NCBI RefSeq assembly: GCF_019670105.1
Contig: NZ_AP023032.1
Span: 3,404,972-3,468,971, forward strand
Reading direction: 5' to 3'
DNA: 64,000 nt
Source of the DNA: Agarivorans albus
GTDB taxonomy: Bacteria > Pseudomonadota > Gammaproteobacteria > Enterobacterales > Celerinatantimonadaceae
How positions within the stretch are numbered: position 1 is the stretch's first letter; each line of letters begins with the position of its first letter. Shown piece by piece: positions 1-64,000 of the stretch. Under the pieces are notes generated by a model. The model saw nothing but the letters and a program-made list of their open reading frames with translations, did not search any database and was not told the DNA's origin. The translations under genes and the position numbers were made by a program.

Positions 1-2549
1 GCGGCGTTTTTAGCACCCTGCTCTACTACCTGTGCGACAGTTTGATAAGCTTTATCTAAGTCTTGGCCAGAGTAAATATTTGCTAAATTATTCAAAATAC
101 CCGGATCTTGCTTTAATGCTGGCAAGGCGAGCAAGTCTTCATAGTGTTGTTGAGCTTTAACAAGCTGCTTATGGTGCAAATAGCTATCGGCCAAAATACG
201 TTTATGCCAAGCCAACTCTGCAGCAGTAGTAACTAAACCTTCCATTTGTTGATGAAAAGCATCATCGGCAATGCCTTGTTTAGCCAGTTGATACAAACGC
301 ACTACCGCCTCTCGATTAAACGCATTCAACTCTACAGCTTTACTGTAATTTTGCTGAGCTTGTTCCTTTTGGCTTTTGCGCATTTGAATATCGCCTTGCA
401 AGAGAAACAACTGGCTACTTTCACCAAATTTGTTGGCTAAATCTGCCACCGTCTTTTCCGCAGCTTCCAAGTCATTTTGTTCCAGTTCTACTTTAGTTAA
501 CAGGATCAAAGTTGACATATTTTCCGGTGCCAACTGGTGAGACTTTAATAGAGAGCTCTTAGCATTTGCTAACTGCTTGGCTTGGGCTTGCATTCTGGCT
601 AAGCCTATTAACTTATTTGGCTGCTCTTTCCAAATACTGTCCAATAAACCTAAGGGGTAGTCTGCGTCTTCATATCGTTCTAATCGAATAAGAATTTCTG
701 CATAAGCACTTAAGTAACGCTCATTCAAAATATACTCTCGATTTAGCTTCTCAACTTCGGCTAAGGCATTCGACCATTGTGCTGTTTGCATATACGTATC
801 AAGTTTTAGCTCGCGTGCCTGGCGATTGTCTTGTTCGTATAGCAAAACTTTATCAAGCTGTTCAGTCGCTTCTAGATAGTTTTTTTGCTCAAGGTGAATG
901 CGAGCAGCCAAAAGGTGACTTGGCGTGTGCTGTTTGTTTACGGCTAACAAGGTGTCTAAGATTTGTAGTGCTTCTTCAGTGCTGCCCTGCGCTCTCCAGA
1001 CCACTGCTTTGTTAAAGCTAGCACCTACATTATTTGGGTTGTTTGCTAACACTTCATCAAGATAACGCAGTGCCAATTCTGCTTGTTTTGTCTTAATGTA
1101 ATAAGCAGCAATTAAGTTTTGCGCATTGGCATTGTTTATGTTTCTGGCAATTAAACTCTCAATTACAGGGCTAGCTTGGTCAAACTTGTTCAGTTCTAAA
1201 GCTAATTCGCCTTTCAACTGTAACCACTTTATCGGCGCATTATCCTCGGTAAAAGGAAGCTCTTCCAACAGACTAAAGGCCCGCTCGGATTCACCACTTG
1301 CCCGAGCCAATTCAGCATCCAAAATCACCATGTAATTTGAGTCGCTATGGTAGGCTCTAATTTGCTCAAAAGCTTGTTGAGCCGCACGTAGCCTACCGGC
1401 ATCAATGTACAAATATACTAACTGAACCGACAAGCCTAAGTCGCGAATAATGTAATCGAAGTTATCTTGCAAAAGTAACTGCAGCTTGTAGGACTCGTTA
1501 TTACGAAGGTAAAGCTTAGACAGCATTCGGGTAGCCCCGAGATCACTGGGCTTTTGACGTAAGTACTGACTTAAGTACTGCTGGGCTTTTTCATCGTTTT
1601 CTAAAATAAATTCCGACGCGCCCTGAATAAATAGCAAAGTGTTTGCGTCTGTTAGCTCCTCAGTTTCTGCAGCAGAGACCTTTTGAGATAAATCTGCTAA
1701 GGCTCGCTCGGCCATTTCGGTATTGTCTTCACCGGCAAACAAAGTAGCGCCGATCAATATCGCTGTAGGATCATTGGGTGTTTGTTCTTGGATTATCTTT
1801 AAATAGCCTTTAGCTTGCTCAATCTGGTTAAGCTTAAGGTGAGTCATCACTAAGCTTCGCAAAATCTTTGGGTCTTGAGGATCAAGTCGATAAGCGGTTT
1901 GATAATGCTCCAAGGCAAGAGGTAAGTTGTTCTGACCCGCAGCTAAATCGCCTTTCAACAACCATGTTCTCTCATTATTTTTGGCTATTTGTAATGAACG
2001 CTCTATCCATTGCTCTGCAAGTACGTATTCTTTTTGTCTTAAATATAAAGTTGCTAAGGTATTCATCGCACTTGTCTTATTCGGCATAAGCTTAGTAGCT
2101 TGCTCAAATTCATTGCGCGCTAATTCTGGTTGAGCATTCTTTAAGTAAATTCGACCACGCAATAACTTCCACTCAAACAAACTCGGCTTAGAGAACTCAT
2201 TAATTCGCTCTTCAAACGCAAGCAGTTCGTTAGTTTTCCCCTGCAACAGTAGGATATTGCCAAGCAGTGGTAATACCAAATTAATGTCGGCTCCTAAGAC
2301 TAAGGCCTCTTCTAACTGTTTCTCAGCAGAACCTAAGTTATTTGCGTTAAAGTATACTTTGGCGAGCATTAGCTTTGAGGAAAGGTGTTCAGGATTAGCT
2401 TTTAGTGCATTTTTTAAATGGATGAAGGCTTCATTTTCTTCTCCACTATGAAAGGCTTTAACAGCGAGTTCGTACTCGTTAGCCTGCTGATCAGCAAAGC
2501 TAAGATTTGTTATACACAGTAAACACAGAGCTACTAAAAATTTGTTCAT
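1..2549 (-). CDS. TPR-repeat protein of the PEP-CTERM system (PrsT-like), partial
   Basis: An open frame of at least 849 codons runs off the left edge, so the C-terminus is missing. The start is the ATG at 2549, followed by a signal peptide (MNKFLVALCLL...NLSFA). The rest is almost entirely tandem tetratricopeptide-like helical repeats (patterns such as A..YL..Y....N..A...L). Length, signal peptide and position directly downstream of a PEP-CTERM protein fit the family called PEP-CTERM system TPR-repeat lipoprotein PrsT, thought to act at the envelope with exosortase and exopolysaccharide export. A Cys occurs in the signal region, but I cannot decide whether it is a true lipobox. Seen: TPRs and export signal. 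Inferred: the PEP-CTERM role, from context and size. It could be a generic TPR protein. Confidence 0.8.
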   Translation of the reverse strand, partial: MNKFLVALCLLCITNLSFADQQANEYELAVKAFHSGEENEAFIHLKNALKANPEHLSSKLMLAKVYFNANNLGSAEKQLEEALVLGADINLVLPLLGNILLLQGKTNELLAFEERINEFSKPSLFEWKLLRGRIYLKNAQPELARNEFEQATKLMPNKTSAMNTLATLYLRQKEYVLAEQWIERSLQIAKNNERTWLLKGDLAAGQNNLPLALEHYQTAYRLDPQDPKILRSLVMTHLKLNQIEQAKGYLKIIQEQTPNDPTAILIGATLFAGEDNTEMAERALADLSQKVSAAETEELTDANTLLFIQGASEFILENDEKAQQYLSQYLRQKPSDLGATRMLSKLYLRNNESYKLQLLLQDNFDYIIRDLGLSVQLVYLYIDAGRLRAAQQAFEQIRAYHSDSNYMVILDAELARASGESERAFSLLEELPFTEDNAPIKWLQLKGELALELNKFDQASPVIESLIARNINNANAQNLIAAYYIKTKQAELALRYLDEVLANNPNNVGASFNKAVVWRAQGSTEEALQILDTLLAVNKQHTPSHLLAARIHLEQKNYLEATEQLDKVLLYEQDNRQARELKLDTYMQTAQWSNALAEVEKLNREYILNERYLSAYAEILIRLERYEDADYPLGLLDSIWKEQPNKLIGLARMQAQAKQLANAKSSLLKSHQLAPENMSTLILLTKVELEQNDLEAAEKTVADLANKFGESSQLFLLQGDIQMRKSQKEQAQQNYSKAVELNAFNREAVVRLYQLAKQGIADDAFHQQMEGLVTTAAELAWHKRILADSYLHHKQLVKAQQHYEDLLALPALKQDPGILNNLANIYSGQDLDKAYQTVAQVVEQGAKNA

Positions 2550-2635
2550 TATCAAAGCTAATTCCTTGTTGCTTCAAGGGCTAGTCAATTAAGCCTTAAA
2601 CAGTATCTAATGAACAGATAGTAAAAAAAAGACAA

Positions 2636-2668
2636 AAAAATACGAAATACAGAGTATTTCGTATTTTT
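2636..2668 (-). terminator. Rho-independent terminator after the PEP-CTERM gene
   Basis: Perfect 15-bp inverted repeat (arms 2636-2650 and 2654-2668) with a 3-nt loop. On the minus strand it is followed by a T-rich run. It lies between the stop of the PEP-CTERM gene and the TPR gene, so the two are probably separate or only weakly coupled transcripts. Confidence 0.75.
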
Positions 2669-2695
2669 AATTAAACAGGAAAAGGAAGTATTGGT

Positions 2696-3451
2696 TTAAG
2701 CTTGGCGCTTTCTGCTACGTAATGCGATGCCAAATAAGCCAGCAGCAAACAGTAGTACAGTGCCTGGCTCTGGTACGCTGGTTACAGGTACTTGAGGGCT
2801 GTTAGTTGATACACCCGCCAACTTAAAGCCATCATTACCACTAGACCACCCTAAACTCCCGAAAATTGGATTATAAGCACCAATCAACCAATATTTTGAA
2901 GCAGCACTAGAATCAATAGCTTGGTACGCGAATTCGTCAGCGTTGCTTACTTCTGCTTCAGTGGTCCAACCCAATCCGGCTAAATCAGCCCAGGTATTGT
3001 TGTACAAAGCAGGAGCATCATTGCCAGAATATGCTAATACTGATACATCAGCATGGCTTGATTGACTGTTAGTGCCATAGTCTTCGCTAGCCCAACCTAA
3101 GGTAAAGCCAGCTAGGTTAACTGCTTCATCAAAGCTTAGAAGCACCATGTCAAAGTCATTGCCATAGCTATCAATTGAGTGCTGAGGAGTACCGCTTTCA
3201 TTATCGCGGTTGTACGACATTAGACCCCAGTTACTGCTGTACGTAAGTTTAGTTGTTCTTAAGGTTGAATCCGCAGGACGCGCAGTATCAGACCAGCCTT
3301 GAACACTAAGGCCATCTAGGTCAAGCGTATTGCCATAACCGTTACGGTTGCCACCGTTTAATGTGCCGTCATCAAAATCCCAAACTTGCTCGGCAGAGAA
3401 AGCAGACAACGAAACCGCGCAACTTGCTACTAATAAAATTTGTTTAAACAC
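2696..3451 (-). CDS. PEP-CTERM sorting domain protein
   Basis: A 251-residue exported protein. The N-terminus is a signal peptide (MFKQILLVASCAVSLSAFSA). The C-terminus has the canonical tripartite sorting signal: VPEPGT motif, a hydrophobic segment (VLLFAAGLFGIAL) and a basic tail (RSRKRQA). In known systems exosortase recognises this tail and moves the protein to the surface or extracellular matrix. The central part is rich in Gly, Asn, Asp, Ser and Tyr, as expected for a matrix protein, and I recognise no catalytic domain. The start codon is GTG at 3451. A sigma-54-like promoter lies about 50 bp upstream. No exosortase gene is in the window, so it must be elsewhere if the system works. Confidence 0.93.
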   Translation of the reverse strand: MFKQILLVASCAVSLSAFSAEQVWDFDDGTLNGGNRNGYGNTLDLDGLSVQGWSDTARPADSTLRTTKLTYSSNWGLMSYNRDNESGTPQHSIDSYGNDFDMVLLSFDEAVNLAGFTLGWASEDYGTNSQSSHADVSVLAYSGNDAPALYNNTWADLAGLGWTTEAEVSNADEFAYQAIDSSAASKYWLIGAYNPIFGSLGWSSGNDGFKLAGVSTNSPQVPVTSVPEPGTVLLFAAGLFGIALRSRKRQA

Positions 3452-3503
3452 AGTGCCCCCAAAATAGCAGTATGTATATCTTTAATATCACTAAGCAGAT
3501 TAA

Positions 3504-3519
3504 AGCAAAAATTAAGCCA
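3504..3519 (-). promoter_or_regulatory. Putative sigma-54 (-24/-12) promoter for the PEP-CTERM gene
   Basis: The minus strand reads TGGCTT-N5-TTGCT with the required GG-N10-GC spacing, a good match to the RpoN consensus TGGCAC-N5-TTGCW. The predicted start of transcription is near 3493, about 40 nt before the GTG. PEP-CTERM genes in other bacteria are known to depend on RpoN with PrsK/PrsR, so the site fits the gene. Confidence 0.6.
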
Positions 3520-3694
3520 AGATAAATAACTCTTTATATACAGCAACTTAAATAATAGATTTAAATTATTATTGTCATATTGTAAAAAATACCGACAACA
3601 ATTGCTGAGATTTTACGCTTATTGCTAATCAATACATCAAATAAGTGACAAAACTTCTATACGAAAGAGTAACATTTACGCTCAAAAAAACACA

Positions 3695-4432
3695 CTACCA
3701 ATAGCGTTCTACCGTCACTTGTCCTGGCTTTCGTCGAAGGTTTTTCTTTAAGCCTTTATTCTCAAGTATGCTTTGAGCATCAGTGATCATTTGCGGATTA
3801 CCACACATGATCACCTGAGAGTCTTGCGCATTAAGACTAAGCCCTACTGCATCCTCTAGTTGATCCGCTTCCAGTGCAGCTGGGATCCTGGCCCTGAGTG
3901 CGCCGACGCAATCTTCTCTGGTTACCATGGCTTGAAAGACAAATTTATCCGCTTGCTCATTTAAGTACTTATCAATCAGCTCTTGATAAGCAATGTCCTT
4001 AGCTTTTCGTACACCGTAAACCAGCACAATTTTCTCGAATCGCTCCCAAGGCTCTGGAGTTTCTAACATTGAGAAAAATGGGCCTATTCCGGTGCCCGTA
4101 CCAATTAACCAAAGGTGCTTAGCGAGAGGGACTTCGTCTAGTACCATAAACCCTGCTGCCGCAGTTGAAACTTCAATGCTATCGCCAACTTGCAATAAGT
4201 GTAGATTGGGTGACAGCAGCCCATCTTCCACCTTAATAGCCAGTATTTCTAAATAGTCTGTGTTGGGAGGGTTAACCAGCGAGTAAGCACGGGCAATACG
4301 CTTGTCATCTCGCATTTCAGACAACTTGATAAACTGCCCTGCAACAAAAGGATCTATCTCTGCTTTAATGCGTAAGGAAAACAGTTCATCGTTCCAATCT
4401 ATACGTTGAATTACTTTACCTTCAGTCCACAT
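3695..4432 (-). CDS. fpr: Ferredoxin/flavodoxin--NADP+ reductase
   Basis: Cytosolic FAD enzyme that passes electrons between NADPH and ferredoxin or flavodoxin. The FAD-binding signature RAYSLV lies near residue 48 and the NADP-binding loop GTGTGIGPF near residue 110. The C-terminus VERYW ends in the aromatic residues typical of bacterial Fpr. I chose the ATG at 4432, giving 245 residues, because GGAG sits 5 nt upstream and the protein then begins like other Fpr proteins. An in-frame start at 4459 would add nine unlikely residues and overlap the lipocalin gene. It is cotranscribed behind that lipocalin gene. Confidence 0.92.
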   Translation of the reverse strand: MWTEGKVIQRIDWNDELFSLRIKAEIDPFVAGQFIKLSEMRDDKRIARAYSLVNPPNTDYLEILAIKVEDGLLSPNLHLLQVGDSIEVSTAAAGFMVLDEVPLAKHLWLIGTGTGIGPFFSMLETPEPWERFEKIVLVYGVRKAKDIAYQELIDKYLNEQADKFVFQAMVTREDCVGALRARIPAALEADQLEDAVGLSLNAQDSQVIMCGNPQMITDAQSILENKGLKKNLRRKPGQVTVERYW

Positions 4433-4455
4433 AGTTGCTCCTGTTGTAAATCTCT

Positions 4456-4995
4456 TCACTCTTTTGACGCTATCACATCACCGTGGTGTTCTACAAAAAT
4501 CAGTTCGCTAGTATCAAATCCAAGCTCTTTAGCTTGATGTACTAAATCGGTACGAATGGCGTGTGATAGCTCGGGGCTTCTGGCTAACAACCACAAATAA
4601 TCTCGGTTTGGCCCTGCCACTAGAGCATATTGATAGTCTTTTTCATCTAAAGCAAACACCACATAAGCGCCGTAAAATGGCCTAAAGAATGACACTTTCA
4701 AGTGTGCAACATCAGGCTCACTAACAAACTGCGCCACACCTTCTGCTTCAAACCATTGGTGGTCTTGCTCGGAAAAGCCTTTATTCAGAACAGATACCTT
4801 GCCGTCATCACGCAGGGTATAAGTTGCAGTAACGTGACTCATGCCGCGCTCAAATGAATGATCCAAGCGAGCGATTTCGTACCAAGTACCTAAGTACTTA
4901 TCTAGATTGAAATTCTGAACAGGCTCAATACCTTCAGGCTTAGAACTGCAAGCACTCAATGCTAGCATAGCAATGATAATTAACACTTTTTGCAT
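4456..4995 (-). CDS. blc: Outer-membrane lipocalin lipoprotein
   Basis: A 179-residue lipoprotein. The signal peptide ends in the lipobox LSAC, so the mature protein begins with an acylated Cys at residue 16. The lipocalin signature GTWYEIARLDHSFERG follows near residue 36, and later segments match bacterial lipocalin Blc (YALVAGPNRDYLWLLAR). Members of this family bind lysophospholipids or fatty acids and are linked to membrane stress. A Shine-Dalgarno AGGAAGG lies before the ATG. It is the first gene of a likely two-gene unit with fpr. Confidence 0.92.
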   Translation of the reverse strand: MQKVLIIIAMLALSACSSKPEGIEPVQNFNLDKYLGTWYEIARLDHSFERGMSHVTATYTLRDDGKVSVLNKGFSEQDHQWFEAEGVAQFVSEPDVAHLKVSFFRPFYGAYVVFALDEKDYQYALVAGPNRDYLWLLARSPELSHAIRTDLVHQAKELGFDTSELIFVEHHGDVIASKE

Positions 4996-5027
4996 ACTAC
5001 CTTCCTATTAATTTGCCGCTATAAGAT

Positions 5028-5786
5028 CTAAAACCACAATGCGGCTATGCAGCCTACTAAGGTCATCACAAACAAAAACCATTTAAGCGTATTAGCGGCA
5101 GCTTTTATGGCAAATTTAACCGCGTAATGTGCGCCAATAATGTAACCAATGGCCAATACCAACCCCGGTAGCCATAACACTTGGTCACGGGCGATAAAGA
5201 CCACCAAGGCCACACTAGTAAAAGCAATGGTACATACTAATTTCAGCGCGTTAGCCCTGACTAAATCGTAGCGCAAACTCCCTGCCAACGCGGCAACCAA
5301 AATAAACCCGACCCCAGCTTGTACAAAACCGCCGTAAAAACCGGCGACGGCCAAGCTCCATTTAGCCGAGGGAGTATCTTTCATTTTACGCGCTTCAGTT
5401 CCGGCCTCGGGGGCTACAACACTAGGTTTAATTAGCATTAGTGCAGCCATCGCCAGCATGGCGCCAAGCAACAAATATTTAATGATCCATGAAGGAGCAT
5501 AAGAGGCCGCTACTGCGCCAACCAAACCACCCACTAAGGTTGGCCATAAAATAGGGGCGACATCATCAGTATCCAATTTACCGTGTTTTTTGAAGCCCAA
5601 TACCCCAGTTAAACACTGCAAAAAAATACCCACCCTATTGGTTGCATTTGCAACCTCTGCTGGCATCCCCATTACCATTAACGCAGGAAGTGTTAGATTC
5701 GATCCCCCTCCCGCCAAGGTATTGATAACTCCGGCAAATAATCCTACTGTGAGTAACAACAATCCATGATAAATTGTGAAATCCAT
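5028..5786 (-). CDS. TSUP family (TauE/SafE) membrane transporter
   Basis: A 252-residue inner-membrane protein with about eight hydrophobic segments. The N-terminal LAGGGSNLTLPALMV loop and its second-half counterpart YGGFVQAGVGFILVAAL are the repeated signatures of the sulfite/sulfonate exporter family formerly called DUF81. The substrate cannot be told from sequence. Members move sulfite, sulfoacetate, sulfolactate or other organic anions. GAGG lies ahead of the ATG. The short gap to the next minus-strand gene (blc) allows cotranscription, but no shared function is evident. Confidence 0.88.
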   Translation of the reverse strand: MDFTIYHGLLLLTVGLFAGVINTLAGGGSNLTLPALMVMGMPAEVANATNRVGIFLQCLTGVLGFKKHGKLDTDDVAPILWPTLVGGLVGAVAASYAPSWIIKYLLLGAMLAMAALMLIKPSVVAPEAGTEARKMKDTPSAKWSLAVAGFYGGFVQAGVGFILVAALAGSLRYDLVRANALKLVCTIAFTSVALVVFIARDQVLWLPGLVLAIGYIIGAHYAVKFAIKAAANTLKWFLFVMTLVGCIAALWF

Positions 5787-5940
5787 TTAGCGCCTCATTA
5801 GCCCTTTGGTAAGTTTGACCTTATCACTGACGCAGGCTTTATTCAGTAGCAGATTTTTATCTTTAGTCTAAGCTGAGATTTTTCTTTGCCAGAATGAAGC
5901 TTAAAGTCATATGGATATCAGTAGTAAAAGGAATGGTTCA

Positions 5941-7146
5941 GTGAACTATGATTACAGCATTATTGGTGGAGGCATCGTAGGCCTCGCCAGCGCTTTAGAA
6001 CTGATTAAGCGAAAACCTAGCGCCAAAATAGTGCTACTAGAAAAAGAATCTTCACTCGCCTTTCATCAAACAGGCCATAACAGCGGCGTAATTCATGCTG
6101 GAGTTTACTACCAGCCAGGCAGCCTAAAAGCCGAATTCTGTAAGCAGGGTTTAATAGACACCATCAGCTTTTGCCAACAGCACGACATTCCCTACTTGCA
6201 ATGCGGCAAGCTACTCGTGGCCACTAATCAACAAGAATTGAGTGATATGCAGGCGCTCGCCACACGCTGTGAGCAGAATGGCATTAAGGTAAAACCGCTT
6301 AACGCCAAACAACTGCAGGAAATAGAACCTAACATCGTTGGCTTAGGTGCTTTGCAAGTAAAAGACACCGGCATCGTTAGTTATCCTCAAATCTGCCAAA
6401 AACTGGCCGAGTTATTTCAACAAGCCGGCGGTGAAATTTTGCTGTCTCACCAAGTAACAGGATTGAGCGAACAAACCGATAAGATATTGATTGATACGCA
6501 GCATGGTCAAATTAGTAGCCAATACCTTATTGCCTGCGGAGGGCTTATGGCCGACCGCCTATGCAACATGCTTAAGCTAGATATCGACTTTCAAATTGTT
6601 CCTTATCGAGGCGAATACTATCAATTACAACCTAGGCATAACCAACTGATTAAACACCTTATTTACCCCATCCCTAATCCCGACTTGCCATTTTTGGGTG
6701 TTCATCTTACTAAGATGATAGATGGTAGTGTGACGGTAGGCCCCAACGCCGTACAAGGTTGGTCCAGAGAGGGTTACAACAAGGGGTCCTTTAACCTTGC
6801 CGACACCAAAGAAATGCTCGGTTTCAAGGGTTTTTGGAAAGTGGCTAAACAGCATTTTCGTAGCGGCCTCAGCGAAACCAAAGACTCCATGTTTAAATCA
6901 GGTTATCTGCAGCGGGTAAGAAAATACTGCCCTAGCTTAAACATTCATGACCTTCGCCCTTATCCTAGCGGCATTCGGGCTCAAGCAGTGTTAAGAGATG
7001 GAACCTTGGTTCATGACTTTTTATTTGCAAGCAGCCAGCGTAGCTTACACGTATGTAATGCGCCCTCACCCGCGGCCACGTCTGCCTTCCCAATTGGTAA
7101 GTATATTTGCGATAAGCTAGAGCAAGATTTAAGTCCATCGAAGTAA
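5941..7146 (+). CDS. lhgO: L-2-hydroxyglutarate oxidase/dehydrogenase
   Basis: FAD-dependent oxidoreductase of the DAO fold that oxidises L-2-hydroxyglutarate to 2-oxoglutarate, feeding electrons to the membrane quinone pool. The dinucleotide-binding motif IIGGGIVGLASALELI is at the very N-terminus. HQTGHNSGVIHAGVYY is diagnostic of LhgO, and the C-terminus has the expected GIRAQ and PSPAATSAFPIG segments. I prefer the GTG at 5941, giving 401 residues, because AAGGA lies 8 nt upstream and the product then begins like E. coli LhgO. The in-frame ATG at 5911 has no clear ribosome site. It appears monocistronic, with a hairpin terminator just downstream. Confidence 0.92.
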   Translation: MNYDYSIIGGGIVGLASALELIKRKPSAKIVLLEKESSLAFHQTGHNSGVIHAGVYYQPGSLKAEFCKQGLIDTISFCQQHDIPYLQCGKLLVATNQQELSDMQALATRCEQNGIKVKPLNAKQLQEIEPNIVGLGALQVKDTGIVSYPQICQKLAELFQQAGGEILLSHQVTGLSEQTDKILIDTQHGQISSQYLIACGGLMADRLCNMLKLDIDFQIVPYRGEYYQLQPRHNQLIKHLIYPIPNPDLPFLGVHLTKMIDGSVTVGPNAVQGWSREGYNKGSFNLADTKEMLGFKGFWKVAKQHFRSGLSETKDSMFKSGYLQRVRKYCPSLNIHDLRPYPSGIRAQAVLRDGTLVHDFLFASSQRSLHVCNAPSPAATSAFPIGKYICDKLEQDLSPSK

Positions 7147-7172
7147 GTCACTAAGCTTAGATATTAACAAGG

Positions 7173-7200
7173 GTAGCCAATTGGCTGCTCTTTTTATTTT
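7173..7200 (+). terminator. Terminator after lhgO
   Basis: Six-bp stem (7173-7178 with 7183-7188) closing an AATT tetraloop, followed by a T-rich run (tctttttatttt). The stem is short, so strength is uncertain. Confidence 0.5.
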
Positions 7201-7370
7201 AGGCGGCATCAAGCTTGGCTCTCTCTAACCAACAAGCAGAGCTTAAACACCTTAGTGCAAAGCTTGAAGTTGTTATTTGCTACGCCACTTGCACTAAGCT
7301 CCTTTCCCCCTTAGGCTAAAACGTCTAAGCAAGCTATAGCTTGGTTTCACTACTCACTAGGAAGAGCAAA

Positions 7371-7844
7371 ATGATAGAACTAGGGCAAGTTATTCCAGAC
7401 ACCCCATTAGCCGAACTTAATCAACAAGGTATGCAGAATCACACCAGCCATGAGCTGTTTGCGGGCAAAAAGGTGGTTCTATTTGCGGTACCCGGTGCAT
7501 TTACCCCCACTTGTTCTGAAGCCCACCTCCCCGGATACGTCGTACTGGCTGACGAAATAAAAGCCAAAGGCGTAGATCTTATAGCCTGTGTATCAGTAAA
7601 TGATGCCTTTGTTATGCAAGCATGGGGCGAAGCGCAAAACGCAGAAAACATACTGATGTTGGGCGATGGCGATGCCAGTTTTACTAAAGCACTAGGCTTA
7701 GATATGGACACCGCCAGTTTTGGCGGGGTACGTTCGCAGCGCTACGCAATGATAATTGATAACTTAACGGTTACTCAGCTAAATGTAGAACCACCTAAAT
7801 CCTTTGAGGTGAGCAAGGCCGAACATGTTCTTAGTCAACTATAA
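7371..7844 (+). CDS. Peroxiredoxin, Prx5-type (AhpC/TSA superfamily)
   Basis: A 157-residue thiol peroxidase that reduces H2O2 and organic peroxides. The catalytic motif PGAFTPTCSEAHLPGY is intact, with the peroxidatic Cys near residue 48. The partner motif region SFGGVRSQRYAMI carries the conserved Arg. The ATG at 7371 is favoured by AGGAAGAG ending 5 nt upstream. A start 30 nt earlier lacks one and is longer than family members. There is no fused glutaredoxin domain, so it needs a separate glutathione or thioredoxin system. The next gene begins 17 nt downstream and may be cotranscribed. Confidence 0.9.
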   Translation: MIELGQVIPDTPLAELNQQGMQNHTSHELFAGKKVVLFAVPGAFTPTCSEAHLPGYVVLADEIKAKGVDLIACVSVNDAFVMQAWGEAQNAENILMLGDGDASFTKALGLDMDTASFGGVRSQRYAMIIDNLTVTQLNVEPPKSFEVSKAEHVLSQL

Positions 7845-7861
7845 ACATCAATAAACTAGCA

Positions 7862-8659
7862 ATGCTAAGTCGTCTAAATGCTCAACATCTAGTGGCAGTG
7901 CGATTTAGTATTGTTTTTATTTGCCTATTCTCTCTGTCTCAAAGCTGTTTTGCCTTTGGCATGAAAGGGCATCAACTAATCGCTTATATTGCCCAGCAAC
8001 AACTCGACCCGCAAAGCCAAAAACACATCGAACAAATACTTGATGGCAAGAGCATGGTAGTACTTGCAACATGGGCAGACTATGCGAGAAAACAAAAAGC
8101 CTGGAAGCACACAGGCCCCTGGCACTACATTAACATTCCCAAAGGGCAGTCCCTTGAGCAAAGCCAGCGAAACCCCAAAGGAGATGTACTCAGCCAATTG
8201 GAGTATTTTGAACAGCAGCTCAAGCAGCCGAATATAAGTAAGTTAGAGCGCCAACAAGCCCTAAAGTTTTATATTCATTTTGTCAGTGACATTCATCAAC
8301 CGTTGCATGTAGGTTACGCAAGCGATCGGGGTGGTAATAAGGTCTCAGTTAGTTGGTATGGAAAAAGCTCAAATCTACATCGGGTGTGGGATAGCCAACT
8401 ACTTGATAGTAACAAGCTGTCTTTGGGCAAATATGCCGAGCAACTTCAGCGCCAATATCCTAGCAACGACCCGCTTTTTCACTATGAAGAATGGCTAAAT
8501 CAAAGCCGTGAACTATTACCGGCTGTTTATCAATTTGGCGATAAAAACTTATCCGATAACTACGCAAACCAACATCGCCCCACTTTAGAGCTACAAATTG
8601 TTCGTGCCGGCAAACGCTTAGCCGACAAGCTAAATCATATATTTAATAACAAGGTATAG
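7862..8659 (+). CDS. Secreted S1/P1-type nuclease
   Basis: A 265-residue protein with an N-terminal signal peptide ending SCFA. It is a zinc-dependent nuclease of the S1/P1 family, acting on single-stranded nucleic acids or 3'-nucleotides outside the cytoplasm. The metal ligands appear in order: GH of FGMKGH, ATWAD, WHYIN, HFVSDIHQPLH and NLHRVWDS. Processing after SCFA would leave Phe as residue 1, where this family normally has Trp whose backbone binds zinc. The ligand spacing is otherwise standard. It lies close behind the peroxiredoxin gene. Confidence 0.9.
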   Translation: MLSRLNAQHLVAVRFSIVFICLFSLSQSCFAFGMKGHQLIAYIAQQQLDPQSQKHIEQILDGKSMVVLATWADYARKQKAWKHTGPWHYINIPKGQSLEQSQRNPKGDVLSQLEYFEQQLKQPNISKLERQQALKFYIHFVSDIHQPLHVGYASDRGGNKVSVSWYGKSSNLHRVWDSQLLDSNKLSLGKYAEQLQRQYPSNDPLFHYEEWLNQSRELLPAVYQFGDKNLSDNYANQHRPTLELQIVRAGKRLADKLNHIFNNKV

Positions 8660-8685
8660 AAATGCTGAGCTCTAAGTGATCCTAA

Positions 8686-8715
8686 TTGTTTGAGCAACGT
8701 TATACTCAATATAAT
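8686..8715 (+). promoter_or_regulatory. Sigma-70 promoter for the DUF523-DUF1722 gene
   Basis: TTGTTT at 8686-8691 and a perfect TATAAT at 8710-8715, separated by 18 bp. They lie just upstream of AAGGAG and the ATG at 8733. Confidence 0.6.
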
Positions 8716-8732
8716 GTGAAGGAGCTGACAGC

Positions 8733-9692
8733 ATGAATAAATTTTCTAGCGACAAAATTTCTGTAGGTATTAGTAGCTGCTTATTAGGTGAAGAAGTGCG
8801 CTACGATGGCGGACACAAACAATCGCGCTTTTGTCGCATCGAATTAGCCAAGTATTTTGATTTTGAGCCCACTTGCCCAGAAATGGCTATAGGCATGGGC
8901 ACCCCAAGAAAAACCATTCGTTTAGTTCAGCAAGAAGACGTTATAAGCATTCAAGCCAGTGACGGCAGCTTTGATGTTACCGAAAAAATGCAACAATACG
9001 CTAAGCGTCGCTTACCACAACTTAGCCATCATAGCGGTTACGTTGTATGTGCAAAGTCTCCTAGCTGCGGTATGGAACGAGTCAGTGTTTATTCACCGGC
9101 TAAAAACAACGCCACCAAAGACGGTGTTGGTATATTTACCGCCGAGTTAATGAAAGCTTATCCTTTATTGCCAGTTGAAGAAGACGGCCGTTTAAATGAC
9201 CCTGTACTGCGCGAAAACTTTGTTAATCGTGTATTTGCTTATCACCAATGGAAAAAGCTTGAGCACGAAGGCTTTACCGTGGCTAAAGTGCAGGATTTTC
9301 ACGCTAAATATAAATACTTATTGATGGCGCACCACCCTGCCAAATACCGCGAACTGGGCCCCTTATTAGCCAACATTAGCAGTAATCAAGACCTAGAAGG
9401 TTTCGCTAGTTATATCAAAGGTTTTATGGAAATTTTGAAACATAACTGCAGCCGCAAAAACCACTGTAATGTATTACAACACTTGCAAGGTTACTTTAAG
9501 CGAGAAATCACAGCCCAACAACGTGAAGAACTGGCCGAACGTATTCATGAATATCGCGAAGGTTTATTGCCTTTACTGGTGCCAATTAGCCTTATTCAGC
9601 ACTACTTGCGAGAGCATCCGAACCACTATGTTGCGAAGCAAGCTTACCTAGCCCCTCACCCCAATGAGCTAAAGCTACGTTACAGTTTATAA
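8733..9692 (+). CDS. DUF523-DUF1722 fusion protein (YbgA/TudS-like)
   Basis: A 319-residue cytosolic protein with two domains. Residues about 10-155 are DUF523, the family of the thiouracil desulfurase TudS. The three cysteines that hold the [4Fe-4S] cluster in such enzymes are visible as C16 (SSCLLG), C48 (PTCPEM) and C112 (SPSCGM). Residues about 180-310 are DUF1722 (YbgA), marked by KYKYLLMAHHPAKYRELG, HCNVLQHLQGYFK and the HPNHYVAKQAYLAPHP ending. The fused architecture is widespread, but its physiological role is not settled; sulfur removal from modified bases is an inference from the N-terminal family. A strong terminator follows. Confidence 0.85.
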   Translation: MNKFSSDKISVGISSCLLGEEVRYDGGHKQSRFCRIELAKYFDFEPTCPEMAIGMGTPRKTIRLVQQEDVISIQASDGSFDVTEKMQQYAKRRLPQLSHHSGYVVCAKSPSCGMERVSVYSPAKNNATKDGVGIFTAELMKAYPLLPVEEDGRLNDPVLRENFVNRVFAYHQWKKLEHEGFTVAKVQDFHAKYKYLLMAHHPAKYRELGPLLANISSNQDLEGFASYIKGFMEILKHNCSRKNHCNVLQHLQGYFKREITAQQREELAERIHEYREGLLPLLVPISLIQHYLREHPNHYVAKQAYLAPHPNELKLRYSL

Positions 9693-9714
9693 TATTTCCT
9701 AACTGCAATTGTTT

Positions 9715-9742
9715 GCCCAATCATTACTGATTGGGCTTTTTT
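9715..9742 (+). terminator. Rho-independent terminator after the DUF523-DUF1722 gene
   Basis: Perfect 9-bp stem (9715-9723 with 9728-9736), 4-nt loop, then six T residues. Confidence 0.9.
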
Positions 9743-9901
9743 AACTATCCCAATCAATAAATTCTCAACTTACATATTGTTACTCATTGCCAGCAAATAC
9801 TGTGCTAAATTAGCGCCATTCGCCAAAAAAACTATACTCAAAGGCGAAACATTAAAACTAGACGACGCAAAATTTAGACTAAACGCTAACAAGAGAAAAA
9901 T

Positions 9902-10876
9902 ATGAATAATATATTTAAGCTATCACTTATTGCCTCGTTAACCCTTGGGCTTACCGCCTGTGGTAGCGATGACTCCGACACTCAACCCACTACAGCATTG
10001 GTCTCCTTTTCCATCGCAGACGCACCTGTCGATAGCGCCCAAGAAGTAAATGTAAGCTACGCTTCGTTAACCTTAAAGCGTACTGACCAAGGTGATATCG
10101 AATTACCGATTGAAGATGAAAATGGCGATCCAATAAGCATCAACTTACTTGATTACCAAAATGGTGACAGCCTGTTAGTGCTAAGCGATGCAGAATTACC
10201 AATAGGCGAATACAGCGAATTAATCATTAACACCTACGAATGCCCACAAAATCAAAATGGTGATACTCAACACTGCAACGTAGTAGAAGAATCAAATGCA
10301 GTACTACCGTTAAAAACGCCAAGTAATAAACTTCGTTTAGGTGGCTTTACAGTAACTACAGAGGGAACTCAGGCCTATACTATCGACTTTAACTTGAGAA
10401 AATCGTTAGTGAGCACCGCTGGCGGCGCTAGCTACAACTTAAAACCTCATGGCGTAACTATTATTGACAATACCACAGTTGGCAATGTCTCGGGCACTGT
10501 AGACCCAAACCTTCTCTCTGCAGGTGAATGTGTCGCTGACACAGGGAATGTTGTTTACCTTTACACCAGCCCTATTGCTGAAGAGTCTGTACTTGGTGAT
10601 GAGTTTGATCCAGAAATAGACACCGAGGTTCCCGCGAATGTCGTTCAGCCTTACGCTTCGAAAATGGTTCAACTAGATAGTGAAACTGGTGAATACTCCT
10701 ACAGTTTTGCTCACTTACCTGCTGCGGACTATTTACTGGCGTTTAGTTGTAGTGCGATAGATGATGACCCAGAAATTTATGATGCTGTAATGATTGCAGA
10801 CCCAAGTGAGCAGCAGGCCACTATCTCTGTAGTATCAGGCGAAACAACTGAATATAACTTTGTAGAAAACATCTAA
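9902..10876 (+). CDS. DUF4382 domain lipoprotein
   Basis: A 324-residue lipoprotein. The signal peptide ends in the lipobox LTAC, with the acylated Cys at residue 20, followed by the acidic linker GSDDSD. The segment from about 33 to 190 (SFSIADAPVDSAQEVNVSYASLTLKR and on) has the DUF4382 pattern. This all-beta domain is found in cell-surface lipoproteins of marine bacteria and its function is unknown. The C-terminal half resembles a carboxypeptidase-like regulatory beta sandwich (GNVSGTV; YSFAHLPAADYLLAF). The protein is very acidic, as is common for exported marine proteins. It stands alone between terminators. Confidence 0.85.
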   Translation: MNNIFKLSLIASLTLGLTACGSDDSDTQPTTALVSFSIADAPVDSAQEVNVSYASLTLKRTDQGDIELPIEDENGDPISINLLDYQNGDSLLVLSDAELPIGEYSELIINTYECPQNQNGDTQHCNVVEESNAVLPLKTPSNKLRLGGFTVTTEGTQAYTIDFNLRKSLVSTAGGASYNLKPHGVTIIDNTTVGNVSGTVDPNLLSAGECVADTGNVVYLYTSPIAEESVLGDEFDPEIDTEVPANVVQPYASKMVQLDSETGEYSYSFAHLPAADYLLAFSCSAIDDDPEIYDAVMIADPSEQQATISVVSGETTEYNFVENI

Positions 10877-10887
10877 TCCCCAAGAAA

Positions 10888-10921
10888 TGCACTTATAAGC
10901 TTACCGAGGCTTGTAAGTGCA
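10888..10921 (+). terminator. Hairpin between convergent genes
   Basis: A 13-bp stem with one wobble pair (10888-10900 with 10909-10921) and an 8-nt loop. Only a short T run follows, so it is a probable but not strong terminator for the DUF4382 gene. Confidence 0.5.
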
Positions 10922-10960
10922 TCACACTTTTACAGTTTAACTTCACTAAATATTCAGCTG

Positions 10961-11860
10961 CTAGGTAGAAACAAAGTCTTCTAGCTGCTGATGGCTTAAA
11001 AAGCCTGAAGCAGCGCCCGCTTCTCCAATTTTGTAAGACGCAAACAGCATCGCCCGGCTGAGCGCTTTTTCTGGGTTACTTTCTAACAAGTAGTAATGTA
11101 AAAAACATGAAAATAACGCATCTCCAGCACCAATAGTATTAAGCACGGGTCGTGTTGTTGTCGCGGGAAAATGTTGAATGGAATTTGCCTGTTGGGTATA
11201 CAGCAAAGCACCGTTGCTGCCTAATCCCATCACAATAACCGAGTTGTGATAACGCTCCACCAACTGCCAAATAAACTGATGATAGTCACCACTTACTTGC
11301 TCGTCACTCAAAAACAGCACATCGGCCATGGCAAGAAATTGCTGGTTATATTCGTCTTCAATGTTACCTAGGGTATGTACATCGGTAGCAATTAGTTTGC
11401 CAGCTTGCTTAGCCAGCTCTAGCATTGGCCGGGCAAAATTAATGTTACAAGCAACAACTGCGTCGCTATGTATAAGCTGTTTCTTAAAGCCTTGTTCCGA
11501 GTATCTGCGTTGCTGAATATCTTTCAGGTCTACATGTATTTGCCGCCGCCCCTCTGGGTCATACAAAATGACCGACTGTGGTGTATCTTGCATAGTTAGC
11601 TCAAAACAAGGTTTAACTTTCGGTATTTGAGCTATGGCTTGTTGCACTTGCTCTCCTGCCATATCGGGTGCCAGCAGCGTGCATAAGTCAACCTCATCAC
11701 CCAGGGTAGCAAGCGCTTTAGCCACATTAAATGCCACTCCAGACACACTGCTTTGAATACCGTCGAAAGGGTAAGTCACTGGGTAGTAGTGTTGAGGAAA
11801 TCCTTCAATTTTTAAGGTGGTCTCAATATTGACTAAACCAGCAACCAAAATACGTGTCAT
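10961..11860 (-). CDS. PfkB-family sugar kinase
   Basis: A 299-residue cytosolic ATP-dependent kinase of the ribokinase/PfkB family. It has the N-terminal substrate region (SSVSGVAFNVAKALATLG) and the C-terminal catalytic signature NTIGAGDALFSCFL, whose Asp is the base and whose glycines form the anion hole. Length is normal. The substrate cannot be assigned: no sugar transporter or catabolic gene lies beside it. It is divergent from sigZ with about 200 bp between, and converges on the DUF4382 gene. Confidence 0.88.
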   Translation of the reverse strand: MTRILVAGLVNIETTLKIEGFPQHYYPVTYPFDGIQSSVSGVAFNVAKALATLGDEVDLCTLLAPDMAGEQVQQAIAQIPKVKPCFELTMQDTPQSVILYDPEGRRQIHVDLKDIQQRRYSEQGFKKQLIHSDAVVACNINFARPMLELAKQAGKLIATDVHTLGNIEDEYNQQFLAMADVLFLSDEQVSGDYHQFIWQLVERYHNSVIVMGLGSNGALLYTQQANSIQHFPATTTRPVLNTIGAGDALFSCFLHYYLLESNPEKALSRAMLFASYKIGEAGAASGFLSHQQLEDFVST

Positions 11861-12062
11861 AAAGCTAACTCATTGAATATGCGTGATGAATAACGCTAAC
11901 ACATCAATAAGTAACAACAAGCTTAAATGCTCGATAGAGCGACCCAAGTATTTTTTTGTTGCCTGCAGGCTTAATAAAAATCAGAAAGTTTTGCGTCTTT
12001 TAGTGAATTGCTTAGTCTTACTAAAAGTAATCAAAGATTTTTAACCTTGAGACCCTGTTTGT

Positions 12063-12602
12063 ATGATATCTGAATGGCAAAACCACAAAGCCCAGCTTAG
12101 AAGCTATGTTAGCAAGCGGATAAATGACAGCCACGCTGTCGATGACATCTTGCAAGATGTTTACATCAAGGCCAGTAGCAATTTGCATCAACTTAAGTCA
12201 AAGGGCAGCTTAAAAGGCTGGTTATATCGTATCGCCCATAACACCATTATGGATTTTTATCGCCAGCAGAAACCCTATGAAGAATTGCCTGAAGACTTGG
12301 TCGCAGAAGATAACGATAGCGGTAGTCTAGCCCGTAAAGAGTTAGCAGAGTGCCTGCGCCCTCTCATCGATGAACTGCCCGAAAAATACGGCACACCGCT
12401 TCGTTTAGCTGAGTTAGAAGGTTACTCACAACAAAGTATCGCCGAACAGCTCGGTTTATCGCTCTCTGGCGCTAAAAGCCGAGTACAAAGAAGCCGAGTG
12501 AAGTTTAGAGAACAAATGATGGCTTGCTGTGACTTTGAAGTAGGACAAGAGGGCATCACCGACTACTCCCCAAAAAAGACAAGCTCATCGACTAAATGTT
12601 AA
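12063..12602 (+). CDS. sigZ: ECF RNA polymerase sigma factor SigZ
   Basis: A 179-residue ECF sigma factor. Region 2 (VDDILQDVYIKAS...GWLYRIAHNTIMDFYRQ) recognises the -10 element. Region 4 (LPEKYGTPLRLAELEGYSQQSIAEQLGLSLSGAKSRVQRSR) holds the helix-turn-helix for -35. The C-terminal tail MACCDFEVGQEGITDY matches the Cys-containing tail of the SigZ group. No anti-sigma factor is next to it, so control may depend on the Cys tail or on expression. It starts a likely operon with the glutathione synthetase gene 72 bp downstream, which suggests a link to thiol status. Its ribosome site is weak. Confidence 0.9.
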   Translation: MISEWQNHKAQLRSYVSKRINDSHAVDDILQDVYIKASSNLHQLKSKGSLKGWLYRIAHNTIMDFYRQQKPYEELPEDLVAEDNDSGSLARKELAECLRPLIDELPEKYGTPLRLAELEGYSQQSIAEQLGLSLSGAKSRVQRSRVKFREQMMACCDFEVGQEGITDYSPKKTSSSTKC

Positions 12603-12674
12603 ATGCTGTTTGTCTGCAACAAAGCGGTTAACAATCAAATTAATGCTCGCTCCCACGAGTACTCTGGAGAACAC

Positions 12675-14165
12675 ATGCCCAAACCAACGCGCCCTCTTAT
12701 TTCAGCTCAAATAATCCAAGAAATAACTGAATGGGCCATTATGCATGGCGTAGCTTTTCGTCAAGCCGATCACTCTGCCAGGCATTGTCCGTTTAGTATT
12801 GCGCCAATAACTATGCCGCATGAAGTATTCGAACGCCTGCATAGAGCCACATCTCTTATTACAAGGCTAATTAACAATGTGTCAGAAGATCACGACTTTC
12901 TTCAGTCGTCGCTCGCTAAAGTGGCAAAAGCAGAGCCCTTTTTTGAACGTTTATTAGCCCTGCACCAACAAGCCCATGGTGACTCAGCACATCGCTTATC
13001 ACCTGCTAGAAAACCGCTGCTAATAATGCGTACCGATTTTATGGACGACCGACAACATGGTCCAAAAGTTATCGAGTTTAATGGTATTGCTGCAGGCATG
13101 GCGCCGTTTGGCCAACGCGCAACAGAGCTGCATGCTTTTATACAAAATCAATGGCCTCAGCTTTACCAAACCTACCTAGAAGATAAGCACGCCTCACCAG
13201 CAGAAAACCAAGCTATTGAACAGCTCGCCCTTGCGATCGTTAAAGCTGCAAACAGCATTAAAGCAAGCTTTGAATCACGTGCTCAAGCTTCTTTAGACGG
13301 TTTAGCGAGTAAACCAACTTTCTTAATGGTGATACAAGAAAATGAAGACAATGTGTACGACCAACATCTTCTGGAACTAGCTCTACAGAAACAAGGGATT
13401 CGCACCCTAAGGCGCACCTTCGAGCAACTTAGTACCCAATTATCCAGCGGCGATAATCAACGCCTACTGTTAAAGGACGTAGGCGCTATTGATGTGGTAT
13501 ATCTTAGAGCCGGTTACCAATACGCTGACTACTACTCAACAACACGCAGCGAAAGAGTTTGCTGCGAAACCCTTAGCCAAACTAGGCTATTTATCGAGCA
13601 ACACAAAGTAGCCGTAAACGCCACGTTTAGCCAGCAACTCGCCACCAGTAAAACCATGCAAATGCTCCTAACAACCATGCCAGCAGAAGACTATGCCCGC
13701 TGGGGGTTAAACCTAGATGATGCCAAGCTAATCAAAAGTGTCTTGGCAGATATGAAGCCAATAAACCAAGCAACCATCGGCTGGTTTAATAGGCAGGCAG
13801 ATAAGCAAGAATGGGTACTAAAAAACCAAGGAGAAGGTGGTGGACATTGCGTTTTTGGTGAAGAAATAGCTAATAAACTTGAACAGTTAGCCCCTCATGA
13901 GTATGACGCTTGGGCTTTAATGCAGCGCTTATATCCACACGAACGCGAAGTCCCCACCATCGCAGTGCGTAATAGCACTCAAACCCACGTCGACGATCTG
14001 GTGAGCGAGATAGGCTTATTTAGTGCTTATTACGATGAAGAACCAGCAACACCGCTAAACGGATATGCTGGCTATCTTATTCGTAGTAAACCCGCGAGTG
14101 AGAACGAAGGCGGGATCCACAGCGGTAAAGGTATTTTAGATTCCTTGGTATTAAGTGACGCATAA
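12675..14165 (+). CDS. Eukaryotic-type glutathione synthetase
   Basis: A 496-residue ATP-grasp protein joining gamma-glutamylcysteine to glycine. It matches the eukaryotic glutathione synthetase family, not bacterial GshB. The substrate loop is KVIEFNGIAAG near residue 130. DVVYLRAGYQYADY corresponds to the VVYFRDGY segment of the human enzyme, and LKNQGEGGGHCVFGEE (near residue 386) to its KPQREGGGNNLYGEE glycine-rich loop. The end, GYLIRSKPASENEGGIHSG, matches the alanine/glycine-rich lid. I chose the ATG at 12675 because of GGAG 8 nt upstream; a start at 12603 would abut sigZ. It lies behind sigZ and before a C-S lyase. Confidence 0.88.
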   Translation: MPKPTRPLISAQIIQEITEWAIMHGVAFRQADHSARHCPFSIAPITMPHEVFERLHRATSLITRLINNVSEDHDFLQSSLAKVAKAEPFFERLLALHQQAHGDSAHRLSPARKPLLIMRTDFMDDRQHGPKVIEFNGIAAGMAPFGQRATELHAFIQNQWPQLYQTYLEDKHASPAENQAIEQLALAIVKAANSIKASFESRAQASLDGLASKPTFLMVIQENEDNVYDQHLLELALQKQGIRTLRRTFEQLSTQLSSGDNQRLLLKDVGAIDVVYLRAGYQYADYYSTTRSERVCCETLSQTRLFIEQHKVAVNATFSQQLATSKTMQMLLTTMPAEDYARWGLNLDDAKLIKSVLADMKPINQATIGWFNRQADKQEWVLKNQGEGGGHCVFGEEIANKLEQLAPHEYDAWALMQRLYPHEREVPTIAVRNSTQTHVDDLVSEIGLFSAYYDEEPATPLNGYAGYLIRSKPASENEGGIHSGKGILDSLVLSDA

Positions 14166-14223
14166 GCTAAAAACTTGCGTCTTTTTGGTTAAGGCTGCGT
14201 CCTAACACTATCAACCTAAATCA

Positions 14224-15411
14224 ATGGAAAACTTAATGTTTCAAACCACCCCGAGCCACCAAGGTATTAGCGACAAATTCATTAAGCATGATAGTAAAAT
14301 GCTAAAGCAAATTTATGGCAGCGACCAGCTGACACCTTACTGGATAGCCGATATGGATTTCCCCATTGCCTCTCCAATTAGCCAAGCTATGCAGCAATTA
14401 GTAAACCGTGAGCAATACTCTTACGAATTTGATTCACAAACCGTATTTAAGGCGATTGCTCATTGGAATCAACAGCGCCACCAGCTTGACCTAAACCCTA
14501 ATCATTTTGTGCAAGTTCCAGGGGTACTCAGCGCAATAGCATTGCTAATTCGCGACTTTACTCAAGAAGGCGACGGCGTATTAATTCAAACTCCGGTGTA
14601 CCACCAATTTCGCCGTTTAATTGAATCTGCCGGACGCAAAGCTGTGACTAGCCCGCTTAAGCTAGAGGGAGATCGTTACCTATTTGATTACCAAGATTTT
14701 GAGCAACAGCTAAGCAGCGGCAAAGTGCGCATGGTGTTGTTATGTAACCCTCATAATCCGGTAGGTAGAGTGTGGACTAAACAAGAGTTGCAACAGTTAG
14801 TTACCATTGCCAAAAAGTACCAGGTAATGATTATAAGTGATGAAGTTCATGCCGATATCGTGTTTGAAGGTGCAAGATTCACCAGCATGGCCTCGTTAAA
14901 CTACGACAACAGCCTCACCATTATTGGCTCCCCCGCTAAAAACTTTGGCTTAAATAGCATTGCTAATGGCTATATCTATAGTGATAACCAAGCCTTACGA
15001 GAAAAAATCAAAGCAAGCTCGGTGTCTATGTCACTAGACCACGGCAATGCATTTAGTTTGTATGCCACCATTGCAGCCTACCAGCATGGCAAAGAGTGGT
15101 TCGAAAAGTTTTTGGCTTATACCCAAGAAGTAAGAAACTGGATTATGGCATTTATGGCCAAGGAACTCCCCCAAGTTAAAGCCTTTCTACCCGAAGGTAC
15201 CAATCAAATATGGTTTGATTTATCCGGCTTAAACTTAGCCCCAGAGCAATTAAAAGAGCTATTAAGCCAGCATGCTAAACTCGCGCTAACACCCGGCACC
15301 TGGTTTGGTGAAATAAACGAAAATTATTATCGGATGAACTTTGCCTCACCGTTAGAAAAAGTCCAAGCGTCACTGCAGCAACTCAAAACATCAATTAGCC
15401 AATATCGCTAA
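14224..15411 (+). CDS. MalY/PatB-type cystathionine beta-lyase (C-S lyase)
   Basis: A 395-residue fold-type-I PLP enzyme. The N-terminal YWIADMDFPIASPI motif is characteristic of the MalY/PatB group, which cleaves C-S bonds of cystathionine and related cysteine conjugates to give a thiol, pyruvate and ammonia. The PLP-binding Lys is in IGSPAKNFGLNS near residue 240, with CNPHNPVGR and SDEVHADI as further cofactor contacts. The ATG at 14236 is also possible, since GGAAA precedes it. Sitting 58 bp behind the glutathione synthetase gene, it may act on thiol conjugates, but that is inference. Confidence 0.87.
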   Translation: MENLMFQTTPSHQGISDKFIKHDSKMLKQIYGSDQLTPYWIADMDFPIASPISQAMQQLVNREQYSYEFDSQTVFKAIAHWNQQRHQLDLNPNHFVQVPGVLSAIALLIRDFTQEGDGVLIQTPVYHQFRRLIESAGRKAVTSPLKLEGDRYLFDYQDFEQQLSSGKVRMVLLCNPHNPVGRVWTKQELQQLVTIAKKYQVMIISDEVHADIVFEGARFTSMASLNYDNSLTIIGSPAKNFGLNSIANGYIYSDNQALREKIKASSVSMSLDHGNAFSLYATIAAYQHGKEWFEKFLAYTQEVRNWIMAFMAKELPQVKAFLPEGTNQIWFDLSGLNLAPEQLKELLSQHAKLALTPGTWFGEINENYYRMNFASPLEKVQASLQQLKTSISQYR

Positions 15412-15420
15412 TCATTTAGA

Positions 15421-15464
15421 TAAAGGCAGAGGCCGGCGATTAAAATTACCAAGCTCTGCCTTTA
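15421..15464. repeat. 11-bp inverted repeat downstream of the C-S lyase gene
   Basis: Arms 15421-15431 and 15454-15464 are perfectly complementary around a 22-nt loop. No T run follows, so it is an RNA hairpin of uncertain role, possibly a weak terminator or 3'-end stabiliser. Confidence 0.5.
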
Positions 15465-15479
15465 TGATGACTAAATAGC

Positions 15480-15516
15480 CAAACTGGCAAACTGGCAAAC
15501 TGGCAAACTGGCAAAC
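15480..15516. repeat. 8-bp tandem repeat (CAAACTGG, about 4.6 copies)
   Basis: Four exact copies of CAAACTGG followed by a partial CAAAC. They lie between the C-S lyase gene and the next gene, about 110 bp upstream of its start. Such tracts can vary in copy number by slippage. Confidence 0.9.
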
Positions 15517-15624
15517 AGCTAGAGAGGAAAGCTCTGAGCGTTTAAATAGTATTTTCTTTTTAATTAATAGCTTAGTGGTAGCTTTATTCACATAAAAAAG
15601 ACGCAAGCTCACTTAGGAATAAAG

Positions 15625-16320
15625 ATGGAAGAAAGCAAACTCTTCAAAAAAATATGGCGATTTAATGCCATTGTAATTATGTTAGTTGGAATTGTAGGTC
15701 TAGCGCTAAGCCTATTCGCTGCCATTACAATCTACCAAGACATTACACGTGATAGAAACGTAAGAAACATTGTTAATATTGAAGAAACACAGGAAGATAA
15801 AAAAAAGTGGCGGCTAGGAAATCTAATAAGCATTAATGGATCTAGCGTAATAATGGTCCCACTCTATTCAGAGCAAAATATAAGCACAGCGTCATACAGC
15901 AAGTCGGCATCGTCAACCAGAAACTACCTCTTCATTAATGTAGAAACAAATAGTAAGTATTGGTTATTTGATAAAAATGACTACTTGATAACAAGCATTC
16001 ATCAGTTACCAAATACTTCTTATTCAGAGCAAACCAAAGAAACTAAAGCCATTCTTTATTACGTGGTTAAGTCGGACACTAATAACAATAATTCGTTAAC
16101 ATCATCTGATCTAAAAACCGTAGCTATATCGAAGCCAAATGGCCAAGAGTACCTTGAATTACTAAAAGATATCGACTTTGTAAATGGATACAAAATTGTC
16201 GGCGAGCACTCTGTAATCATCGTGTTTCAACGCGACAATATCGCTTATTCGGCAACTATTAATTTAGACAATTTAACAGTCTCTAACGAGGAGCCATTGC
16301 CTAGCATGGAGCCCAAGTAA
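15625..16320 (+). CDS. Hypothetical membrane-anchored protein
   Basis: A 231-residue protein that I do not recognise. One hydrophobic segment near residues 14-40 (VIMLVGIVGLALSLFAAITIY) suggests an N-terminal membrane anchor. The remaining 190 residues, probably periplasmic, are rich in Ser, Asn, Thr and beta-forming residues. A partial pattern (YSATINLDNLTVS near the end) suggests a beta sheet. The gene is more AT-rich than its neighbours. It stands alone after a tandem repeat tract. It is a plausible expressed gene (length, start after GGAA), but its function is unknown. Confidence 0.65.
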   Translation: MEESKLFKKIWRFNAIVIMLVGIVGLALSLFAAITIYQDITRDRNVRNIVNIEETQEDKKKWRLGNLISINGSSVIMVPLYSEQNISTASYSKSASSTRNYLFINVETNSKYWLFDKNDYLITSIHQLPNTSYSEQTKETKAILYYVVKSDTNNNNSLTSSDLKTVAISKPNGQEYLELLKDIDFVNGYKIVGEHSVIIVFQRDNIAYSATINLDNLTVSNEEPLPSMEPK

Positions 16321-16370
16321 AACCCACCTTCGTATAAAAATTACTGTCGCTCAACGCTATATGCCAGCTA

Positions 16371-16396
16371 CAAAAAAGCCCGCTAAGTTGCGGGCT
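16371..16396 (-). terminator. Terminator after the S1-domain gene
   Basis: Perfect 7-bp GC-rich stem (16377-16383 with 16390-16396). On the minus strand it is followed directly by six T residues. Confidence 0.85.
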
Positions 16397-16420
16397 AATC
16401 TGGCTAATGAAAAACGCTCA

Positions 16421-17257
16421 CTATTCTTTGTCGTTTAACACTATGCCAGTTTTACTAATGGTGATTAAACCTTCTTTATAAAGCTTACCAATCGCTTTTT
16501 TAAAGGTACCTTTACTCACACCAAAAATAGCAGAAATGGCTTGCGGGGTACTTTTATCACTCAAGGCCAGGTAGCCTTGCTCTTCGCGAAGCTTAGCTAA
16601 AATGGTGTCGCCAATATCAATGGCTTTTTGTATGCCAATGGGCTCTAAACTTACGTCTAGCTTTTGGTCTTCTCGTACTTTTTGAATATAACCAGTACCA
16701 GCATAACCCGCGCGAATACGCTTAAACACTTGATCGTAATACAGTACGCCCCAGTGCTTGTTATTTACTACTGCTTTGTAACCTAGCTCAGTACGCCCAG
16801 CAACCAATAACTCAACTTTGTCGCCACGCTTATACTTGTGGTCTGACTTATCGATGTAACGATCGAGCTTATTGCTGGCGGTAATGCGTTGCTCATTGTC
16901 TAAGTAGACATACACTACGTAATGACGATCAACTTCCATTGGCTGCTGTTGCTCACCAAAAGGTAAGAACAAATCTTTGTCTAGGCCCCAATCGAGGAAG
17001 ATGCCAACATCGTTAATGTCCTTCACCTGCAAGTTAGCGCATTCGCCTACTTGCACCAAAGGCTTCTGTAAAGTCGCTAATAGATTACCTTGGCTATCTC
17101 GGTAAACAAATACCTCTATTTGCTGACCAATGCTTAAATCAGCAGGCAGCTCTTTGCTTGAAAGCAAAATATCACCGAACTCGCCACCTTCTAGGTAGGC
17201 ACCTAAGTCAGCCATTTCAATCACGGCTAGTTGATTAAGGCGTCCAATTTCTAGCAT
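16421..17257 (-). CDS. S1-domain RNA-binding protein (CvfB/YitL family)
   Basis: A 278-residue cytosolic protein made of several S1-like OB folds followed by a winged-helix domain (ISAIFGVSKGTFKKAIGKLYKEGLITI). This is the architecture of CvfB/YitL, RNA-binding proteins that affect virulence gene expression in staphylococci. The ATG at 17257 is preceded by AGAGAGA; an in-frame start 69 nt further upstream has no such site. Its molecular role in gammaproteobacteria is not established. It shares its strand with the chemoreceptor gene upstream, but an operon is unlikely to be functional. Confidence 0.87.
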   Translation of the reverse strand: MLEIGRLNQLAVIEMADLGAYLEGGEFGDILLSSKELPADLSIGQQIEVFVYRDSQGNLLATLQKPLVQVGECANLQVKDINDVGIFLDWGLDKDLFLPFGEQQQPMEVDRHYVVYVYLDNEQRITASNKLDRYIDKSDHKYKRGDKVELLVAGRTELGYKAVVNNKHWGVLYYDQVFKRIRAGYAGTGYIQKVREDQKLDVSLEPIGIQKAIDIGDTILAKLREEQGYLALSDKSTPQAISAIFGVSKGTFKKAIGKLYKEGLITISKTGIVLNDKE

Positions 17258-17347
17258 TTTATCTCTCTTTTCACATTCGATAAGCTCAGTATGAGCCAAT
17301 GCGCGAGTATAGCATGCAAAGGCCAAGATGCACTTGGCTTAATTGGC

Positions 17348-19264
17348 TTAGGCTGGTTTTAATGCGTTAACAATAGTAGAGACTTGCTGGCTTACATCGG
17401 ATTCAATTTTAGTGGCTAATTTGTAGGCCGACTCTACTTGCGTTTTCACCGTGCTCATTTTGGAAGTGAAGCTACCTACATGCTCACTTTGTTCACGAAT
17501 ATACTCACTGGCTTGATGTGCCACTTGAGCAGAAGTTTCTGCTTGCTCACGTACCTGATGAGTGGTTTCCATAAGCTTAGAAGAAATAGCCTGCTGATGT
17601 TCACTGGCTTCTTCTATTCCACCAATGTTTGACTCTAGGCTAGTCGAAGACTGTTTTAGCTGATTCAAAATACCGGTTATTTCTTCTAGTGAAGTTTGGG
17701 TGCGCATTGATAGCGTTCTAACTTCATCTGCCACCACGGCAAAACCACGGCCATGTTCACCGGCTCGGGCTGACTCAATAGCAGCATTTAGGGCGAGCAA
17801 GTTAGTTTGTTCGGCAATGCTACGAATAACATCCAAGATTGCACTTACATCAGTTACCGCTTTAACTAAGGTCGCCAGAGATTCTCGCCCTTCGGTGACC
17901 GCGGTACTGGTGCGCTTACTGGCATTCATCACCTGTTCTACATTTTGCTGCGATTCGTTCATCGCGCTCTGGGTAGCGTTGGCATTGTGCTCGACGTCAC
18001 TAGATACCTGATTAAGCTGCTCTGTTAATGAACGCAGTTGTTCCATCAGCAATTGAGATTCAGCTACTTGGTGATCGGTTTGCTCTGAGGTTAAGTACAC
18101 TTCACGTACCTGTTTAGTCACCGAATCGAGTGAATTAGATACCACAGATAGCTGCTTGTTCTTAAGCTCTTCTAAGTCTTCTTGCTTGGCCAATAGCTGG
18201 TTGAAAAAGGTAGCAATTTCGCCAATTTCGGTATTATTTCGGCGTACTTTTAATCGCTCAATGCTGCCGTTCTCAACCAGTGAGGCAAAGCCATTTCGCA
18301 GTTCACGAAGCGGTTTTAATACGGTACTTTGCATCACAACTTGCATTACGATGGCAATTAGCAAAATTAAGCCCGCAACACTGTATAGTGTGATTTTAAC
18401 CGTTTGAGTAACCCCATCTCGTTGCTTAATAACGCCCTGCTCTGCTTGAGATATTTGCTGGGTAAGTAACTCAATGTCGGCCGCTAATGCGCTGCGTAAT
18501 ACCATCCGTTGTTCGATTAAAGCATTAGTCGATTGCAGCTCTCTTGGGTAGCGCTGAGTTAAACTTACTAGCTCGCTCTTTATCTCTTCGGCTAAATCGA
18601 CAGCTTCTTCGGGGTCGCCTAAGGCAAACTCATCAACTTCAACTTCGCTCATCACCCCCAACAATGGTAAAGCATCAATTGATTTTGCATGTTTGTTTAC
18701 CCGCAAAAACGCATCATCGTAAGCAGATTTACTGTTAGCACTAGGGTCTACAAAATAGCGGCTTCGCTGCATCGACAAGTTAACTAAAGCATTAAGAAGT
18801 TCTGTACCTTGTTGAATATAGTCACGAGAACTGGCTGCTTGAGCGCTTAAGCCGTAGTCAACGGTACTGTCTGCCCAACCAAGCATTTCACGCTCTGCAT
18901 TTATCAACAAGCCTTGCTCATTACCGCTGAGTTTGCCCAGCGCTAAATAACGGTCTTGCAAGGCAATATGTAGTTGATTTAGTAGCTCAGCCAAACCTGG
19001 CAAATGCTGCTGATTGGAGCGCTCTACCAGTTCCAGCAGCAAACGCTCAGCTTCACTAAGCTCTAACGCGTTACCGGTATTTAAGTAATTGTTTACCTTA
19101 GCCACCAGCTGGCTATTAAATTGAGATTTGAGAGATTGATAATTTTGTAGCTGCTGATTGGAGCTCGACAACTCAACTAAGGAAAAGTATAAGGCTGCAA
19201 TTAACACCGCACTTACGGCAAATAATGCTATCGCAGATAGTCTAGAGAATCGTGATACTCGCAT
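17348..19264 (-). CDS. Methyl-accepting chemotaxis protein
   Basis: A 638-residue transmembrane chemoreceptor. TM1 is at about residues 10-30 and TM2 near 288-312. Between them lies an all-helical periplasmic sensor of about 255 residues with no recognised ligand signature. A HAMP linker follows ([15 protein letters not shown]), then a long coiled-coil signalling domain. The conserved hairpin tip [19 protein letters not shown] lies near residue 480, and [15 protein letters not shown] continues it. It will contact CheA/CheW. No other chemotaxis gene is nearby. GGAG lies 5 nt before the ATG. Confidence 0.93.
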
Positions 19265-19446
19265 AAAAACTCCATTCGCAGATTGGCTAAAACTAGCTCT
19301 GCGGCAATCCCTAACAGGCCTATTAGGCGCTAATTTGGGCGAAGATTTTATGACTAAAATATGACAATAATATTACATTGATAACTGTGTTAAAAATAGC
19401 AAAGCATTTGATATATAAATGAAAATCAACAATTACAGCAACTTAA

Positions 19447-20340
19447 CTACAATGTTATCGGTATACAAAGCTGTAACTCAAAGCGTTCATTTGGATCCAG
19501 AAATTGACATCGAGAATAGCGCACATAAGCAGGCGTATTACCTAAACGGTAACCACTATTGGGCAGCCATTGCATATAAAATTTATGCAATATTGGTAAC
19601 AAATCCCCATATCCTCCAGCGGCATGTAAGGTTGCATGCATGCCTTCGGGAATCGTTAAGGCACTAACTCCACCTCGACGCACTATTGGGTCGTCTACCG
19701 CTAAACAAGCAACATAGTGACAAAGCGGAGCCGGAACAATATCAGGATTAGAATGATACAAACCTAATAGCTTGTTTACTTGCCACTCCACGCCTTGGCT
19801 ATCAGCCCAAACATGCAGTTTTTCATAGGCTTGGCGAATAGAACGATCGTAGCCTTGGTGCCTCACATAAGCGACTGGTTGGGCAGGCAAGCGCTGCACC
19901 TTAACCTCAGGCATTTGCAGCGCCTTGGCATTTAAGATTCGCTGTTGTAAGTCATCGCTCCAATGCTGCTGGTAATTAGCTTGGCTAAACTTACTGTAAC
20001 CATGGTTTCGCCATTGTGTAGGTGAGCAGGCAAAGTGCTTTTTAAAAGCTTGAGAAAACGACGCCGGTGACAAAAAACCACAACATTGTGATGCTTCTTG
20101 TATGGTGAGGCCGGGTGAAAACATTAATAAATTTGCACAACGCTCCAACCGCGCACGACGAATATACTCATTAACATTTTCGCCGGTCACTTGCTTAAAA
20201 CAACGATGAAAATGATAGGCGGAATACGCAGCTACTTTAGCCAATTGCCTCGCATCTAAGGGCTCGGCGATATGTTGGTGAATGTAGTACAGAGCATCGT
20301 TGATTCGATTTACCCGCACTCCATCTGTGCTTAAAGACAT
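19447..20340 (-). CDS. AraC-family regulator with GyrI-like effector domain
   Basis: A 297-residue regulator. The AraC double helix-turn-helix is N-terminal, at residues about 10-115 (RQLAKVAAYSAYHFHRCFKQVTGENVNEYI; FLSPASFSQAFKKHFACSPTQWR). The C-terminal 150 residues are a GyrI/SOUL-like small-molecule binding domain (VQRLPAQPVAYVRHQGYD...). This order matches the Rob/SoxS-like and TipAS-like multidrug-sensing regulators. It is transcribed divergently from the aminotransferase gene at 20470, with 129 bp between, and may regulate it. Confidence 0.9.
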   Translation of the reverse strand: MSLSTDGVRVNRINDALYYIHQHIAEPLDARQLAKVAAYSAYHFHRCFKQVTGENVNEYIRRARLERCANLLMFSPGLTIQEASQCCGFLSPASFSQAFKKHFACSPTQWRNHGYSKFSQANYQQHWSDDLQQRILNAKALQMPEVKVQRLPAQPVAYVRHQGYDRSIRQAYEKLHVWADSQGVEWQVNKLLGLYHSNPDIVPAPLCHYVACLAVDDPIVRRGGVSALTIPEGMHATLHAAGGYGDLLPILHKFYMQWLPNSGYRLGNTPAYVRYSRCQFLDPNERFELQLCIPITL

Positions 20341-20469
20341 TCGATACCTTAAAGATCCACCGTCAGTTCCTCAAAATAGCACATATGGACAAGTCATTAC
20401 ACATAAACGCTAAAGCATTGCCACAGCAGTTTCTGCAATGATAGTCAGCAGTTTTTACTAAGTAGGTAA

Positions 20470-21636
20470 ATGGCCATGTTAGCGGTGAGCAAACGAGTTA
20501 AACAAACTAAACCATCATATATACGCAACATTTTAAAGGTGACTCAGCAAGCTGATATGCTCTCTCTTGCCGGCGGTTTACCCGATGCAGAATTGTTTCC
20601 GCTAGATATTTTAACGCAGGCAGCTGATGAGTTGGCTCAATCACCTAGCATCTTTCAATATGGTGCTACCGAAGGCTTAACTGAGCTTCGCCAATGGCTA
20701 CTTGAAGAAAATGGCGCCGCAGAGGACGTATTAATTACCACAGGCTCACAACAAGCCTTGGATTTAATCGCTCGTAGTTACTTAAACCCAGGGGATAAAG
20801 TATTGTGTGAAGCCCCCAGCTATTTAGGCGCCTTGCAGGTTTTTGATTTAGCGGAAGCCGAGATACATACCGTGATAGCCGAAGCTGACGGCCCCAATTT
20901 AGCCCAGCTAGAGCAACAGTTGGCTAACTATAAAATAAAGCTTTTTTATGCTGTGCCAGATTTTCAAAACCCTAGCGGCCACTGTTGGAGCCTTAGCAAA
21001 CGAAAGGCCGTTGCTAGCCTACTAGCTAAATATAACGTCGCACTTATAGAAGATGCTCCTTACCGCCAACTTCGCTACCAAGGTGAGCCACTTCCCACGG
21101 TAAGCAAGCTATCTAGTTATGCAGCATTTCACCTCGGCTCTTTTTCAAAAATAGCCACACCAGGTATGCGCGTAGGCTATGTAAGAGCCAAACAAGCATT
21201 GCTAGCACCGCTAATAAAAGTGAAACAAGCAAGCGATTTACATTCCGCTCAGCCCATGCAATTGATGCTATTAGCCACGGTTCGCCACCCTTCTTTTACT
21301 GAGCACTTAGATAAGTTGACCAACACTTACCGAACTCGGCGCGACTACCTAGCAGAGCTTTTGCAGCAGCAACTTAGCGATAAACTAGAATTTAATGTCC
21401 CTCAAGGAGGCATGTTTATCTGGGCAAGGCTCCCCCACCACAATGCAATGTCTTTAGCAGAGGCTGCATTAAGACAAAAGGTAGCAATAGTGCCGGGTGA
21501 TGAGTTTTGGCCAAGCAATCATACACCAGACTACCAAGCAATTAGACTAAACTTCACTGCCTTAACAGAGCCTCAGCTGGAGCAGGCAGTAAGCCGCTTA
21601 AAAAAGGCGCTGCTGCAATGTTCGCCTATGAAATAG
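20470..21636 (+). CDS. PLP-dependent aminotransferase (2-aminoadipate/MocR-like catalytic type)
   Basis: A 388-residue fold-type-I aminotransferase. It starts with the SLAGGLPDAELFP motif shared by aminoadipate/aromatic transaminases and MocR catalytic domains, but no GntR helix-turn-helix is fused. PLP contacts are TTGSQQALDLI, PDFQNPSGHCW, EDAPYRQLRY and the Schiff-base Lys in LGSFSKIATPGMRVGY. The amino donor is not predictable. The divergent AraC-type gene is a candidate regulator. Confidence 0.88.
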   Translation: MAMLAVSKRVKQTKPSYIRNILKVTQQADMLSLAGGLPDAELFPLDILTQAADELAQSPSIFQYGATEGLTELRQWLLEENGAAEDVLITTGSQQALDLIARSYLNPGDKVLCEAPSYLGALQVFDLAEAEIHTVIAEADGPNLAQLEQQLANYKIKLFYAVPDFQNPSGHCWSLSKRKAVASLLAKYNVALIEDAPYRQLRYQGEPLPTVSKLSSYAAFHLGSFSKIATPGMRVGYVRAKQALLAPLIKVKQASDLHSAQPMQLMLLATVRHPSFTEHLDKLTNTYRTRRDYLAELLQQQLSDKLEFNVPQGGMFIWARLPHHNAMSLAEAALRQKVAIVPGDEFWPSNHTPDYQAIRLNFTALTEPQLEQAVSRLKKALLQCSPMK

Positions 21637-21643
21637 AACGTCT

Positions 21644-23389
21644 TTATTTCGCTTCAACCAACATCGACTCTTCACTAATGTGAGTGTCGATATAGCGGGC
21701 TTTTTTCTTTTCTTTTAGCTGATGTAAATCAACTAATACCAAACCATCAATACACTGGTTGAATTCTGGATCGACATTGAAATCGATGAACTGAACCCCA
21801 CCGGCGTGACATAACTCGGTATATTGCTTATACAGCGTTGGCACTGCGGTCCCCATTGCTGCCAATGCACTTTTTAGCTGGGCAAAATCAGCTTTATAAT
21901 CATCACCGCTGAAAGACATATGAATACTGTTTTTTAGTTGCTTGGCCAGCTGGTAAGGCTGACGCGAGCGCGCATAACTTTTGTTCGAAGGAAAGTAGGT
22001 TTGATAAAAATGAATCAGTAAGTCTCTGCCAGCCTCTGGCATTGCGGCGCTAATGCTCACTGGGCCGAACAAGTATCGGTAGTGAGGATTGCGCGCCAAA
22101 AATGCGCCAATACCCAGCCACAGGTAGTCTAAGCTGCGTTTGCCCCAATATTTGGGTTGCACAAAGCTGCGCCCTAACTCAATACCCGAAGCTAAAAAGT
22201 CACAGTTTTTCTCATCGTATTCGAATAGTGATTGGCTATATAGTGCGCCAATTCCCTTATCTTCGATTAAGCGTTTAGTATCGGCAAAACGATAAGCTCC
22301 GGCAATTTCAAGTTGCTCTGCGTCCCACAATATAAGATGCATATAGTTTGCATCGTATTTGTCGGTATCGGTGCGTCGACCGGTGCCTTCACCTACAGCG
22401 CGAAAAGCTAGCTCTCGGAGGCGACCAAGTTCAGATAAAACTAAAGGTTGGGAGTTTCCATAACAGATGCAAATCTGCTTTCCATCTGGCGTCTCGCCTA
22501 TTTTCTCTAATTGCTTAATCGCCTTTTTTAAAGCAAGGCGCTGCTCTGGATGAGCAATCGCAGCCTCTGTTTGGAACAGGCCTTTTTTGTTACTGCCAAT
22601 ACGATAAAGGTGCTTTTTGATTAACTGAGCTTGAGTGGAACGGTCTAGACCACTTAAACCAAAACTCTTTACTGGGATCTGCTCACCCACCACCATCGAG
22701 AACACTTTGTTTCGATGAAAGAACAGCTCTTTTACCAATAACAAAGTAGATAAAGGTCTATATACAAAAGAGCAAAAGTAAAACAACTTGCTGTTTTTAG
22801 CCTTTACGCAAATAGGCAATAAGGGAGTGTTGGTTTTTTTGGCAATGCTCACAAAACCCTTGGTCCACTTTCCATCTTTTACCTTAACGCCCTTTAAACG
22901 AGAGACCTCACCGGCAGGAAAAATAATCACCGCCCCTTCTTCATCTAATAACGCTTTAATGGCATTAAGCTGCTTACGCTGGCTATTGCCGCGCATGTTG
23001 TCTACTGGCAGTAATAAATCGTCAAGTGGCTTAATGGCGGAGAGAATTTCATTAGCAACAATTTTAACGTCTTTACGTACCTGACTAACCAAGTGCAGCA
23101 AAGCAAGGCCATCTATCGAACCTATTGGGTGGTTAGCTACAATAATCACTCGTCCTTCGCTAGGAATGCGCTCTCGCTCATTCTGACTAACGCGATAACT
23201 AACATTAAGCTCGGTGAATACTTGGTCGATAAAAGCCACCCCTTTTAAGTGAGGGTGCTTTTCGCCAAAGGCTTGGAACTCGTCTTCAAACAACACTTTA
23301 GAAAAAAACCATTTCGCCAAGGAATAACGACGCGGATGCTGTGCTAGGCTGGGGTAATGTTGATTGAGTACCTGCTGTGCTGAAATCAT
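21644..23389 (-). CDS. olsF: Bifunctional ornithine lipid synthase OlsF
   Basis: A 581-residue fusion enzyme. The N-terminal half (about 60-260) is a PlsC-like acyltransferase with VIIVANHPIGSIDG and VIIFPAGEVSR. The C-terminal half (about 290-540) is a GNAT/OlsB-like N-acyltransferase (LASGIELGRSFVQPKYWG...LFGPVSIS). The same arrangement defines OlsF of Serratia, which makes ornithine lipid from ornithine in two acylation steps. Ornithine lipids replace phospholipids in the outer membrane, often under phosphate limitation. An 18-bp palindrome lies 62-80 bp upstream of the start. I am fairly sure of the domains; the substrate follows from the family. Confidence 0.87.
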   Translation of the reverse strand: MISAQQVLNQHYPSLAQHPRRYSLAKWFFSKVLFEDEFQAFGEKHPHLKGVAFIDQVFTELNVSYRVSQNERERIPSEGRVIIVANHPIGSIDGLALLHLVSQVRKDVKIVANEILSAIKPLDDLLLPVDNMRGNSQRKQLNAIKALLDEEGAVIIFPAGEVSRLKGVKVKDGKWTKGFVSIAKKTNTPLLPICVKAKNSKLFYFCSFVYRPLSTLLLVKELFFHRNKVFSMVVGEQIPVKSFGLSGLDRSTQAQLIKKHLYRIGSNKKGLFQTEAAIAHPEQRLALKKAIKQLEKIGETPDGKQICICYGNSQPLVLSELGRLRELAFRAVGEGTGRRTDTDKYDANYMHLILWDAEQLEIAGAYRFADTKRLIEDKGIGALYSQSLFEYDEKNCDFLASGIELGRSFVQPKYWGKRSLDYLWLGIGAFLARNPHYRYLFGPVSISAAMPEAGRDLLIHFYQTYFPSNKSYARSRQPYQLAKQLKNSIHMSFSGDDYKADFAQLKSALAAMGTAVPTLYKQYTELCHAGGVQFIDFNVDPEFNQCIDGLVLVDLHQLKEKKKARYIDTHISEESMLVEAK

Positions 23390-23451
23390 TGCTCTCTCCC
23401 TGTATTCGCCGTTAGGCTAGAAGCAGAAGATGACAAAGAAGCAACAATTTT

Positions 23452-23469
23452 GTGTCAGTTGCATGACAC
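23452..23469. promoter_or_regulatory. 18-bp palindrome between olsF and the gene at 23510
   Basis: GTGTCA-GTTGCA-TGACAC is a perfect 6-6-6 inverted repeat in the divergent promoter region of olsF and the small gene at 23510, and could be an operator for either. The regulator is unknown. Confidence 0.5.
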
Positions 23470-23509
23470 TCCCACACTTAGAAAGTGGATAAATAACAAG
23501 GACTGTTAA

Positions 23510-23956
23510 GTGCAATTAGGTAGCGAAAATCCGCAAATCGTACTCTATCTCAATACTCAAGTTCCCTCTCTGCCAATTAGTTATCAAGATCTAAAGGGTG
23601 CTGAACTAAGCCAGGCAATTCTAGAAAACAACAATAATAATTGGCGTAAAGTGCTAACTATCTTTGCCAAGCTTTGTGCACCTGATGAAGATTGGCGAAG
23701 TTATTTGCATCAAGATTTACTGCTTAAACAGCAAATTAATTTTAAGCAGGTTTTAGTCAAATCTGCGCAAATACACGTTGTGGCGGGAAAAGCTAACTGG
23801 CAACGATTTGACACGGCAGTTGTAGAAAAAAGTGCCATAAATCAAAAAAAATGGATTTATTTAAGGCCAAATATTTTGTTTACCCCTTACCCAGACTACC
23901 GACAATTCCCTAATAGCATGATTAGCGAATGTAGGGTGCATCTTCATCAAAGTTAA
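23510..23956 (+). CDS. Conserved-looking hypothetical protein
   Basis: A 148-residue soluble protein with a GTG start. I do not recognise its family with confidence. No signal peptide, membrane segment or catalytic motif is evident. The C-terminal segment WIYLRPNILFTPYPDYRQFPN is Pro/Tyr-rich and looks conserved in type. It is divergent from olsF, sharing a palindromic control region, and stands alone. Base composition and codon use look like the neighbours, which supports a real gene. Confidence 0.6.
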   Translation: MQLGSENPQIVLYLNTQVPSLPISYQDLKGAELSQAILENNNNNWRKVLTIFAKLCAPDEDWRSYLHQDLLLKQQINFKQVLVKSAQIHVVAGKANWQRFDTAVVEKSAINQKKWIYLRPNILFTPYPDYRQFPNSMISECRVHLHQS

Positions 23957-24088
23957 ATAAAAATTTAGCTAGTCAACTGAATTATAATAAGTTTATTTTT
24001 TGAGCAGCGATATTAGAACTAAAACTAAGAGTCAATTGATAAATCCAACAAAAACAAAGCCATAGCTGATTATTACGTCCTTAGCTAG

Positions 24089-24104
24089 CTGTTAGGTTTA
24101 ACAG
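24089..24104. promoter_or_regulatory. lux-box-like LuxR binding site upstream of luxI
   Basis: CTGT-TAGGTTTA-ACAG has the 16-bp core geometry of classical lux boxes, with flanking TT on the right. Its centre is 67.5 bp before the luxI ATG. It abuts a possible -35 (TTTAAA at 24105) with a -10-like TGTACT at 24128, which would place the box near -43, the usual position for LuxR activation. Confidence 0.7.
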
Positions 24105-24112
24105 TTTAAAAA

Positions 24113-24124
24113 CAGTGCGCACTG
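24113..24124. promoter_or_regulatory. 12-bp palindrome inside the luxI promoter
   Basis: CAGTGCGCACTG is a perfect palindrome lying between the predicted -35 and -10 elements of luxI, where a bound protein would block transcription. The binding protein is unknown. Confidence 0.5.
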
Positions 24125-24163
24125 GATTGTACTCATAGCATCATCACTAAGGGAGAGATGCTA

Positions 24164-24715
24164 ATGGACTTTGTTAACGGCGTTGCAGAACAACTTTCAC
24201 CAACTACATTTCAACACCTAAACAACTACCGTCATCAAGTGTTTGTAGAAATGCTTGGCTGGGAACTCGATACCCCTGATGGCATAGAGCAAGACCAATT
24301 TGATCGCGATGACACCGTTTATGTTATCGCTAAAAACGAACAAGACCATATTAGCGGTTGCGCTCGTTTATTGCCGACCACCAAACCCTACCTACTGGAA
24401 GAAGTATTTCCAGAGTTATTGAATGGCCTTCCCTGCCCCAAGCAACACGACGTTTGGGAACTTTCGCGCTTTGCTGCAGTAGACTTTGATAATCATAATC
24501 AAGCGCCAACTCAACTCATGTCGAGTGAAGCTTTAGCCTTGCTCACCGCCTCAATCGAGTGCGCCAAAAAACAAGGTGCTAAGCGCTTAATCTCAGTCTC
24601 TCCGCTAGGTATAGAGCGAATGTTACGCAATGCAGGTTTTCGCTACCACCGTGCCGGCCCACCTAAAATTGTGAATGGCTACGCACTGTTTGCCTGCTAC
24701 ATAGATATTGCTTAA
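24164..24715 (+). CDS. luxI: Acyl-homoserine-lactone synthase, LuxI family
   Basis: Makes an N-acyl-homoserine lactone signal from S-adenosylmethionine and an acyl carrier or CoA. The invariant LuxI residues are visible: R and F in YRHQVFVEMLGW, W, E and D in GIEQDQFDRDD, R in SGCARLLPT, and E and R in VWELSRFAAVD. The ATG at 24164, giving 183 residues, has GGAG 8 nt upstream; the ATG at 24158 overlaps that site and is unlikely. The acyl chain cannot be predicted. Its stop overlaps the stop of the opposite-strand RsaM-like gene by 4 bp. A lux-box-like element precedes it, implying positive feedback. Confidence 0.93.
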   Translation: MDFVNGVAEQLSPTTFQHLNNYRHQVFVEMLGWELDTPDGIEQDQFDRDDTVYVIAKNEQDHISGCARLLPTTKPYLLEEVFPELLNGLPCPKQHDVWELSRFAAVDFDNHNQAPTQLMSSEALALLTASIECAKKQGAKRLISVSPLGIERMLRNAGFRYHRAGPPKIVNGYALFACYIDIA

Positions 24716-25158
24716 CTCATTACCATTGGCGACTCGCGGTAGCGATTTTTTATCGCTTCCGCCGTTGTTGCTTGCCAAGCCATCGCTTCAATAGCCTCTA
24801 GCAACAACTCATCATTGCGACGCGGGCTCACATCAAAGCCCTCTTCTTGCAACTGAATATTACTGCGTGGTAGGCCTTTTACTCGACATTGCATCCGGCC
24901 GTTATGCCATTGCCAATGCCAGTCCCACCCTAGGGTGATAGCGCACACATTTTCAAATAGCCATTCGGTATAGCCACTGAAAATAGCCTGTTCACTATTA
25001 AATTCTTCACTACTAATATTGTCTAAGCCAGAAATAATATGGCTAAAAGCGAGCACATTAAGCTGCTCAATTGACAACCTCACCAAACCATCACTGCAGG
25101 GAACAACCTGATAGCGATGTGATTCGATTACATTCTGTACACTTGCCTGTGTTTTCAT
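24712..25158 (-). CDS. rsaM: RsaM-family quorum-sensing modulator
   Basis: A 148-residue soluble protein between luxI and luxR on the opposite strand. I assign it to the RsaM family (DUF4902; RsaM/CepM/TofM of Pseudomonas and Burkholderia) because the family hallmarks occur in order: SGYTEW near residue 60, ITLGWDW near 75, GLPRSNIQL near 95 and AMAWQ near 128. In those species RsaM proteins fine-tune AHL production and have no known DNA-binding motif. The location between luxI and luxR is the same. The upstream sequence is AT-rich with no clear Shine-Dalgarno, and a lux-box-like site lies about 71 bp upstream. The family call rests on remembered motifs, not on a search. Confidence 0.78.
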   Translation of the reverse strand: MKTQASVQNVIESHRYQVVPCSDGLVRLSIEQLNVLAFSHIISGLDNISSEEFNSEQAIFSGYTEWLFENVCAITLGWDWHWQWHNGRMQCRVKGLPRSNIQLQEEGFDVSPRRNDELLLEAIEAMAWQATTAEAIKNRYRESPMVMS

Positions 25159-25221
25159 AATTTTATTTTTTAATTATTTGAGCTTCCCCTCAATGAAAGC
25201 ATTGTGAGGTCTAAGCATCAA

Positions 25222-25237
25222 TTGTCAACATTAACAG
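25222..25237. promoter_or_regulatory. lux-box-like site shared by rsaM and luxR
   Basis: TTGT-CAACATTA-ACAG, extended to 7-bp arms at 25219-25225 and 25234-25240 with one mismatch. It is 71.5 bp from the rsaM start, matching the luxI arrangement, and coincides with the -35 of the predicted luxR promoter. Confidence 0.65.
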
Positions 25238-25249
25238 TTGCGTTATACT
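25222..25249 (+). promoter_or_regulatory. Sigma-70 promoter for luxR
   Basis: TTGTCA (25222-25227), 16-bp spacer, TATACT (25244-25249). The -35 lies within the lux-box-like palindrome, so bound LuxR would be expected to repress its own gene. Confidence 0.55.
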
Positions 25250-25313
25250 GGTAATTCTACGGGAAAAATGATTATGCGCAGTATTTGCATAACTAGGAGA
25301 AGATAAAGCTGTC

Positions 25314-26018
25314 ATGGAAGCTTGGTTAGAAGAACAGTTCTGTTTGTTGGAAACCCAAGGCTCTAGTGAGGCCTTTTTCCAAGAATTATCTAAAATCACC
25401 AACGCTTTAGGGTTTGACTTTTGTGCTTATGGCTTGCGAGTTCCTTATCCCTTGTCTGCTCCTCGCACCGAAATGCTTAATAACTACCCCACCATTTGGC
25501 AACATACCTACCAAGAGAAAAACTACTTGGCGGTTGATCCTACGGTGCACCATGGGATGACGTCCCAACTTCCGATTGTTTGGAGTGACCAAGTGTTCTC
25601 CCAAACGCCAGAGCTAATGGAAGACGCTCGCGCCTTTGGCCTTGAGTATGGCTGGGCGCAATCGTCTCGCCAAGCGAATGGCACAGTAGGCATGCTAACC
25701 CTAGCCCGCTCTTCAGAAATGCTAACGCCAGCCGAGCTAGTGCGTTATCGCTATCAATTACTGTGGTTAACCCAAGTAACTCACCACGGTCTTGCATCTC
25801 GAATAACCGAAGAAAAGCTTGAGATGCCAGAATTAAGTTTACGAGAGCTAGAAATGTTGAAATGGACAGCCGATGGCAAAACTGCCGATGAAATAGCTAC
25901 CATTCTCAATATCACTGCGCGTACAGTAAACTTTCACATCAGCCAGGCGATGCGTAAGTTGGACGTGGTTAATAAAACTGCCGCTACGGTTAAAGCCGCA
26001 CTTATGGGGCTAATCTAA
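25314..26018 (+). CDS. luxR: LuxR-family AHL-responsive transcription factor
   Basis: A 234-residue receptor. The N-terminal autoinducer-binding domain keeps the residues that contact the lactone: W and Y in TIWQHTYQEKNYLAVDP, D-P, W in PIVWSD and G in FGLEYGW. The C-terminal LuxR helix-turn-helix (LSLRELEMLKWTADGKTADEIATILNI, then TARTVNFHISQAMRKL) has the conserved E, L and G. It closely resembles receptors that work with RsaM in Burkholderia. AGGAGA lies 13 nt before the ATG, rather far. It forms a complete quorum circuit with luxI and rsaM. Confidence 0.94.
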   Translation: MEAWLEEQFCLLETQGSSEAFFQELSKITNALGFDFCAYGLRVPYPLSAPRTEMLNNYPTIWQHTYQEKNYLAVDPTVHHGMTSQLPIVWSDQVFSQTPELMEDARAFGLEYGWAQSSRQANGTVGMLTLARSSEMLTPAELVRYRYQLLWLTQVTHHGLASRITEEKLEMPELSLRELEMLKWTADGKTADEIATILNITARTVNFHISQAMRKLDVVNKTAATVKAALMGLI

Positions 26019-26109
26019 GCTCCAAAAAAAGCAGCTCAAACGTTAGAAATCAAAGTCTCAAGGCTAATATGCACTATAATCTAGCTGTCTCTCACCAGCC
26101 TTAACTAGC

Positions 26110-26781
26110 ATGACTCTTGATTTAGATTTCCACTCCACCTTATACCTAATAGGCTTAATCGCAGTATTTGTTTTTGCGCTAACTGGCGCGCTGGCTGCTG
26201 CTAAGCGCGAGCTAGACATCCTTGCTTTTGTATTTGTTGGCATTGTCACAGGCATAGGTGGCGGAACAATTCGCGATTTATTGCTGAGAACTGATCAAAT
26301 CTTCTGGATTGCCGATCCTAACTACCTCACGGTGTGTATTGTCGCTTCAGTGATGACCTATTTTTTTGCCCATTGGGTAATCAAAATTGATCGAATCTTA
26401 TTGTGGATGGATGCAGCGGGCATCGCCTTGTTTGCAGTATTAGGTACCAGTAAGGCCTTAAGTTACGAGGTCGCGCCGCTGATTGCTATTTTAATGGGGG
26501 TAATCAGCTCCACTTTAGGATCTGCAATTCGCGATTTAATGATACAAGTGAAGCTGGTGATTTTTGAGCCTGAAATATACGTAACAGCTTGTTTATTAGG
26601 AAGCTTGTCTTACGTAGTGCTAAGTCACTTTGGTATTAACGAGGTCTACAATATCTTGTTATCTAGTGGCGCGGCTTTTCTGTTACGGGTACTGGCTATA
26701 GAACTCGATTTAAGATTTCCCAGCTTCACACTTAGTAAGCTACAAAACCGGGAAATTCGTAAACAACAGCATAAGTCTTAA
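26110..26781 (+). CDS. TRIC-type cation channel family protein (YadS/UPF0126)
   Basis: A 223-residue inner-membrane protein of two repeated three-helix units plus a seventh helix. Each unit carries the kinked glycine motif of the family: GIGGGTIRDLL near residue 50 and STLGSAIRDLM near 140. Prokaryotic homologues of trimeric intracellular cation channels conduct K+ or Na+ as trimers, although some YadS relatives are linked to glycine uptake. Its stop overlaps the serA stop on the other strand by 4 bp (convergent). Confidence 0.88.
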   Translation: MTLDLDFHSTLYLIGLIAVFVFALTGALAAAKRELDILAFVFVGIVTGIGGGTIRDLLLRTDQIFWIADPNYLTVCIVASVMTYFFAHWVIKIDRILLWMDAAGIALFAVLGTSKALSYEVAPLIAILMGVISSTLGSAIRDLMIQVKLVIFEPEIYVTACLLGSLSYVVLSHFGINEVYNILLSSGAAFLLRVLAIELDLRFPSFTLSKLQNREIRKQQHKS

Positions 26782-27956
26782 GCGTGTTCACCAATGGCAT
26801 TCACATGGAATACATGCTCTACATTGGCAATCGCCTCTAGCAACTCGGTGGTGGCTGGTGTTGCAATGTCCATCAAGGTGTAAGCAATATCATTGCGACT
26901 CTTGTTCAGCATATCAATCACGTTGATATCCATGTCTGAGAGCAAGGCTAATACATTACTTAGTACCTTGGGTACGTTGTCGTTGGCAAAGGCAATACGG
27001 TAGCCCTCTGTTCTGCTTAACTTAATGTTAGGAAAGTTAACCGAATTATGAATGTTGCCATTTTCCAAGAAATCAATTAATTGGCGTGCAGCCATTACGG
27101 CGCAGTTTTGCTCGGCTTCGTTAGTGCTTGCGCCTAGGTGTGGCAAACTAAGTACCTTAGGATGTTTTAGCAAAGCAAGGCTCGGAAAATCGCTAACGTA
27201 TTGAGATAACTGCTGTTTAGCTAAGGCGGTAAGCAAGGCATCTTCGTCTACAATGCTGCCTCGCGCAAAGTTCAGCAACACTGCACCTTGTTTAATAGAT
27301 GCTAAGTTATCGCTATTAATTAAGCCTTGGGTATGTTTGTTAGCAGGCACATGAATAGTGACATAATCACTCGCAGCTAAAAGATCTTTTAGCTCATCAG
27401 CACACTCAACTTCTGAAGATAAGCGCCAAGCTGCTTGCACACTCAGTGCAGGGTCAAAACCAACCACCTTCATGCCTAAACCAAGAGCAGCATGAGCCAC
27501 CTCGGCACCAATAGCACCTAAGCCAACTACTCCTAGCGTTTTACCGGTGAGCTCAGAGCCAACAAACCCTTTTTTCTCGGCTTCAACTTTAAGCTGTAAA
27601 GCTTTTGCATCCATATCTTCGCTCAAGCCTTCAATAAAGCTTAAACCGGCGGCGATGTTACGCGCACTTAGTAGCATTCCCCCCAAGACTAACTCTTTTA
27701 CGGCGTTGGCATTGGCGCCAGGCGTATTAAACACAACGATGCCCTGCTCACTACAACGCTGGATGGGAATATTATTTACCCCCGCACCACAACGCGCTAA
27801 GGCTTTAACTTCACTTGGAAAATCGTAGTCATGTAAATTAGCGCTGCGGAGCATAATGGCATCTGGTGCCTCCTGCCCTTCAGCTACTTGGTAACGCTCC
27901 TTAAAACATGCCAAGCCTTGTTGGTGAATATTATTAATGGTCCGAATATTCGGCAT
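26778..27956 (-). CDS. serA: D-3-phosphoglycerate dehydrogenase with ACT domain
   Basis: A 392-residue enzyme making 3-phosphohydroxypyruvate, the first step of serine synthesis. The NAD-binding motif GVVGLGAIGAEVA is near residue 145 and the catalytic His is in SLPHLGASTNEAE. A C-terminal ACT domain (GYRIAFANDNVPKVLSNVLALLSDMDINV) should sense an amino acid such as serine. The ATG at 27956 follows GGGAGAAG; a longer in-frame start has no such signal. It lies 81 bp behind serC in an operon, so the first two steps of serine synthesis are encoded together. Confidence 0.9.
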   Translation of the reverse strand: MPNIRTINNIHQQGLACFKERYQVAEGQEAPDAIMLRSANLHDYDFPSEVKALARCGAGVNNIPIQRCSEQGIVVFNTPGANANAVKELVLGGMLLSARNIAAGLSFIEGLSEDMDAKALQLKVEAEKKGFVGSELTGKTLGVVGLGAIGAEVAHAALGLGMKVVGFDPALSVQAAWRLSSEVECADELKDLLAASDYVTIHVPANKHTQGLINSDNLASIKQGAVLLNFARGSIVDEDALLTALAKQQLSQYVSDFPSLALLKHPKVLSLPHLGASTNEAEQNCAVMAARQLIDFLENGNIHNSVNFPNIKLSRTEGYRIAFANDNVPKVLSNVLALLSDMDINVIDMLNKSRNDIAYTLMDIATPATTELLEAIANVEHVFHVNAIGEHA

Positions 27957-28037
27957 ACAGCTTCTCCCTAAACAACAATTACGGTGTTTTCGTGACAAAC
28001 TGCAGCACGAAAATAGAATATTAAAATCTTTACAAAC

Positions 28038-29153
28038 TTATAGGCACACCTGCTTATAAGCCCAAGCTAACCAAGGCATAAAGCGCTCTAGATCTTCTTT
28101 CTCAACAGTGGCGCCACACCAAATGCGCAAGCCTGCAGGAGCATCTCGGTAAGCACCTATGTCAAAAGCAACCTGCTCTTGGTCTAACAGGCCGATGATA
28201 GTTTTAACCTGTTCAGCAGACGCATCCAATGTTAAACAAACACTGGTATTTGATAGGGTTTCAGGCTGTTTCGCCAAGAAACTAATCCACGCGTTGTCGG
28301 CAACAAACTGTTTTATGACTTCGAGGTTTTGTTGGGATTTGCTGATGCTTGCCGAGACTCCGCCCAACGATTGAACCCATTTGAGGGCGTCGATATAGTC
28401 CGCCACACATAACATCGACGGCGTGTTAATCGTTTCGCCTTTGAATATACCTTCAATGAGTTTCCCTCCTTGGGTTAATCGAAATACTTTAGGCATTGGC
28501 CAGCTTGGTTGGTGGCTCTCTAATCGTGCTACTGCTCGTGGGCTAAGAATAATCACCCCGTGAGCACCCTCACCGCCCAGAGCTTTTTGCCAGCTGTAAG
28601 TCACAACATCAAGCTTTTCCCAAGGCATAGGCATGGCAAATACTGCAGAAGTAGCATCACAAATAGTTAAACCACTGCGTTGAGAGCTTATCCAATCACC
28701 ATTTGGCACGGCTACACCAGAGGTAGTGCCGTTCCAAGTAAAAATACAATCATTATCAGGGTTAGCTTGGTTCATGTCTGGTAGCTGGCCGTAATCGCTG
28801 CTGTAGTGATTAACTTGCTCAAGCTTTAGCTGCTTGCTCACGTCGGTGAACCACCCTTTACCAAACGACTCCCAACTAAAAATATCTAGTGGCTTAGGGC
28901 CTAATAGCGACCACATCACCATTTCCATCGCCCCCGTGTCAGAGCCTGGAACAATACCCACTCGGTAACCTTCCGGTAACTCCAATAATTGCTCGGTAAG
29001 TTGAATCGCTTCGCCTAGTTGAGCTTTACCAATTTTACTGCGATGAGAGCGACCAAGCGCATCAATGTTCAGCTGGCTAAGCGCGTAGCCCGGACGTTTT
29101 GCACAAGGCCCAGATGAAAAGTTTGGGCAATTGGGTTTTAACTGCGGTTTCAT
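28038..29153 (-). CDS. serC: Phosphoserine aminotransferase, alphaproteobacterial/Methanosarcina type
   Basis: A 371-residue fold-type-I PLP transaminase converting phosphohydroxypyruvate to phosphoserine. The start NFSSGPCAKRPGYALSQL and the segment IVPGSDTGAMEMVMWSLLG belong to the SerC type of alphaproteobacteria and Methanosarcina. The usual gammaproteobacterial type begins with a motif like NFSSGPAMLP. The PLP Lys is in TYSWQKALGGEGAHG near residue 190. AAGGATC precedes the ATG. It heads the serC-serA operon. Confidence 0.88.
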   Translation of the reverse strand: MKPQLKPNCPNFSSGPCAKRPGYALSQLNIDALGRSHRSKIGKAQLGEAIQLTEQLLELPEGYRVGIVPGSDTGAMEMVMWSLLGPKPLDIFSWESFGKGWFTDVSKQLKLEQVNHYSSDYGQLPDMNQANPDNDCIFTWNGTTSGVAVPNGDWISSQRSGLTICDATSAVFAMPMPWEKLDVVTYSWQKALGGEGAHGVIILSPRAVARLESHQPSWPMPKVFRLTQGGKLIEGIFKGETINTPSMLCVADYIDALKWVQSLGGVSASISKSQQNLEVIKQFVADNAWISFLAKQPETLSNTSVCLTLDASAEQVKTIIGLLDQEQVAFDIGAYRDAPAGLRIWCGATVEKEDLERFMPWLAWAYKQVCL

Positions 29154-29462
29154 TAACGATCCTTGTAAGTAGCTGCCTAACTAGGCAATTGAATAATAAC
29201 TAAAAGCAGTATATGCGAGAGAGCTAGACCATAAAATGACCTGACACCAATTTTAAACGCTGGCGAAAACTTCAATACAAACAAAGGTAAATAGTCTAAT
29301 TATCAAGATAATTGCAGAGCATATACAGTGGTGAGCAACGCTTAAAACTAAATAGAGATACTAATCCCCCATATAACACTAAGGCCCAAATCCTTGACTT
29401 CATTTAAGACCTAAAGCTGGGTAGTATTTAACTAAGTCTCAATCTCAAAAAGCGAACATAGC
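29154..29462. other. 309-bp intergenic region between serC and the Nudix gene
   Basis: Divergent promoter region. I see no tRNA, riboswitch, strong hairpin or short gene. A small inverted repeat (GCCTAACTAGGC, near 29170) lies just upstream of serC. Confidence 0.4.
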
Positions 29463-29993
29463 TTGCCAGCCCTTACTTATTGCCCTCAATGTTCCAGTAC
29501 TACATTCAAGCAAATCGATGTTAAACAATGGGCTTGCAAACAATGCAAATTTAGCTACTTTCACAATATGGCCTCTACCGCTGGCGCCTTACTCATTTAT
29601 AAAGGAGAACTATTACTAGTAGAGCGCGCCATTGATCCGAAAAAAGGCTACTGGGACTTACCGGGTGGATTCATCGAATATGGTGAAAGCTTAGAACAGG
29701 GCTTACAACGAGAGCTAAATGAAGAACTTGGGCTTGAACTAGCCACCGAAAAATTTAGCTACTTTGGCTCATTTGCTAATCAATATACCTACAACCAAGT
29801 GCTTTATCATACTTGCGATAGCTTTTTTGTTTACTTGCTAGACAGCAAGATATCACCACAAGCAAGAGATGATGTGGCAGGCTGGCAATGGCACAATCTA
29901 AAAAACCTTCCTTTAGACAAAATAGCTTTTACCTCGGTAAAGCAAGGACTTAAAAAACTTTCTCAACAAACCATCATCCCTATTTACAAATAA
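29463..29993 (+). CDS. Nudix hydrolase with N-terminal zinc ribbon
   Basis: A 176-residue hydrolase of nucleoside diphosphates linked to another moiety. Residues 1-30 form a zinc ribbon (CPQC...CKQC). The Nudix box starts at GGFIEYGESLEQGLQREL and ends NEELGLEL, with all catalytic Glu residues present. This layout occurs in NADH-pyrophosphatase-like and ADP-sugar hydrolases; the substrate is open. The start appears to be TTG at 29463, because the zinc ribbon needs it and no ATG lies upstream in frame nearby. The ribosome site is weak. Confidence 0.85.
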   Translation: MPALTYCPQCSSTTFKQIDVKQWACKQCKFSYFHNMASTAGALLIYKGELLLVERAIDPKKGYWDLPGGFIEYGESLEQGLQRELNEELGLELATEKFSYFGSFANQYTYNQVLYHTCDSFFVYLLDSKISPQARDDVAGWQWHNLKNLPLDKIAFTSVKQGLKKLSQQTIIPIYK

Positions 29994-30107
29994 ATCACAT
30001 AAAGTTGATGTAGAACATACCCTCTTAACCATATTTTTACTATGGTTAATTTGCTCAAAAAGCGAACAACAAGAACTTCTAGCAGGAAGCAAAAAGAGGG
30101 TACAAAT

Positions 30108-31574
30108 ATGGATAACCATCCCCGTAGTTCTAGTGTTATTACCGCAATACTCACCTTGGCAGCGGCGCTGTGTTTAATACTGTCATTTTCAAGTAATGCG
30201 GAACCCAAAGCCTTAGTGCTAAAACCATTCAAGCAGCTCAGCCAAGAAAGCGCCGAGTGTGCCGGATGTCATAAAGACAAAAACCCATCAATTTATGCAC
30301 AATGGGGCCGTTCGAAACACTACGGAGCCAACGTAGGGTGCTACGAATGTCACCAAGCAAACCCTGAAGACAAAGACGCCATCACTCACGAAGGCCACAC
30401 CATTTCGGTGATTGTTTCACCTACCGATTGTGCTAATTGCCATACTCAAGAAGTTGACGAGTTCGCTAAAAGCCACCACGCAAAAGCTGGGCAGATCATT
30501 GGTTCGCTAGATAACTTCCTCGCAGAGGTAGTGGAAGGAGCACTCACCTTTAATGGCCAGTCTCCCGCTGCGGTTAATGGCTGCTGGCAGTGTCACGGTT
30601 CAGAGGTGAAAGTGCTGGAAAACGGTGATTTAGACCCCACCACGTGGCCCAACACCGGCATTGGACGAATTAACCCAGATGGTTCGGTTGGCGCTTGTAC
30701 TGCTTGTCACCAACGCCACGAATTCTCGATGGTGCAAGCGCGCAGACCAGAAGCCTGTGGTAAGTGTCACCTAGGTCCAGACCACCCTCAAAAAGAGGTT
30801 TACGAAGAGTCTAAACACGGCATTAACTTCTACGCCAACGTTGATCGGATGAACCTCGACTCGGCCAAGTGGATTGTTGGCGAAGATTACGACGCCGCGC
30901 CAACCTGCGCCACTTGTCATATGTCAGCTACTCGCGAACTGCCTGTAACCCATGATGTTGGCAACCGTATTTCATGGACATTGCGCCCAGCAATCTCGGA
31001 AAAAATTGATGCTAAAGCGAAGGCTCAAGGTAAAGAAGTTAAGTCTTGGGAAGCGCGTCGCGACGACATGAAGAACGTCTGTGAGTCTTGCCATACTAAG
31101 TCGATGATCGACAATTTCTACCAGCAATTTGATTCACTGGTTGTTTTATACAACGACAAATTCGCCCGTCCAGGTAAAGACTTAATGGATGTGTTGAAGA
31201 GTGAAAAAATGCTAACCGAAACAGGCTTTGATGAAGAGATAGAATGGACCTGGTTCTACTTATGGCACCACGAAGGACGCAGAGCCCGTCACGGCGCTGC
31301 CATGCAAGCACCAGACTACGTGCAATGGCACGGCATGTATGAAGTCGCAGAACGCTTCTACATAGAGTTAGTTCCACAGTTCCTAGAAGTGGTAGAAAAA
31401 GCCGAACACAAGGGCAATACCGAAGGTGCAGAAAAAGCCCGGGCTGTTCTTGCCGAAATACTCGATCGCCCAGAGCACGCCTGGTTTAGTGGCAACGAAC
31501 CGGAAGAAGTGAAAAAAGCCAGAAAAGAAGCACAAGCGGCCTTTAAAGCCCGTTACTTAAGCGAAAGCAAATAG
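30108..31574 (+). CDS. Octaheme c-type cytochrome, hydroxylamine oxidoreductase-like
   Basis: A 488-residue periplasmic multiheme enzyme. An N-terminal signal peptide is followed by exactly eight CxxCH haem sites (CAGCH, CYECH, CANCH, CWQCH, CTACH, CGKCH, CATCH, CESCH). Haem spacing and segments such as RHEFSMVQARRPEACGKCH and APTCATCHM match the HAO family. With the NapC-type partner directly downstream, the likely direction is reduction of hydroxylamine or nitrite/NO using quinol electrons, as proposed for epsilonproteobacterial HaoA/HaoC. Y404 in PDYVQWHG lies near the region of the P460-crosslinking Tyr, but I cannot align it surely. The ATG at 30108 has AGAGGG 7 nt upstream. Confidence 0.88.
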   Translation: MDNHPRSSSVITAILTLAAALCLILSFSSNAEPKALVLKPFKQLSQESAECAGCHKDKNPSIYAQWGRSKHYGANVGCYECHQANPEDKDAITHEGHTISVIVSPTDCANCHTQEVDEFAKSHHAKAGQIIGSLDNFLAEVVEGALTFNGQSPAAVNGCWQCHGSEVKVLENGDLDPTTWPNTGIGRINPDGSVGACTACHQRHEFSMVQARRPEACGKCHLGPDHPQKEVYEESKHGINFYANVDRMNLDSAKWIVGEDYDAAPTCATCHMSATRELPVTHDVGNRISWTLRPAISEKIDAKAKAQGKEVKSWEARRDDMKNVCESCHTKSMIDNFYQQFDSLVVLYNDKFARPGKDLMDVLKSEKMLTETGFDEEIEWTWFYLWHHEGRRARHGAAMQAPDYVQWHGMYEVAERFYIELVPQFLEVVEKAEHKGNTEGAEKARAVLAEILDRPEHAWFSGNEPEEVKKARKEAQAAFKARYLSESK

Positions 31575-31623
31575 CCACCGATGGGAGCAGTAATGCTCCC
31601 CTCTTTTAAAAGAGGATGCTGAT

Positions 31624-32190
31624 ATGACAAATAACCAGCAGAAGACTCGGTGGCAGAAGCTATGGGCTTGGCTTAAAAAGCCACTCATTGTTGGGATACC
31701 CATTGGTGTATTTGTATTAGTGTTAGGTTTGGCAACTGTGCAAGGCAGCTTAGTACTATCCAGTACTAACGAGTTTTGTTTTAGTTGCCACCTTAAAATG
31801 GACACTATTGTGCAAGAGTACAAGGCATCGAGTCACTACGGAGACGGCAGCAACATCGCCGCCACCTGTGCCGACTGCCACGTACCACACCCATACTTTG
31901 AAATGCTACAGGTAAAAATTGCCGCCACCGCCGATATTTATCACATGATGGTAGGCACCATAACCAAGGAAAATTTCGAAGAGCACCGGCCAGCCCTTGC
32001 TGAAACCGTTTGGCGTGATATGCAAGCCAATGACTCAGCCAACTGCCGACACTGCCACCAAGGTGACAACTTTGATTTAAGCAAACAACCACAGCGCGCG
32101 CGATTAAATCACCAGCAAATAGCCGCCCGCGGAGAAACCTGCGTAGACTGCCACCAAGGCTTAACCCACAAGCGGATAGTAATCGAATAA
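31624..32190 (+). CDS. NapC/NirT-type tetraheme quinol dehydrogenase
   Basis: A 188-residue protein anchored by one N-terminal membrane helix (LIVGIPIGVFVLVLGLATV), with four haem c sites: CFSCH, CADCH, CRHCH and CVDCH. This is the NapC/NirT/NrfH-like architecture that oxidises membrane quinol and passes electrons to a periplasmic multiheme enzyme. It sits 49 bp behind the octaheme cytochrome, with AGAGGA before its ATG, and is surely its electron donor (the HaoC/CycX role). A terminator follows. Confidence 0.92.
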   Translation: MTNNQQKTRWQKLWAWLKKPLIVGIPIGVFVLVLGLATVQGSLVLSSTNEFCFSCHLKMDTIVQEYKASSHYGDGSNIAATCADCHVPHPYFEMLQVKIAATADIYHMMVGTITKENFEEHRPALAETVWRDMQANDSANCRHCHQGDNFDLSKQPQRARLNHQQIAARGETCVDCHQGLTHKRIVIE

Positions 32191-32210
32191 GACCTTTACT
32201 ATTAAATATA

Positions 32211-32248
32211 AAGTCTTCAAAGTAACTGCTTTGAGGACTTTTGTTTTT
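32211..32248 (+). terminator. Terminator of the octaheme-NapC operon
   Basis: A 12-bp stem with one wobble (32211-32222 with 32229-32240), 6-nt loop, then TTGTTTTT. Confidence 0.85.
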
Positions 32249-32308
32249 CTACCCTTTACTCATCCGACCTCTCATGTTAAAAACTTGTAAAAAACCACAA
32301 AGTAAATT

Positions 32309-32851
32309 ATGAATCACTACTTTCGCCTATTAAGCATGTTTATCCGCCATTGGTTTAGTGCCAAAACTCACTTAGATCCCACGGGAGATTTTGTTATTAA
32401 GCTACGTGCCTTACCCTTTGATTGCGACGCCAACATGCACCTTACTAACTCTCGCTATTTTAGCTTTGGTGATTTAGGGCGCATCGATATGATGTTAAAA
32501 ACCAAACTGGGCTCGGTGGCACTTAAAAAGCGCTGGTTAGGCGTAGTGAATGCACAGTCGGTGACTTATATTCGCCCGATTAAGCCTATGGCCAAGGTGG
32601 AGCTTCACAGCAAGCTATTAGGCTGGGATGAGAAGTATTGGTATTTTGAACACCGCTTTATTGGCAACAATACGTTGTACGCCACTATCTTAGTGCGCGG
32701 AGTATTTTTAAAAGGTAAAAAGCCAGTGCCAATGAGCGAGCTACTGTCGTTGGTGGATCATGACCATCCTTCTCCAGAGTTACCGATGCGGGTAGCTCAC
32801 TGGAAGCAACTACTGTCGACTAAAAAGCAAGAATCTCCAGTGCTAAGCTAA
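32309..32851 (+). CDS. Acyl-CoA thioesterase-like hotdog protein (THEM6/4HBT type)
   Basis: A 180-residue protein with a single hotdog fold. The segment PFDCDANMHLTNSRYF near residue 45 carries the Asp and His/Asn pattern typical of the 4-hydroxybenzoyl-CoA thioesterase/THEM6 group, which hydrolyse acyl-CoA or acyl-ACP. TYIRPIKPMAKVELHSKLLGWDEKYWYFEHRF is the matching central strand region. The first 20 residues are amphipathic and may associate with the membrane. Substrate and pathway are unknown, and neighbours give no clue. Confidence 0.83.
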   Translation: MNHYFRLLSMFIRHWFSAKTHLDPTGDFVIKLRALPFDCDANMHLTNSRYFSFGDLGRIDMMLKTKLGSVALKKRWLGVVNAQSVTYIRPIKPMAKVELHSKLLGWDEKYWYFEHRFIGNNTLYATILVRGVFLKGKKPVPMSELLSLVDHDHPSPELPMRVAHWKQLLSTKKQESPVLS

Positions 32852-32910
32852 ATGTCTTGCTTTGCTGGAAATCTATAAGCGATAAAATATCCGCTAGTGG
32901 GTAATCAAAA

Positions 32911-32960
32911 AGTCGTTCTATCTGCCATAATTTAGATAGAACGGCGACTTGGTATACCAA
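32911..32960 (+). promoter_or_regulatory. Structured leader of the solute-binding protein gene
   Basis: A long hairpin (arms 32911-32923 and 32934-32950 with a 3-nt bulge) is followed immediately by the perfect palindrome TTGGTATACCAA (32949-32960), whose last base is the first of the ATG. No clear Shine-Dalgarno exists. It could act in translation control or as an operator. Confidence 0.45.
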
Positions 32961-33685
32961 TGAATAAACACCCAAAGCCTATTTGGCTTACCGCTTTATT
33001 AATTCTCTTTGTCAGCTACATGGGCTTCACCCAAGCCCAAACCATTACCTTGGCTACCAGCAAATCCATTCCGCCTTACATCATCAAAGATCAGCAGTCT
33101 GGCATTCAGCTAGATATTATCAAGCAGGCTTTTAGCAATGCAGGCTATCAAGTAAAGCAGGTTATTTTCACTTCTAATTTACGCGCAGAAAGGATGCTAG
33201 AACAAAATGCCGTAGACGCCATTGTAAATGCCCCTAACAACGGCACACACGCTCACCTCTCAGAACCTGTAATCTTCTATCAAAATGTTGCTATTAGCCT
33301 GTCTGTTCGTCAGCTAAACATCCAATCCATTGATGACTTAACTAAGTTTCGCTTAATGGCTTTTCAAAATGCCAAAAAGTATCTTGGTGAACGCTTCGCC
33401 AAAGCAACTGAGCAAGCTAAATTCTATACCGAAGTAGCTAATCAAAGTGCCCAATTAGAGCGTTTATACCGCGGACAAGTGGATGTGATTGTTTTAGACA
33501 AGCGGATATTCCACTATTTAAATCAGCAACTTATTGCCAAGCAACGTCCTACAGCGCCAGTGACCAAGCACCTTATTTTTCCAGAATCACCGCGGCTATT
33601 GGGCTTTCATGACCCAGAGCTTCGCGACAAATTTAACGCAGGTCTGAAGCAATTGAACGATCAAAAAGTAAAGCATTCAGAATGA
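32960..33685 (+). CDS. Periplasmic solute-binding protein, family 3 type
   Basis: A 241-residue exported protein with signal peptide ending AQA. It has the bilobed family-3 binding fold: ITLATSKSIPPYIIKDQQSGIQLDIIKQAF at the start and VDAIVNAPN and VDVIVLDKRIF as further lobe markers. Members bind amino acids or similar polar ligands. No ABC permease or ATPase is adjacent, and no histidine kinase or cyclase is fused, so it is an orphan. Such orphans in marine gammaproteobacteria are common and of unknown role. Its leader shows unusual structure. Confidence 0.82.
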   Translation: MNKHPKPIWLTALLILFVSYMGFTQAQTITLATSKSIPPYIIKDQQSGIQLDIIKQAFSNAGYQVKQVIFTSNLRAERMLEQNAVDAIVNAPNNGTHAHLSEPVIFYQNVAISLSVRQLNIQSIDDLTKFRLMAFQNAKKYLGERFAKATEQAKFYTEVANQSAQLERLYRGQVDVIVLDKRIFHYLNQQLIAKQRPTAPVTKHLIFPESPRLLGFHDPELRDKFNAGLKQLNDQKVKHSE

Positions 33686-33926
33686 ACCAACTGGCTAAAC
33701 CAGTGAAAACAGCCATTTTGTGTTACAAATTAGATCAAGCAGCTATTTTCGATAGTTTTTACAAGAATAATCGGGCTTAACACTGATAACAAAAATTTAA
33801 CAGCCCACTAATTGAGCAGCTTTAAAATAGTAGCAATGCCCACTTATTCAGGCCTACTAGCTGTTTAAGATCACTTTTTAGAAAAATCATCTTTTTTTTA
33901 CTTAGCGAATAAAAGATTTAAGCCAA

Positions 33927-33946
33927 AACTGTCATAAATGACAGTT
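33927..33946. promoter_or_regulatory. Perfect lux-box-like palindrome upstream of glgC
   Basis: AACTGTCATAAATGACAGTT is a perfect 20-bp palindrome with the same CTGT-N8-ACAG core and TT flank as the sites at luxI and rsaM/luxR. Its centre is 70.5 bp before the glgC ATG. A -10-like TATCAT at 33966-33971 puts it near -42, the classical LuxR activating position. The left half also resembles one PhoB half-site, but the required direct repeat is missing. Confidence 0.65.
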
Positions 33947-34006
33947 ACATTCAGCATGAAAACGCTATCATAGACTTTCTATTACGCCCACGAGGAAATT
34001 TTCGAT

Positions 34007-35260
34007 ATGTCCGAAAACCGCTATTCCCACACTTCCAGTAATCGCTTAGTGAGACGTTCAGTTGCTTTGGTTCTTGCTGGAGGAAAAGGCACTCGTTTAA
34101 AAGAGTTAACCAACAAGGTTGCCAAGCCAGCTGTTTCTTTTGGTGGCAAATATAGAATTATTGATTTCACCCTATCAAACTGTATCAATTCAGGGGTGCG
34201 AAACATTGGGGTACTTACGCAATACATGGCGCATGATTTGATCATGCACCTACAGTCAGGCTGGCAAATTCTTAACCCCGCCTTAAACGAGCGAGTATCA
34301 ATTATTCCTGCTCAACAACGAACCGGCGAAAACTGGTATCGTGGAACGGCTGACGCGGTATATCAAAACCTCGATATTATTGATCATGAGCATTATGACC
34401 GGGTACTGATTCTAGGTGGCGACCATATCTACAAAATGGACTACTCTCGCATGATTAACTTCCATGCAGAGAACGATGCCGATGTTACCGTAGCTTGTAT
34501 TCGTAAACCCTTATCTCAAGCCTCCTCTTTTGGCGTAATGGGCTTGGATGATCAAGGTAGAATCGTCGACTTTGAAGAAAAACCTGACCACCCTAAATCT
34601 GACCCCAACAACCCTGAAAAAGCACTGGTGTCTATGGGCATATACATCTTCAACATGGACGTATTAGACGATGAGCTGCGTAAGGGTTTATTAAAACCAG
34701 GATACTCTCACGACTTTGGCCACAATGTTATTCCTAGCATGCTAAAAAACCGCAAGGTTTACGGCTATGTATTTGCTGACAAAGGCCACCCAGGACGTAC
34801 CGCTTACTGGCGTGATGTGGGTGATATTGATGAGTACTTTGCAGCAAACATGGACTTGGTTGACCCTAACCCAGAGCTAGACTTATACGATCGTGATTGG
34901 CCAATTATTACCGATCAAAAACAACGCCCCGGCGCTAAGTTTGTATTTAATGAAGAAAACCGCAGAGGCTATGCCACCGACTCTTTGCTTTCAGCAGGCA
35001 CCATAGTATCGGGGGCTAAAGTGCATCGTTCGTTATTATCTTTAGATGTGCGGGTCGAAGAGCACTCTGAGCTAGAGCAGGTAATTGCGCTTAATGGCTG
35101 CAGTATTGGCAAAAAATGTAAGATTCGAAAGGCAATTATTGCTGAAGACTGTGTCGTGCCAGATGGCACCGTAATTGGCTATGATGAAGCCGAAGATAAG
35201 CGCCGTTTTACCGTCTCGGCCGGCGGCGTTATTTTAGTCTCTTGTGAAATGCTAAGTTAA
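34007..35260 (+). CDS. glgC: Glucose-1-phosphate adenylyltransferase (ADP-glucose pyrophosphorylase)
   Basis: A 417-residue cytosolic enzyme making ADP-glucose from ATP and glucose-1-phosphate, the committing step of glycogen synthesis. The nucleotide loop ALVLAGGKGTRLKELT is at residue 24, the sugar-binding Lys is in GIVDFEEKP-like DFEEKPDHP near 190, and KYRIIDFTLSNCINSG and YYRGTADAV-like WYRGTADAV are present. The C-terminal third is a left-handed beta helix. GAGGAA precedes the ATG. It stands alone: glgA, glgB and glgP are not adjacent. Regulation by quorum sensing is suggested by a lux-box-like site. Confidence 0.95.
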   Translation: MSENRYSHTSSNRLVRRSVALVLAGGKGTRLKELTNKVAKPAVSFGGKYRIIDFTLSNCINSGVRNIGVLTQYMAHDLIMHLQSGWQILNPALNERVSIIPAQQRTGENWYRGTADAVYQNLDIIDHEHYDRVLILGGDHIYKMDYSRMINFHAENDADVTVACIRKPLSQASSFGVMGLDDQGRIVDFEEKPDHPKSDPNNPEKALVSMGIYIFNMDVLDDELRKGLLKPGYSHDFGHNVIPSMLKNRKVYGYVFADKGHPGRTAYWRDVGDIDEYFAANMDLVDPNPELDLYDRDWPIITDQKQRPGAKFVFNEENRRGYATDSLLSAGTIVSGAKVHRSLLSLDVRVEEHSELEQVIALNGCSIGKKCKIRKAIIAEDCVVPDGTVIGYDEAEDKRRFTVSAGGVILVSCEMLS

Positions 35261-35263
35261 TTC

Positions 35264-35290
35264 AAAAAGGGGCTAGCTTGCTAGCCCTTT
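35264..35290. terminator. Bidirectional terminator between glgC and the EAL gene
   Basis: GC-rich 8-bp stem (35270-35277 with 35280-35287) flanked by A on the left and T on the right, so it can serve both convergent genes. Confidence 0.8.
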
Positions 35291-36554
35291 ATTCGACCAA
35301 CAAAGTATCGTCTGCCACCTTACAATCCACTAACAACACCAAGTCTTTAGTTAAGTAAGTACTAAAGGTTTTACACATTTCTTTGCTGCTAGAATCTCGA
35401 TAGATTTTCGACAAAATTAGTTGTTGTGGCTTTACCGAATCCAAGGCTATTAAGGCGTGAAAATAGGGTCTAAAGCTCCAGTTAAAGCCGACAAAGTTGT
35501 CATCTTCTTCGATACCTAAGCCGGTCACTTCAAAGTTAGGAGAGACTTGAGTGCCATCAATACGGCACAAAAAGTATCGCAATATGCCCACACTCGCTAG
35601 CTGCTGCTCCAGGCTTAAGGCATTGCCACCATTTTGCAATTGGTGTTTAAGTGCCAGCACCGTGGTTTTTACCGAAACATTGTGTTTTACCGTTGCTAAA
35701 GAGCGCTGACTCTTACGCTTTAAATAACTGGCTAATAGGGTTTTAACTTTAGCTTGGCTAGATTGAGCAGATAGAAACTCCTTCTCAGCTTTATAAAACA
35801 ACCAGCCCTGCATGTATCGCGCTCCGCACTCTACACCAAAGTGAAACTCTTGCTCAGTTTCCACGCCTTCACAAATCAATTCACAGCCCGCACGCTGTAC
35901 CAGTTCAGAAATGGACAAGACCACATCTGCGGGCAAGCCTCCTTTGGTGGCGTCTTTAAACAAACGCATATCTAACTTAATGATATCTGGTTCGAGTGCG
36001 ATAATTCGATCGATTTGTGAAGCCCCAGCGCCAAAGTCGTCAATCGCTACTTTTAAGCCAGCTTGATGGTACTCTTTCACCACTCGCTGCAAATTATCGA
36101 TATTGCCGCTGGCCTCGGTGATTTCCATCACTACCCTGCTAGGGTCAATGCCTATTTTTTCGATCATCGAAATGGTGGGGGTGCAAATATCTTCAGGTAG
36201 CATGTCGACCCAATCGGGCACAATGTTTAAGGTAAGAAAACCCTCTTGCTGAGATTTTGCAAACTGCTCTAAAGCCTGCTGTCTAACATAGCGATCTACT
36301 TGTCGACGATTGCTCAAAGAATACTGATGATCGGCAAACAGCTCTCCTGCGCTGGTAGGCTCTCCAGCGGGATTATTTCGGCGCGCCAAAGCTTCGTAAC
36401 CGGCTATTTCCCCAGTAGGCAAATAAACAATCGGTTGATAATGTGGAAAGTAGCTAAGCGGGTTAAGTTGTGTCCGCTTAGCTGCCAGTAAAGCTTGATG
36501 TAAGCTCACCACTTTTGAAGGGTTCTTAGTCAACGCTTGTGTTGTCCATATCAA
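35289..36554 (-). CDS. EAL-domain protein with YkuI-like C-terminal domain
   Basis: A 421-residue putative c-di-GMP phosphodiesterase. The EAL domain (about residues 40-280) keeps the metal and substrate motifs: YEALARR, MEITEA, DDFGAGASQ, IKLDMRLF, CEGVET and MQGWLF. The C-terminal 120 residues (RYFLCRIDGTQVSPNFEV...FNWSFRPYFHALIALD) resemble the PAS-like YkuI_C domain of Bacillus YkuI. No membrane segment is seen. The start seems to be TTG at 36554; the start is uncertain because the EAL domain begins well inside. It converges on glgC. Confidence 0.85.
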   Translation of the reverse strand: MIWTTQALTKNPSKVVSLHQALLAAKRTQLNPLSYFPHYQPIVYLPTGEIAGYEALARRNNPAGEPTSAGELFADHQYSLSNRRQVDRYVRQQALEQFAKSQQEGFLTLNIVPDWVDMLPEDICTPTISMIEKIGIDPSRVVMEITEASGNIDNLQRVVKEYHQAGLKVAIDDFGAGASQIDRIIALEPDIIKLDMRLFKDATKGGLPADVVLSISELVQRAGCELICEGVETEQEFHFGVECGARYMQGWLFYKAEKEFLSAQSSQAKVKTLLASYLKRKSQRSLATVKHNVSVKTTVLALKHQLQNGGNALSLEQQLASVGILRYFLCRIDGTQVSPNFEVTGLGIEEDDNFVGFNWSFRPYFHALIALDSVKPQQLILSKIYRDSSSKEMCKTFSTYLTKDLVLLVDCKVADDTLLVE

Positions 36555-36621
36555 TACTACCAGTACATAGCCTAAAATTAATCACTAGGTTAATGCACAA
36601 AGTACGCCATAAAAACCTTAG

Positions 36622-39294
36622 CTACTCCATGGTTACAGTTTTAATCATCCGTTTTATCTCAGGAACACAAGATCCACAGTTGGTTCCGGCTTTACAGTGC
36701 TTGCCTACTTGTTCTGCACTTTCGCAAGCATGTTCGCTAATCACATCACTAATGGTCTGCTCCCGAACCTGATGACAAGAACAGACTATTTTGCCTAGGT
36801 CAGGAGCTGGGCTGGTGCCAGCCAGCACGCCACGGCGAATGTTGTCAGACATTGGTTGCTGCAACAACGACTCCAACCAAGAGCTTGCATTAAGCTCACC
36901 TTTAGCCGCCACGCTAAAGCTAGAGAACAGCTCGCCCTCAATCACCAAAGCGCTGCGGAAGTTCTGTTTGATAGGATCCGCAAAATCTAAGCTTTGTAGC
37001 TTGGTTTGCGACATTAAAAAGCCCTTTAGCTTGGCTGCTAGTTCAACTGGAGTGCTGCCATCGGCCAAGCGATATAAAAAGCCATCGGCCAAACCTTGTT
37101 TCACCCAATAATCCGCAGGTAAGGCTTGGCACTGCGCTTTAGTTAAAGGCTTAGCTGTAAGCAAAACCGCCTCACTGGCATATTCCCAAGCCGCCAATTT
37201 AACCGGCGTATACTTTGACTCAGGCTGACCAGAAAGAGGATCCACAGAGCTATCAACCACTTGGCTCACTAAGCCATCACTTGAATATTGTTCGGTCCAA
37301 TGAATAGGCATAAATACGTGGCCGGCTTTTTGTCCTTCACTTACTTGAATTCGCACTTTTAGCTGACCAACATTGCTAGATAAGCTCACTATGCTGTTAT
37401 CACACAAACCTTGGTTAGCTGCATCTTGTGAATTCACTTCTAACAAAGGCTCTGAGCTATGACTTGTTAACTGCGCAGCCAAACCGGTGCGTGTCATGGT
37501 GTGCCACTGGTCTCGCATACGACCAGTGTTTAATACCAAAGGAAAAGCATCGCTAGTACCTTGCTTAGTTGCTTGGTTAGTCACCGCAATAAGTTGTGCC
37601 TTACCAGAGGTGGTAGAGAAACGACCATCACTGAACAAACTACGATTATCGCTACCCTGTTTGCTTACCGGCCAGCGCTGCGGCTCAATAGCATCAAAGG
37701 CTTGCTGGTCTTTGCCCGACAACTCACTAATGTTAAATAAGCGCTCACCACTTTCTGCTAGCAAGCCAGATAACGCTGCGTGTTCACTAAATATATCGGC
37801 TGAGCTGGTGTAAGAGAATGCTTCAGCAAACCCCATTTTTTGCGCTACTTGGCTTAATAAGTACCAATCAGGCTTAGTATCACCTTGTGCCTCTACAAAG
37901 GCGCGCTGGCGAGATAACATTCGCTCCGAGTTAGTCACTGTGCCATCACGCTCTCCCCAGCCAGCTGCCGGTAACAGTACATCGGCATAACGGGTGGTAT
38001 CAGTTTCGGCAATACAGTCTGACACCACTACCATTGGGCACGACAACAGCGCTTCGCGTATTTTTGCAGACTCAGGCAAACTTACCGCCGGATTCGTGCC
38101 CATAATCCAAATAGCTTTAATCTCGCCTTTGGCAACTTTATCAAATAAATCAACGGCTTTATGCCCAGGCTTTTGACTTAAGTTGGAAGTATTCCAAAAG
38201 CCCGATAAGGCTTCTAAATGCTCCGGTTTGTAGTCTAAGTGGCCGGCTAATAGGTTAGATAAAGCGCCCACTTCGCGCCCACCCATAGCATTAGGCTGAC
38301 CGGTAATAGAAAATGCGCTAGCACCAAGCTTACCTAACTTACCTGTAGCTAAGTGGCTGTTAATAATCGCATTAACCTTGTCTACACCTTGGCTGCTTTG
38401 ATTTACGCCTTGGCTAAACACGGTCACACAACGCTCGTTATTAGCAAACAACTGGAAGAAACGAAGTAGCGCTTCAGGCTCTAAGCCACAGGTTGTGGCT
38501 AAGGCAGCTAAATCACCAGCGTCTTCTACAGCGCTTGCCACTGCAGCTTCAAAGCCCTCGGTAAACTGGGCGATGTAATCACTATCTAATTTTCCATGCT
38601 CACTTAGATAAGCTAATAAACCATTGAATAAGGCTACATCGCTACCGCCATTTAGTGGCAGGTGTAAATCTGCAATATCGCAGCTATCTGTTCTACGTGG
38701 GTCAATCACTACAACTTTTAAGTTTGGATTAGCTTGCTTAGCGCGCTTTAAACGTTGGTAAACAATTGGGTGACACCACGCCAGGTTAGACCCTACCAAG
38801 GTCACCAGCTGGGCATGTTCTAAATCTTCATAGCTACCCGGTACAATGTCTTCACCAAAGGCGCGTTTATGGCCAGCAACCGCTGACGACATACATAAAC
38901 GAGAATTCGAATCGATGTTTGAACAACCAATAAAGCCTTTAATCAGTTTATTAGCAACGTAGTAGTCTTCAGTTAACAGCTGTCCAGACACATAAAATGC
39001 CACCGACTCAGGGCCATGTTCAGCAATGGTTTGACTGAAGCGAGAGGCTACATAACTTAATGCTTTATCTAAAGATTCTTGATGGCCTTTAATATAGGCA
39101 TGCTCTAAACGGCCTTGTTTAATCACCGTTTCACCCAGTGCAGAGCCTTTAGAACATAACAAGCCTCGGTTGGCCGGATGGCTCGCATCACCGCGCACTT
39201 CTACCGCTCCATTACTTGCTACTTTTGCTTCAACGCCACAGCCCGTTCCACAATATGGGCAGGTGGTCTTAATCCATTGTTGTTGAGACACCAC
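36622..39294 (-). CDS. nasA: Assimilatory nitrate reductase, catalytic subunit
   Basis: An 890-residue cytosolic molybdopterin enzyme reducing nitrate to nitrite for assimilation. The N-terminal 4Fe-4S motif is CPYCGTGCGVE...GLLCSKG (residues 12-48), then the large bis-MGD domains. A C-terminal BFD-like [2Fe-2S] domain (CSCHQVREQ...KHCKAGTNCGSC, residues about 841-882) marks the NasA type found in gammaproteobacteria. No Tat signal is present, consistent with the cytoplasm. The start is GTG at 39294 behind GAGGAG. Nitrite reductase (nirBD) and nitrate transporter genes are not in the window. Confidence 0.94.
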   Translation of the reverse strand: MVSQQQWIKTTCPYCGTGCGVEAKVASNGAVEVRGDASHPANRGLLCSKGSALGETVIKQGRLEHAYIKGHQESLDKALSYVASRFSQTIAEHGPESVAFYVSGQLLTEDYYVANKLIKGFIGCSNIDSNSRLCMSSAVAGHKRAFGEDIVPGSYEDLEHAQLVTLVGSNLAWCHPIVYQRLKRAKQANPNLKVVVIDPRRTDSCDIADLHLPLNGGSDVALFNGLLAYLSEHGKLDSDYIAQFTEGFEAAVASAVEDAGDLAALATTCGLEPEALLRFFQLFANNERCVTVFSQGVNQSSQGVDKVNAIINSHLATGKLGKLGASAFSITGQPNAMGGREVGALSNLLAGHLDYKPEHLEALSGFWNTSNLSQKPGHKAVDLFDKVAKGEIKAIWIMGTNPAVSLPESAKIREALLSCPMVVVSDCIAETDTTRYADVLLPAAGWGERDGTVTNSERMLSRQRAFVEAQGDTKPDWYLLSQVAQKMGFAEAFSYTSSADIFSEHAALSGLLAESGERLFNISELSGKDQQAFDAIEPQRWPVSKQGSDNRSLFSDGRFSTTSGKAQLIAVTNQATKQGTSDAFPLVLNTGRMRDQWHTMTRTGLAAQLTSHSSEPLLEVNSQDAANQGLCDNSIVSLSSNVGQLKVRIQVSEGQKAGHVFMPIHWTEQYSSDGLVSQVVDSSVDPLSGQPESKYTPVKLAAWEYASEAVLLTAKPLTKAQCQALPADYWVKQGLADGFLYRLADGSTPVELAAKLKGFLMSQTKLQSLDFADPIKQNFRSALVIEGELFSSFSVAAKGELNASSWLESLLQQPMSDNIRRGVLAGTSPAPDLGKIVCSCHQVREQTISDVISEHACESAEQVGKHCKAGTNCGSCVPEIKRMIKTVTME

Positions 39295-39637
39295 GTAAAC
39301 TCCTCACCTTATTCTTTGCTGGGCTTTTATTGCCCGCATTTATGCTTAGATACAAAGCAAAAGGCGAACCAATAAAATCCCGCAAAAACCTATTACTTAA
39401 GGAGTATAAAAAATCGATAAATTGGCAGAAAAAGCCGAATTTTGAGTGCTGAAACAAAATAGCGCACAAGCATGGTGCAAGATGTCCCGAAATTGGGCTT
39501 TATTGGAATAGCAGCAAGCATCTCTTTCCAGCTGTTTAAACCTCAATTCTTAAACGAACAGATGCAAAGCGCGAAATGGGGAAGCAATTAAACCAACCGC
39601 CTTATTTACAACAATGGCTAACAAGATATAAAACACA
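39295..39637. other. Intergenic region upstream of nasA
   Basis: About 340 bp holding the nasA promoter on the minus strand. I see an imperfect inverted repeat GCAC-N7-GTGC near 39464-39478 but no convincing sigma-54 site, riboswitch or short gene. Confidence 0.4.
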
Positions 39638-39662
39638 AAACCAGAGCCTTAGCTCTGGTTTC
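39631..39662 (-). terminator. Terminator of the rnhA operon
   Basis: Perfect 9-bp stem (39639-39647 with 39652-39660), 4-nt loop. On the minus strand it is followed by TTGTGTTTT. Confidence 0.8.
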
Positions 39663-39667
39663 TATGC

Positions 39668-40030
39668 TTAGTTTACAGCTGGAGAAAAGTAAGATTTTAT
39701 CCAATCGTAAAGTACTTGTTGGTTAAACTCGGCAAAAGCGATTTGGCTAAAATCACCCGCAGGGTCTTGCTCTTTAAAAGCAAATTTATACAGCACTTGC
39801 TCTGGATTTTGATCATGTAAAATCACAATAATTCGCTTGCTGGTTTTTAAGCAATCGATGGTCATCACATCAGCCGGCACGCCATTTTTACGCATGTTAC
39901 GACTAATGCCTATCACCGGATCGATTTGCGCAAAATCTTGCTGAATTCTTAAATGAGCAGCGTTCGCCATATCAGACAATTTTATTAAGCGCTGTTCACT
40001 TGGGCTATTTTCTGCGGTTTGATTTTCCAT
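39668..40030 (-). CDS. Hypothetical protein cotranscribed with rnhA
   Basis: A 120-residue acidic soluble protein that I cannot assign to a named family. It has no signal peptide. A conserved-looking core is GISRNMRKNGVPADVMTIDCLKTSKRIIVILHDQNPEQVLYKF, reading like a small alpha/beta domain. The start lies 3 nt beyond the rnhA stop, with its ribosome site (GGCAGGTTAG) inside the end of rnhA, so the two are translationally coupled. A shared terminator follows. Confidence 0.72.
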   Translation of the reverse strand: MENQTAENSPSEQRLIKLSDMANAAHLRIQQDFAQIDPVIGISRNMRKNGVPADVMTIDCLKTSKRIIVILHDQNPEQVLYKFAFKEQDPAGDFSQIAFAEFNQQVLYDWIKSYFSPAVN

Positions 40031-40033
40031 TTA

Positions 40034-40804
40034 CTAACCTGCCCGTAGCGCCAAAATAGCGGGAATATTTAAGGCCTTGCTGTAAGCAACAAAAGCTTGC
40101 TCTTTCTCAGCGATAGCCACAATCGACATCCGATCAGCTAGCTCGTTGCCCTCTACCCCAACATGGCCATTTACATGCAATATTTGCAGTTTATCTTTAA
40201 GCTGTTGGTAGCGTTCAAACATTTCCTGAATTAACTCCAGATTCTTAATCTCACCACCAGATTTCTTCCACCCCTTCTTCTGCCACCCTGCAGCCCATTG
40301 AGTAATACATTGAATGGAGTATTTAGAGTCACACAAAATTGCCACTCGCAAACCTTTAGCCAGCTCTTGCTGGGCCATAATCATTGCTTGATTAAGGGCG
40401 TTTAGCTCTGCGGTATTGTTAGTGCCCATGGGGTTATATAGGCCATACCAAAGCTCGGCCAACTCTTCGTTGCGATACAAGGCTAAGCCCGAGCCAGCCT
40501 CTCCTGGGTTTGGCTCGCAGCCACCGTCTGTATAAATTTTCACTTCTGCGGCTAATTTATTGATCTCCGCAGCAGTATAGGTTTTCACCGTTTGCCCCGA
40601 CGCTCGTTTACGCGCTGGCGCTGCACCGGAAGCTTTTACGCTAGCACTGGCCTTACCGCCAAAAGCAGCTTCAGCCTCAGCTAAAGTAGGGAAAGACTTG
40701 TAACGCGCACCAGCAAACTTATCAATGCTGCGCTTACAGGTGGGCCAATCGTTAAAAATGCCGGTGTCTCGCCCTTGCCATACCACGTAGTACTTTTTAG
40801 CCAT
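40034..40804 (-). CDS. rnhA: Ribonuclease HI with N-terminal viroplasmin-like domain
   Basis: A 256-residue nuclease that cuts the RNA strand of RNA-DNA hybrids. Residues 1-50 (YYVVWQGRDTGIFNDWPTCKRSIDKF) are the hybrid-binding domain also found in eukaryotic RNase H1 and caulimovirus viroplasmin. An Ala/Lys-rich linker follows. The catalytic domain keeps the DEDD set: IYTDGGCEPNPG, NTAELNAL, CDSKYS and NELADRMS. A classical short RNase HI is probably encoded elsewhere too. It leads a two-gene unit. Confidence 0.93.
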   Translation of the reverse strand: MAKKYYVVWQGRDTGIFNDWPTCKRSIDKFAGARYKSFPTLAEAEAAFGGKASASVKASGAAPARKRASGQTVKTYTAAEINKLAAEVKIYTDGGCEPNPGEAGSGLALYRNEELAELWYGLYNPMGTNNTAELNALNQAMIMAQQELAKGLRVAILCDSKYSIQCITQWAAGWQKKGWKKSGGEIKNLELIQEMFERYQQLKDKLQILHVNGHVGVEGNELADRMSIVAIAEKEQAFVAYSKALNIPAILALRAG

Positions 40805-40899
40805 GTTTGATTCTCTTACTTATTTGCTGGCTAATATAACCAAGCAAGCGGCTGAACACGAAGGGAAACTTAGAATTTATCTAAGCGCGAATACTTAAC

Positions 40900-41847
40900 T
40901 CAAACTGATTGCAAGTTATCTAGCAAAAACTGACTAAATACCGCCACCTTGTTTGGCATAAAAGTACGAGATGGATAAAGCAACCATATTGCACTATCGC
41001 TATTCGCTCCTGTCACTTGCCAATCGCTAAGTACCTGAACTAATTTGCCAGATTTAAGATCCTCGCGAACCGTCCAATCGGCCAACAACGCTAAGCCCAT
41101 GTCATGGTTCACACACTCTTTGATTGCGGCAGCACTCGACAAACTAAGCGAAGGGGTAATTGCAATCTTTTGGCTAGTTTTACCTTGGCTAAATAACCAC
41201 TGCTTATTTAGCTCGCGATAAGTAAAACCTACAAGGTTATGGTCAGTAACATCGAAAGGTTGTTGAATCTTAGCGCTCCGCTTGAGGTAAGCCGAGCTCG
41301 CCACCAGTAAATAATCCACATCCAGTAGTTTACGAGCCACCAAGCTACTATCATTTAGTGCCCCGTGGCGCAACACCAGATCAAATTGCTGAGCAATAAG
41401 ATCAACTCTGGAGTCGGATAAATCCAACTCCAATTGTATCTTGGGGTAGGCTTGCTGAAACTTACCCAATAGAGGTGCTAATACCAATTGACCAAAGGAG
41501 CTGGACGCGCTCACTCGCAGTAACCCCGAGGGCTGCAAAGTTTCGCCTAAGGCCTCTTGCTGAGCTAAATCAAACTCTTCTAACAAAGGTTCCATACGCA
41601 AATAATAGCGCTCAGCGGCTTGGGTTGGATTAAGTGTTCGAGTGGTTCGTTGGAACAAACGCAAGCCCAATTCCTCTTCTAAACCGGCAATAGTGCGAGA
41701 AATAGAAGACGCTGCTACATTGCGCTGCTTAGCCACTACAGCAAAGCTTTTAGCCCGATAAACCGCCACAAAAATCTTCAGCTTAGTAATGTCCATTGGT
41801 GCAAAATCCGCATTAATGATTTGCATACAGCCTAGTTTATTGTGCAT
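40900..41847 (-). CDS. LysR-family transcriptional regulator
   Basis: A 315-residue regulator. The N-terminal winged helix-turn-helix is MDITKLKIFVAVYRAKSFAVVAKQRNVAASSISRTIAGLEEELG, followed by a periplasmic-binding-like effector domain. The domain sequence suggests that translation may really begin at the ATG at 41796 (298 residues) or at 41826; no site has a convincing Shine-Dalgarno, so the long version is kept. It is divergent from the SDR gene at 41895, a standard arrangement in which the LysR protein controls its neighbour. Confidence 0.9.
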   Translation of the reverse strand: MHNKLGCMQIINADFAPMDITKLKIFVAVYRAKSFAVVAKQRNVAASSISRTIAGLEEELGLRLFQRTTRTLNPTQAAERYYLRMEPLLEEFDLAQQEALGETLQPSGLLRVSASSSFGQLVLAPLLGKFQQAYPKIQLELDLSDSRVDLIAQQFDLVLRHGALNDSSLVARKLLDVDYLLVASSAYLKRSAKIQQPFDVTDHNLVGFTYRELNKQWLFSQGKTSQKIAITPSLSLSSAAAIKECVNHDMGLALLADWTVREDLKSGKLVQVLSDWQVTGANSDSAIWLLYPSRTFMPNKVAVFSQFLLDNLQSV

Positions 41848-41894
41848 TTAGATCAACTTAATCTCACTAACTAAAAGCTTAAGGAGATTGGTTG

Positions 41895-42668
41895 ATGCAA
41901 AACACTACACACTTTTCAGGAAAAACCGCCCTCATCATGGGTGCGAGCCGTGGCATAGGCCTTGCGACAGCTCAAGTACTCGCAAGCCTTGGTGCCAAAG
42001 TGGTGCTGGCAGCACGCAATGAGCAAGAAATCGGAAAACAAGCGCTACTCATTAAGCAACAGGGCGAAATTGCCGACGCCATCACCTGTGATGTAAGCCA
42101 ATATAGCTCGGTGCTTAATGCGGTCGACTACTGTTTGTCACTGCATGGACAAATCGACTTTCTAATTAACAATGCCGGGGTGATAGAGCCTTTAACAACA
42201 CTAGTAGAAAGCGATCCTAGTTTATGGGGCTTAGCAGCCGACATAAACTACAAAGGGGTTTATCACGGCATGCGAGCAGTATTGCCACACATGATTAAGG
42301 CTAAATCTGGAGTCATTGTTAATCTTAGTTCTGGCGCAGCAAATAGCGCCCTCTGGGGCTGGAGCCACTACTGTTCGAGCAAAGCCGCCAGTCAAAAACT
42401 CACCGAAGTGGCACAACTAGAAGTGGCTGAACACCACATCCGTATAGTGGGTTTGTCACCAGGTACAGTCGCTACCGACATGATGGCAAGCATCCGTGAT
42501 TCACAAATTAACGCGGTGAGTAAACTCGATTGGAATAGCCATATTCCAGCCCAATGGGCTGCCAAAGCAGTAGCGTTTTTGTGTGGACCAGAAGGACAGC
42601 AATTTGCGGGCAGCGACTTCTCGTTAAAATCGGAGCAAGCCAAGCGCTTAGTGGGTTTACTTGACTAA
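41895..42668 (+). CDS. Short-chain dehydrogenase/reductase
   Basis: A 257-residue classical SDR. The cofactor motif ALIMGASRGIGLATA lies near residue 12. NNAG is at about 91, and the catalytic Ser-Tyr-Lys set is NLSSGAANSALWGWSHYCSSKAA, so Tyr and Lys are in the YxxxK arrangement. The ATG at 41895 has AAGGAG 8 nt upstream. The substrate is unknown. It is divergently paired with a LysR gene, its probable regulator. Confidence 0.9.
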   Translation: MQNTTHFSGKTALIMGASRGIGLATAQVLASLGAKVVLAARNEQEIGKQALLIKQQGEIADAITCDVSQYSSVLNAVDYCLSLHGQIDFLINNAGVIEPLTTLVESDPSLWGLAADINYKGVYHGMRAVLPHMIKAKSGVIVNLSSGAANSALWGWSHYCSSKAASQKLTEVAQLEVAEHHIRIVGLSPGTVATDMMASIRDSQINAVSKLDWNSHIPAQWAAKAVAFLCGPEGQQFAGSDFSLKSEQAKRLVGLLD

Positions 42669-42676
42669 ATAGCAGA

Positions 42677-42696
42677 AAGGCCGCAAAAGCGGCCTT
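42677..42696. terminator. Hairpin between convergent SDR and YdcH genes
   Basis: Perfect 8-bp GC-rich stem (42677-42684 with 42689-42696), AAAA loop, short T runs on both strands. Confidence 0.65.
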
Positions 42697-42741
42697 CTAA
42701 ATTTCAACGAATAAGTTGCTGTGAGACAAACTAAAATGTGT

Positions 42742-42975
42742 TTACTTAAGGCGGTGATACAGGGAGTCTTTAAGCTCTGCCCTATCATGTTTTAACTGGT
42801 GCATCGCCTCGTCATCTATCGGGCCGCCACGCAACTCCAATACACGAATTTCTTTATCTAAGGCATTGTAGCGCTTGGTGTCTGCGGCAAACTTCTCATC
42901 GCTGCCCGTTAAGGCAGTGATCTTATCTAGCAGTTCTGGAAACTCTTTTGCCAAAGAATGATCTTCACCTAACAT
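42742..42975 (-). CDS. YdcH family (DUF465) small protein
   Basis: A 77-residue, highly charged, all-helical protein forming a probable coiled-coil hairpin. The KRYNALDKEIRVLELRG and LKHDRAELKDSLYHRL segments match YdcH/DUF465, a widespread proteobacterial family of unknown function. AAGGAG precedes the ATG. It stands alone. Confidence 0.88.
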   Translation of the reverse strand: MLGEDHSLAKEFPELLDKITALTGSDEKFAADTKRYNALDKEIRVLELRGGPIDDEAMHQLKHDRAELKDSLYHRLK

Positions 42976-43178
42976 AAAAACTCCTTCCCATTTAAACCCG
43001 ATATGTTGTTTCAGCCTTAGCCAAATTTGGCTAGTTCTTAAAACTTAGCAAATCCCTTGTAAAACACCGTGTTAATTTGTCAGTTAAACTAAATTTTTCT
43101 CATGATGAAAAATTTACTTGCCCAAACTTAATATATTAAATATCGTATATATGATTTTCCATATACCTGGTTACTGTA

Positions 43179-43961
43179 ATGTTATCTGTGTTGTTTTTAT
43201 GTACCGCAAATGCTGCTCGCTCTCAGTTAGCCGAAGCCTTGGTTAACCAGCGTTACGCCGAGCACTTTGTGGCTTATAGTGCGGGCACTCAGCCTAAGGG
43301 TATCGACCCTCGCACCATTAAACATTTACAGGCTCAAGGTCTATCTAGCAGCGGCCTACGCAGCAAAACCATTACAGAGCTTGAGCAAGATATTCAACAA
43401 CAAACTCAGCGCCCTGCTTTATTTAATTTCATCATTACGCTGTGTGACAGCGCTAAACAAGAATGCGCCTTACTGCCAAATGGCGAAGCGATTTTGCATT
43501 GGAATTTGCCCGATCCCGCTAGCGAACAAGGCATGGCCTTATTCGAACAGGTATTTAGCGAATTAGAACTACGTTTAGCCGAATTTGTGCGTTTTAATCA
43601 CAACCCACAAGCCGCACTGCAAATCGAAGCTATCAATGTATTTAAGCAGTTTAGCGACAATACTCGCTTACAAATTTTGATGCTGATAGAAGATGAGCAG
43701 CGCTTGAGCGTTAATCAGCTTTGTACTGCTCTAGAAGTAAGTCAACCAAAGGTATCGCGCCACCTAGCCTTACTGCGCGAATGTCAGTTGCTGTCTACCA
43801 CGCGCCAAGGCCAGCAGGTGTTTTATCACCTAAACCCTCTATTACCAGAATGGGTGGCGCAAACGCTATCAACTACGCGAGTAGCCAACCCCAGTTATAT
43901 AAACCAGCCGCTAGCACGCATTAGGCAGCAGGCTAATCCCCAATTAGTTAATCAAGATTAA
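43179..43961 (+). CDS. Fused arsenate reductase (ArsC) - ArsR regulator
   Basis: A 260-residue two-domain protein. Residues 1-140 are a low-molecular-weight-phosphatase type arsenate reductase with the P-loop CTANAARSQ (C8, R14). The redox cysteines C89 and C96 (TLCDSAKQEC) and the DPA segment of thioredoxin-linked ArsC are present. Residues 150-245 are an ArsR/SmtB winged helix (LCTALEVSQPKVSRHLALLRE), with C182 and C202 as possible arsenite ligands. The fusion could reduce arsenate and sense the arsenite formed. It heads the operon; the ribosome site is weak, and AT-rich imperfect repeats at 43131-43166 may be its operator. Confidence 0.88.
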   Translation: MLSVLFLCTANAARSQLAEALVNQRYAEHFVAYSAGTQPKGIDPRTIKHLQAQGLSSSGLRSKTITELEQDIQQQTQRPALFNFIITLCDSAKQECALLPNGEAILHWNLPDPASEQGMALFEQVFSELELRLAEFVRFNHNPQAALQIEAINVFKQFSDNTRLQILMLIEDEQRLSVNQLCTALEVSQPKVSRHLALLRECQLLSTTRQGQQVFYHLNPLLPEWVAQTLSTTRVANPSYINQPLARIRQQANPQLVNQD

Positions 43962-43970
43962 GGTATTTTT

Positions 43971-44465
43971 ATGTCTTCACATCCTATTTTTGCCGTTGAT
44001 GTTAGCGACACAGCGCAACTACTGTTAACTCCTTGCCCAGGCACTAAAGGGGTAGATCTTTCTACCTCACTACAACAGCTTTGCTACAAAAATAGCCCGG
44101 CACTCATCACCTTAATGACCGAGCAAGAGCTGGCCGATAACGACCTAAGTGATTTACCGAAAACGTCTGTCACTCACGACATGCAGTGGTTCCACCTGCC
44201 TTTAGCAGACGACACTGTGCCAGACGAAGCTTGGGAAGAGCAATTTCAAAGCGTGCTGCCGCGTTTTTTACAGCTACTAAACAATGGCATGAACTTAACC
44301 ATTCATTGTAAAGGTGGCAGCGGCCGCACTGGCTTGCTAGCTGCTCGCATTATGCTAGCGCTAGGTTTTGATCTAGACGATGCCATTTCCAAAATTAAGG
44401 CAGTGCGCCCTAACGCGTTCAGCGTGCCTGCTCAACAAACTTACATTCAACAATTTGCCAAATAA
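43971..44465 (+). CDS. Dual-specificity/tyrosine phosphatase-like protein in the ars operon
   Basis: A 164-residue protein with the protein-tyrosine-phosphatase signature [10 protein letters not shown] (Cys nucleophile and Arg, CX5R) near residue 118. The general-acid Asp is probably in [13 protein letters not shown]. It resembles CDKN3-like bacterial phosphatases. Its start is 9 nt after the ArsC-ArsR gene and its stop 11 nt before GAPDH, so it is part of the arsenate operon. The natural substrate is unknown; it could act on a phospho- or arseno-ester, which is speculation. Confidence 0.86.
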
Positions 44466-44476
44466 GAGACTTAGCA

Positions 44477-45487
44477 ATGACCATTAAAGTAGGAATTAAC
44501 GGCTTTGGCCGTATTGGCCGCCTTGCTCTACGCGCAGCTTACGACTGGCCAGAGTTAGAGTTTGTAATGATTAACGATGTGGCCGGCAATGCCGAAACAC
44601 TAGGCCACTTGCTCGAGTTTGATTCTGTACAGGGGCGCTGGCACCACGGTGTTGAGCACAACGCCGATGGCATTGTTATCAACAACAAAACCATTAAGTG
44701 CTACCAAGAAAAAGACTTAAGCAAAGTAGATTGGTCGGGCTGTGATGTGGTACTCGAGTCTACCGGTGTTCACCGCTCTAAAGCCAAATTAGCACCTTAC
44801 CTCACCCAAGGCGTGAAACGTGTTGTGGTATCTGCGCCGGTTAAAGAAGACGGTGTAGCCAACATTGTTGTGGGTGTGAACGACGATATTTTTGATGCTA
44901 GCCAACACCAAATTGTTACCGCCGCATCTTGCACTACTAACTGTTTGGCACCAGTAATTAAAGTGATTCAACAGCACTTGGGTATTGAGTCTGGCTGCAT
45001 GACCACCATCCATGATTTAACCAATACCCAAACCATTTTGGATGCACCGCATAAAGACTTACGCCGCGCCCGCGCTTGTGGCATGTCGTTAATACCTACC
45101 ACTACCGGCAGCGCTAAAGCAATTTGCGACATTTTCCCAGAGCTAGACGGCAAGCTAAACGGCCACGCTGTGCGCGTACCCTTAGCCAATGCGTCTCTTA
45201 CCGACATGGTATTCACTCTAGAGCGTGATACTAGCGCTGAAGAAGTAAACAGCTTATTTAAACAAGCAGCCGAAGGCGAGCTAAAAGGTATTTTGGGTTA
45301 CGAAGAAAAACCGCTTGTTTCTATTGACTATAAAGGTGACCAACGCTCTAGCATTGTAGATGCACAATCCACCATGATGGTGGGCAAACGCATGCTTAAA
45401 GTGTACGCCTGGTACGACAATGAGATGGGCTATGCAACCCGCACCAGCGAGCTTATTCGCAAAGTTGGTTTAACAGATAAAGGCTAG
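44477..45487 (+). CDS. Glyceraldehyde-3-phosphate dehydrogenase of the ArsJ pathway
   Basis: A 336-residue NAD-dependent enzyme. NAD-binding [16 protein letters not shown] is at residue 6, and the catalytic Cys in the segment [14 protein letters not shown] near 155. In ArsJ operons the GAPDH uses arsenate in place of phosphate to form 1-arseno-3-phosphoglycerate, which ArsJ exports. Its position between the ArsC-ArsR/phosphatase genes and arsJ makes this role likely, beside the housekeeping enzyme encoded elsewhere. AGAG precedes the ATG. Confidence 0.92.
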
Positions 45488-45515
45488 GACCTGTAGAACT
45501 TTGCTGATGGTTTTT

Positions 45516-45614
45516 GCAGCAATTTATTCGCCATTTAGGCTAGGCAGTGAGTGTGAAGTTAAGTGGGCTTAATAATCACTCACTAACGCTGAATAAATGG
45601 CTAACAAATGCTGC
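45516..45614. repeat. Long imperfect inverted repeat between GAPDH and arsJ
   Basis: Arms 45516-45553 and 45577-45614 pair along most of their 38 bases, notably GCAGCA/TGCTGC, GCCATTT/AAATGGC and AGTGAGTG/CACTCACT. It fills the 189-bp gap inside the operon. It could attenuate arsJ expression or be a small mobile repeat. Confidence 0.55.
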
Positions 45615-45676
45615 CCGAAGGGTTCAGATAAGCGAACAAAATTTCAACACCAAAGATCAACAGGCCCTAGGCAAAC

Positions 45677-46903
45677 ATGATAAAAGCACTACCTCAACAA
45701 CTTAAACAATACCTATTAGTTACTTTTAACTATTGGAACTTCACCATTACCGACGGTGCATTGCGCATGTTAGTGGTGCTGTATTTTCACCAGCTAGGTT
45801 ACTCGGCGATTGCGATTGCCATGCTGTTCTTGTTTTACGAGTTTTTTGGGGTAGTGACCAATTTAATTGGTGGCTGGTTAGGGGCGCGTATTGGTCTTAA
45901 CCACACCATGAACATTGGCTTGGCCATGCAAATTGTTGCCTTGTTGGCATTGGGTTTGCCCTCTGAGTTTTTATCTATTCCCTTAGTTATGGCAGCGCAA
46001 GCCTTGTCGGGCATAGCTAAAGATCTAAATAAAATGAGCGCTAAAAGCTCGATTAAGGGTTTGGTGAGCGGTGACCAACAACATAGCTTGTACAAATGGG
46101 TGGCCATTCTTACCGGCTCAAAAAACGCCCTAAAAGGCTTTGGCTTTTTTCTAGGTGGTGCGCTACTTAACCTAATTGGCTTTCAGCTATCGATGCTGGC
46201 TATGGCGGCGGTATTGTTTGTGGTGCTGCTATTAAGCTTAAAGCTGCTAGAAAAAGACTTGGGCAAAGCTAAGAGCAAACCTAAGTTCTCGCAAATATTT
46301 TCTAAAAGCCCACAAATCAATATTTTGGCAGCAGCCCGCTTATTCTTGTTTGCTGCCCGCGACGTATGGTTTGTCGTTGCCCTGCCAGTATATTTAGGTG
46401 CCAGCTTAAACTGGTCGCACATCGAAACCGGCACCTTTATGGCCGCGTGGGTCATCGCCTATGGCGTAGTGCAAGGCTTGGCTCCCAAAATAACTGGCAG
46501 CCAATCGGGCAAAGTGCCAGGACGAGGCGCAGCCTTAATCTGGGCACTATTGCTTAGCATTATTACCGGCATCCTCGCCTACTTAGTGCAACTTGGCTGG
46601 CAGCCACAGGCCACCATAATCGTCGGTTTAATGCTATTTGGCATCGCCTTTGCCATTAACTCCTCACTGCACTCTTACTTAGTGGTGAGTTACGCCAGCG
46701 AAGACGGCGTATCCATGGACGTAGGCTTTTACTACATGGCCAACGCTATGGGTAGATTAGTGGGTACAGTATTGTCGGGCGTAGTATTTCAAATGGCCGG
46801 ACTTGCTGCCTGTTTATGGGTGAGTTTTGCGATGTTAGCGATATGCTGTGTGATTAGTGTAGCGCTGCCAAAAGGAAACGAGGGACTAGTTAAGCACATC
46901 TAG
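45677..46903 (+). CDS. arsJ: Organoarsenical efflux MFS transporter ArsJ
   Basis: A 408-residue, 12-helix major-facilitator protein. The N-terminus YLLVTFNYWNFTITDGALRMLVVLYFHQLGY and the GVVTNLIGGWLGARIGL loop are typical of ArsJ, the pump for 1-arseno-3-phosphoglycerate. Exporting this unstable arseno-ester rids the cell of arsenate without reducing it. Adjacency to a GAPDH gene is the diagnostic context. AGG lies before the ATG. The 3' end of the gene (46838-46875) is duplicated as a relic at 48409-48446. Confidence 0.9.
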   Translation: MIKALPQQLKQYLLVTFNYWNFTITDGALRMLVVLYFHQLGYSAIAIAMLFLFYEFFGVVTNLIGGWLGARIGLNHTMNIGLAMQIVALLALGLPSEFLSIPLVMAAQALSGIAKDLNKMSAKSSIKGLVSGDQQHSLYKWVAILTGSKNALKGFGFFLGGALLNLIGFQLSMLAMAAVLFVVLLLSLKLLEKDLGKAKSKPKFSQIFSKSPQINILAAARLFLFAARDVWFVVALPVYLGASLNWSHIETGTFMAAWVIAYGVVQGLAPKITGSQSGKVPGRGAALIWALLLSIITGILAYLVQLGWQPQATIIVGLMLFGIAFAINSSLHSYLVVSYASEDGVSMDVGFYYMANAMGRLVGTVLSGVVFQMAGLAACLWVSFAMLAICCVISVALPKGNEGLVKHI

Positions 46904-47003
46904 TAACTCAATAATTAAGAATTTGGACTCTAAGGCTCAAATAATAAGCGACGAGTATGTGACGGACAGAGGAATGAAATAGAGTGAATTGTTAGCTGTT
47001 TAT

Positions 47004-47534
47004 TTAATCGGTAGAGACTAAATAATCTTGTTTTTTACTACAGTATTCGTAATCAATTTTTGTAGGGTAATCTTCGCTCGCTATCACGAGTATTTCGATG
47101 ATTGTTGATATAGGAATTTTATAGATTTTCTTATTCCTTTCAAAGTCAGAGCAAGTATATACTCCAGCCCAATTTCTAGTCTCATCACGATAAGCATAAA
47201 TTGCTTGCCCATGAATTAGTTGATTTGAAATGAATTTAACATCCTTTTTCTCTTTAGTTTCACCCTCCAAATCATATAACTCACCAACATCCCAAAAATT
47301 CATATTGTTCGCTTGTTTCTGGCATAAAGAAGAATATACCTTAAAGTTTCTTTTTAATGTCTTAGATGATAATTTTAGGGACTCTCCTAGTTTCCTCACC
47401 ATAAACAACGAAATGATAACATCCTTTTCAAAGTTAACTTGTCGCTTTTCAGAGTAATACGGAGGATTAGCAAGAGGCTTAAAGCTTTTCGCGTATCGAG
47501 CTAAGTCATCTTTCCAAACCCTTGATTCAATCAT
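47004..47534 (-). CDS. Hypothetical protein in AT-rich patch
   Basis: A 176-residue soluble protein of unknown family. No signal peptide, membrane helix or catalytic motif is clear; Lys, Tyr and Asn are frequent. The gene is clearly more AT-rich than arsJ beside it, suggesting recent acquisition. It lies on the opposite strand behind the unknown gene at 47608-48144, and both are bracketed by arsJ-3'-end-like sequence. Confidence 0.6.
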   Translation of the reverse strand: MIESRVWKDDLARYAKSFKPLANPPYYSEKRQVNFEKDVIISLFMVRKLGESLKLSSKTLKRNFKVYSSLCQKQANNMNFWDVGELYDLEGETKEKKDVKFISNQLIHGQAIYAYRDETRNWAGVYTCSDFERNKKIYKIPISTIIEILVIASEDYPTKIDYEYCSKKQDYLVSTD

Positions 47535-47607
47535 GCAACTAATACCTTGTAGCTACCAGAAAAAACAACATCAACAAAAGCTTTATGACCTGCGCGTCAT
47601 GCTATTG

Positions 47608-48144
47608 TCATAAATTATTCTGCGACTCTCTAAATTCACTAAATTTTAGTTTCTTTCCAGATGAATCAATGGAATAAAAAGTCGCAATAATAGTGTCAAT
47701 ATCATCTAAAGAACATGACTCATCATTGCAGTTATAATCACCAAGTGATAAGTACACTTGAACATCATTATTTAAGAGTATGAAGTCAGCAGCTTTGTAT
47801 TCGATATTACCATCCCTGAAAAAACCCTCGCAAAAAGCATATCCATTTGATTCATGGTTATAATGTTCATCACGGAGAGTTGTAAAGTTCTTTCTCTCTT
47901 TTGAAAATGAAGTTACTTGTGTAGGTTTTTTTACATTGAATATCACTATTATTAATGATTTGGTTCCATCTTCAGAAATAAGTGATAGCCTATCCTGTGA
48001 CTCATCTATTTTCCAACCCGCAGGCATTTCAACATAAAAATACTTGTTACTAAAGATTTCATTATTTTTTTCAGAGGCTTCCGCAATACACTGGAATGAG
48101 AATAGTGCTAGAAAGAGCGGTATTATTTTTCTAAGGTGTTTCAT
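47608..48144 (-). CDS. Hypothetical secreted protein in AT-rich patch
   Basis: A 178-residue protein with a signal peptide (KHLRKIIPLFLALFSFQCIA) and probable cleavage before EASEK. The mature part, YFYVEMPAGWKIDESQDRLSLISEDGTKSLIIV, resembles small periplasmic proteins of the DcrB/PsbP-like type, but I cannot assign it firmly. Four cysteines near the C-terminus may form disulfides. The ATG at 48144 follows AGG; a start 21 nt upstream is possible. A 150-bp repeat copy lies 118 bp upstream. Confidence 0.6.
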   Translation of the reverse strand: MKHLRKIIPLFLALFSFQCIAEASEKNNEIFSNKYFYVEMPAGWKIDESQDRLSLISEDGTKSLIIVIFNVKKPTQVTSFSKERKNFTTLRDEHYNHESNGYAFCEGFFRDGNIEYKAADFILLNNDVQVYLSLGDYNCNDESCSLDDIDTIIATFYSIDSSGKKLKFSEFRESQNNL

Positions 48145-48261
48145 TACCTGATTCCCTTGTGACATATAACATTATATTATTGCGACCTTGAAAGCTTGGC
48201 TACCTTGTAAAGTAGCTAGATTACTATATATAGAAAAGCCAACAAGCATTAAAAAATTCAG

Positions 48262-48411
48262 AACAATCATACCCTAACAACACTTACAAAAATAACAACA
48301 AACTCAATAATTGAGTTTTCTCATGCTTGCTCTTCTCTCCCTTTCATTATCGCCGAGTCACGCAAGTACCAAGCGATTAAGCCGAGCAATGTTTGAGCGT
48401 AGCGAGTTGCG
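48262..48411. repeat. 150-bp direct repeat, copy 1
   Basis: Nearly identical to 50382-50528 (two substitutions and one 3-nt indel). It includes the perfect palindrome AACTCAATAATTGAGTT and the sequence GTTTGAGCGTAGCGAG. Each copy lies just upstream of an unknown minus-strand gene. Confidence 0.92.
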
Positions 48412-48446
48412 ATATGCTTTGTGATTAGCGTGGCACTGCCAACAAG
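48409..48446 (+). pseudogene. Relic of the arsJ 3' end
   Basis: About 32 of 38 bases match the arsJ coding end at 46838-46875 in the same orientation. No gene reads through it here. It is a duplicated or displaced fragment that marks a rearrangement. Confidence 0.6.
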
Positions 48447-48495
48447 CAAGATAAAAGCATGCATTTGCATGCTTGGGGCGTTTATAACTTGTGGG

Positions 48496-49239
48496 TTATA
48501 AGCCCCGCCCCGTGGTTAAGAAATGCACCCAATCCAGCCTATTTCTTTTCTTGGCTTCACGAGCAGCCTTATCATATGCGTAATCAACTTTTATGTGCTG
48601 CACCGACCAGCCTTCTTTATTATTTTCAACGATCGCATAAGTCGCATGAGGGGAGAAACTTTCCATTGAATGAACAACCGGTTCATCGTCGGTATAAGCA
48701 GGTAGGCCAACACTCCCAGGGTTTACAATAAGCTGTTTTGTACTGGTTTTAACGGCCCTAGGTGTATGGGTATGACCACAAATAACAACGTCAGATTGAA
48801 TGGTGCCGAGTAAGCTAACTATTTCGTTATCCGAACGAACAATTGCCCGACCACTATCAATGTTCTCTAAAAGGTAAGTTAAGTCATCATTGGGCGTGCC
48901 ATGGCAAAGAAAAACATGCTCATTGAGTTGCAGATTGAAAGGCAAATTCCTCATCCATTTAAGCGGCTCAACACCAAGTTCAGCAAGGATGAACTGCATT
49001 GTAGGGTTTGACGCGACCTCAACTGAGCTGGCTTCATATATCTGCCGATCTTGGTTGCCACGTACAGTAACAAGATCGTTCTCCATAAGAAGCTCAAAGG
49101 TAGATCTGGGAGCTATTGGTCCATAGAGAATATCACCGAGATTAACAACGACATCTGCGCCCCGCTTTCGAATATCGGCTAAAACGGCATCCAATGCATA
49201 AACATTGCTGTGAATATCTGATATGGCTGCTAATCGCAC
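48496..49239 (-). CDS. Calcineurin-like metallophosphoesterase (YfcE/MJ0936 type)
   Basis: A 247-residue cytosolic phosphoesterase with all metal motifs: DIHSN (DxH), GDILYG, GNQDR, CHGTP and GHTHTP. Members hydrolyse phosphodiesters with two metals; the substrate here is unknown. It shares strand with flanking unknown genes, and lies between the two 150-bp repeats, so it may be part of an acquired segment, although its composition is closer to the chromosome. Confidence 0.9.
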   Translation of the reverse strand: MRLAAISDIHSNVYALDAVLADIRKRGADVVVNLGDILYGPIAPRSTFELLMENDLVTVRGNQDRQIYEASSVEVASNPTMQFILAELGVEPLKWMRNLPFNLQLNEHVFLCHGTPNDDLTYLLENIDSGRAIVRSDNEIVSLLGTIQSDVVICGHTHTPRAVKTSTKQLIVNPGSVGLPAYTDDEPVVHSMESFSPHATYAIVENNKEGWSVQHIKVDYAYDKAAREAKKRNRLDWVHFLTTGRGL

Positions 49240-49362
49240 AAACTATCCTTAGGATAAAACACTGAATTCAGGCATGAGCCACCCTAAAAACTAAACCATG
49301 GCTCCTTCAACATCTACGCCGATAATTACAATAGGAGGCGCGGCAGGCTTGATCAACACCCG

Positions 49363-49392
49363 AATAAGGTCTCGGCTGCGCGACACCTTATT
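49363..49392 (-). terminator. Possible terminator after the gene at 49407
   Basis: An 8-bp stem AATAAGGT/ACCTTATT (49363-49370 with 49385-49392) with a 14-nt loop. No good T run follows on the minus strand, so this is weak. Confidence 0.35.
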
Positions 49393-49406
49393 TTATAGAC
49401 ACACTT

Positions 49407-50282
49407 TTACTCAACAATTTCGAAATCAAACTCAAAGTGTTCTCTGTTTGTATTAGAAAGGAGACTTCCTTTGCTATTTCTAGCCTCAACTTCAAATGCA
49501 TAGAAATAGCCAGGCTTTAGCTCAATCTCATACTGACTCAAATCCAATTCCGTTAAGGCAACTTTAGGCCTCATTGGCCAAACGAATAAGTTTGAACTTT
49601 TCCAAGAATTAGCATCAGCCTTTTCATATACTTGCACCGTATACTCGGCGGCTTCTGGATAAGGTTCCCATTTTAGAGTCACTTTTTCATTTTTGGAGTA
49701 TTGGCTTTTATCTGATTTTTTGACAATTGGATCAACAAACCTGAATTTAAGCCCGCTACCTTTTTGACCTTCGACAACCTGAAATTGGTTTGTGGAATTC
49801 CTGTTTTCTGGATGTTCTATTTTGTTAGGAAGTACTTTATTAGCTACAAAATAATCTAGCTCGTAACCATCAATTCGATATTCTCCATAAGGAACGCTTA
49901 CACGATAAATGCCATTCTCATCCGTAACAGCCCATTGACTCAAGACACTGCCGTTTAATGCCAAGCGTAACTTAAAACCTTTAAGTGGCTGACCATTTAC
50001 CAAAGCCTCCCCTTCAATAACTCCTTGCCCGCTAGATAGCTCCCCACTTTTGTTATCTAAAAAACCACCTGAATAGGATCCACTAGAGCCTAGAAACCTT
50101 CCTGAGTTGCTTAGTAAAGGGGCTTCATCAACTATATGTTTATTTGATTCTACAATTTCTTTTTCAAACCTACTTTCCAAAACGCTAGGTAGAATGAAAT
50201 ATATAGCGATAACCCAGATAGCCACGAAAGCTATACCAAATCCCGTACCAAAAACTATTCCGTTAAACAATTTTCTAAGCAT
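49407..50282 (-). CDS. Hypothetical membrane-anchored protein with beta-sandwich domains
   Basis: A 291-residue protein with one N-terminal membrane helix (IVFGTGFGIAFVAIWVIAIYFIL). A Gly/Ser-rich linker follows, then a carboxypeptidase-regulatory-like domain (GVIEGEALVNGQPLKGFKLRL...GEYRIDGYELDYF). A C-terminal fibronectin-III-like domain (VTLKWEPYPEAAEYTVQVYEK) ends it. It probably projects into the periplasm; function unknown. The ATG at 50282 is preceded by AAGGAAGAAGGG; a longer reading to 50366 has no such site. It is AT-rich, and repeat copy 2 lies 100 bp upstream. Confidence 0.7.
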   Translation of the reverse strand: MLRKLFNGIVFGTGFGIAFVAIWVIAIYFILPSVLESRFEKEIVESNKHIVDEAPLLSNSGRFLGSSGSYSGGFLDNKSGELSSGQGVIEGEALVNGQPLKGFKLRLALNGSVLSQWAVTDENGIYRVSVPYGEYRIDGYELDYFVANKVLPNKIEHPENRNSTNQFQVVEGQKGSGLKFRFVDPIVKKSDKSQYSKNEKVTLKWEPYPEAAEYTVQVYEKADANSWKSSNLFVWPMRPKVALTELDLSQYEIELKPGYFYAFEVEARNSKGSLLSNTNREHFEFDFEIVE

Positions 50283-50381
50283 CCCTTCTTCCTTTGAACT
50301 TAACACTTTATTATTGTTACCTTGCAAATTTAGCAATCTGGGCACTATAAAAATAAGAGCTAGCAACCTTCAAAAATCTAA

Positions 50382-50528
50382 AACAATCATACCCTAACAA
50401 CACTTACAAAAATAACAACAAACTCAATAATTGAGTTTTCTCATGTTTGCTCTTCTCTCCCTTTCATTATCGCCGAGTCACGCAAGTGCCAAGCGATTAA
50501 GCCGAGTGTTTGAGCGTAGCGAGTTGCG
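50382..50528. repeat. 150-bp direct repeat, copy 2
   Basis: Second copy of the repeat at 48262-48411. Directly to its right, GTGCCAAGCG inside the copy pairs with CGCTTGGCAC (near 50535-50544), so an extended hairpin is present in this copy. Confidence 0.92.
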
Positions 50529-50660
50529 CAGGCGCGCTTGGCACTGAGTAACGAGGAAATAAGATAATGCGGGGCAGCTTTTCTTTTGCTTCGTAAGCTT
50601 TAGCTGAACAAAGCTATGACGTCGCCGACAGGCGAAACCTACTCTTTACAGACAAACGAA

Positions 50661-50688
50661 ACCAACAAAAAACGGGCCGCAGCCCGTT
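50661..50688 (-). terminator. Terminator of the Ntn-hydrolase gene
   Basis: Perfect 7-bp stem (50671-50677 with 50682-50688), 4-nt loop. On the minus strand it is followed by TTTTTGTTGG. Confidence 0.85.
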
Positions 50689-50714
50689 ATAAGTTAACCC
50701 CTGTTTCACAACAC

Positions 50715-51728
50715 TTAATTGCTTAACTCATTGGTAAAAGTTGCGTTTGGCATTGGGTTCTCACCTAGCACTACTCGCTTGGCTACACCGGTATCAAACA
50801 TATCAAAGCTGTAGCTTTCTACCGCAAAGGTATGAGCGCGATCTAACATCATAGTTTTGTTAGTGCGGTCGGTGAATACAGTCCAAAGCGTTGGGAAAGT
50901 TGCGTTATCGGCATATGGGTCTTGCTGGTTGTAGCCAGAGAACGCTGCCGCTTGGGTGGCTTTCATTGAGATAAGCGCTTGCTGGCTATCGGTAATATTA
51001 CGTTGATATAAATCTTCGGTGCTTAGTTTGGCGCGCAAGCGACGGTCGGCAGCACGAATAGTGGCATTAGGTTCTACCTGTTCTTTATCTAGGTTTAAGT
51101 GAAAGTCAAAGGCTGGATCGTTGCTCATGTAGCTAGCACCATGCTCGTTATATACCTTCATTTCGCCGCCAATATACTCTACAACCGCTACATCGCCCGA
51201 TGCGTCTACCAACTGAAAATGAACTGGCGGGTAAATAGCTTCGTCTTCATGGCCTGGAATACCGGTAATACCGGTAGGAATTACCTCTACTGCTTTTAAG
51301 CCTTCTAGCGCTTCGGCTACCGTAGCGAAGTTATCTAATACGTAGTTTGGTACTTGCCCTGCATCTACGTTAGGTAGTTCGGCTGTGTCGTCTTGAAACT
51401 GCGTTCCGGCTGCCGTACCTAAATACAAAATGCGCGCTTCTAAGCCTTTTTCATTGATGCCTTCGGCAACAGTTCCATGAGTAAATGATTCAATTTTAAT
51501 GGCTGCATATTTTGCTTTGCTGCTTACGCCGTCGGTTTTGCTGTAGCTATTTTCTATGCCGCGACCTTTGCCCACGACAGTGGCGTTGTCGTAACCGTTC
51601 CAGTCCATGGTGCGCATGGTAACTTGTGCTTCGCCATTGTGGTAAGCAGCTGTTGTGCATGCCTGAGCAGTTTGCATAATGCCGAAAGTAGAAGCTGCGA
51701 TAGTAAGTGCGATAAGAGTCTTGTTCAT
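50715..51728 (-). CDS. Choloylglycine hydrolase/penicillin V acylase family Ntn hydrolase
   Basis: A 337-residue secreted hydrolase of linear amides. The signal peptide ends TAQA and the next residue is Cys, which becomes the N-terminal nucleophile (CTTAAYHNGEA). Further hallmarks are RTMDWN with the catalytic Asp, and MSNDPAFDFHLN. Family members cleave bile salts, penicillin V or acyl-homoserine lactones; the periplasmic gram-negative forms include AHL acylases. The natural substrate here is not known. The ATG at 51728 has AAAGG 8 nt upstream; an upstream GTG is less likely. Confidence 0.9.
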   Translation of the reverse strand: MNKTLIALTIAASTFGIMQTAQACTTAAYHNGEAQVTMRTMDWNGYDNATVVGKGRGIENSYSKTDGVSSKAKYAAIKIESFTHGTVAEGINEKGLEARILYLGTAAGTQFQDDTAELPNVDAGQVPNYVLDNFATVAEALEGLKAVEVIPTGITGIPGHEDEAIYPPVHFQLVDASGDVAVVEYIGGEMKVYNEHGASYMSNDPAFDFHLNLDKEQVEPNATIRAADRRLRAKLSTEDLYQRNITDSQQALISMKATQAAAFSGYNQQDPYADNATFPTLWTVFTDRTNKTMMLDRAHTFAVESYSFDMFDTGVAKRVVLGENPMPNATFTNELSN

Positions 51729-51867
51729 AATGTTCACCTTTCTTAATCAGTATCTGTTGCGTTGATGTGTGTAGATTAAAGCTAAAATCAAAAAAGCTTT
51801 AACTAGCACCTTTCAGTATTACTTACAGCTCATTAAGGTGAGAGAATGAACACTTGGGGAGTAATCA

Positions 51868-51884
51868 AGCTCAAAAATTGAGCT
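51868..51884. promoter_or_regulatory. Small palindrome in the divergent region before the PAS-EAL gene
   Basis: AGCTCAA-AAA-TTGAGCT, perfect 7-bp arms, between the Ntn hydrolase and PAS-EAL-CBS genes. It is a possible operator for either; no other structure is evident in this 279-bp gap. Confidence 0.35.
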
Positions 51885-52007
51885 AAAGCAATGCATCAAA
51901 AATAAGGTAGTAATTTGTCAGTAGCCTTTCTCAGTGTTTGCTAAAGTTTAAATGAGTAATTTAATTGTTGTTGGTAATGACAAGTAACCAGTCGCTAGGG
52001 GCGAATA

Positions 52008-54458
52008 ATGGTCGTTGATGAATCTTCATTCCAAAAAGTTAAAGATTTTGCCCCACAGGCTTGGTCTATTAACTTACAAAACAACGACTTTACATGCCCT
52101 CATCAACTTATTGCGATGCTGGGTTACCCTAGCCAATCGGTGCTCACCCTTTCGCAGCTATTTGCAGCCTTTGAGAAAACCCAATTATCTTTACTTAAAA
52201 AGCATATTCGCCAAGTCATCGATACGGGTAAGCCAATTATTCAAACCGCTATATTAAATGCCTACCAACATCGCTACATTGCTGAGATTGTAATTAATCC
52301 CCTACCCAAAAATGACAAGGTGATTACTGGTACCATTGAGTTAAAACAGTATTTTCTTACCAAACAGCAAGAACTCGCATTTTTAAAACGGGTTTTTGCT
52401 CAAGCTCATGAAGGCTTAATGATTGCCGATATCAATCACACCATATTGATGGTGAACGAGGCAATGTGTAATAACACGGGCTACCCAGAACATGAATTGC
52501 TAGGCCAACCCGCATCGATACTTAAAAGTGGGCGCTATACCAAACCGTTTTATCAAAAACTGTGGGGCCACGTAGACGAGAAAAAAATTTGGACCGGCGA
52601 ACTATTAGCAAAAACCAAACAAGGTGAGGTATACGCTCACGAAGCGCGCATTCAACGTATTGATCTACCTAATGAAGACCATGTTTATGTCTCATCTAGC
52701 CACCGCTTAGATACCTCTACCGATTTATGGGACGAAGACGATCCTAACGCCAACTCAAAAGTGCATGTACCAGACAAAAACGCATTTAATAAAAAGCTAA
52801 ATGCCGACTACAAGCAGCTTAGCAATGAAGTAACCATAGTTGGCTTAGTATTTAGCGTTAGCCTTGCACAAGCCACCAGCACAATAACCCGCCAATGGTT
52901 GGTGGCGCAGCGCTTTAGTCAGCTAAGCCAACGAGGGCATTTAGGCATACTTAATGAAAAAATGTTTGCGGCTTATTGGGTTGTGCCCAAGCAAATGGAA
53001 GACATTGAACAAACCTTAAAAAGCGCCCTAGCTGCGCTAGAAGGCCACAATAGTTATGAAGATATTGGCCTGTCGGCTACCGTACATGGCGGAGCCTCGG
53101 TGTTACAGATAGATGCATCTTCTCCTTCGCAAATGTTAGCGCATGCTAGCCAAGCGCTAATTGCTAACAGCCAAGGCAACGATTCTTCCTTGTATTATTA
53201 TGACCGGCGCTTGTCTAAGCGCTTTAACCGAAAAGCCACCTTGGCCACCTTGCTAAGACAAGCCCTAGCAGCCAATCAAGTAGAAGCCTATTACCAACCC
53301 ATTGTTGCATTACCTGAGCTAAAAATAGTTAAATTTGAAGCGCTATGCCGAGTAAAGTTAGACACTAAACTCCCCTACAGTGTGCAAGAGCTAATCGAAA
53401 TAGCAGAAGAATATAACTGGATTGATCAAATAGACGCCGCGGTTACCAAACAAGCCTTACACGATTTACCACTGCTGCAACGCCACTACCACGACAACAA
53501 TATTGGCATGTCGATTAATCGCTCGGTAGTTAATGATAGGGTTTCCCATTGTTGCTTGGCAGATACCTTAAATATTTTTGAAGCCAGTGATATTGATTTA
53601 AGCCTAATCACTTTAGAGCTTACCGAATCGGCTTATTTTGACGACTCTTATTACCACTCTGAATGGTTAGATAAGCTTAAAGCACATAACATTGCCATTG
53701 CCTTAGATGATTTTGGCACAGGCTATTCGTCGTTCTCTTATCTGCGGCAAATTCCGGTAAACATTGTGAAAATTGATCGCTCGTTTGTATCTGGTTTAAC
53801 CGAGGAATCTAACGAATTTTCGATGATCGACATGTTGTGCAAACTTACCCACAAAATGGGAGGTAAGGTTATCGCCGAAGGAGTAGAAACCCAACAAGAG
53901 CTCTACCTATTATCCAAGTTAAATGTCGATATGCTGCAAGGTTATATTTTTAGTAAACCACGTAGCCTAGAACAAACCTTAAGCTGCCATAACGACCCGG
54001 TTTATATGCCGCTGTCACAGCACTTATATCACGACAATATTGTGAACGCGCAAACCATAATGCGTCGTGACTTTCCCAAAATTGGCCCCGACCAAAAGCT
54101 CAGCGTGGCACTAGAAAAATTTGAACGGCATCAAACCAGACATTTATTGGTGATCGAACAAAGCCACTGCTTAGGTGTGCTGCAACAAAGTGATGTAAGC
54201 GCCGCCATTAGCCCGTATCTCAATACCAAAGGTGAACAAAACCGCGACCTAATGACCTTAAATAAACGCGTCCATCAGGTAATGAGTAAAGATTTTCTGC
54301 AAGTAAGTTTAGAGACTTCATTCGATCAGCTGTTTGAGCAATTTGTTAATCAACCCTACACCGTAGTAGCAGTAACCGGCCCCAACGGCGTGTGTTTAGG
54401 TTTAATATTGTTGGAAGACATGTTGCTAAAACACCGCGAGCACCAAAGCAGCCACTAA
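52008..54458 (+). CDS. PAS - degenerate GGDEF - EAL - CBS signalling protein
   Basis: An 816-residue cytosolic protein with no membrane segments. Order: N-terminal PAS-like region, PAS (ADINHTILMVNEAMCNNTGY) near residues 125-240 and a GGDEF-like domain near 255-405 that lacks the GGDEF motif (AYWVV instead), so it is catalytically dead. An apparently active EAL domain follows near 420-655 (FEALCRV, ELTES, DDFGTGYSS, KIDRSF, EGVET, LQGY), then two CBS domains (about 683-812). It should degrade c-di-GMP, tuned by PAS ligands and by nucleotides bound to CBS. AGGGG precedes the ATG. Confidence 0.9.
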   Translation: MVVDESSFQKVKDFAPQAWSINLQNNDFTCPHQLIAMLGYPSQSVLTLSQLFAAFEKTQLSLLKKHIRQVIDTGKPIIQTAILNAYQHRYIAEIVINPLPKNDKVITGTIELKQYFLTKQQELAFLKRVFAQAHEGLMIADINHTILMVNEAMCNNTGYPEHELLGQPASILKSGRYTKPFYQKLWGHVDEKKIWTGELLAKTKQGEVYAHEARIQRIDLPNEDHVYVSSSHRLDTSTDLWDEDDPNANSKVHVPDKNAFNKKLNADYKQLSNEVTIVGLVFSVSLAQATSTITRQWLVAQRFSQLSQRGHLGILNEKMFAAYWVVPKQMEDIEQTLKSALAALEGHNSYEDIGLSATVHGGASVLQIDASSPSQMLAHASQALIANSQGNDSSLYYYDRRLSKRFNRKATLATLLRQALAANQVEAYYQPIVALPELKIVKFEALCRVKLDTKLPYSVQELIEIAEEYNWIDQIDAAVTKQALHDLPLLQRHYHDNNIGMSINRSVVNDRVSHCCLADTLNIFEASDIDLSLITLELTESAYFDDSYYHSEWLDKLKAHNIAIALDDFGTGYSSFSYLRQIPVNIVKIDRSFVSGLTEESNEFSMIDMLCKLTHKMGGKVIAEGVETQQELYLLSKLNVDMLQGYIFSKPRSLEQTLSCHNDPVYMPLSQHLYHDNIVNAQTIMRRDFPKIGPDQKLSVALEKFERHQTRHLLVIEQSHCLGVLQQSDVSAAISPYLNTKGEQNRDLMTLNKRVHQVMSKDFLQVSLETSFDQLFEQFVNQPYTVVAVTGPNGVCLGLILLEDMLLKHREHQSSH

Positions 54459-54538
54459 AACGTCTAGTTTTGTCAGCGAGTACTGCTTTAAGCACACGCT
54501 TTGCGGTAAACTTTTAGCCTAGTAATGATAATTGAGCA

Positions 54539-55318
54539 GTGGCCAACATGGACTATTTAGCGCTAAACAAAGCCGCTTGGGACAAACGTACCGAGCTTCA
54601 CGTAGATTCTGATTTTTATGATGTAAATGGATTTCTCGCTGGGAACAGTTCGCTCAAGTCTATAGAGCGCGAGCTCATGGGCGATATTAATGGTAAAAAG
54701 CTGTTACACCTGCAATGCCATTTTGGCTTAGATAGCTTATCTTGGGCGCGCTTGGGCGCCGAGGTTACCGCTGTTGATCTTTCTAGTGAGGCGATTAAGC
54801 GCGCTGAAGAACTGGCAGAAAAAACAGGCTTAAAGGCCGAGTTTATTTGTAGCGATGTATATGCTTTTGGCGACACTAATCAAACCACTTATGACTGGGT
54901 ATTTGTATCTTACGGCGCGCTATGTTGGCTACCCGACATCACTCGCTGGGCTCAAGTAATTGCAAACAGCTTAAAACCCGGCGGCAAGCTTTGTTTAGCT
55001 GAGTTTCATCCGGTTCATGATTTAGTCAGTGGTTATGGTTACTTTCACCGTGATGAAGCAGATTTAGATGAAGAAGGCACTTATACCGAAAACGACGATG
55101 GCGAAGAGAGCCCAATGCTAACCTGGGGGCATCCCTTATCTGATGTAGTAAATGCACTGATTCACGCTGGCTTAAACATTGAGCTGCTAAACGAATACGA
55201 TTACAGCCCATATAATTGTTTTGAAGATTTAACCGAGCGCGCTGCCGGCGAGTTTGTTTATGAACACGAGCACTATAACTCGCCACTTGTTTACGCCATT
55301 GTTGCCAGCAAAAAGTAA
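54539..55318 (+). CDS. Class I SAM-dependent methyltransferase
   Basis: A 259-residue cytosolic methyltransferase. Motif I (KKLLHLQCHFGLDSLSWARLGAEVTAVDLS) binds S-adenosylmethionine, and DWVFVSYGALCWLPD and LKPGGKLCLAEFHPV are motifs II and III. The substrate is unknown. The start is either GTG at 54539 or ATG at 54548, neither with a strong ribosome site. It stands alone between the EAL gene and a bidirectional terminator. Confidence 0.87.
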   Translation: MANMDYLALNKAAWDKRTELHVDSDFYDVNGFLAGNSSLKSIERELMGDINGKKLLHLQCHFGLDSLSWARLGAEVTAVDLSSEAIKRAEELAEKTGLKAEFICSDVYAFGDTNQTTYDWVFVSYGALCWLPDITRWAQVIANSLKPGGKLCLAEFHPVHDLVSGYGYFHRDEADLDEEGTYTENDDGEESPMLTWGHPLSDVVNALIHAGLNIELLNEYDYSPYNCFEDLTERAAGEFVYEHEHYNSPLVYAIVASKK

Positions 55319-55532
55319 GTAACCTAAGCTCAGGATAATAAACTGGTTTCTAACGGCTATTTTTACTTATTTCGGTGTTGAAGCTACTTGCAATAGACTA
55401 GCTATTGGCGCGCAGCTTCGTCTTGAACTAAGTAAAACTATCTCGCCAGAAACATGAAGCTAGATTAAGTACTGGCTAGCAGAGTTATCGTCACTTCCTT
55501 ATCCCGAGTTCAGGTTAAGTATTAAAAACAAC

Positions 55533-55564
55533 AAAGGCGAGCCATGCAGCTCGCCTTTTTTATT
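55533..55564. terminator. Bidirectional terminator before the secreted nuclease gene
   Basis: Perfect 10-bp stem AAAGGCGAGC/GCTCGCCTTT (55533-55542 with 55549-55558), 6-nt loop, T runs on both sides. It serves the methyltransferase gene and the convergent nuclease gene. Confidence 0.88.
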
Positions 55565-55577
55565 ACAATGTTGGCTT

Positions 55578-58562
55578 TTAATCGTTGTCGCTAATGTTTA
55601 CCCAAGTGCTGGTAATATTACCTAGTTGGGCAGGACGAGCCGAGAATAAGTAAACCTTAAAGCGTTCGTCACCTTCTTTGCGCTTATCATCAACGATTTT
55701 TGCGCTCACCGTTTTAACGCCACTTTCACCTTCACTCCATTGTACACGTTGGAAAAACGGCGCGCGGTAGTCAAACCAATTAGCAGACGATGGCAATACC
55801 AATACCCACGCACTAACAGTAGTGCTGGCTTCACCATTTAACACCAGCGGGATGGTAATGTTGCCAGCAGACTCAGCAACGTTCACTTGCTCAAACTGCA
55901 TGGCAACACTTAATGGCGTGTTGTCTTCAATAATCAGCTCAACTTGCGGCGAGGCTAAACTGGCCGCGCCTTGCTCTATGCTTAACTGCAAATAGGCGCG
56001 CTCTGTTCCCTCTACTAGCTCGTCGGTGTGCGCAGCGATGTTTAGCTCTCGGCTGCTCATATCACCGTCAAGCCAAGTTAGTTCGCCACTTAGCAATGCT
56101 AAATCTTGCTCATTGGCAGAACCCACAACTACTTGGTATTTAAGCTCTACATCGCCAAAATCACCGGCTAAACGCTCTATCGTTAACGAGCCATTACTGC
56201 CTTCGGTAATGGTGAGTTCAGTCGCTGTGCTAATAGTGCCCGCGCTGCGCATATCTAAAGCAATGATGACTGGATCATGATCCGATGCGCGGTAAGCATG
56301 TGGCGCATAAAAGTTAGTAATTTGCGCATCAGACTTATACTCGGTGTTGTAATCTAAACCGGTTGGTTCGTCGGCATTAATATGCCAATCGGTGGCATCT
56401 AGCACTCTCGATGCTAAGGCTGAATCGGCCAAGGCGTGGTCTAAACTGCCTGCTTCTTCATCGTAGTAGTAGGAGTAACTGTTTGCTTCGAACAGTGGTA
56501 CTAGGTTAGTAAAGCCAGCAGTTTCAAAGGCTAGCATTGGATCTTCTTTGGCATAGGCGTTAAAGTCTCCCAACAACAATACCTGTTGTTTTTCGGCAAA
56601 AAACTGGCTCAGTGTTTGCGCCGCTAAAGTGCGCTGACCATTACAATTGCCCTGTCCATCTCCCATGTCTGGGTCGCCTAGGGCATTACAGTTACTGCCT
56701 TTAGACTTAAAATGGTTAACTGCAACATAAAAACGTTCGCCGCCATCTACCATGCTGAATTGCTGCACTAAAGGAACACGGTGCTTAGCAGTAACGTCGT
56801 CAAAGGGATAGGCATTAATTAACTGCGCATCACCATAAACTTGCACAACACTTGGCTGGTAGATTAAACCTACCGTGATCATATCGTTGCCAATACGTTC
56901 ACTTAAAGGCTTCACTACGGCGTAATGTTGTTGCTCGGGCAGCTGAACATTAACCGCATCAACTAAGTTTTGAATTGCGCTAGCCTCATCAAAACCGTTA
57001 TTTTGCAGCTCCATTAAGCCTACAACGTTGGCATTCATAGCGACTAAGGCCGACACCAATTTAGCCCGCTGACGATCAAACTCTTCAGCAGTATCCGCAC
57101 CACGAAAATCAGTAGCGTTGTCGATGTCTAAATCGGTAAAAAAGTTAAGCACGTTAAAGCTTGCAACAGTTAAGTTGCCCAGCTCGTCTAGTTCCGGCTC
57201 GGTGGTTCTTGGGTTTGCATCGATAAAGTTAGGTACTACCGTAGGCTGCACCCGAAACTGGCCGAAGCTGTAATTAATAACGCCTTCAACATTGCTCACT
57301 TGCGAACCAGCGCGCAGGCTGTTTAAGGCCGAGAAGTTGGGGAAGTAGGCTATATCATCGGGATTTTGCGAACTTAAACCATCATCCAATACCAAGCGGT
57401 TAAGCTGGTTAGCCAGGCTTAAAGCTTCGGCTTCTGGCGTGTTGGCTGGGTAAACCTGGGTAGACTTAAAGCGCTTACCCAAGGACAACACTGTTTCGCC
57501 ATAACGATTAAAGGTGTAGGCAGGCGTGGCGTGCAAGGTTTGTGGCAGCACCACACGCATGCCTTCTAGGTGATATAGATCCGCATCCACCAAGGGTAAG
57601 TTTAAGCTGGTTGCGCTAGGCAGCGCTTCTTCGCCACACACAATTAAGCCGCTTACATCTTTAAGCTGATTACCACCACTATAAGTGGCTACAGTTGCTT
57701 TTACGCGTACTCGTTGGCCTAGCGAAACCTCATCTGCGTAGTGGTAAACAAAAATCCCTTCAGAAGTTTCAGGGTCTGCATCCCAGTTAGCATCGGCATG
57801 CTGTATAAAAAAGCCAGATAATTGATTGTTATTAGCATCGCCTTGGAAGTCACCCACTACAACAGCTTCAACCACCACCTCTTGGTCTAATAAATTGGCT
57901 GAGCGAATGCTATTAATTGCAGTGCTTGTATCACCACATTGGCCAATTTCTGAGATTGGAGGATCAATTGGCCCGCCATCATTATCACAAGCATCTTGGC
58001 CAATGCAGCCTAGGCCATCGACGGTGTTTGTTGCGTAGTTGAACCAGCGAGAAGAAATCACAAATTCTTGGCTGTTGTCGTTATCAGGGCTGCTTTCATC
58101 AAGGCGACGCAAGGTTTGATTTTGCGTTGAAGCGCCGCCATCGGTCCAGGTTTGACGCACGCCAATTTGACCAACGCGATCAAGCAATACATCGTTGGCA
58201 AACAAGCCAACTGCATCATCACCATTAAAGTTAACTACGCTTGACTCAATGCCCACACCCGGGGGAATTAGGGCATTATCGTTATTGCCAATCACCGCAT
58301 TGCTGTTCACAAATACTAAGGTTTCGCCTGGCGCTAAACTGCCACTTAACGCTTGGGTATTGGTGGCAGTGTTTGCGCCGTTGGAAAACAAGCGCAGCTG
58401 ATAATCACCAGCGCTTAGATCGACTGTTTGATCACCATAGTTCGCAATTTCAATTGCCTTATTAAAGCTACTACCTTCTATATATTCACTAATTAGTACA
58501 TTCGCTTGCGCGCTAGTACCTAAGGCACATAGGCCCACTAACATAAAATTTCTGGGGTTCAT
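55578..58562 (-). CDS. ExeM/NucH-family extracellular endonuclease
   Basis: A 994-residue secreted DNase. After the signal peptide (ending SAQA) comes a lamin-tail domain (VLISEYIEGSSFNKAIEIANYG). OB-fold regions follow, then an endonuclease/exonuclease/phosphatase domain near residues 465-770 (ASFNVLNFFTD, MELQNNG, NHFKSKGSNC, LLGDFNAYAKEDP, SDHDPVIIAL). The end has two Calx-beta-like domains. ExeM-type enzymes degrade extracellular DNA and are exported by type II secretion, affecting biofilms. No GlyGly-CTERM tail is present, unlike many relatives. The ATG at 58562 follows AGGGACGAG. Confidence 0.92.
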   Translation of the reverse strand: MNPRNFMLVGLCALGTSAQANVLISEYIEGSSFNKAIEIANYGDQTVDLSAGDYQLRLFSNGANTATNTQALSGSLAPGETLVFVNSNAVIGNNDNALIPPGVGIESSVVNFNGDDAVGLFANDVLLDRVGQIGVRQTWTDGGASTQNQTLRRLDESSPDNDNSQEFVISSRWFNYATNTVDGLGCIGQDACDNDGGPIDPPISEIGQCGDTSTAINSIRSANLLDQEVVVEAVVVGDFQGDANNNQLSGFFIQHADANWDADPETSEGIFVYHYADEVSLGQRVRVKATVATYSGGNQLKDVSGLIVCGEEALPSATSLNLPLVDADLYHLEGMRVVLPQTLHATPAYTFNRYGETVLSLGKRFKSTQVYPANTPEAEALSLANQLNRLVLDDGLSSQNPDDIAYFPNFSALNSLRAGSQVSNVEGVINYSFGQFRVQPTVVPNFIDANPRTTEPELDELGNLTVASFNVLNFFTDLDIDNATDFRGADTAEEFDRQRAKLVSALVAMNANVVGLMELQNNGFDEASAIQNLVDAVNVQLPEQQHYAVVKPLSERIGNDMITVGLIYQPSVVQVYGDAQLINAYPFDDVTAKHRVPLVQQFSMVDGGERFYVAVNHFKSKGSNCNALGDPDMGDGQGNCNGQRTLAAQTLSQFFAEKQQVLLLGDFNAYAKEDPMLAFETAGFTNLVPLFEANSYSYYYDEEAGSLDHALADSALASRVLDATDWHINADEPTGLDYNTEYKSDAQITNFYAPHAYRASDHDPVIIALDMRSAGTISTATELTITEGSNGSLTIERLAGDFGDVELKYQVVVGSANEQDLALLSGELTWLDGDMSSRELNIAAHTDELVEGTERAYLQLSIEQGAASLASPQVELIIEDNTPLSVAMQFEQVNVAESAGNITIPLVLNGEASTTVSAWVLVLPSSANWFDYRAPFFQRVQWSEGESGVKTVSAKIVDDKRKEGDERFKVYLFSARPAQLGNITSTWVNISDND

Positions 58563-58853
58563 ATTACTCGTCCCTGAGACCATAAGATTGCCGCACACAG
58601 CGGCGCCATTAACTGGTCTAGCCTGACGAAACTTAATGACAAAAAAACATAAAAAAGACGAACAAAATGTGACAACTCAGTGACAGTTTTTTGAAGTTAA
58701 AGCTCTAAATTTGCCTTAAGCTGAGTGATTAAACACTTTTGTTGTCGCAGAATTAATGAAGAAATTTAGACTTCAAAAACTAAATATTGGCGCTAACAAA
58801 TAGAAACGGCCACACCAGGCAAGGTTTAATAAAGTGGATGAACAGCGATAGCC

Positions 58854-60065
58854 TTACACCTTAGCAATCTTTAATTCGCCTTCGTCAGCATGCAGGTAAC
58901 GCTGCGCCATAAATGCCACCGCCGACAGTGAGCAAACACTTACCAACACAATGCCCTGCCAGCCCCAAGCGGCAAAGAAGGGTTGCATTAATGCGCCGCC
59001 ACTTGCCGCACCAATATAATAACTAATCGTATAAAGAGCTGATGCGCTGGCCTTAGCTTGAGTGGCATGTTGGTTTACCCACGCGCTGGCTTGAGCATGG
59101 CAGAAAAAGAAGCCCATTGAAGAGACCACCATTGCCAATAACAACATCCATAGCTCACCAAACAGACTTAATAAACTGGCGATAGTCATCACCAATAAAC
59201 CCAGCACTATGCAACTTTTACCGCCGTAACGTTGCGCAATTCGCCCAGCCGAGCTGGCAGTAAATGTGCCGCCTAGGTAACTAAGAAACAATAACGACGT
59301 AAGGCTAGCAGGCAGCGAAAATGGCGCTTCGGCCAAAATAAAAGTGAGGTAAGAGAACTGGTTTATAAACACGCCAAAACCAATGCCTCCCACTAAGTAA
59401 GCACATACTAACTGTGGGTTGCGCATATGCCGTTTATAATTAGCGAGACTTTGACACAAGCGCCAGCGACCTAAGGTTTTAGCTTGTTCTGCTGGCAGTA
59501 GCATTACTACTGCTAACGCCATAAACAAGCTAAGCAAGGCAACTACCATAAACGACATCTGCCAAGAGCCCAGCAAATCGGCACTCCAGCCCCCAAGTAA
59601 ACGCCCTCCAATTCCACCTAAAGAGTTGGCCGCGATAAAAATACCCACCGCTTTAATCAAGGCTTGCGGATCTAATTGCTCTGCTAAGTAAGCAATCACT
59701 ACCGCAGGAACGCCAGCCAAACAAACACCCTGCAGAAAACGCAAAGCTACAATGGCATAAAACGATTGGGGATGCGCCAAGCCTATTAATAAACTTAAAC
59801 AAGGGACTAAAGCGATAGAGAACAGCAGGATCTTGCGCCGCCCCACAGCATCAGATAAGGAGGCTAACAACAGTAAACCCAAAGCCATGCCTAACATGGC
59901 TGCCGATAACATAGCACTGGCGGCCAACGCCGATACCTGATACTCGCTGGCAAACATAGGCAACAACGGTTGCACCAAGTAAAGGTTAAAAAAGGTGACC
60001 AATGAAGCCGCAGACACTGCTGCGGTTACTTTCCAAAAGCCCTTACTGTTTTGCTGATACTGCAT
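58854..60065 (-). CDS. MFS transporter (YnfM/DHA1-like)
   Basis: A 403-residue, 12-helix inner-membrane permease. The loop LSDAVGRRKILL after helix 2 is the MFS signature A. The first helix NLYLVQPLLPMFASEY and general layout resemble the YnfM/multidrug DHA1 group, many of which export drugs or small organic acids. The ATG at 60065 seems more likely than a TTG 15 nt upstream. It is divergent from a LysR gene that probably controls it through a palindrome between them. Confidence 0.89.
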   Translation of the reverse strand: MQYQQNSKGFWKVTAAVSAASLVTFFNLYLVQPLLPMFASEYQVSALAASAMLSAAMLGMALGLLLLASLSDAVGRRKILLFSIALVPCLSLLIGLAHPQSFYAIVALRFLQGVCLAGVPAVVIAYLAEQLDPQALIKAVGIFIAANSLGGIGGRLLGGWSADLLGSWQMSFMVVALLSLFMALAVVMLLPAEQAKTLGRWRLCQSLANYKRHMRNPQLVCAYLVGGIGFGVFINQFSYLTFILAEAPFSLPASLTSLLFLSYLGGTFTASSAGRIAQRYGGKSCIVLGLLVMTIASLLSLFGELWMLLLAMVVSSMGFFFCHAQASAWVNQHATQAKASASALYTISYYIGAASGGALMQPFFAAWGWQGIVLVSVCSLSAVAFMAQRYLHADEGELKIAKV

Positions 60066-60133
60066 AGATAACTCAATCAATAGCGTTAAGTTAATGCTAA
60101 GCCTGCGCTACCAATAAATAAAATATATTAGTA

Positions 60134-60148
60134 TTATCACTGTGATAA
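60134..60148. promoter_or_regulatory. Probable LysR operator between the MFS and LysR genes
   Basis: TTATCACTGTGATAA is a perfect 15-bp palindrome that contains a T-N11-A motif, the classical LysR binding sequence. It lies between the divergent starts. Confidence 0.65.
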
Positions 60149-60169
60149 CTTATATTTATGGAAGTGCAA

Positions 60170-61054
60170 ATGGAACTGCGACAACTGCGACAATTTGTAA
60201 CGGTAGTAGAGTTAGCTAGTTTTACCGCCGCGGCTAAACACTTGGGTATTGCTCAGCCAGCCATTAGCGCTGCCATAAAAAAGTTGGAACAGCAGCTCTC
60301 CATTCAATTACTACAACGCAATGAGCGTAAAGTAAGCTTAAGCGCCGAAGGCCAAATTCTTTACCAGCACGCAATACAATTGCTTAAACAAGCCGAAGAC
60401 GCCGAACAAGCCATGCAATCCTTAGTAGGCTTAGAAAGCGGCACGGTAACCATTGGCATTCCTAGCATGATGGGTTCTTACTTCTTCCCGCCGTTACTCA
60501 TGGGCTTTAAAAGCCTCTACCCACAACTAAATTTGTCGGTGATAGATGCAGGTACCGAATTGGTGAGAAAAAAACTACTGAGTGGCGAATTAGATTTAGG
60601 CATTGTAGTCACCCACGATGTACCAGCTGAGCTACATTGCGAACCAATTTACAAAGGAGAACTGCTAGCTTGTTGTAGCCAAGATAACCCGCTAAGCCAA
60701 CAAGACAGTATTAGCCACCAAGAATTTTTAGACCATGAGTTGGTGCTATTTAGAGAGGGTTACTTTCACCACAAGGTGATTGAGCAAATAAGTCGTGAGC
60801 AGCAGCGAGTGCCACAGGTCTCTTTTCAAACCAACTTAATACCTTTGATTAAATCGATAGTGGCGCGAGATTTTGGCATCACCACCCTGCTTAGCATGGT
60901 GGTGCAACCGGGCGACTCGCTGCACTCATTAAGCTTTAATCCGCCGTTTTTTCTTGAACTAGGCTTAGCTTGGCGTCGCGACGCCTATATGTCCCGTGCC
61001 AACCAACGGTTCAAAGATTTTGTATTAGAGAACTGCAAACTGGCCGAGGCATAA
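60170..61054 (+). CDS. LysR-family transcriptional regulator
   Basis: A 294-residue regulator with the N-terminal helix-turn-helix MELRQLRQFVTVVELASFTAAAKHLGIAQPAISAAIKKLE and a substrate-binding effector domain (GTVTIGIPSMMGSYFFPPLLMGF). The ATG at 60170 has GGAAG 5 nt upstream; an ATG 12 nt earlier is possible. Divergent from the MFS gene, it is the likely regulator of that transporter. Confidence 0.92.
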   Translation: MELRQLRQFVTVVELASFTAAAKHLGIAQPAISAAIKKLEQQLSIQLLQRNERKVSLSAEGQILYQHAIQLLKQAEDAEQAMQSLVGLESGTVTIGIPSMMGSYFFPPLLMGFKSLYPQLNLSVIDAGTELVRKKLLSGELDLGIVVTHDVPAELHCEPIYKGELLACCSQDNPLSQQDSISHQEFLDHELVLFREGYFHHKVIEQISREQQRVPQVSFQTNLIPLIKSIVARDFGITTLLSMVVQPGDSLHSLSFNPPFFLELGLAWRRDAYMSRANQRFKDFVLENCKLAEA

Positions 61055-61137
61055 CCAAAAAACCAGAAAACCCAGCAACTACCATTGCGAATTTTTACCG
61101 ATATACTTAAGCCAGAAACTTAATCAAGGATGAATGT

Positions 61138-61971
61138 GTGTCTAACGAAACAAGCAAACAAAGCCCAATGCAGCAGCGGCTTTATGAGATAATTTTTGGT
61201 TATAACTCAAAAGCCGGTAAACGTTTTGATCTGCTGTTAGTCGTCGCTATTATCTCCAGCGTAAGCGTGGTTATCTTAGATTCTGTCAGTGAGTTCGAGC
61301 AGCTCTACCATACTTGGTTTATCGCCTTAGAGGTGGTATTTACCTTGTTTTTCACCCTTGAATATATCGCTCGCTTGTACTGTTCTCCCCAGCCTAAAGA
61401 GTACGCCAAAAGCTTTTATGGCATTGTTGATTTACTGGCTATTCTACCTACCTATTTAGCGCTGCTTTACCCTGCTGCCCAAGTTATGCTGCTATTTCGT
61501 TTACTGCGTATATTGCGAATTTTGCGAGTGCTTAAGTTAGTGCGCTATATGAGTGAAGCCAACGTGCTACTGCGCGCCTTAATGCTGGCAAGGCGCAAGA
61601 TTTTGGTGTTCTTATTCTGTATCTGCTTAATTACCACCATTTATGGTGCCTTAATGTACGCTATTGAAGGGCCCGAAAACGGCTTTACCAGTATTCCAAA
61701 GAGCATCTATTGGGCAATTGTTACCATTACCACCGTGGGTTATGGCGATATCTCCCCTGCCACACCATTAGGGCAAGCGCTGGCGGCCTTAGTCATGATA
61801 ACCGGCTTTGCCATTATCACCGTACCAACCGGCATTGTAGGTGCAGAGCTAGTAAACGAGATGCGCAGAGAGCAGCGCGAACATCGTTGTTTACATTGTG
61901 AGCGCGCGGGTCACGACCATGATGCAGATTACTGTAAACACTGTGGCGCGAGTCTGTTAGAGGAATCATAA
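61138..61971 (+). CDS. Voltage-gated potassium channel with C-terminal zinc ribbon
   Basis: A 277-residue, six-helix inner-membrane channel. The voltage-sensor S4 is rich in regularly spaced Arg (FRLLRILRILRVLKLVRYM). The pore carries the K+ selectivity filter TTVGYGD near residue 203. The cytosolic tail ends in a zinc ribbon (CLHCERAGHDHDADYCKHCGAS, four Cys), which is less usual for KvAP/Kch relatives and could sense metal or redox state. The start is GTG at 61138, with AAGGA 7 nt upstream. Confidence 0.92.
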   Translation: MSNETSKQSPMQQRLYEIIFGYNSKAGKRFDLLLVVAIISSVSVVILDSVSEFEQLYHTWFIALEVVFTLFFTLEYIARLYCSPQPKEYAKSFYGIVDLLAILPTYLALLYPAAQVMLLFRLLRILRILRVLKLVRYMSEANVLLRALMLARRKILVFLFCICLITTIYGALMYAIEGPENGFTSIPKSIYWAIVTITTVGYGDISPATPLGQALAALVMITGFAIITVPTGIVGAELVNEMRREQREHRCLHCERAGHDHDADYCKHCGASLLEES

Positions 61972-62050
61972 ATTTGTATTGTTTGCCAATTATCCTACTA
62001 GGCTACACTGAACTAGCAAAACCTTAAAAGAATACCGAACAGGCAAGTTT

Positions 62051-62758
62051 ATGGCAATAATAGTAGGGCATCGCGGCGCAGCAGGCAGCGCACCAGAAAA
62101 CACTTTAGCAGGTTTAGACCGAGCTGCAGAGCTAGGTTTAAGCTGGGTTGAATTTGATACCTTTTTGGCAAGCGACCACCAAGCTATAGTATTCCACGAT
62201 GAAAACTTAGACCGCTGCACCCACAGCAGCGGCAAAGTGGCTGAGCACAGCTTAGATCAGTTGCTAAGCATCGATGCAGGGGTTAAGTTTGCGCCAGAGT
62301 TTATTGGCCAACAAATCCCAAGCTTGCGCCAATATTTAATACACGCCAAACAATTAGGTTTGAAGCTAAATTTAGAGCTTAAGTATCACCAACAGCCCCG
62401 CCAACAGCTTGCCGAAGCGGTGCTAGAGGAGATTGAGCACTGTAATTTTCCCTTAAGCGATTTGCTGATATCCAGCTTCGATCACCAAATTTTGTTGTTT
62501 TTACATAAACATGCCAAGCAATTAGAGCTCGCCCAGCTTTATGAAGCCCCTCCAGAAAACTGGCGACAACAACTCGCAGACATTGATGCCGTTGCTTGCC
62601 ATTGTAATTATCAAAAGCTGAGTGTCGCCCAAGCTAAACAAATCAAACTGGCGGGTTATCGTTTGTCTACATACACTGTAAATGAGCCCACCGAAATCAC
62701 CGCATTGTTACCATGGTTGGATATGGTTATTAGTGACTTTCCTGAGCGATTTTTATAG
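62051..62758 (+). CDS. ugpQ: Glycerophosphodiester phosphodiesterase, cytosolic type
   Basis: A 235-residue TIM-barrel enzyme releasing glycerol-3-phosphate from glycerophosphodiesters. The metal and catalytic residues are visible: VGHRGAAGSAPENT (HR and EN), WVEFDTFL (E/D), VFHDENLDRCT (H) and LNLELKY (E). No signal peptide is present, matching the cytosolic UgpQ type. It is compact, with the next gene starting 48 bp later. Confidence 0.9.
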   Translation: MAIIVGHRGAAGSAPENTLAGLDRAAELGLSWVEFDTFLASDHQAIVFHDENLDRCTHSSGKVAEHSLDQLLSIDAGVKFAPEFIGQQIPSLRQYLIHAKQLGLKLNLELKYHQQPRQQLAEAVLEEIEHCNFPLSDLLISSFDHQILLFLHKHAKQLELAQLYEAPPENWRQQLADIDAVACHCNYQKLSVAQAKQIKLAGYRLSTYTVNEPTEITALLPWLDMVISDFPERFL

Positions 62759-62806
62759 TCCCTAGTGTGTGAAAAGTTTGCATACTTAATTCGCAGGAAG
62801 CGAGCC

Positions 62807-63304
62807 ATGACGCCAGCAAACTTGTCACCTCAGCAGCAACTTAAAGAACGCATTCTCGATCAGGTATTGGCCTTTCTATTAGAGGGTGATTGGCAGCAAA
62901 TTGAGATGAAGAACATCGCCAGCCAATGCGGTATTAGCGACGCAGAACTTAACGACTGCTTTCCTAACTTGCAATCGATAACTTCGGCGGTAAATAGCCG
63001 ACTGACTCAAAACTTTATTCAACACCTAGATTTAAGTAGCCGAGAAAGCTTGCGCCTCACTTGGTTAGACAGTTTGGAGTCTCCACGTTTTCGGGCGATT
63101 GTGCATTTGTTTATTGATGCATCTCAGCAAAAAAGTGTGGCGTGGCGTTTAGCGAACGTTGGATGGAATCAGTTTACTAACCATGTGGCTAGCCATTTAG
63201 GTTATCAGGCCGTGAATCAAGATCTCCCCTGGCTGCTGGGGAAATCGATGCTGAAGTTTATTAACCAACGTGGTCGCACATCACTTAAAAGCGTAGATAG
63301 CTAA
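62807..63304 (+). CDS. TetR-like transcriptional regulator
   Basis: A 165-residue protein with an N-terminal TetR-type helix-turn-helix (ILDQVLAFLLEGDWQQIEMKNIASQCGISDAELNDCFPNLQSI) and a helical C-terminal part. It is shorter than usual TetR regulators (about 200), and the ligand domain is not recognisable. The ATG at 62807 has AGGAAGCGAG upstream; a GTG 42 nt earlier is less likely. Its stop overlaps the stop of the convergent GNAT gene by 4 bp. Confidence 0.75.
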   Translation: MTPANLSPQQQLKERILDQVLAFLLEGDWQQIEMKNIASQCGISDAELNDCFPNLQSITSAVNSRLTQNFIQHLDLSSRESLRLTWLDSLESPRFRAIVHLFIDASQQKSVAWRLANVGWNQFTNHVASHLGYQAVNQDLPWLLGKSMLKFINQRGRTSLKSVDS

Positions 63305-63846
63305 CTTTGAGGTTGTAGTAGGTCATCGCCAATCAGTGAGTAAATTGCCGCATGGCAAGGCTTGCCGTAATCCAATACTCGTGCACGTGCTAAGCATTCA
63401 AACTGAGCGCCGGCCTTTTCAGCAACGCGGCGGCTAGCAAAATTTTCTTCAGCGATAACCAACTCTAGTCGGTTTAGCTGCAAAGCATTAAAGGCATAAT
63501 CAGCCATTAAACGCACGGCTTCGGTGGCGATGCCTTTTCCGCTGGCGCTGTCTTTTATCCAATAACCCAAGTTGGCGGCGCGGTAATTCCATTCAATACG
63601 ATTAATGGCAATAGCGCCCAAAAACTCCCCACCTTGGCTAGCAAATATGCCCATATCAAAGGCAATGTTCTTGGCAATCGCAGCTTGGCTTAGCGCTAAC
63701 CAAGAGCGGCTTTCCTCTTCTGGGTAATCTTCTTCCATCCAATCTAGCCAACGACACCCGCTAATAGCCGTTTCGCGAACCGCCGCGGCATGGGCAACAG
63801 CATCGCTTGGTAGATAAGGGCGAATAAGTACGTGCTTGCCTCGCAT
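63301..63846 (-). CDS. GNAT-family N-acetyltransferase (RimJ/RimL type)
   Basis: A 181-residue acetyltransferase. The acetyl-CoA loop (LGYWIKDSASGKGIATEAVRLMADYAF) and the following NRLELVIAEENFASRRVAEKAGAQFE segment match the RimJ/RimL group, which acetylates protein N-termini or antibiotics. AGGAG, which overlaps the stop of the upstream membrane-protein gene, precedes the ATG, so the two are coupled. Confidence 0.9.
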   Translation of the reverse strand: MRGKHVLIRPYLPSDAVAHAAAVRETAISGCRWLDWMEEDYPEEESRSWLALSQAAIAKNIAFDMGIFASQGGEFLGAIAINRIEWNYRAANLGYWIKDSASGKGIATEAVRLMADYAFNALQLNRLELVIAEENFASRRVAEKAGAQFECLARARVLDYGKPCHAAIYSLIGDDLLQPQS

Positions 63847-63855
63847 GTTTAGCTC

Positions 63856-64000
63856 CTAGGCTGGCGAATTACTATAAACATAGGCTGCAAAACCTATCCA
63901 CGACAAACCTAGCAGTACCCAAGGCAAATACTGCGGCTTGTTCGAGCCTGCAGATTGTTGGCTTTCCTGTGCATCAACTTGCTTATCACTTTGCTGGCGA
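63856..64000 (-). CDS. C-terminal end of a membrane protein, partial
   Basis: An open frame enters from the right edge and ends at the TAG at 63856-63858. The visible 48 residues are a polar Gln/Ser-rich linker, then a hydrophobic helix (YLPWVLLGLSWIGFAAYVY) and a short tail. The family cannot be told. The stop is 9 nt before the GNAT start, in the same orientation, indicating an operon. Confidence 0.6.
   Translation of the reverse strand, partial: RQQSDKQVDAQESQQSAGSNKPQYLPWVLLGLSWIGFAAYVYSNSPA

Follow-up and report, generated by a model that had tools for sequence, protein, structure and literature searches.

The 64,000-nucleotide stretch of Agarivorans albus DNA analysed here (the window) carries a set of quorum-sensing genes and, about 8 kb further on, a glgC gene preceded by a similar dyad, which raises the question of whether this organism places glycogen synthesis under quorum control at its first committed step. 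We consider it likely that the region encodes a LuxI-RsaM-LuxR switch in which a single AHL-type LuxR reads the dyad AACTGTYA-N4-TRACAGTT and, at high cell density, raises luxI, rsaM, a small RNA (sRNA) and glgC, while probably repressing luxR. This reading builds on the sites themselves, their conservation and rarity, the promoter geometry (by inspection), and the presence of one AHL-type LuxR per genome.

The luxI-rsaM-luxR locus

The predicted AHL synthase gene luxI (24164..24715, plus strand; Pfam Autoind_synth, 2.6e-26) is followed on the minus strand by rsaM (24712..25158; DUF4902, 4.7e-22), encoding a putative negative regulator of AHL quorum sensing, and on the plus strand by luxR (25314..26018; Autoind_bind, 5.8e-38, and GerE, 1.3e-17), encoding the AHL receptor and transcription factor. 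The luxI reading frame is open also from an ATG at 24158, and 24164 was preferred as the start on the strength of its alignment with that of genome G009. The adjacency of predicted Autoind_synth, DUF4902, and Autoind_bind plus GerE proteins identifies the locus as one of the LuxI-RsaM-LuxR quorum-sensing type. A PDB sequence search returned RhlR, QscR and SdiA as the nearest solved chains of the LuxR protein, and all seven genomes of the genus, that of the window included, encode one Autoind_bind protein each.

From the sequence and the same place in relatives, a lux box (CTGTTAGGTTTAACAG; 24089..24104, plus strand) was assigned to luxI, and another (TTGTCAACATTAACAG; 25222..25237, no strand assigned) is common to the divergent rsaM and luxR genes. 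Both are strongly supported as lux boxes by comparison of sequences, and each is present in all seven congeneric genomes. In the related genus g4, the luxI box is found in both genomes and the rsaM/luxR box in one of the two, G011 having the former and none at rsaM/luxR.

The arrangement of the promoters was assessed by inspection. For luxI, a −10-like TGTACT (24128..24133, plus strand) begins 23 nt after the 16-mer box, as it does in 9/9 luxI promoters. For rsaM, a −10-like TTTCAT preceded by TGC (25193..25198, minus strand) is likewise placed 23 nt after the box, and the form TG(C/A)TTT(C/G)AT recurs with the same spacing in all seven genus members. The luxR promoter is different in that its −10-like TATACT (25244..25249, plus strand) is accompanied by a candidate −35 element, TTGTCA (25222-25227), that sits within the shared box. 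Because of this overlap, LuxR sitting on the box should hinder transcription of luxR, and the protein probably represses its own gene.

The dyad upstream of glgC

The glgC gene (34007..35260, plus strand; NCBIfam TIGR02091, 470.4 bits against a cut-off of 424.9) encodes glucose-1-phosphate adenylyltransferase, and is preceded by a lux-box-like dyad (AACTGTCATAAATGACAGTT; 33927..33946, no strand assigned), recognised from the sequence and from relatives. The letters confirm all three boxes at the positions given in the original prediction, and the pattern proposed to unite them, [CT]TGT-N8-ACAGTT, has exactly three matches on the plus strand of the window, namely these boxes. The distances from box centre to start codon were also correctly given as 67.5 bp (luxI, ATG 24164), 71.5 bp (rsaM, 25158) and 70.5 bp (glgC); the corresponding values are 61.5 bp for the alternative luxI ATG at 24158 and 84.5 bp for the luxR start at 25314. 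The glgC site is not the perfect 20-bp palindrome that had been claimed, but is symmetric at 18 of 20 positions, its 9-bp arms matching perfectly on either side of an AA at the centre. For the luxI and rsaM/luxR boxes, the figure is 14 of 20 each.

The glgC dyad has the CTG(T)-N8-(A)CAG core in common with the cognate luxI promoter. A −10-like TATCAT (33966..33971, plus strand; by inspection) is found 21 nt after the 16-mer box, and if transcription starts 7 nt after this putative element, the box is centred at about −41.5, in agreement with the position of about −42 first proposed. A centre near −41.5 is the classical activating position for a LuxR-type site, and inspection of the glgC promoter revealed no good −35 element, only a weak one. 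The −10 hexamer is TATCAT in the five species with an exact box and TATCAC in G006, and the spacing of 21 nt is kept in 6/6 genomes, including the degenerate G006 box. This places the −10 element 2 bp nearer the box than in the luxI, rsaM and sRNA promoters (21 versus 23 nt). The core, CTGTCAT..ATGACAG, differs as well, since at core position 7 it carries T where the luxI, rsaM/luxR and sRNA boxes carry A, G or C.

Across the genus, the glgC box is exact and identical in five of seven species, where all 20 box columns are invariant compared with 54 of 103 upstream columns; between G005 and G000, the upstream DNA is 67% identical and the box 100%. In G006 the box is degenerate and in G002 there is none before glgC, yet both genomes have the luxI and rsaM/luxR boxes. 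The glgC and luxR gene trees leave most genus-level forks open and are compatible with either a gain or a loss behind the different states of the box in G002 and G006. No matching box was found upstream of glgC in the two g4 genomes, which have luxI/luxR, or within 600 bp of glgC in any of the three genomes of genera g2 and g3. The latter also have no LuxR ortholog (no match in G010, the DNA-binding domain only in G007, and 26% identity in G008). A separate set of at least 80 relatives, all at 55% identity or less, was left out of the comparison.

The exact match to the consensus, the activating position, and the invariance in five of seven species together make direct control of glgC by LuxR the best reading. 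The original prediction of quorum control is thereby supported in part, and is qualified by the two species with a degenerate or absent box, by the different core and spacing, and by a second glgC without a box. This paralogue is 41% identical and adjoins glgA, no lux-type box was seen near the paralogous glgC/glgA in 18 kb, and glycogen synthesis therefore need not rely on the boxed copy.

Specificity of the box pattern

Patterns were scanned in the 4.79 Mb genome and in the seven congeneric genomes, with the reversed pattern as control. The consensus 20-mer, AACTGTYAN4TRACAGTT, was drawn up with the glgC site already known, and its half AACTGTYA occurs in both the luxI and the rsaM/luxR box. 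With at most one mismatch, it gave five sites in the genome of the window and 30 in the seven genomes, against none for the control in either case. Among the 30, 24 belong to luxI (7), rsaM/luxR (7), glgC (5) and the sRNA gene (5), and the other six are one intra-ORF site common to four genomes and two singletons. The glgC site is the only match with no mismatch in each of the five genomes that have it, the luxI and rsaM/luxR boxes having one mismatch each. At up to two mismatches, the distinction fades (14 sites versus 8 in the genome of the window). Each genome has two to five tight sites, and the predicted core regulon is thus fully testable.

Looser forms were rejected as search patterns. 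CTGT-N8-ACAG gave 47 sites versus 18 and takes in LexA-type boxes, and YTGTYAN4TRACAR gave 18 versus 6, LacI-like TGTTAGCGCTAACA palindromes among them. A matrix trained on the luxI and rsaM/luxR boxes alone, with the glgC site left out, ranks those boxes first within the window and the glgC site third. At 13.8 bits, a score that random sequence reaches about 40 times per genome length, the matrix by itself is no proof of the glgC site. The scored luxI, rsaM/luxR and sRNA boxes (15.3 to 23.6 bits) all lie above it, as do a coding site at 4055475 (18.1) and LacI-like operators (17.6 and 20.3). The genome-wide search suggested with the original prediction thus had a divided outcome, in that the tight dyad is rare and led to the sRNA-gene box, whereas the loose forms are unspecific and the matrix lends the glgC site modest weight across the genome. 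Matches inside genes do occur for YTGTYAN4TRACAR (9 of 18 in ORFs); glgC is the sole exact match to the tight dyad.

Predicted mode of control and the small-RNA gene

At high cell density, the LuxR-AHL complex would occupy the dyad in the region of −42 to −44, and would aid RNA polymerase at promoters in which the −10 element lacks a good −35 partner. Binding, activation by binding, and the change in glycogen are the steps that we infer. Activation of luxI would provide positive feedback, activation of rsaM a brake on the system, and luxR would probably be repressed by its own product. An sRNA gene elsewhere in the chromosome would be raised as well, and raised glgC would mean that one of two glgC genes is up in dense cells. 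Read from the sequence in this way, glycogen storage may be a response to crowding, and direct control through a lux box at the committing step would couple the cell's own carbon reserve to population density.

The genome scan placed the small-RNA-like gene downstream of a box in six of seven species of the genus. A −10-like hexamer follows 23 nt after the box in 6/6, as in luxI (9/9) and in rsaM with a box (8/8). An Rfam search with a 601-base query at this locus gave only sub-threshold matches (JA04, E 0.46; TarA, E 0.78; a miRNA family, E 0.41), none of which appeared at E up to 1 when the loci of six species were used. When the 57 ORFs of the window were ranked by crude duplex energies with the sRNA, glgC came 56th (luxI 28th, luxR 34th, rsaM 42nd), and there is thus no sign of sRNA pairing with glgC. 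We lean, with some reserve, towards a wider scheme in which luxI, rsaM, a genus-specific sRNA and glgC form a compact regulon of the genus under direct activation by one AHL receptor; carbon would be directed into glycogen while the sRNA, a LuxR-activated riboregulator of a family absent from Rfam, would retune other mRNAs. The sRNA would then be a starting point for tracing how further targets may come under an RsaM-type quorum circuit.

Alternative readings of the glgC dyad

A different regulator with a similar half-site, for instance a phosphate or carbon regulator, could use the glgC dyad as operator with no involvement of quorum sensing, which we regard as unlikely. The glgC core CTGTCATAAAT is a perfect single PhoB-type half-site, equal to one repeat of the Pho-box consensus. 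In G008, the genes transcribed divergently from glgC are pstS-pstC-pstA-pstB-phoU-like (identified from their protein sequences), with TTGTCATAAAA-type repeats upstream of the pstS-like gene, and the absence of the glgC dyad in G002, where the luxI and rsaM/luxR boxes are kept, also fits another regulator. However, Pho boxes require in-phase direct TGTCA repeats 11 bp apart, and glgC has one TGTCA only, with an inverted second arm and no further copy in the adjoining 11 bp to the left or right. Nor was a second set of promoters with the dyad seen among the sites inspected in the seven genomes, when AACTGTCATNNATGACAGTT was scanned with up to three mismatches (25 sites versus 8 in the control). 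The matches without mismatch are the five glgC sites, none has one mismatch, and a single site with two lies inside a G005 ORF. Those at three mismatches comprise the coding site 4055475 (four genomes), a site across an atpC-like start (six genomes, context seen in three), three known lux-type boxes (two in G006, one in G004), and six single sites.

LuxR might also occupy the glgC box and repress glgC at high density, or bind without effect. The box covers the −35 region, a like placement at luxR predicts repression, and one near solved relative is named quorum-sensing control repressor; still, with no good −35 under the glgC box and a centre at about −41.5, the classical activating position, we judge this improbable and retain activation by LuxR as the preferred reading.

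That the dyad is a LexA (SOS) box is highly improbable: CTGT-N8-ACAG is the gammaproteobacterial LexA consensus, is enriched (47 versus 18), and precedes lexA (two in tandem), dinB-like and uvrD-like genes (named by reading the proteins), but the glgC site is not among the 12 of 47 sites with a CTGTATA mark on at least one side, has CTGTCAT on both sides and no CTGTATATA-like arm, differs from nine distinct LexA-type 16-mers (picked by gene context or AT-rich core) that never show CTGTCA, and scores 9.8 on a LexA matrix versus 13.8 on the lux matrix, the sites at lexA and the dinB-like gene, both in the training set, reaching 20.4 and 21.9.

Comparison with known systems

The lux box of Vibrio fischeri luxI is a 20-bp dyad with a CTGT-N8-ACAG core, centred near −42. 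The layout in the window is alike, while the flanks and core letters differ (AACTGTYA in the window).

Quorum control of glgC had been put forward as not known to be described. Expression changes have in fact been published, AHL being tied to altered glgC expression in Salmonella Enteritidis (reviewed in PMC9693372), an organism that makes no AHL itself, and in Citrobacter rodentium, where glgC and glgX are among the genes downregulated in RNA-seq (PMC10580866). The available text of both sources reports no lux box at glgC, and none was found in the accessible parts of the open-licence literature on quorum sensing with glycogen or glgC, on RsaM, and on LuxR, so that the remark is only partly right.

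The abaI-abaM-abaR system of Acinetobacter baumannii likewise has one luxI, one rsaM and one luxR, lux boxes are predicted upstream of its synthase (CTGTAAATTCTTACAG) and rsaM (CTGGTTAAATATAACAG) genes as in the window, and its behaviour was described as consistent with an incoherent feed-forward loop (PMC8088503). The predicted abaM box lies 68 bp from the start, compared with 71.5 bp at rsaM in the window, and was reported to be 178 bp downstream of its own −35/−10; the available text mentions no glgC or sRNA site (PMC8088503). In a review of rsaM topologies, whose main text contains neither "lux box" nor "glycogen", Acinetobacter is listed as type 1 (Table 1, PMC10710839). As far as the available text goes, the window corresponds instead to type 3a, which comprises Agarivorans, Aliagarivorans and Hydrogenophaga, and in which rsaM runs opposite to luxI as well as to luxR, from which it diverges (PMC10710839).

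A specific motif before luxI, rsaM/luxR and glgC

Family searches place luxI (24164-24715, plus strand), rsaM (24712-25158, minus strand) and luxR (25314-26018, plus strand) in the window, which spans G000:C1:3404972-3468971 of a 4.79 Mb single-contig genome, and glgC (34007-35260, plus strand) lies 8 kb beyond luxR. The orientation of the lux genes is the same as in the type 3a rsaM topology, known from Agarivorans, Aliagarivorans and Hydrogenophaga according to a review (PMC10710839), which points to an Agarivorans-like genus. Direct reading of the sequence located all three lux-box-like palindromes of the original prediction, before luxI (24089-24104), rsaM/luxR (25222-25237) and glgC (33927-33946), but the glgC box, described there as a perfect 20-mer palindrome, is in fact laid out as 9 + 2 + 9.

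The core CTGT-N8-ACAG is also that of LexA. It occurs at 47 sites in the genome, versus 18 for the reversed pattern, and in 12 of these one side reads CTGTATA. Sites of this type precede lexA (two in tandem at 392862 and 392882, from ORF context), a dinB-like gene (3202887) and a uvrD-like gene (4572893), all three assigned from their protein starts. Lux-type sites are set apart from these by arms of CTGT(C/T)A or TTGTCA. The looser pattern YTGTYAN4TRACAR has 18 sites versus 6 in the control: nine sites fall inside ORFs, as called by a simple ORF caller and including one ORF of only 69 aa, and the nine outside include the glgC, luxI and rsaM/luxR boxes.

Unlike these looser patterns, AACTGTYAN4TRACAGTT is a specific motif. 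It was made by symmetrising the half-site found in the luxI and rsaM/luxR boxes, with the glgC site already known. With up to two mismatches it gives 14 sites versus 8 in the control in this genome, and with up to one mismatch 5 versus 0; over the seven genomes of the genus the latter threshold yields 30 versus 0. These 30 sites are distributed over luxI (7), rsaM/luxR (7), glgC (5), a small-RNA-like gene (5), a sugar-transferase-like ORF (4) and two singletons, one each in G005 and G006, and the only exact matches are the five glgC sites. On a lux matrix trained without the glgC and small-RNA sites, the glgC box scores 13.8 bits, a value that first-order random sequence reaches some 40 times in one genome length, and the luxI and rsaM/luxR boxes, each left out in turn, score 17.3 to 22.4 bits. 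The case for glgC is therefore carried by the rarity of the 20-mer, its position and its conservation, and not by the matrix.

The sugar-transferase-like ORF contains AACTGTCAATATTGTCAGTT (G000:C1:4055475-4055494; one mismatch), a 20-mer identical in four of the seven genomes, and in G000 adjoins an exosortase-like gene, both proteins being named by reading; the site could reflect constraint on the coding sequence or serve LuxR from within the gene. An extra lux-type box, AACTGTCAATGTTGACAGTC, is found within one mismatch in G006 only (G006:C1:2967282-2967301), with a chemoreceptor-like gene on one side and small ORFs on the other. Palindromes of the TTGTTAGCGCTAACAG type at G000:C1:987817 and 1487064, 24 and 39 bp from the starts of genes that by reading resemble extracellular glycoside hydrolases, are LacI-family-like operators.

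Conservation and promoter geometry

All seven genomes of the genus have a luxI box and an rsaM/luxR box. The glgC box is identical in five (G000, G001, G003, G004 and G005), degenerate in G006 (CTGTCACAACTTACGG) and absent upstream of glgC in G002. Across these five genomes every one of the 20 columns of the box is invariant, compared with 54 of 103 columns upstream of it and 50 of 60 in the stretch from box to start; between G005 and G000 the box is 100% identical, the upstream region 67% and the glgC coding DNA 80%. Elsewhere in the family, two genomes of genus g4 have luxI, rsaM, luxR and the luxI box, but their 600 bp before glgC hold no matching box, and three genomes of genera g2 and g3 have neither an ortholog of the window's LuxR nor the glgC box. 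Each genome of the genus encodes exactly one protein matching Autoind_bind, so that, provided the sites belong to LuxR, the identity of the regulator is clear. The glgC of another family member, the draft genome G009, contains an in-frame TAA (G009:C19:24703-25947) that could be genuine or an artefact of the assembly.

Counting from the end of the 16-bp core, nucleotide 24 is the first of a -10-like hexamer for luxI (TGTACT, 9/9 promoters in two genera), rsaM (TTT(C/G)AT in all seven species of the genus, but TTTATT in G009) and the small-RNA-like gene (TTTAAT preceded by TGC, 6/6), and nucleotide 22 is so for glgC (TATCAT in all five genomes whose box is exact, TATCAC in G006). With a transcription start 7 nt past the hexamer, the box centres would lie near -43.5 for the first three and near -41.5 for glgC. 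Both distances are within the class-II activation range. For luxR, inspection of 25222-25249 reveals TATACT 6 nt past the box and, at a 16-nt spacing, TTGTCA as a -35-like element inside the box, an arrangement that predicts autorepression by LuxR.

A small-RNA-like gene behind a further box

One of the five G000 sites with up to one mismatch, at 2325113-2325132, is intergenic and distant from the lux locus. The approximately 150 bp leftward of it are kept in six of the seven genomes and hold a small-RNA-like gene on the minus strand outside the window (G000:C1:2325094-2324944; L190:2145-2295:-). The order is box, invariant TGCTTTAATTTA, variable middle and intrinsic terminator (GCCACT...AGTGGC and a T run). 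CTGT-N8-ACAG is present in all six boxes, five of them within one mismatch of the 20-mer and that of G006 weaker; in G005 the neighbours differ, yet box and terminator are kept. Single-sequence folds from three species have z-scores of -2.7 to -3.1, but in the six-species consensus only 3 of 35 pairs changed on both sides, and the covariation term of +2.99 counts against the structure, which is thus unproven except for the terminator. A one-base difference in G003 interrupts the short reading frame present in G000, which speaks against a peptide. Rfam gave no match at its thresholds, and a crude duplex test indicated no pairing with glgC. A covariance model built from the six sequences matches those same six among 12 family genomes and finds no copy in G002, the one genome of the genus that also lacks the glgC box; this joint absence in a single genome is only suggestive. 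We regard the gene as a new small-RNA candidate beside the predicted glgC target.

Predicted circuit and its precedents

Most likely, LuxR with AHL would bind the dyads and activate luxI, rsaM, the small-RNA-like gene and glgC, and would shut luxR's own promoter. In Acinetobacter, lux boxes are predicted before abaI and abaM (PMC8088503); AbaM has a strong negative effect according to PMC10710839, and RsaM would by analogy act as a brake on the circuit. Activation of glgC would supply more ADP-glucose at high cell density.

The original prediction knew of no description of quorum control of glgC, which is only partly right, since AHL effects on its expression have been published. C12-HSL raises glgC in Salmonella Enteritidis (review PMC9693372), RNA-seq on quorum sensing in Citrobacter rodentium lists glgC and glgX as downregulated (PMC10580866), and glgB of A. 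ferrooxidans is repressed under an AHL analogue (PMC5021923); searches of the accessible open-licence literature on quorum sensing and glycogen or glgC showed no lux box at glgC. The boxed glgC is thus a new and well-supported target, by prediction, for a circuit of known type.

A second glgC, 41% identical to the boxed one, lies directly before a glgA-like gene (G000:C1:3491953-3493149), with no lux-type box in 18 kb, so that the boxed glgC may supplement the supply of ADP-glucose and not be its sole source. In G008, which belongs to a different genus within the family, glgC by reading diverges from pstS-pstC-pstA-pstB-phoU-like genes (L245, 7455-13853), and TGTCATAAAA repeats precede the pstS-like gene.
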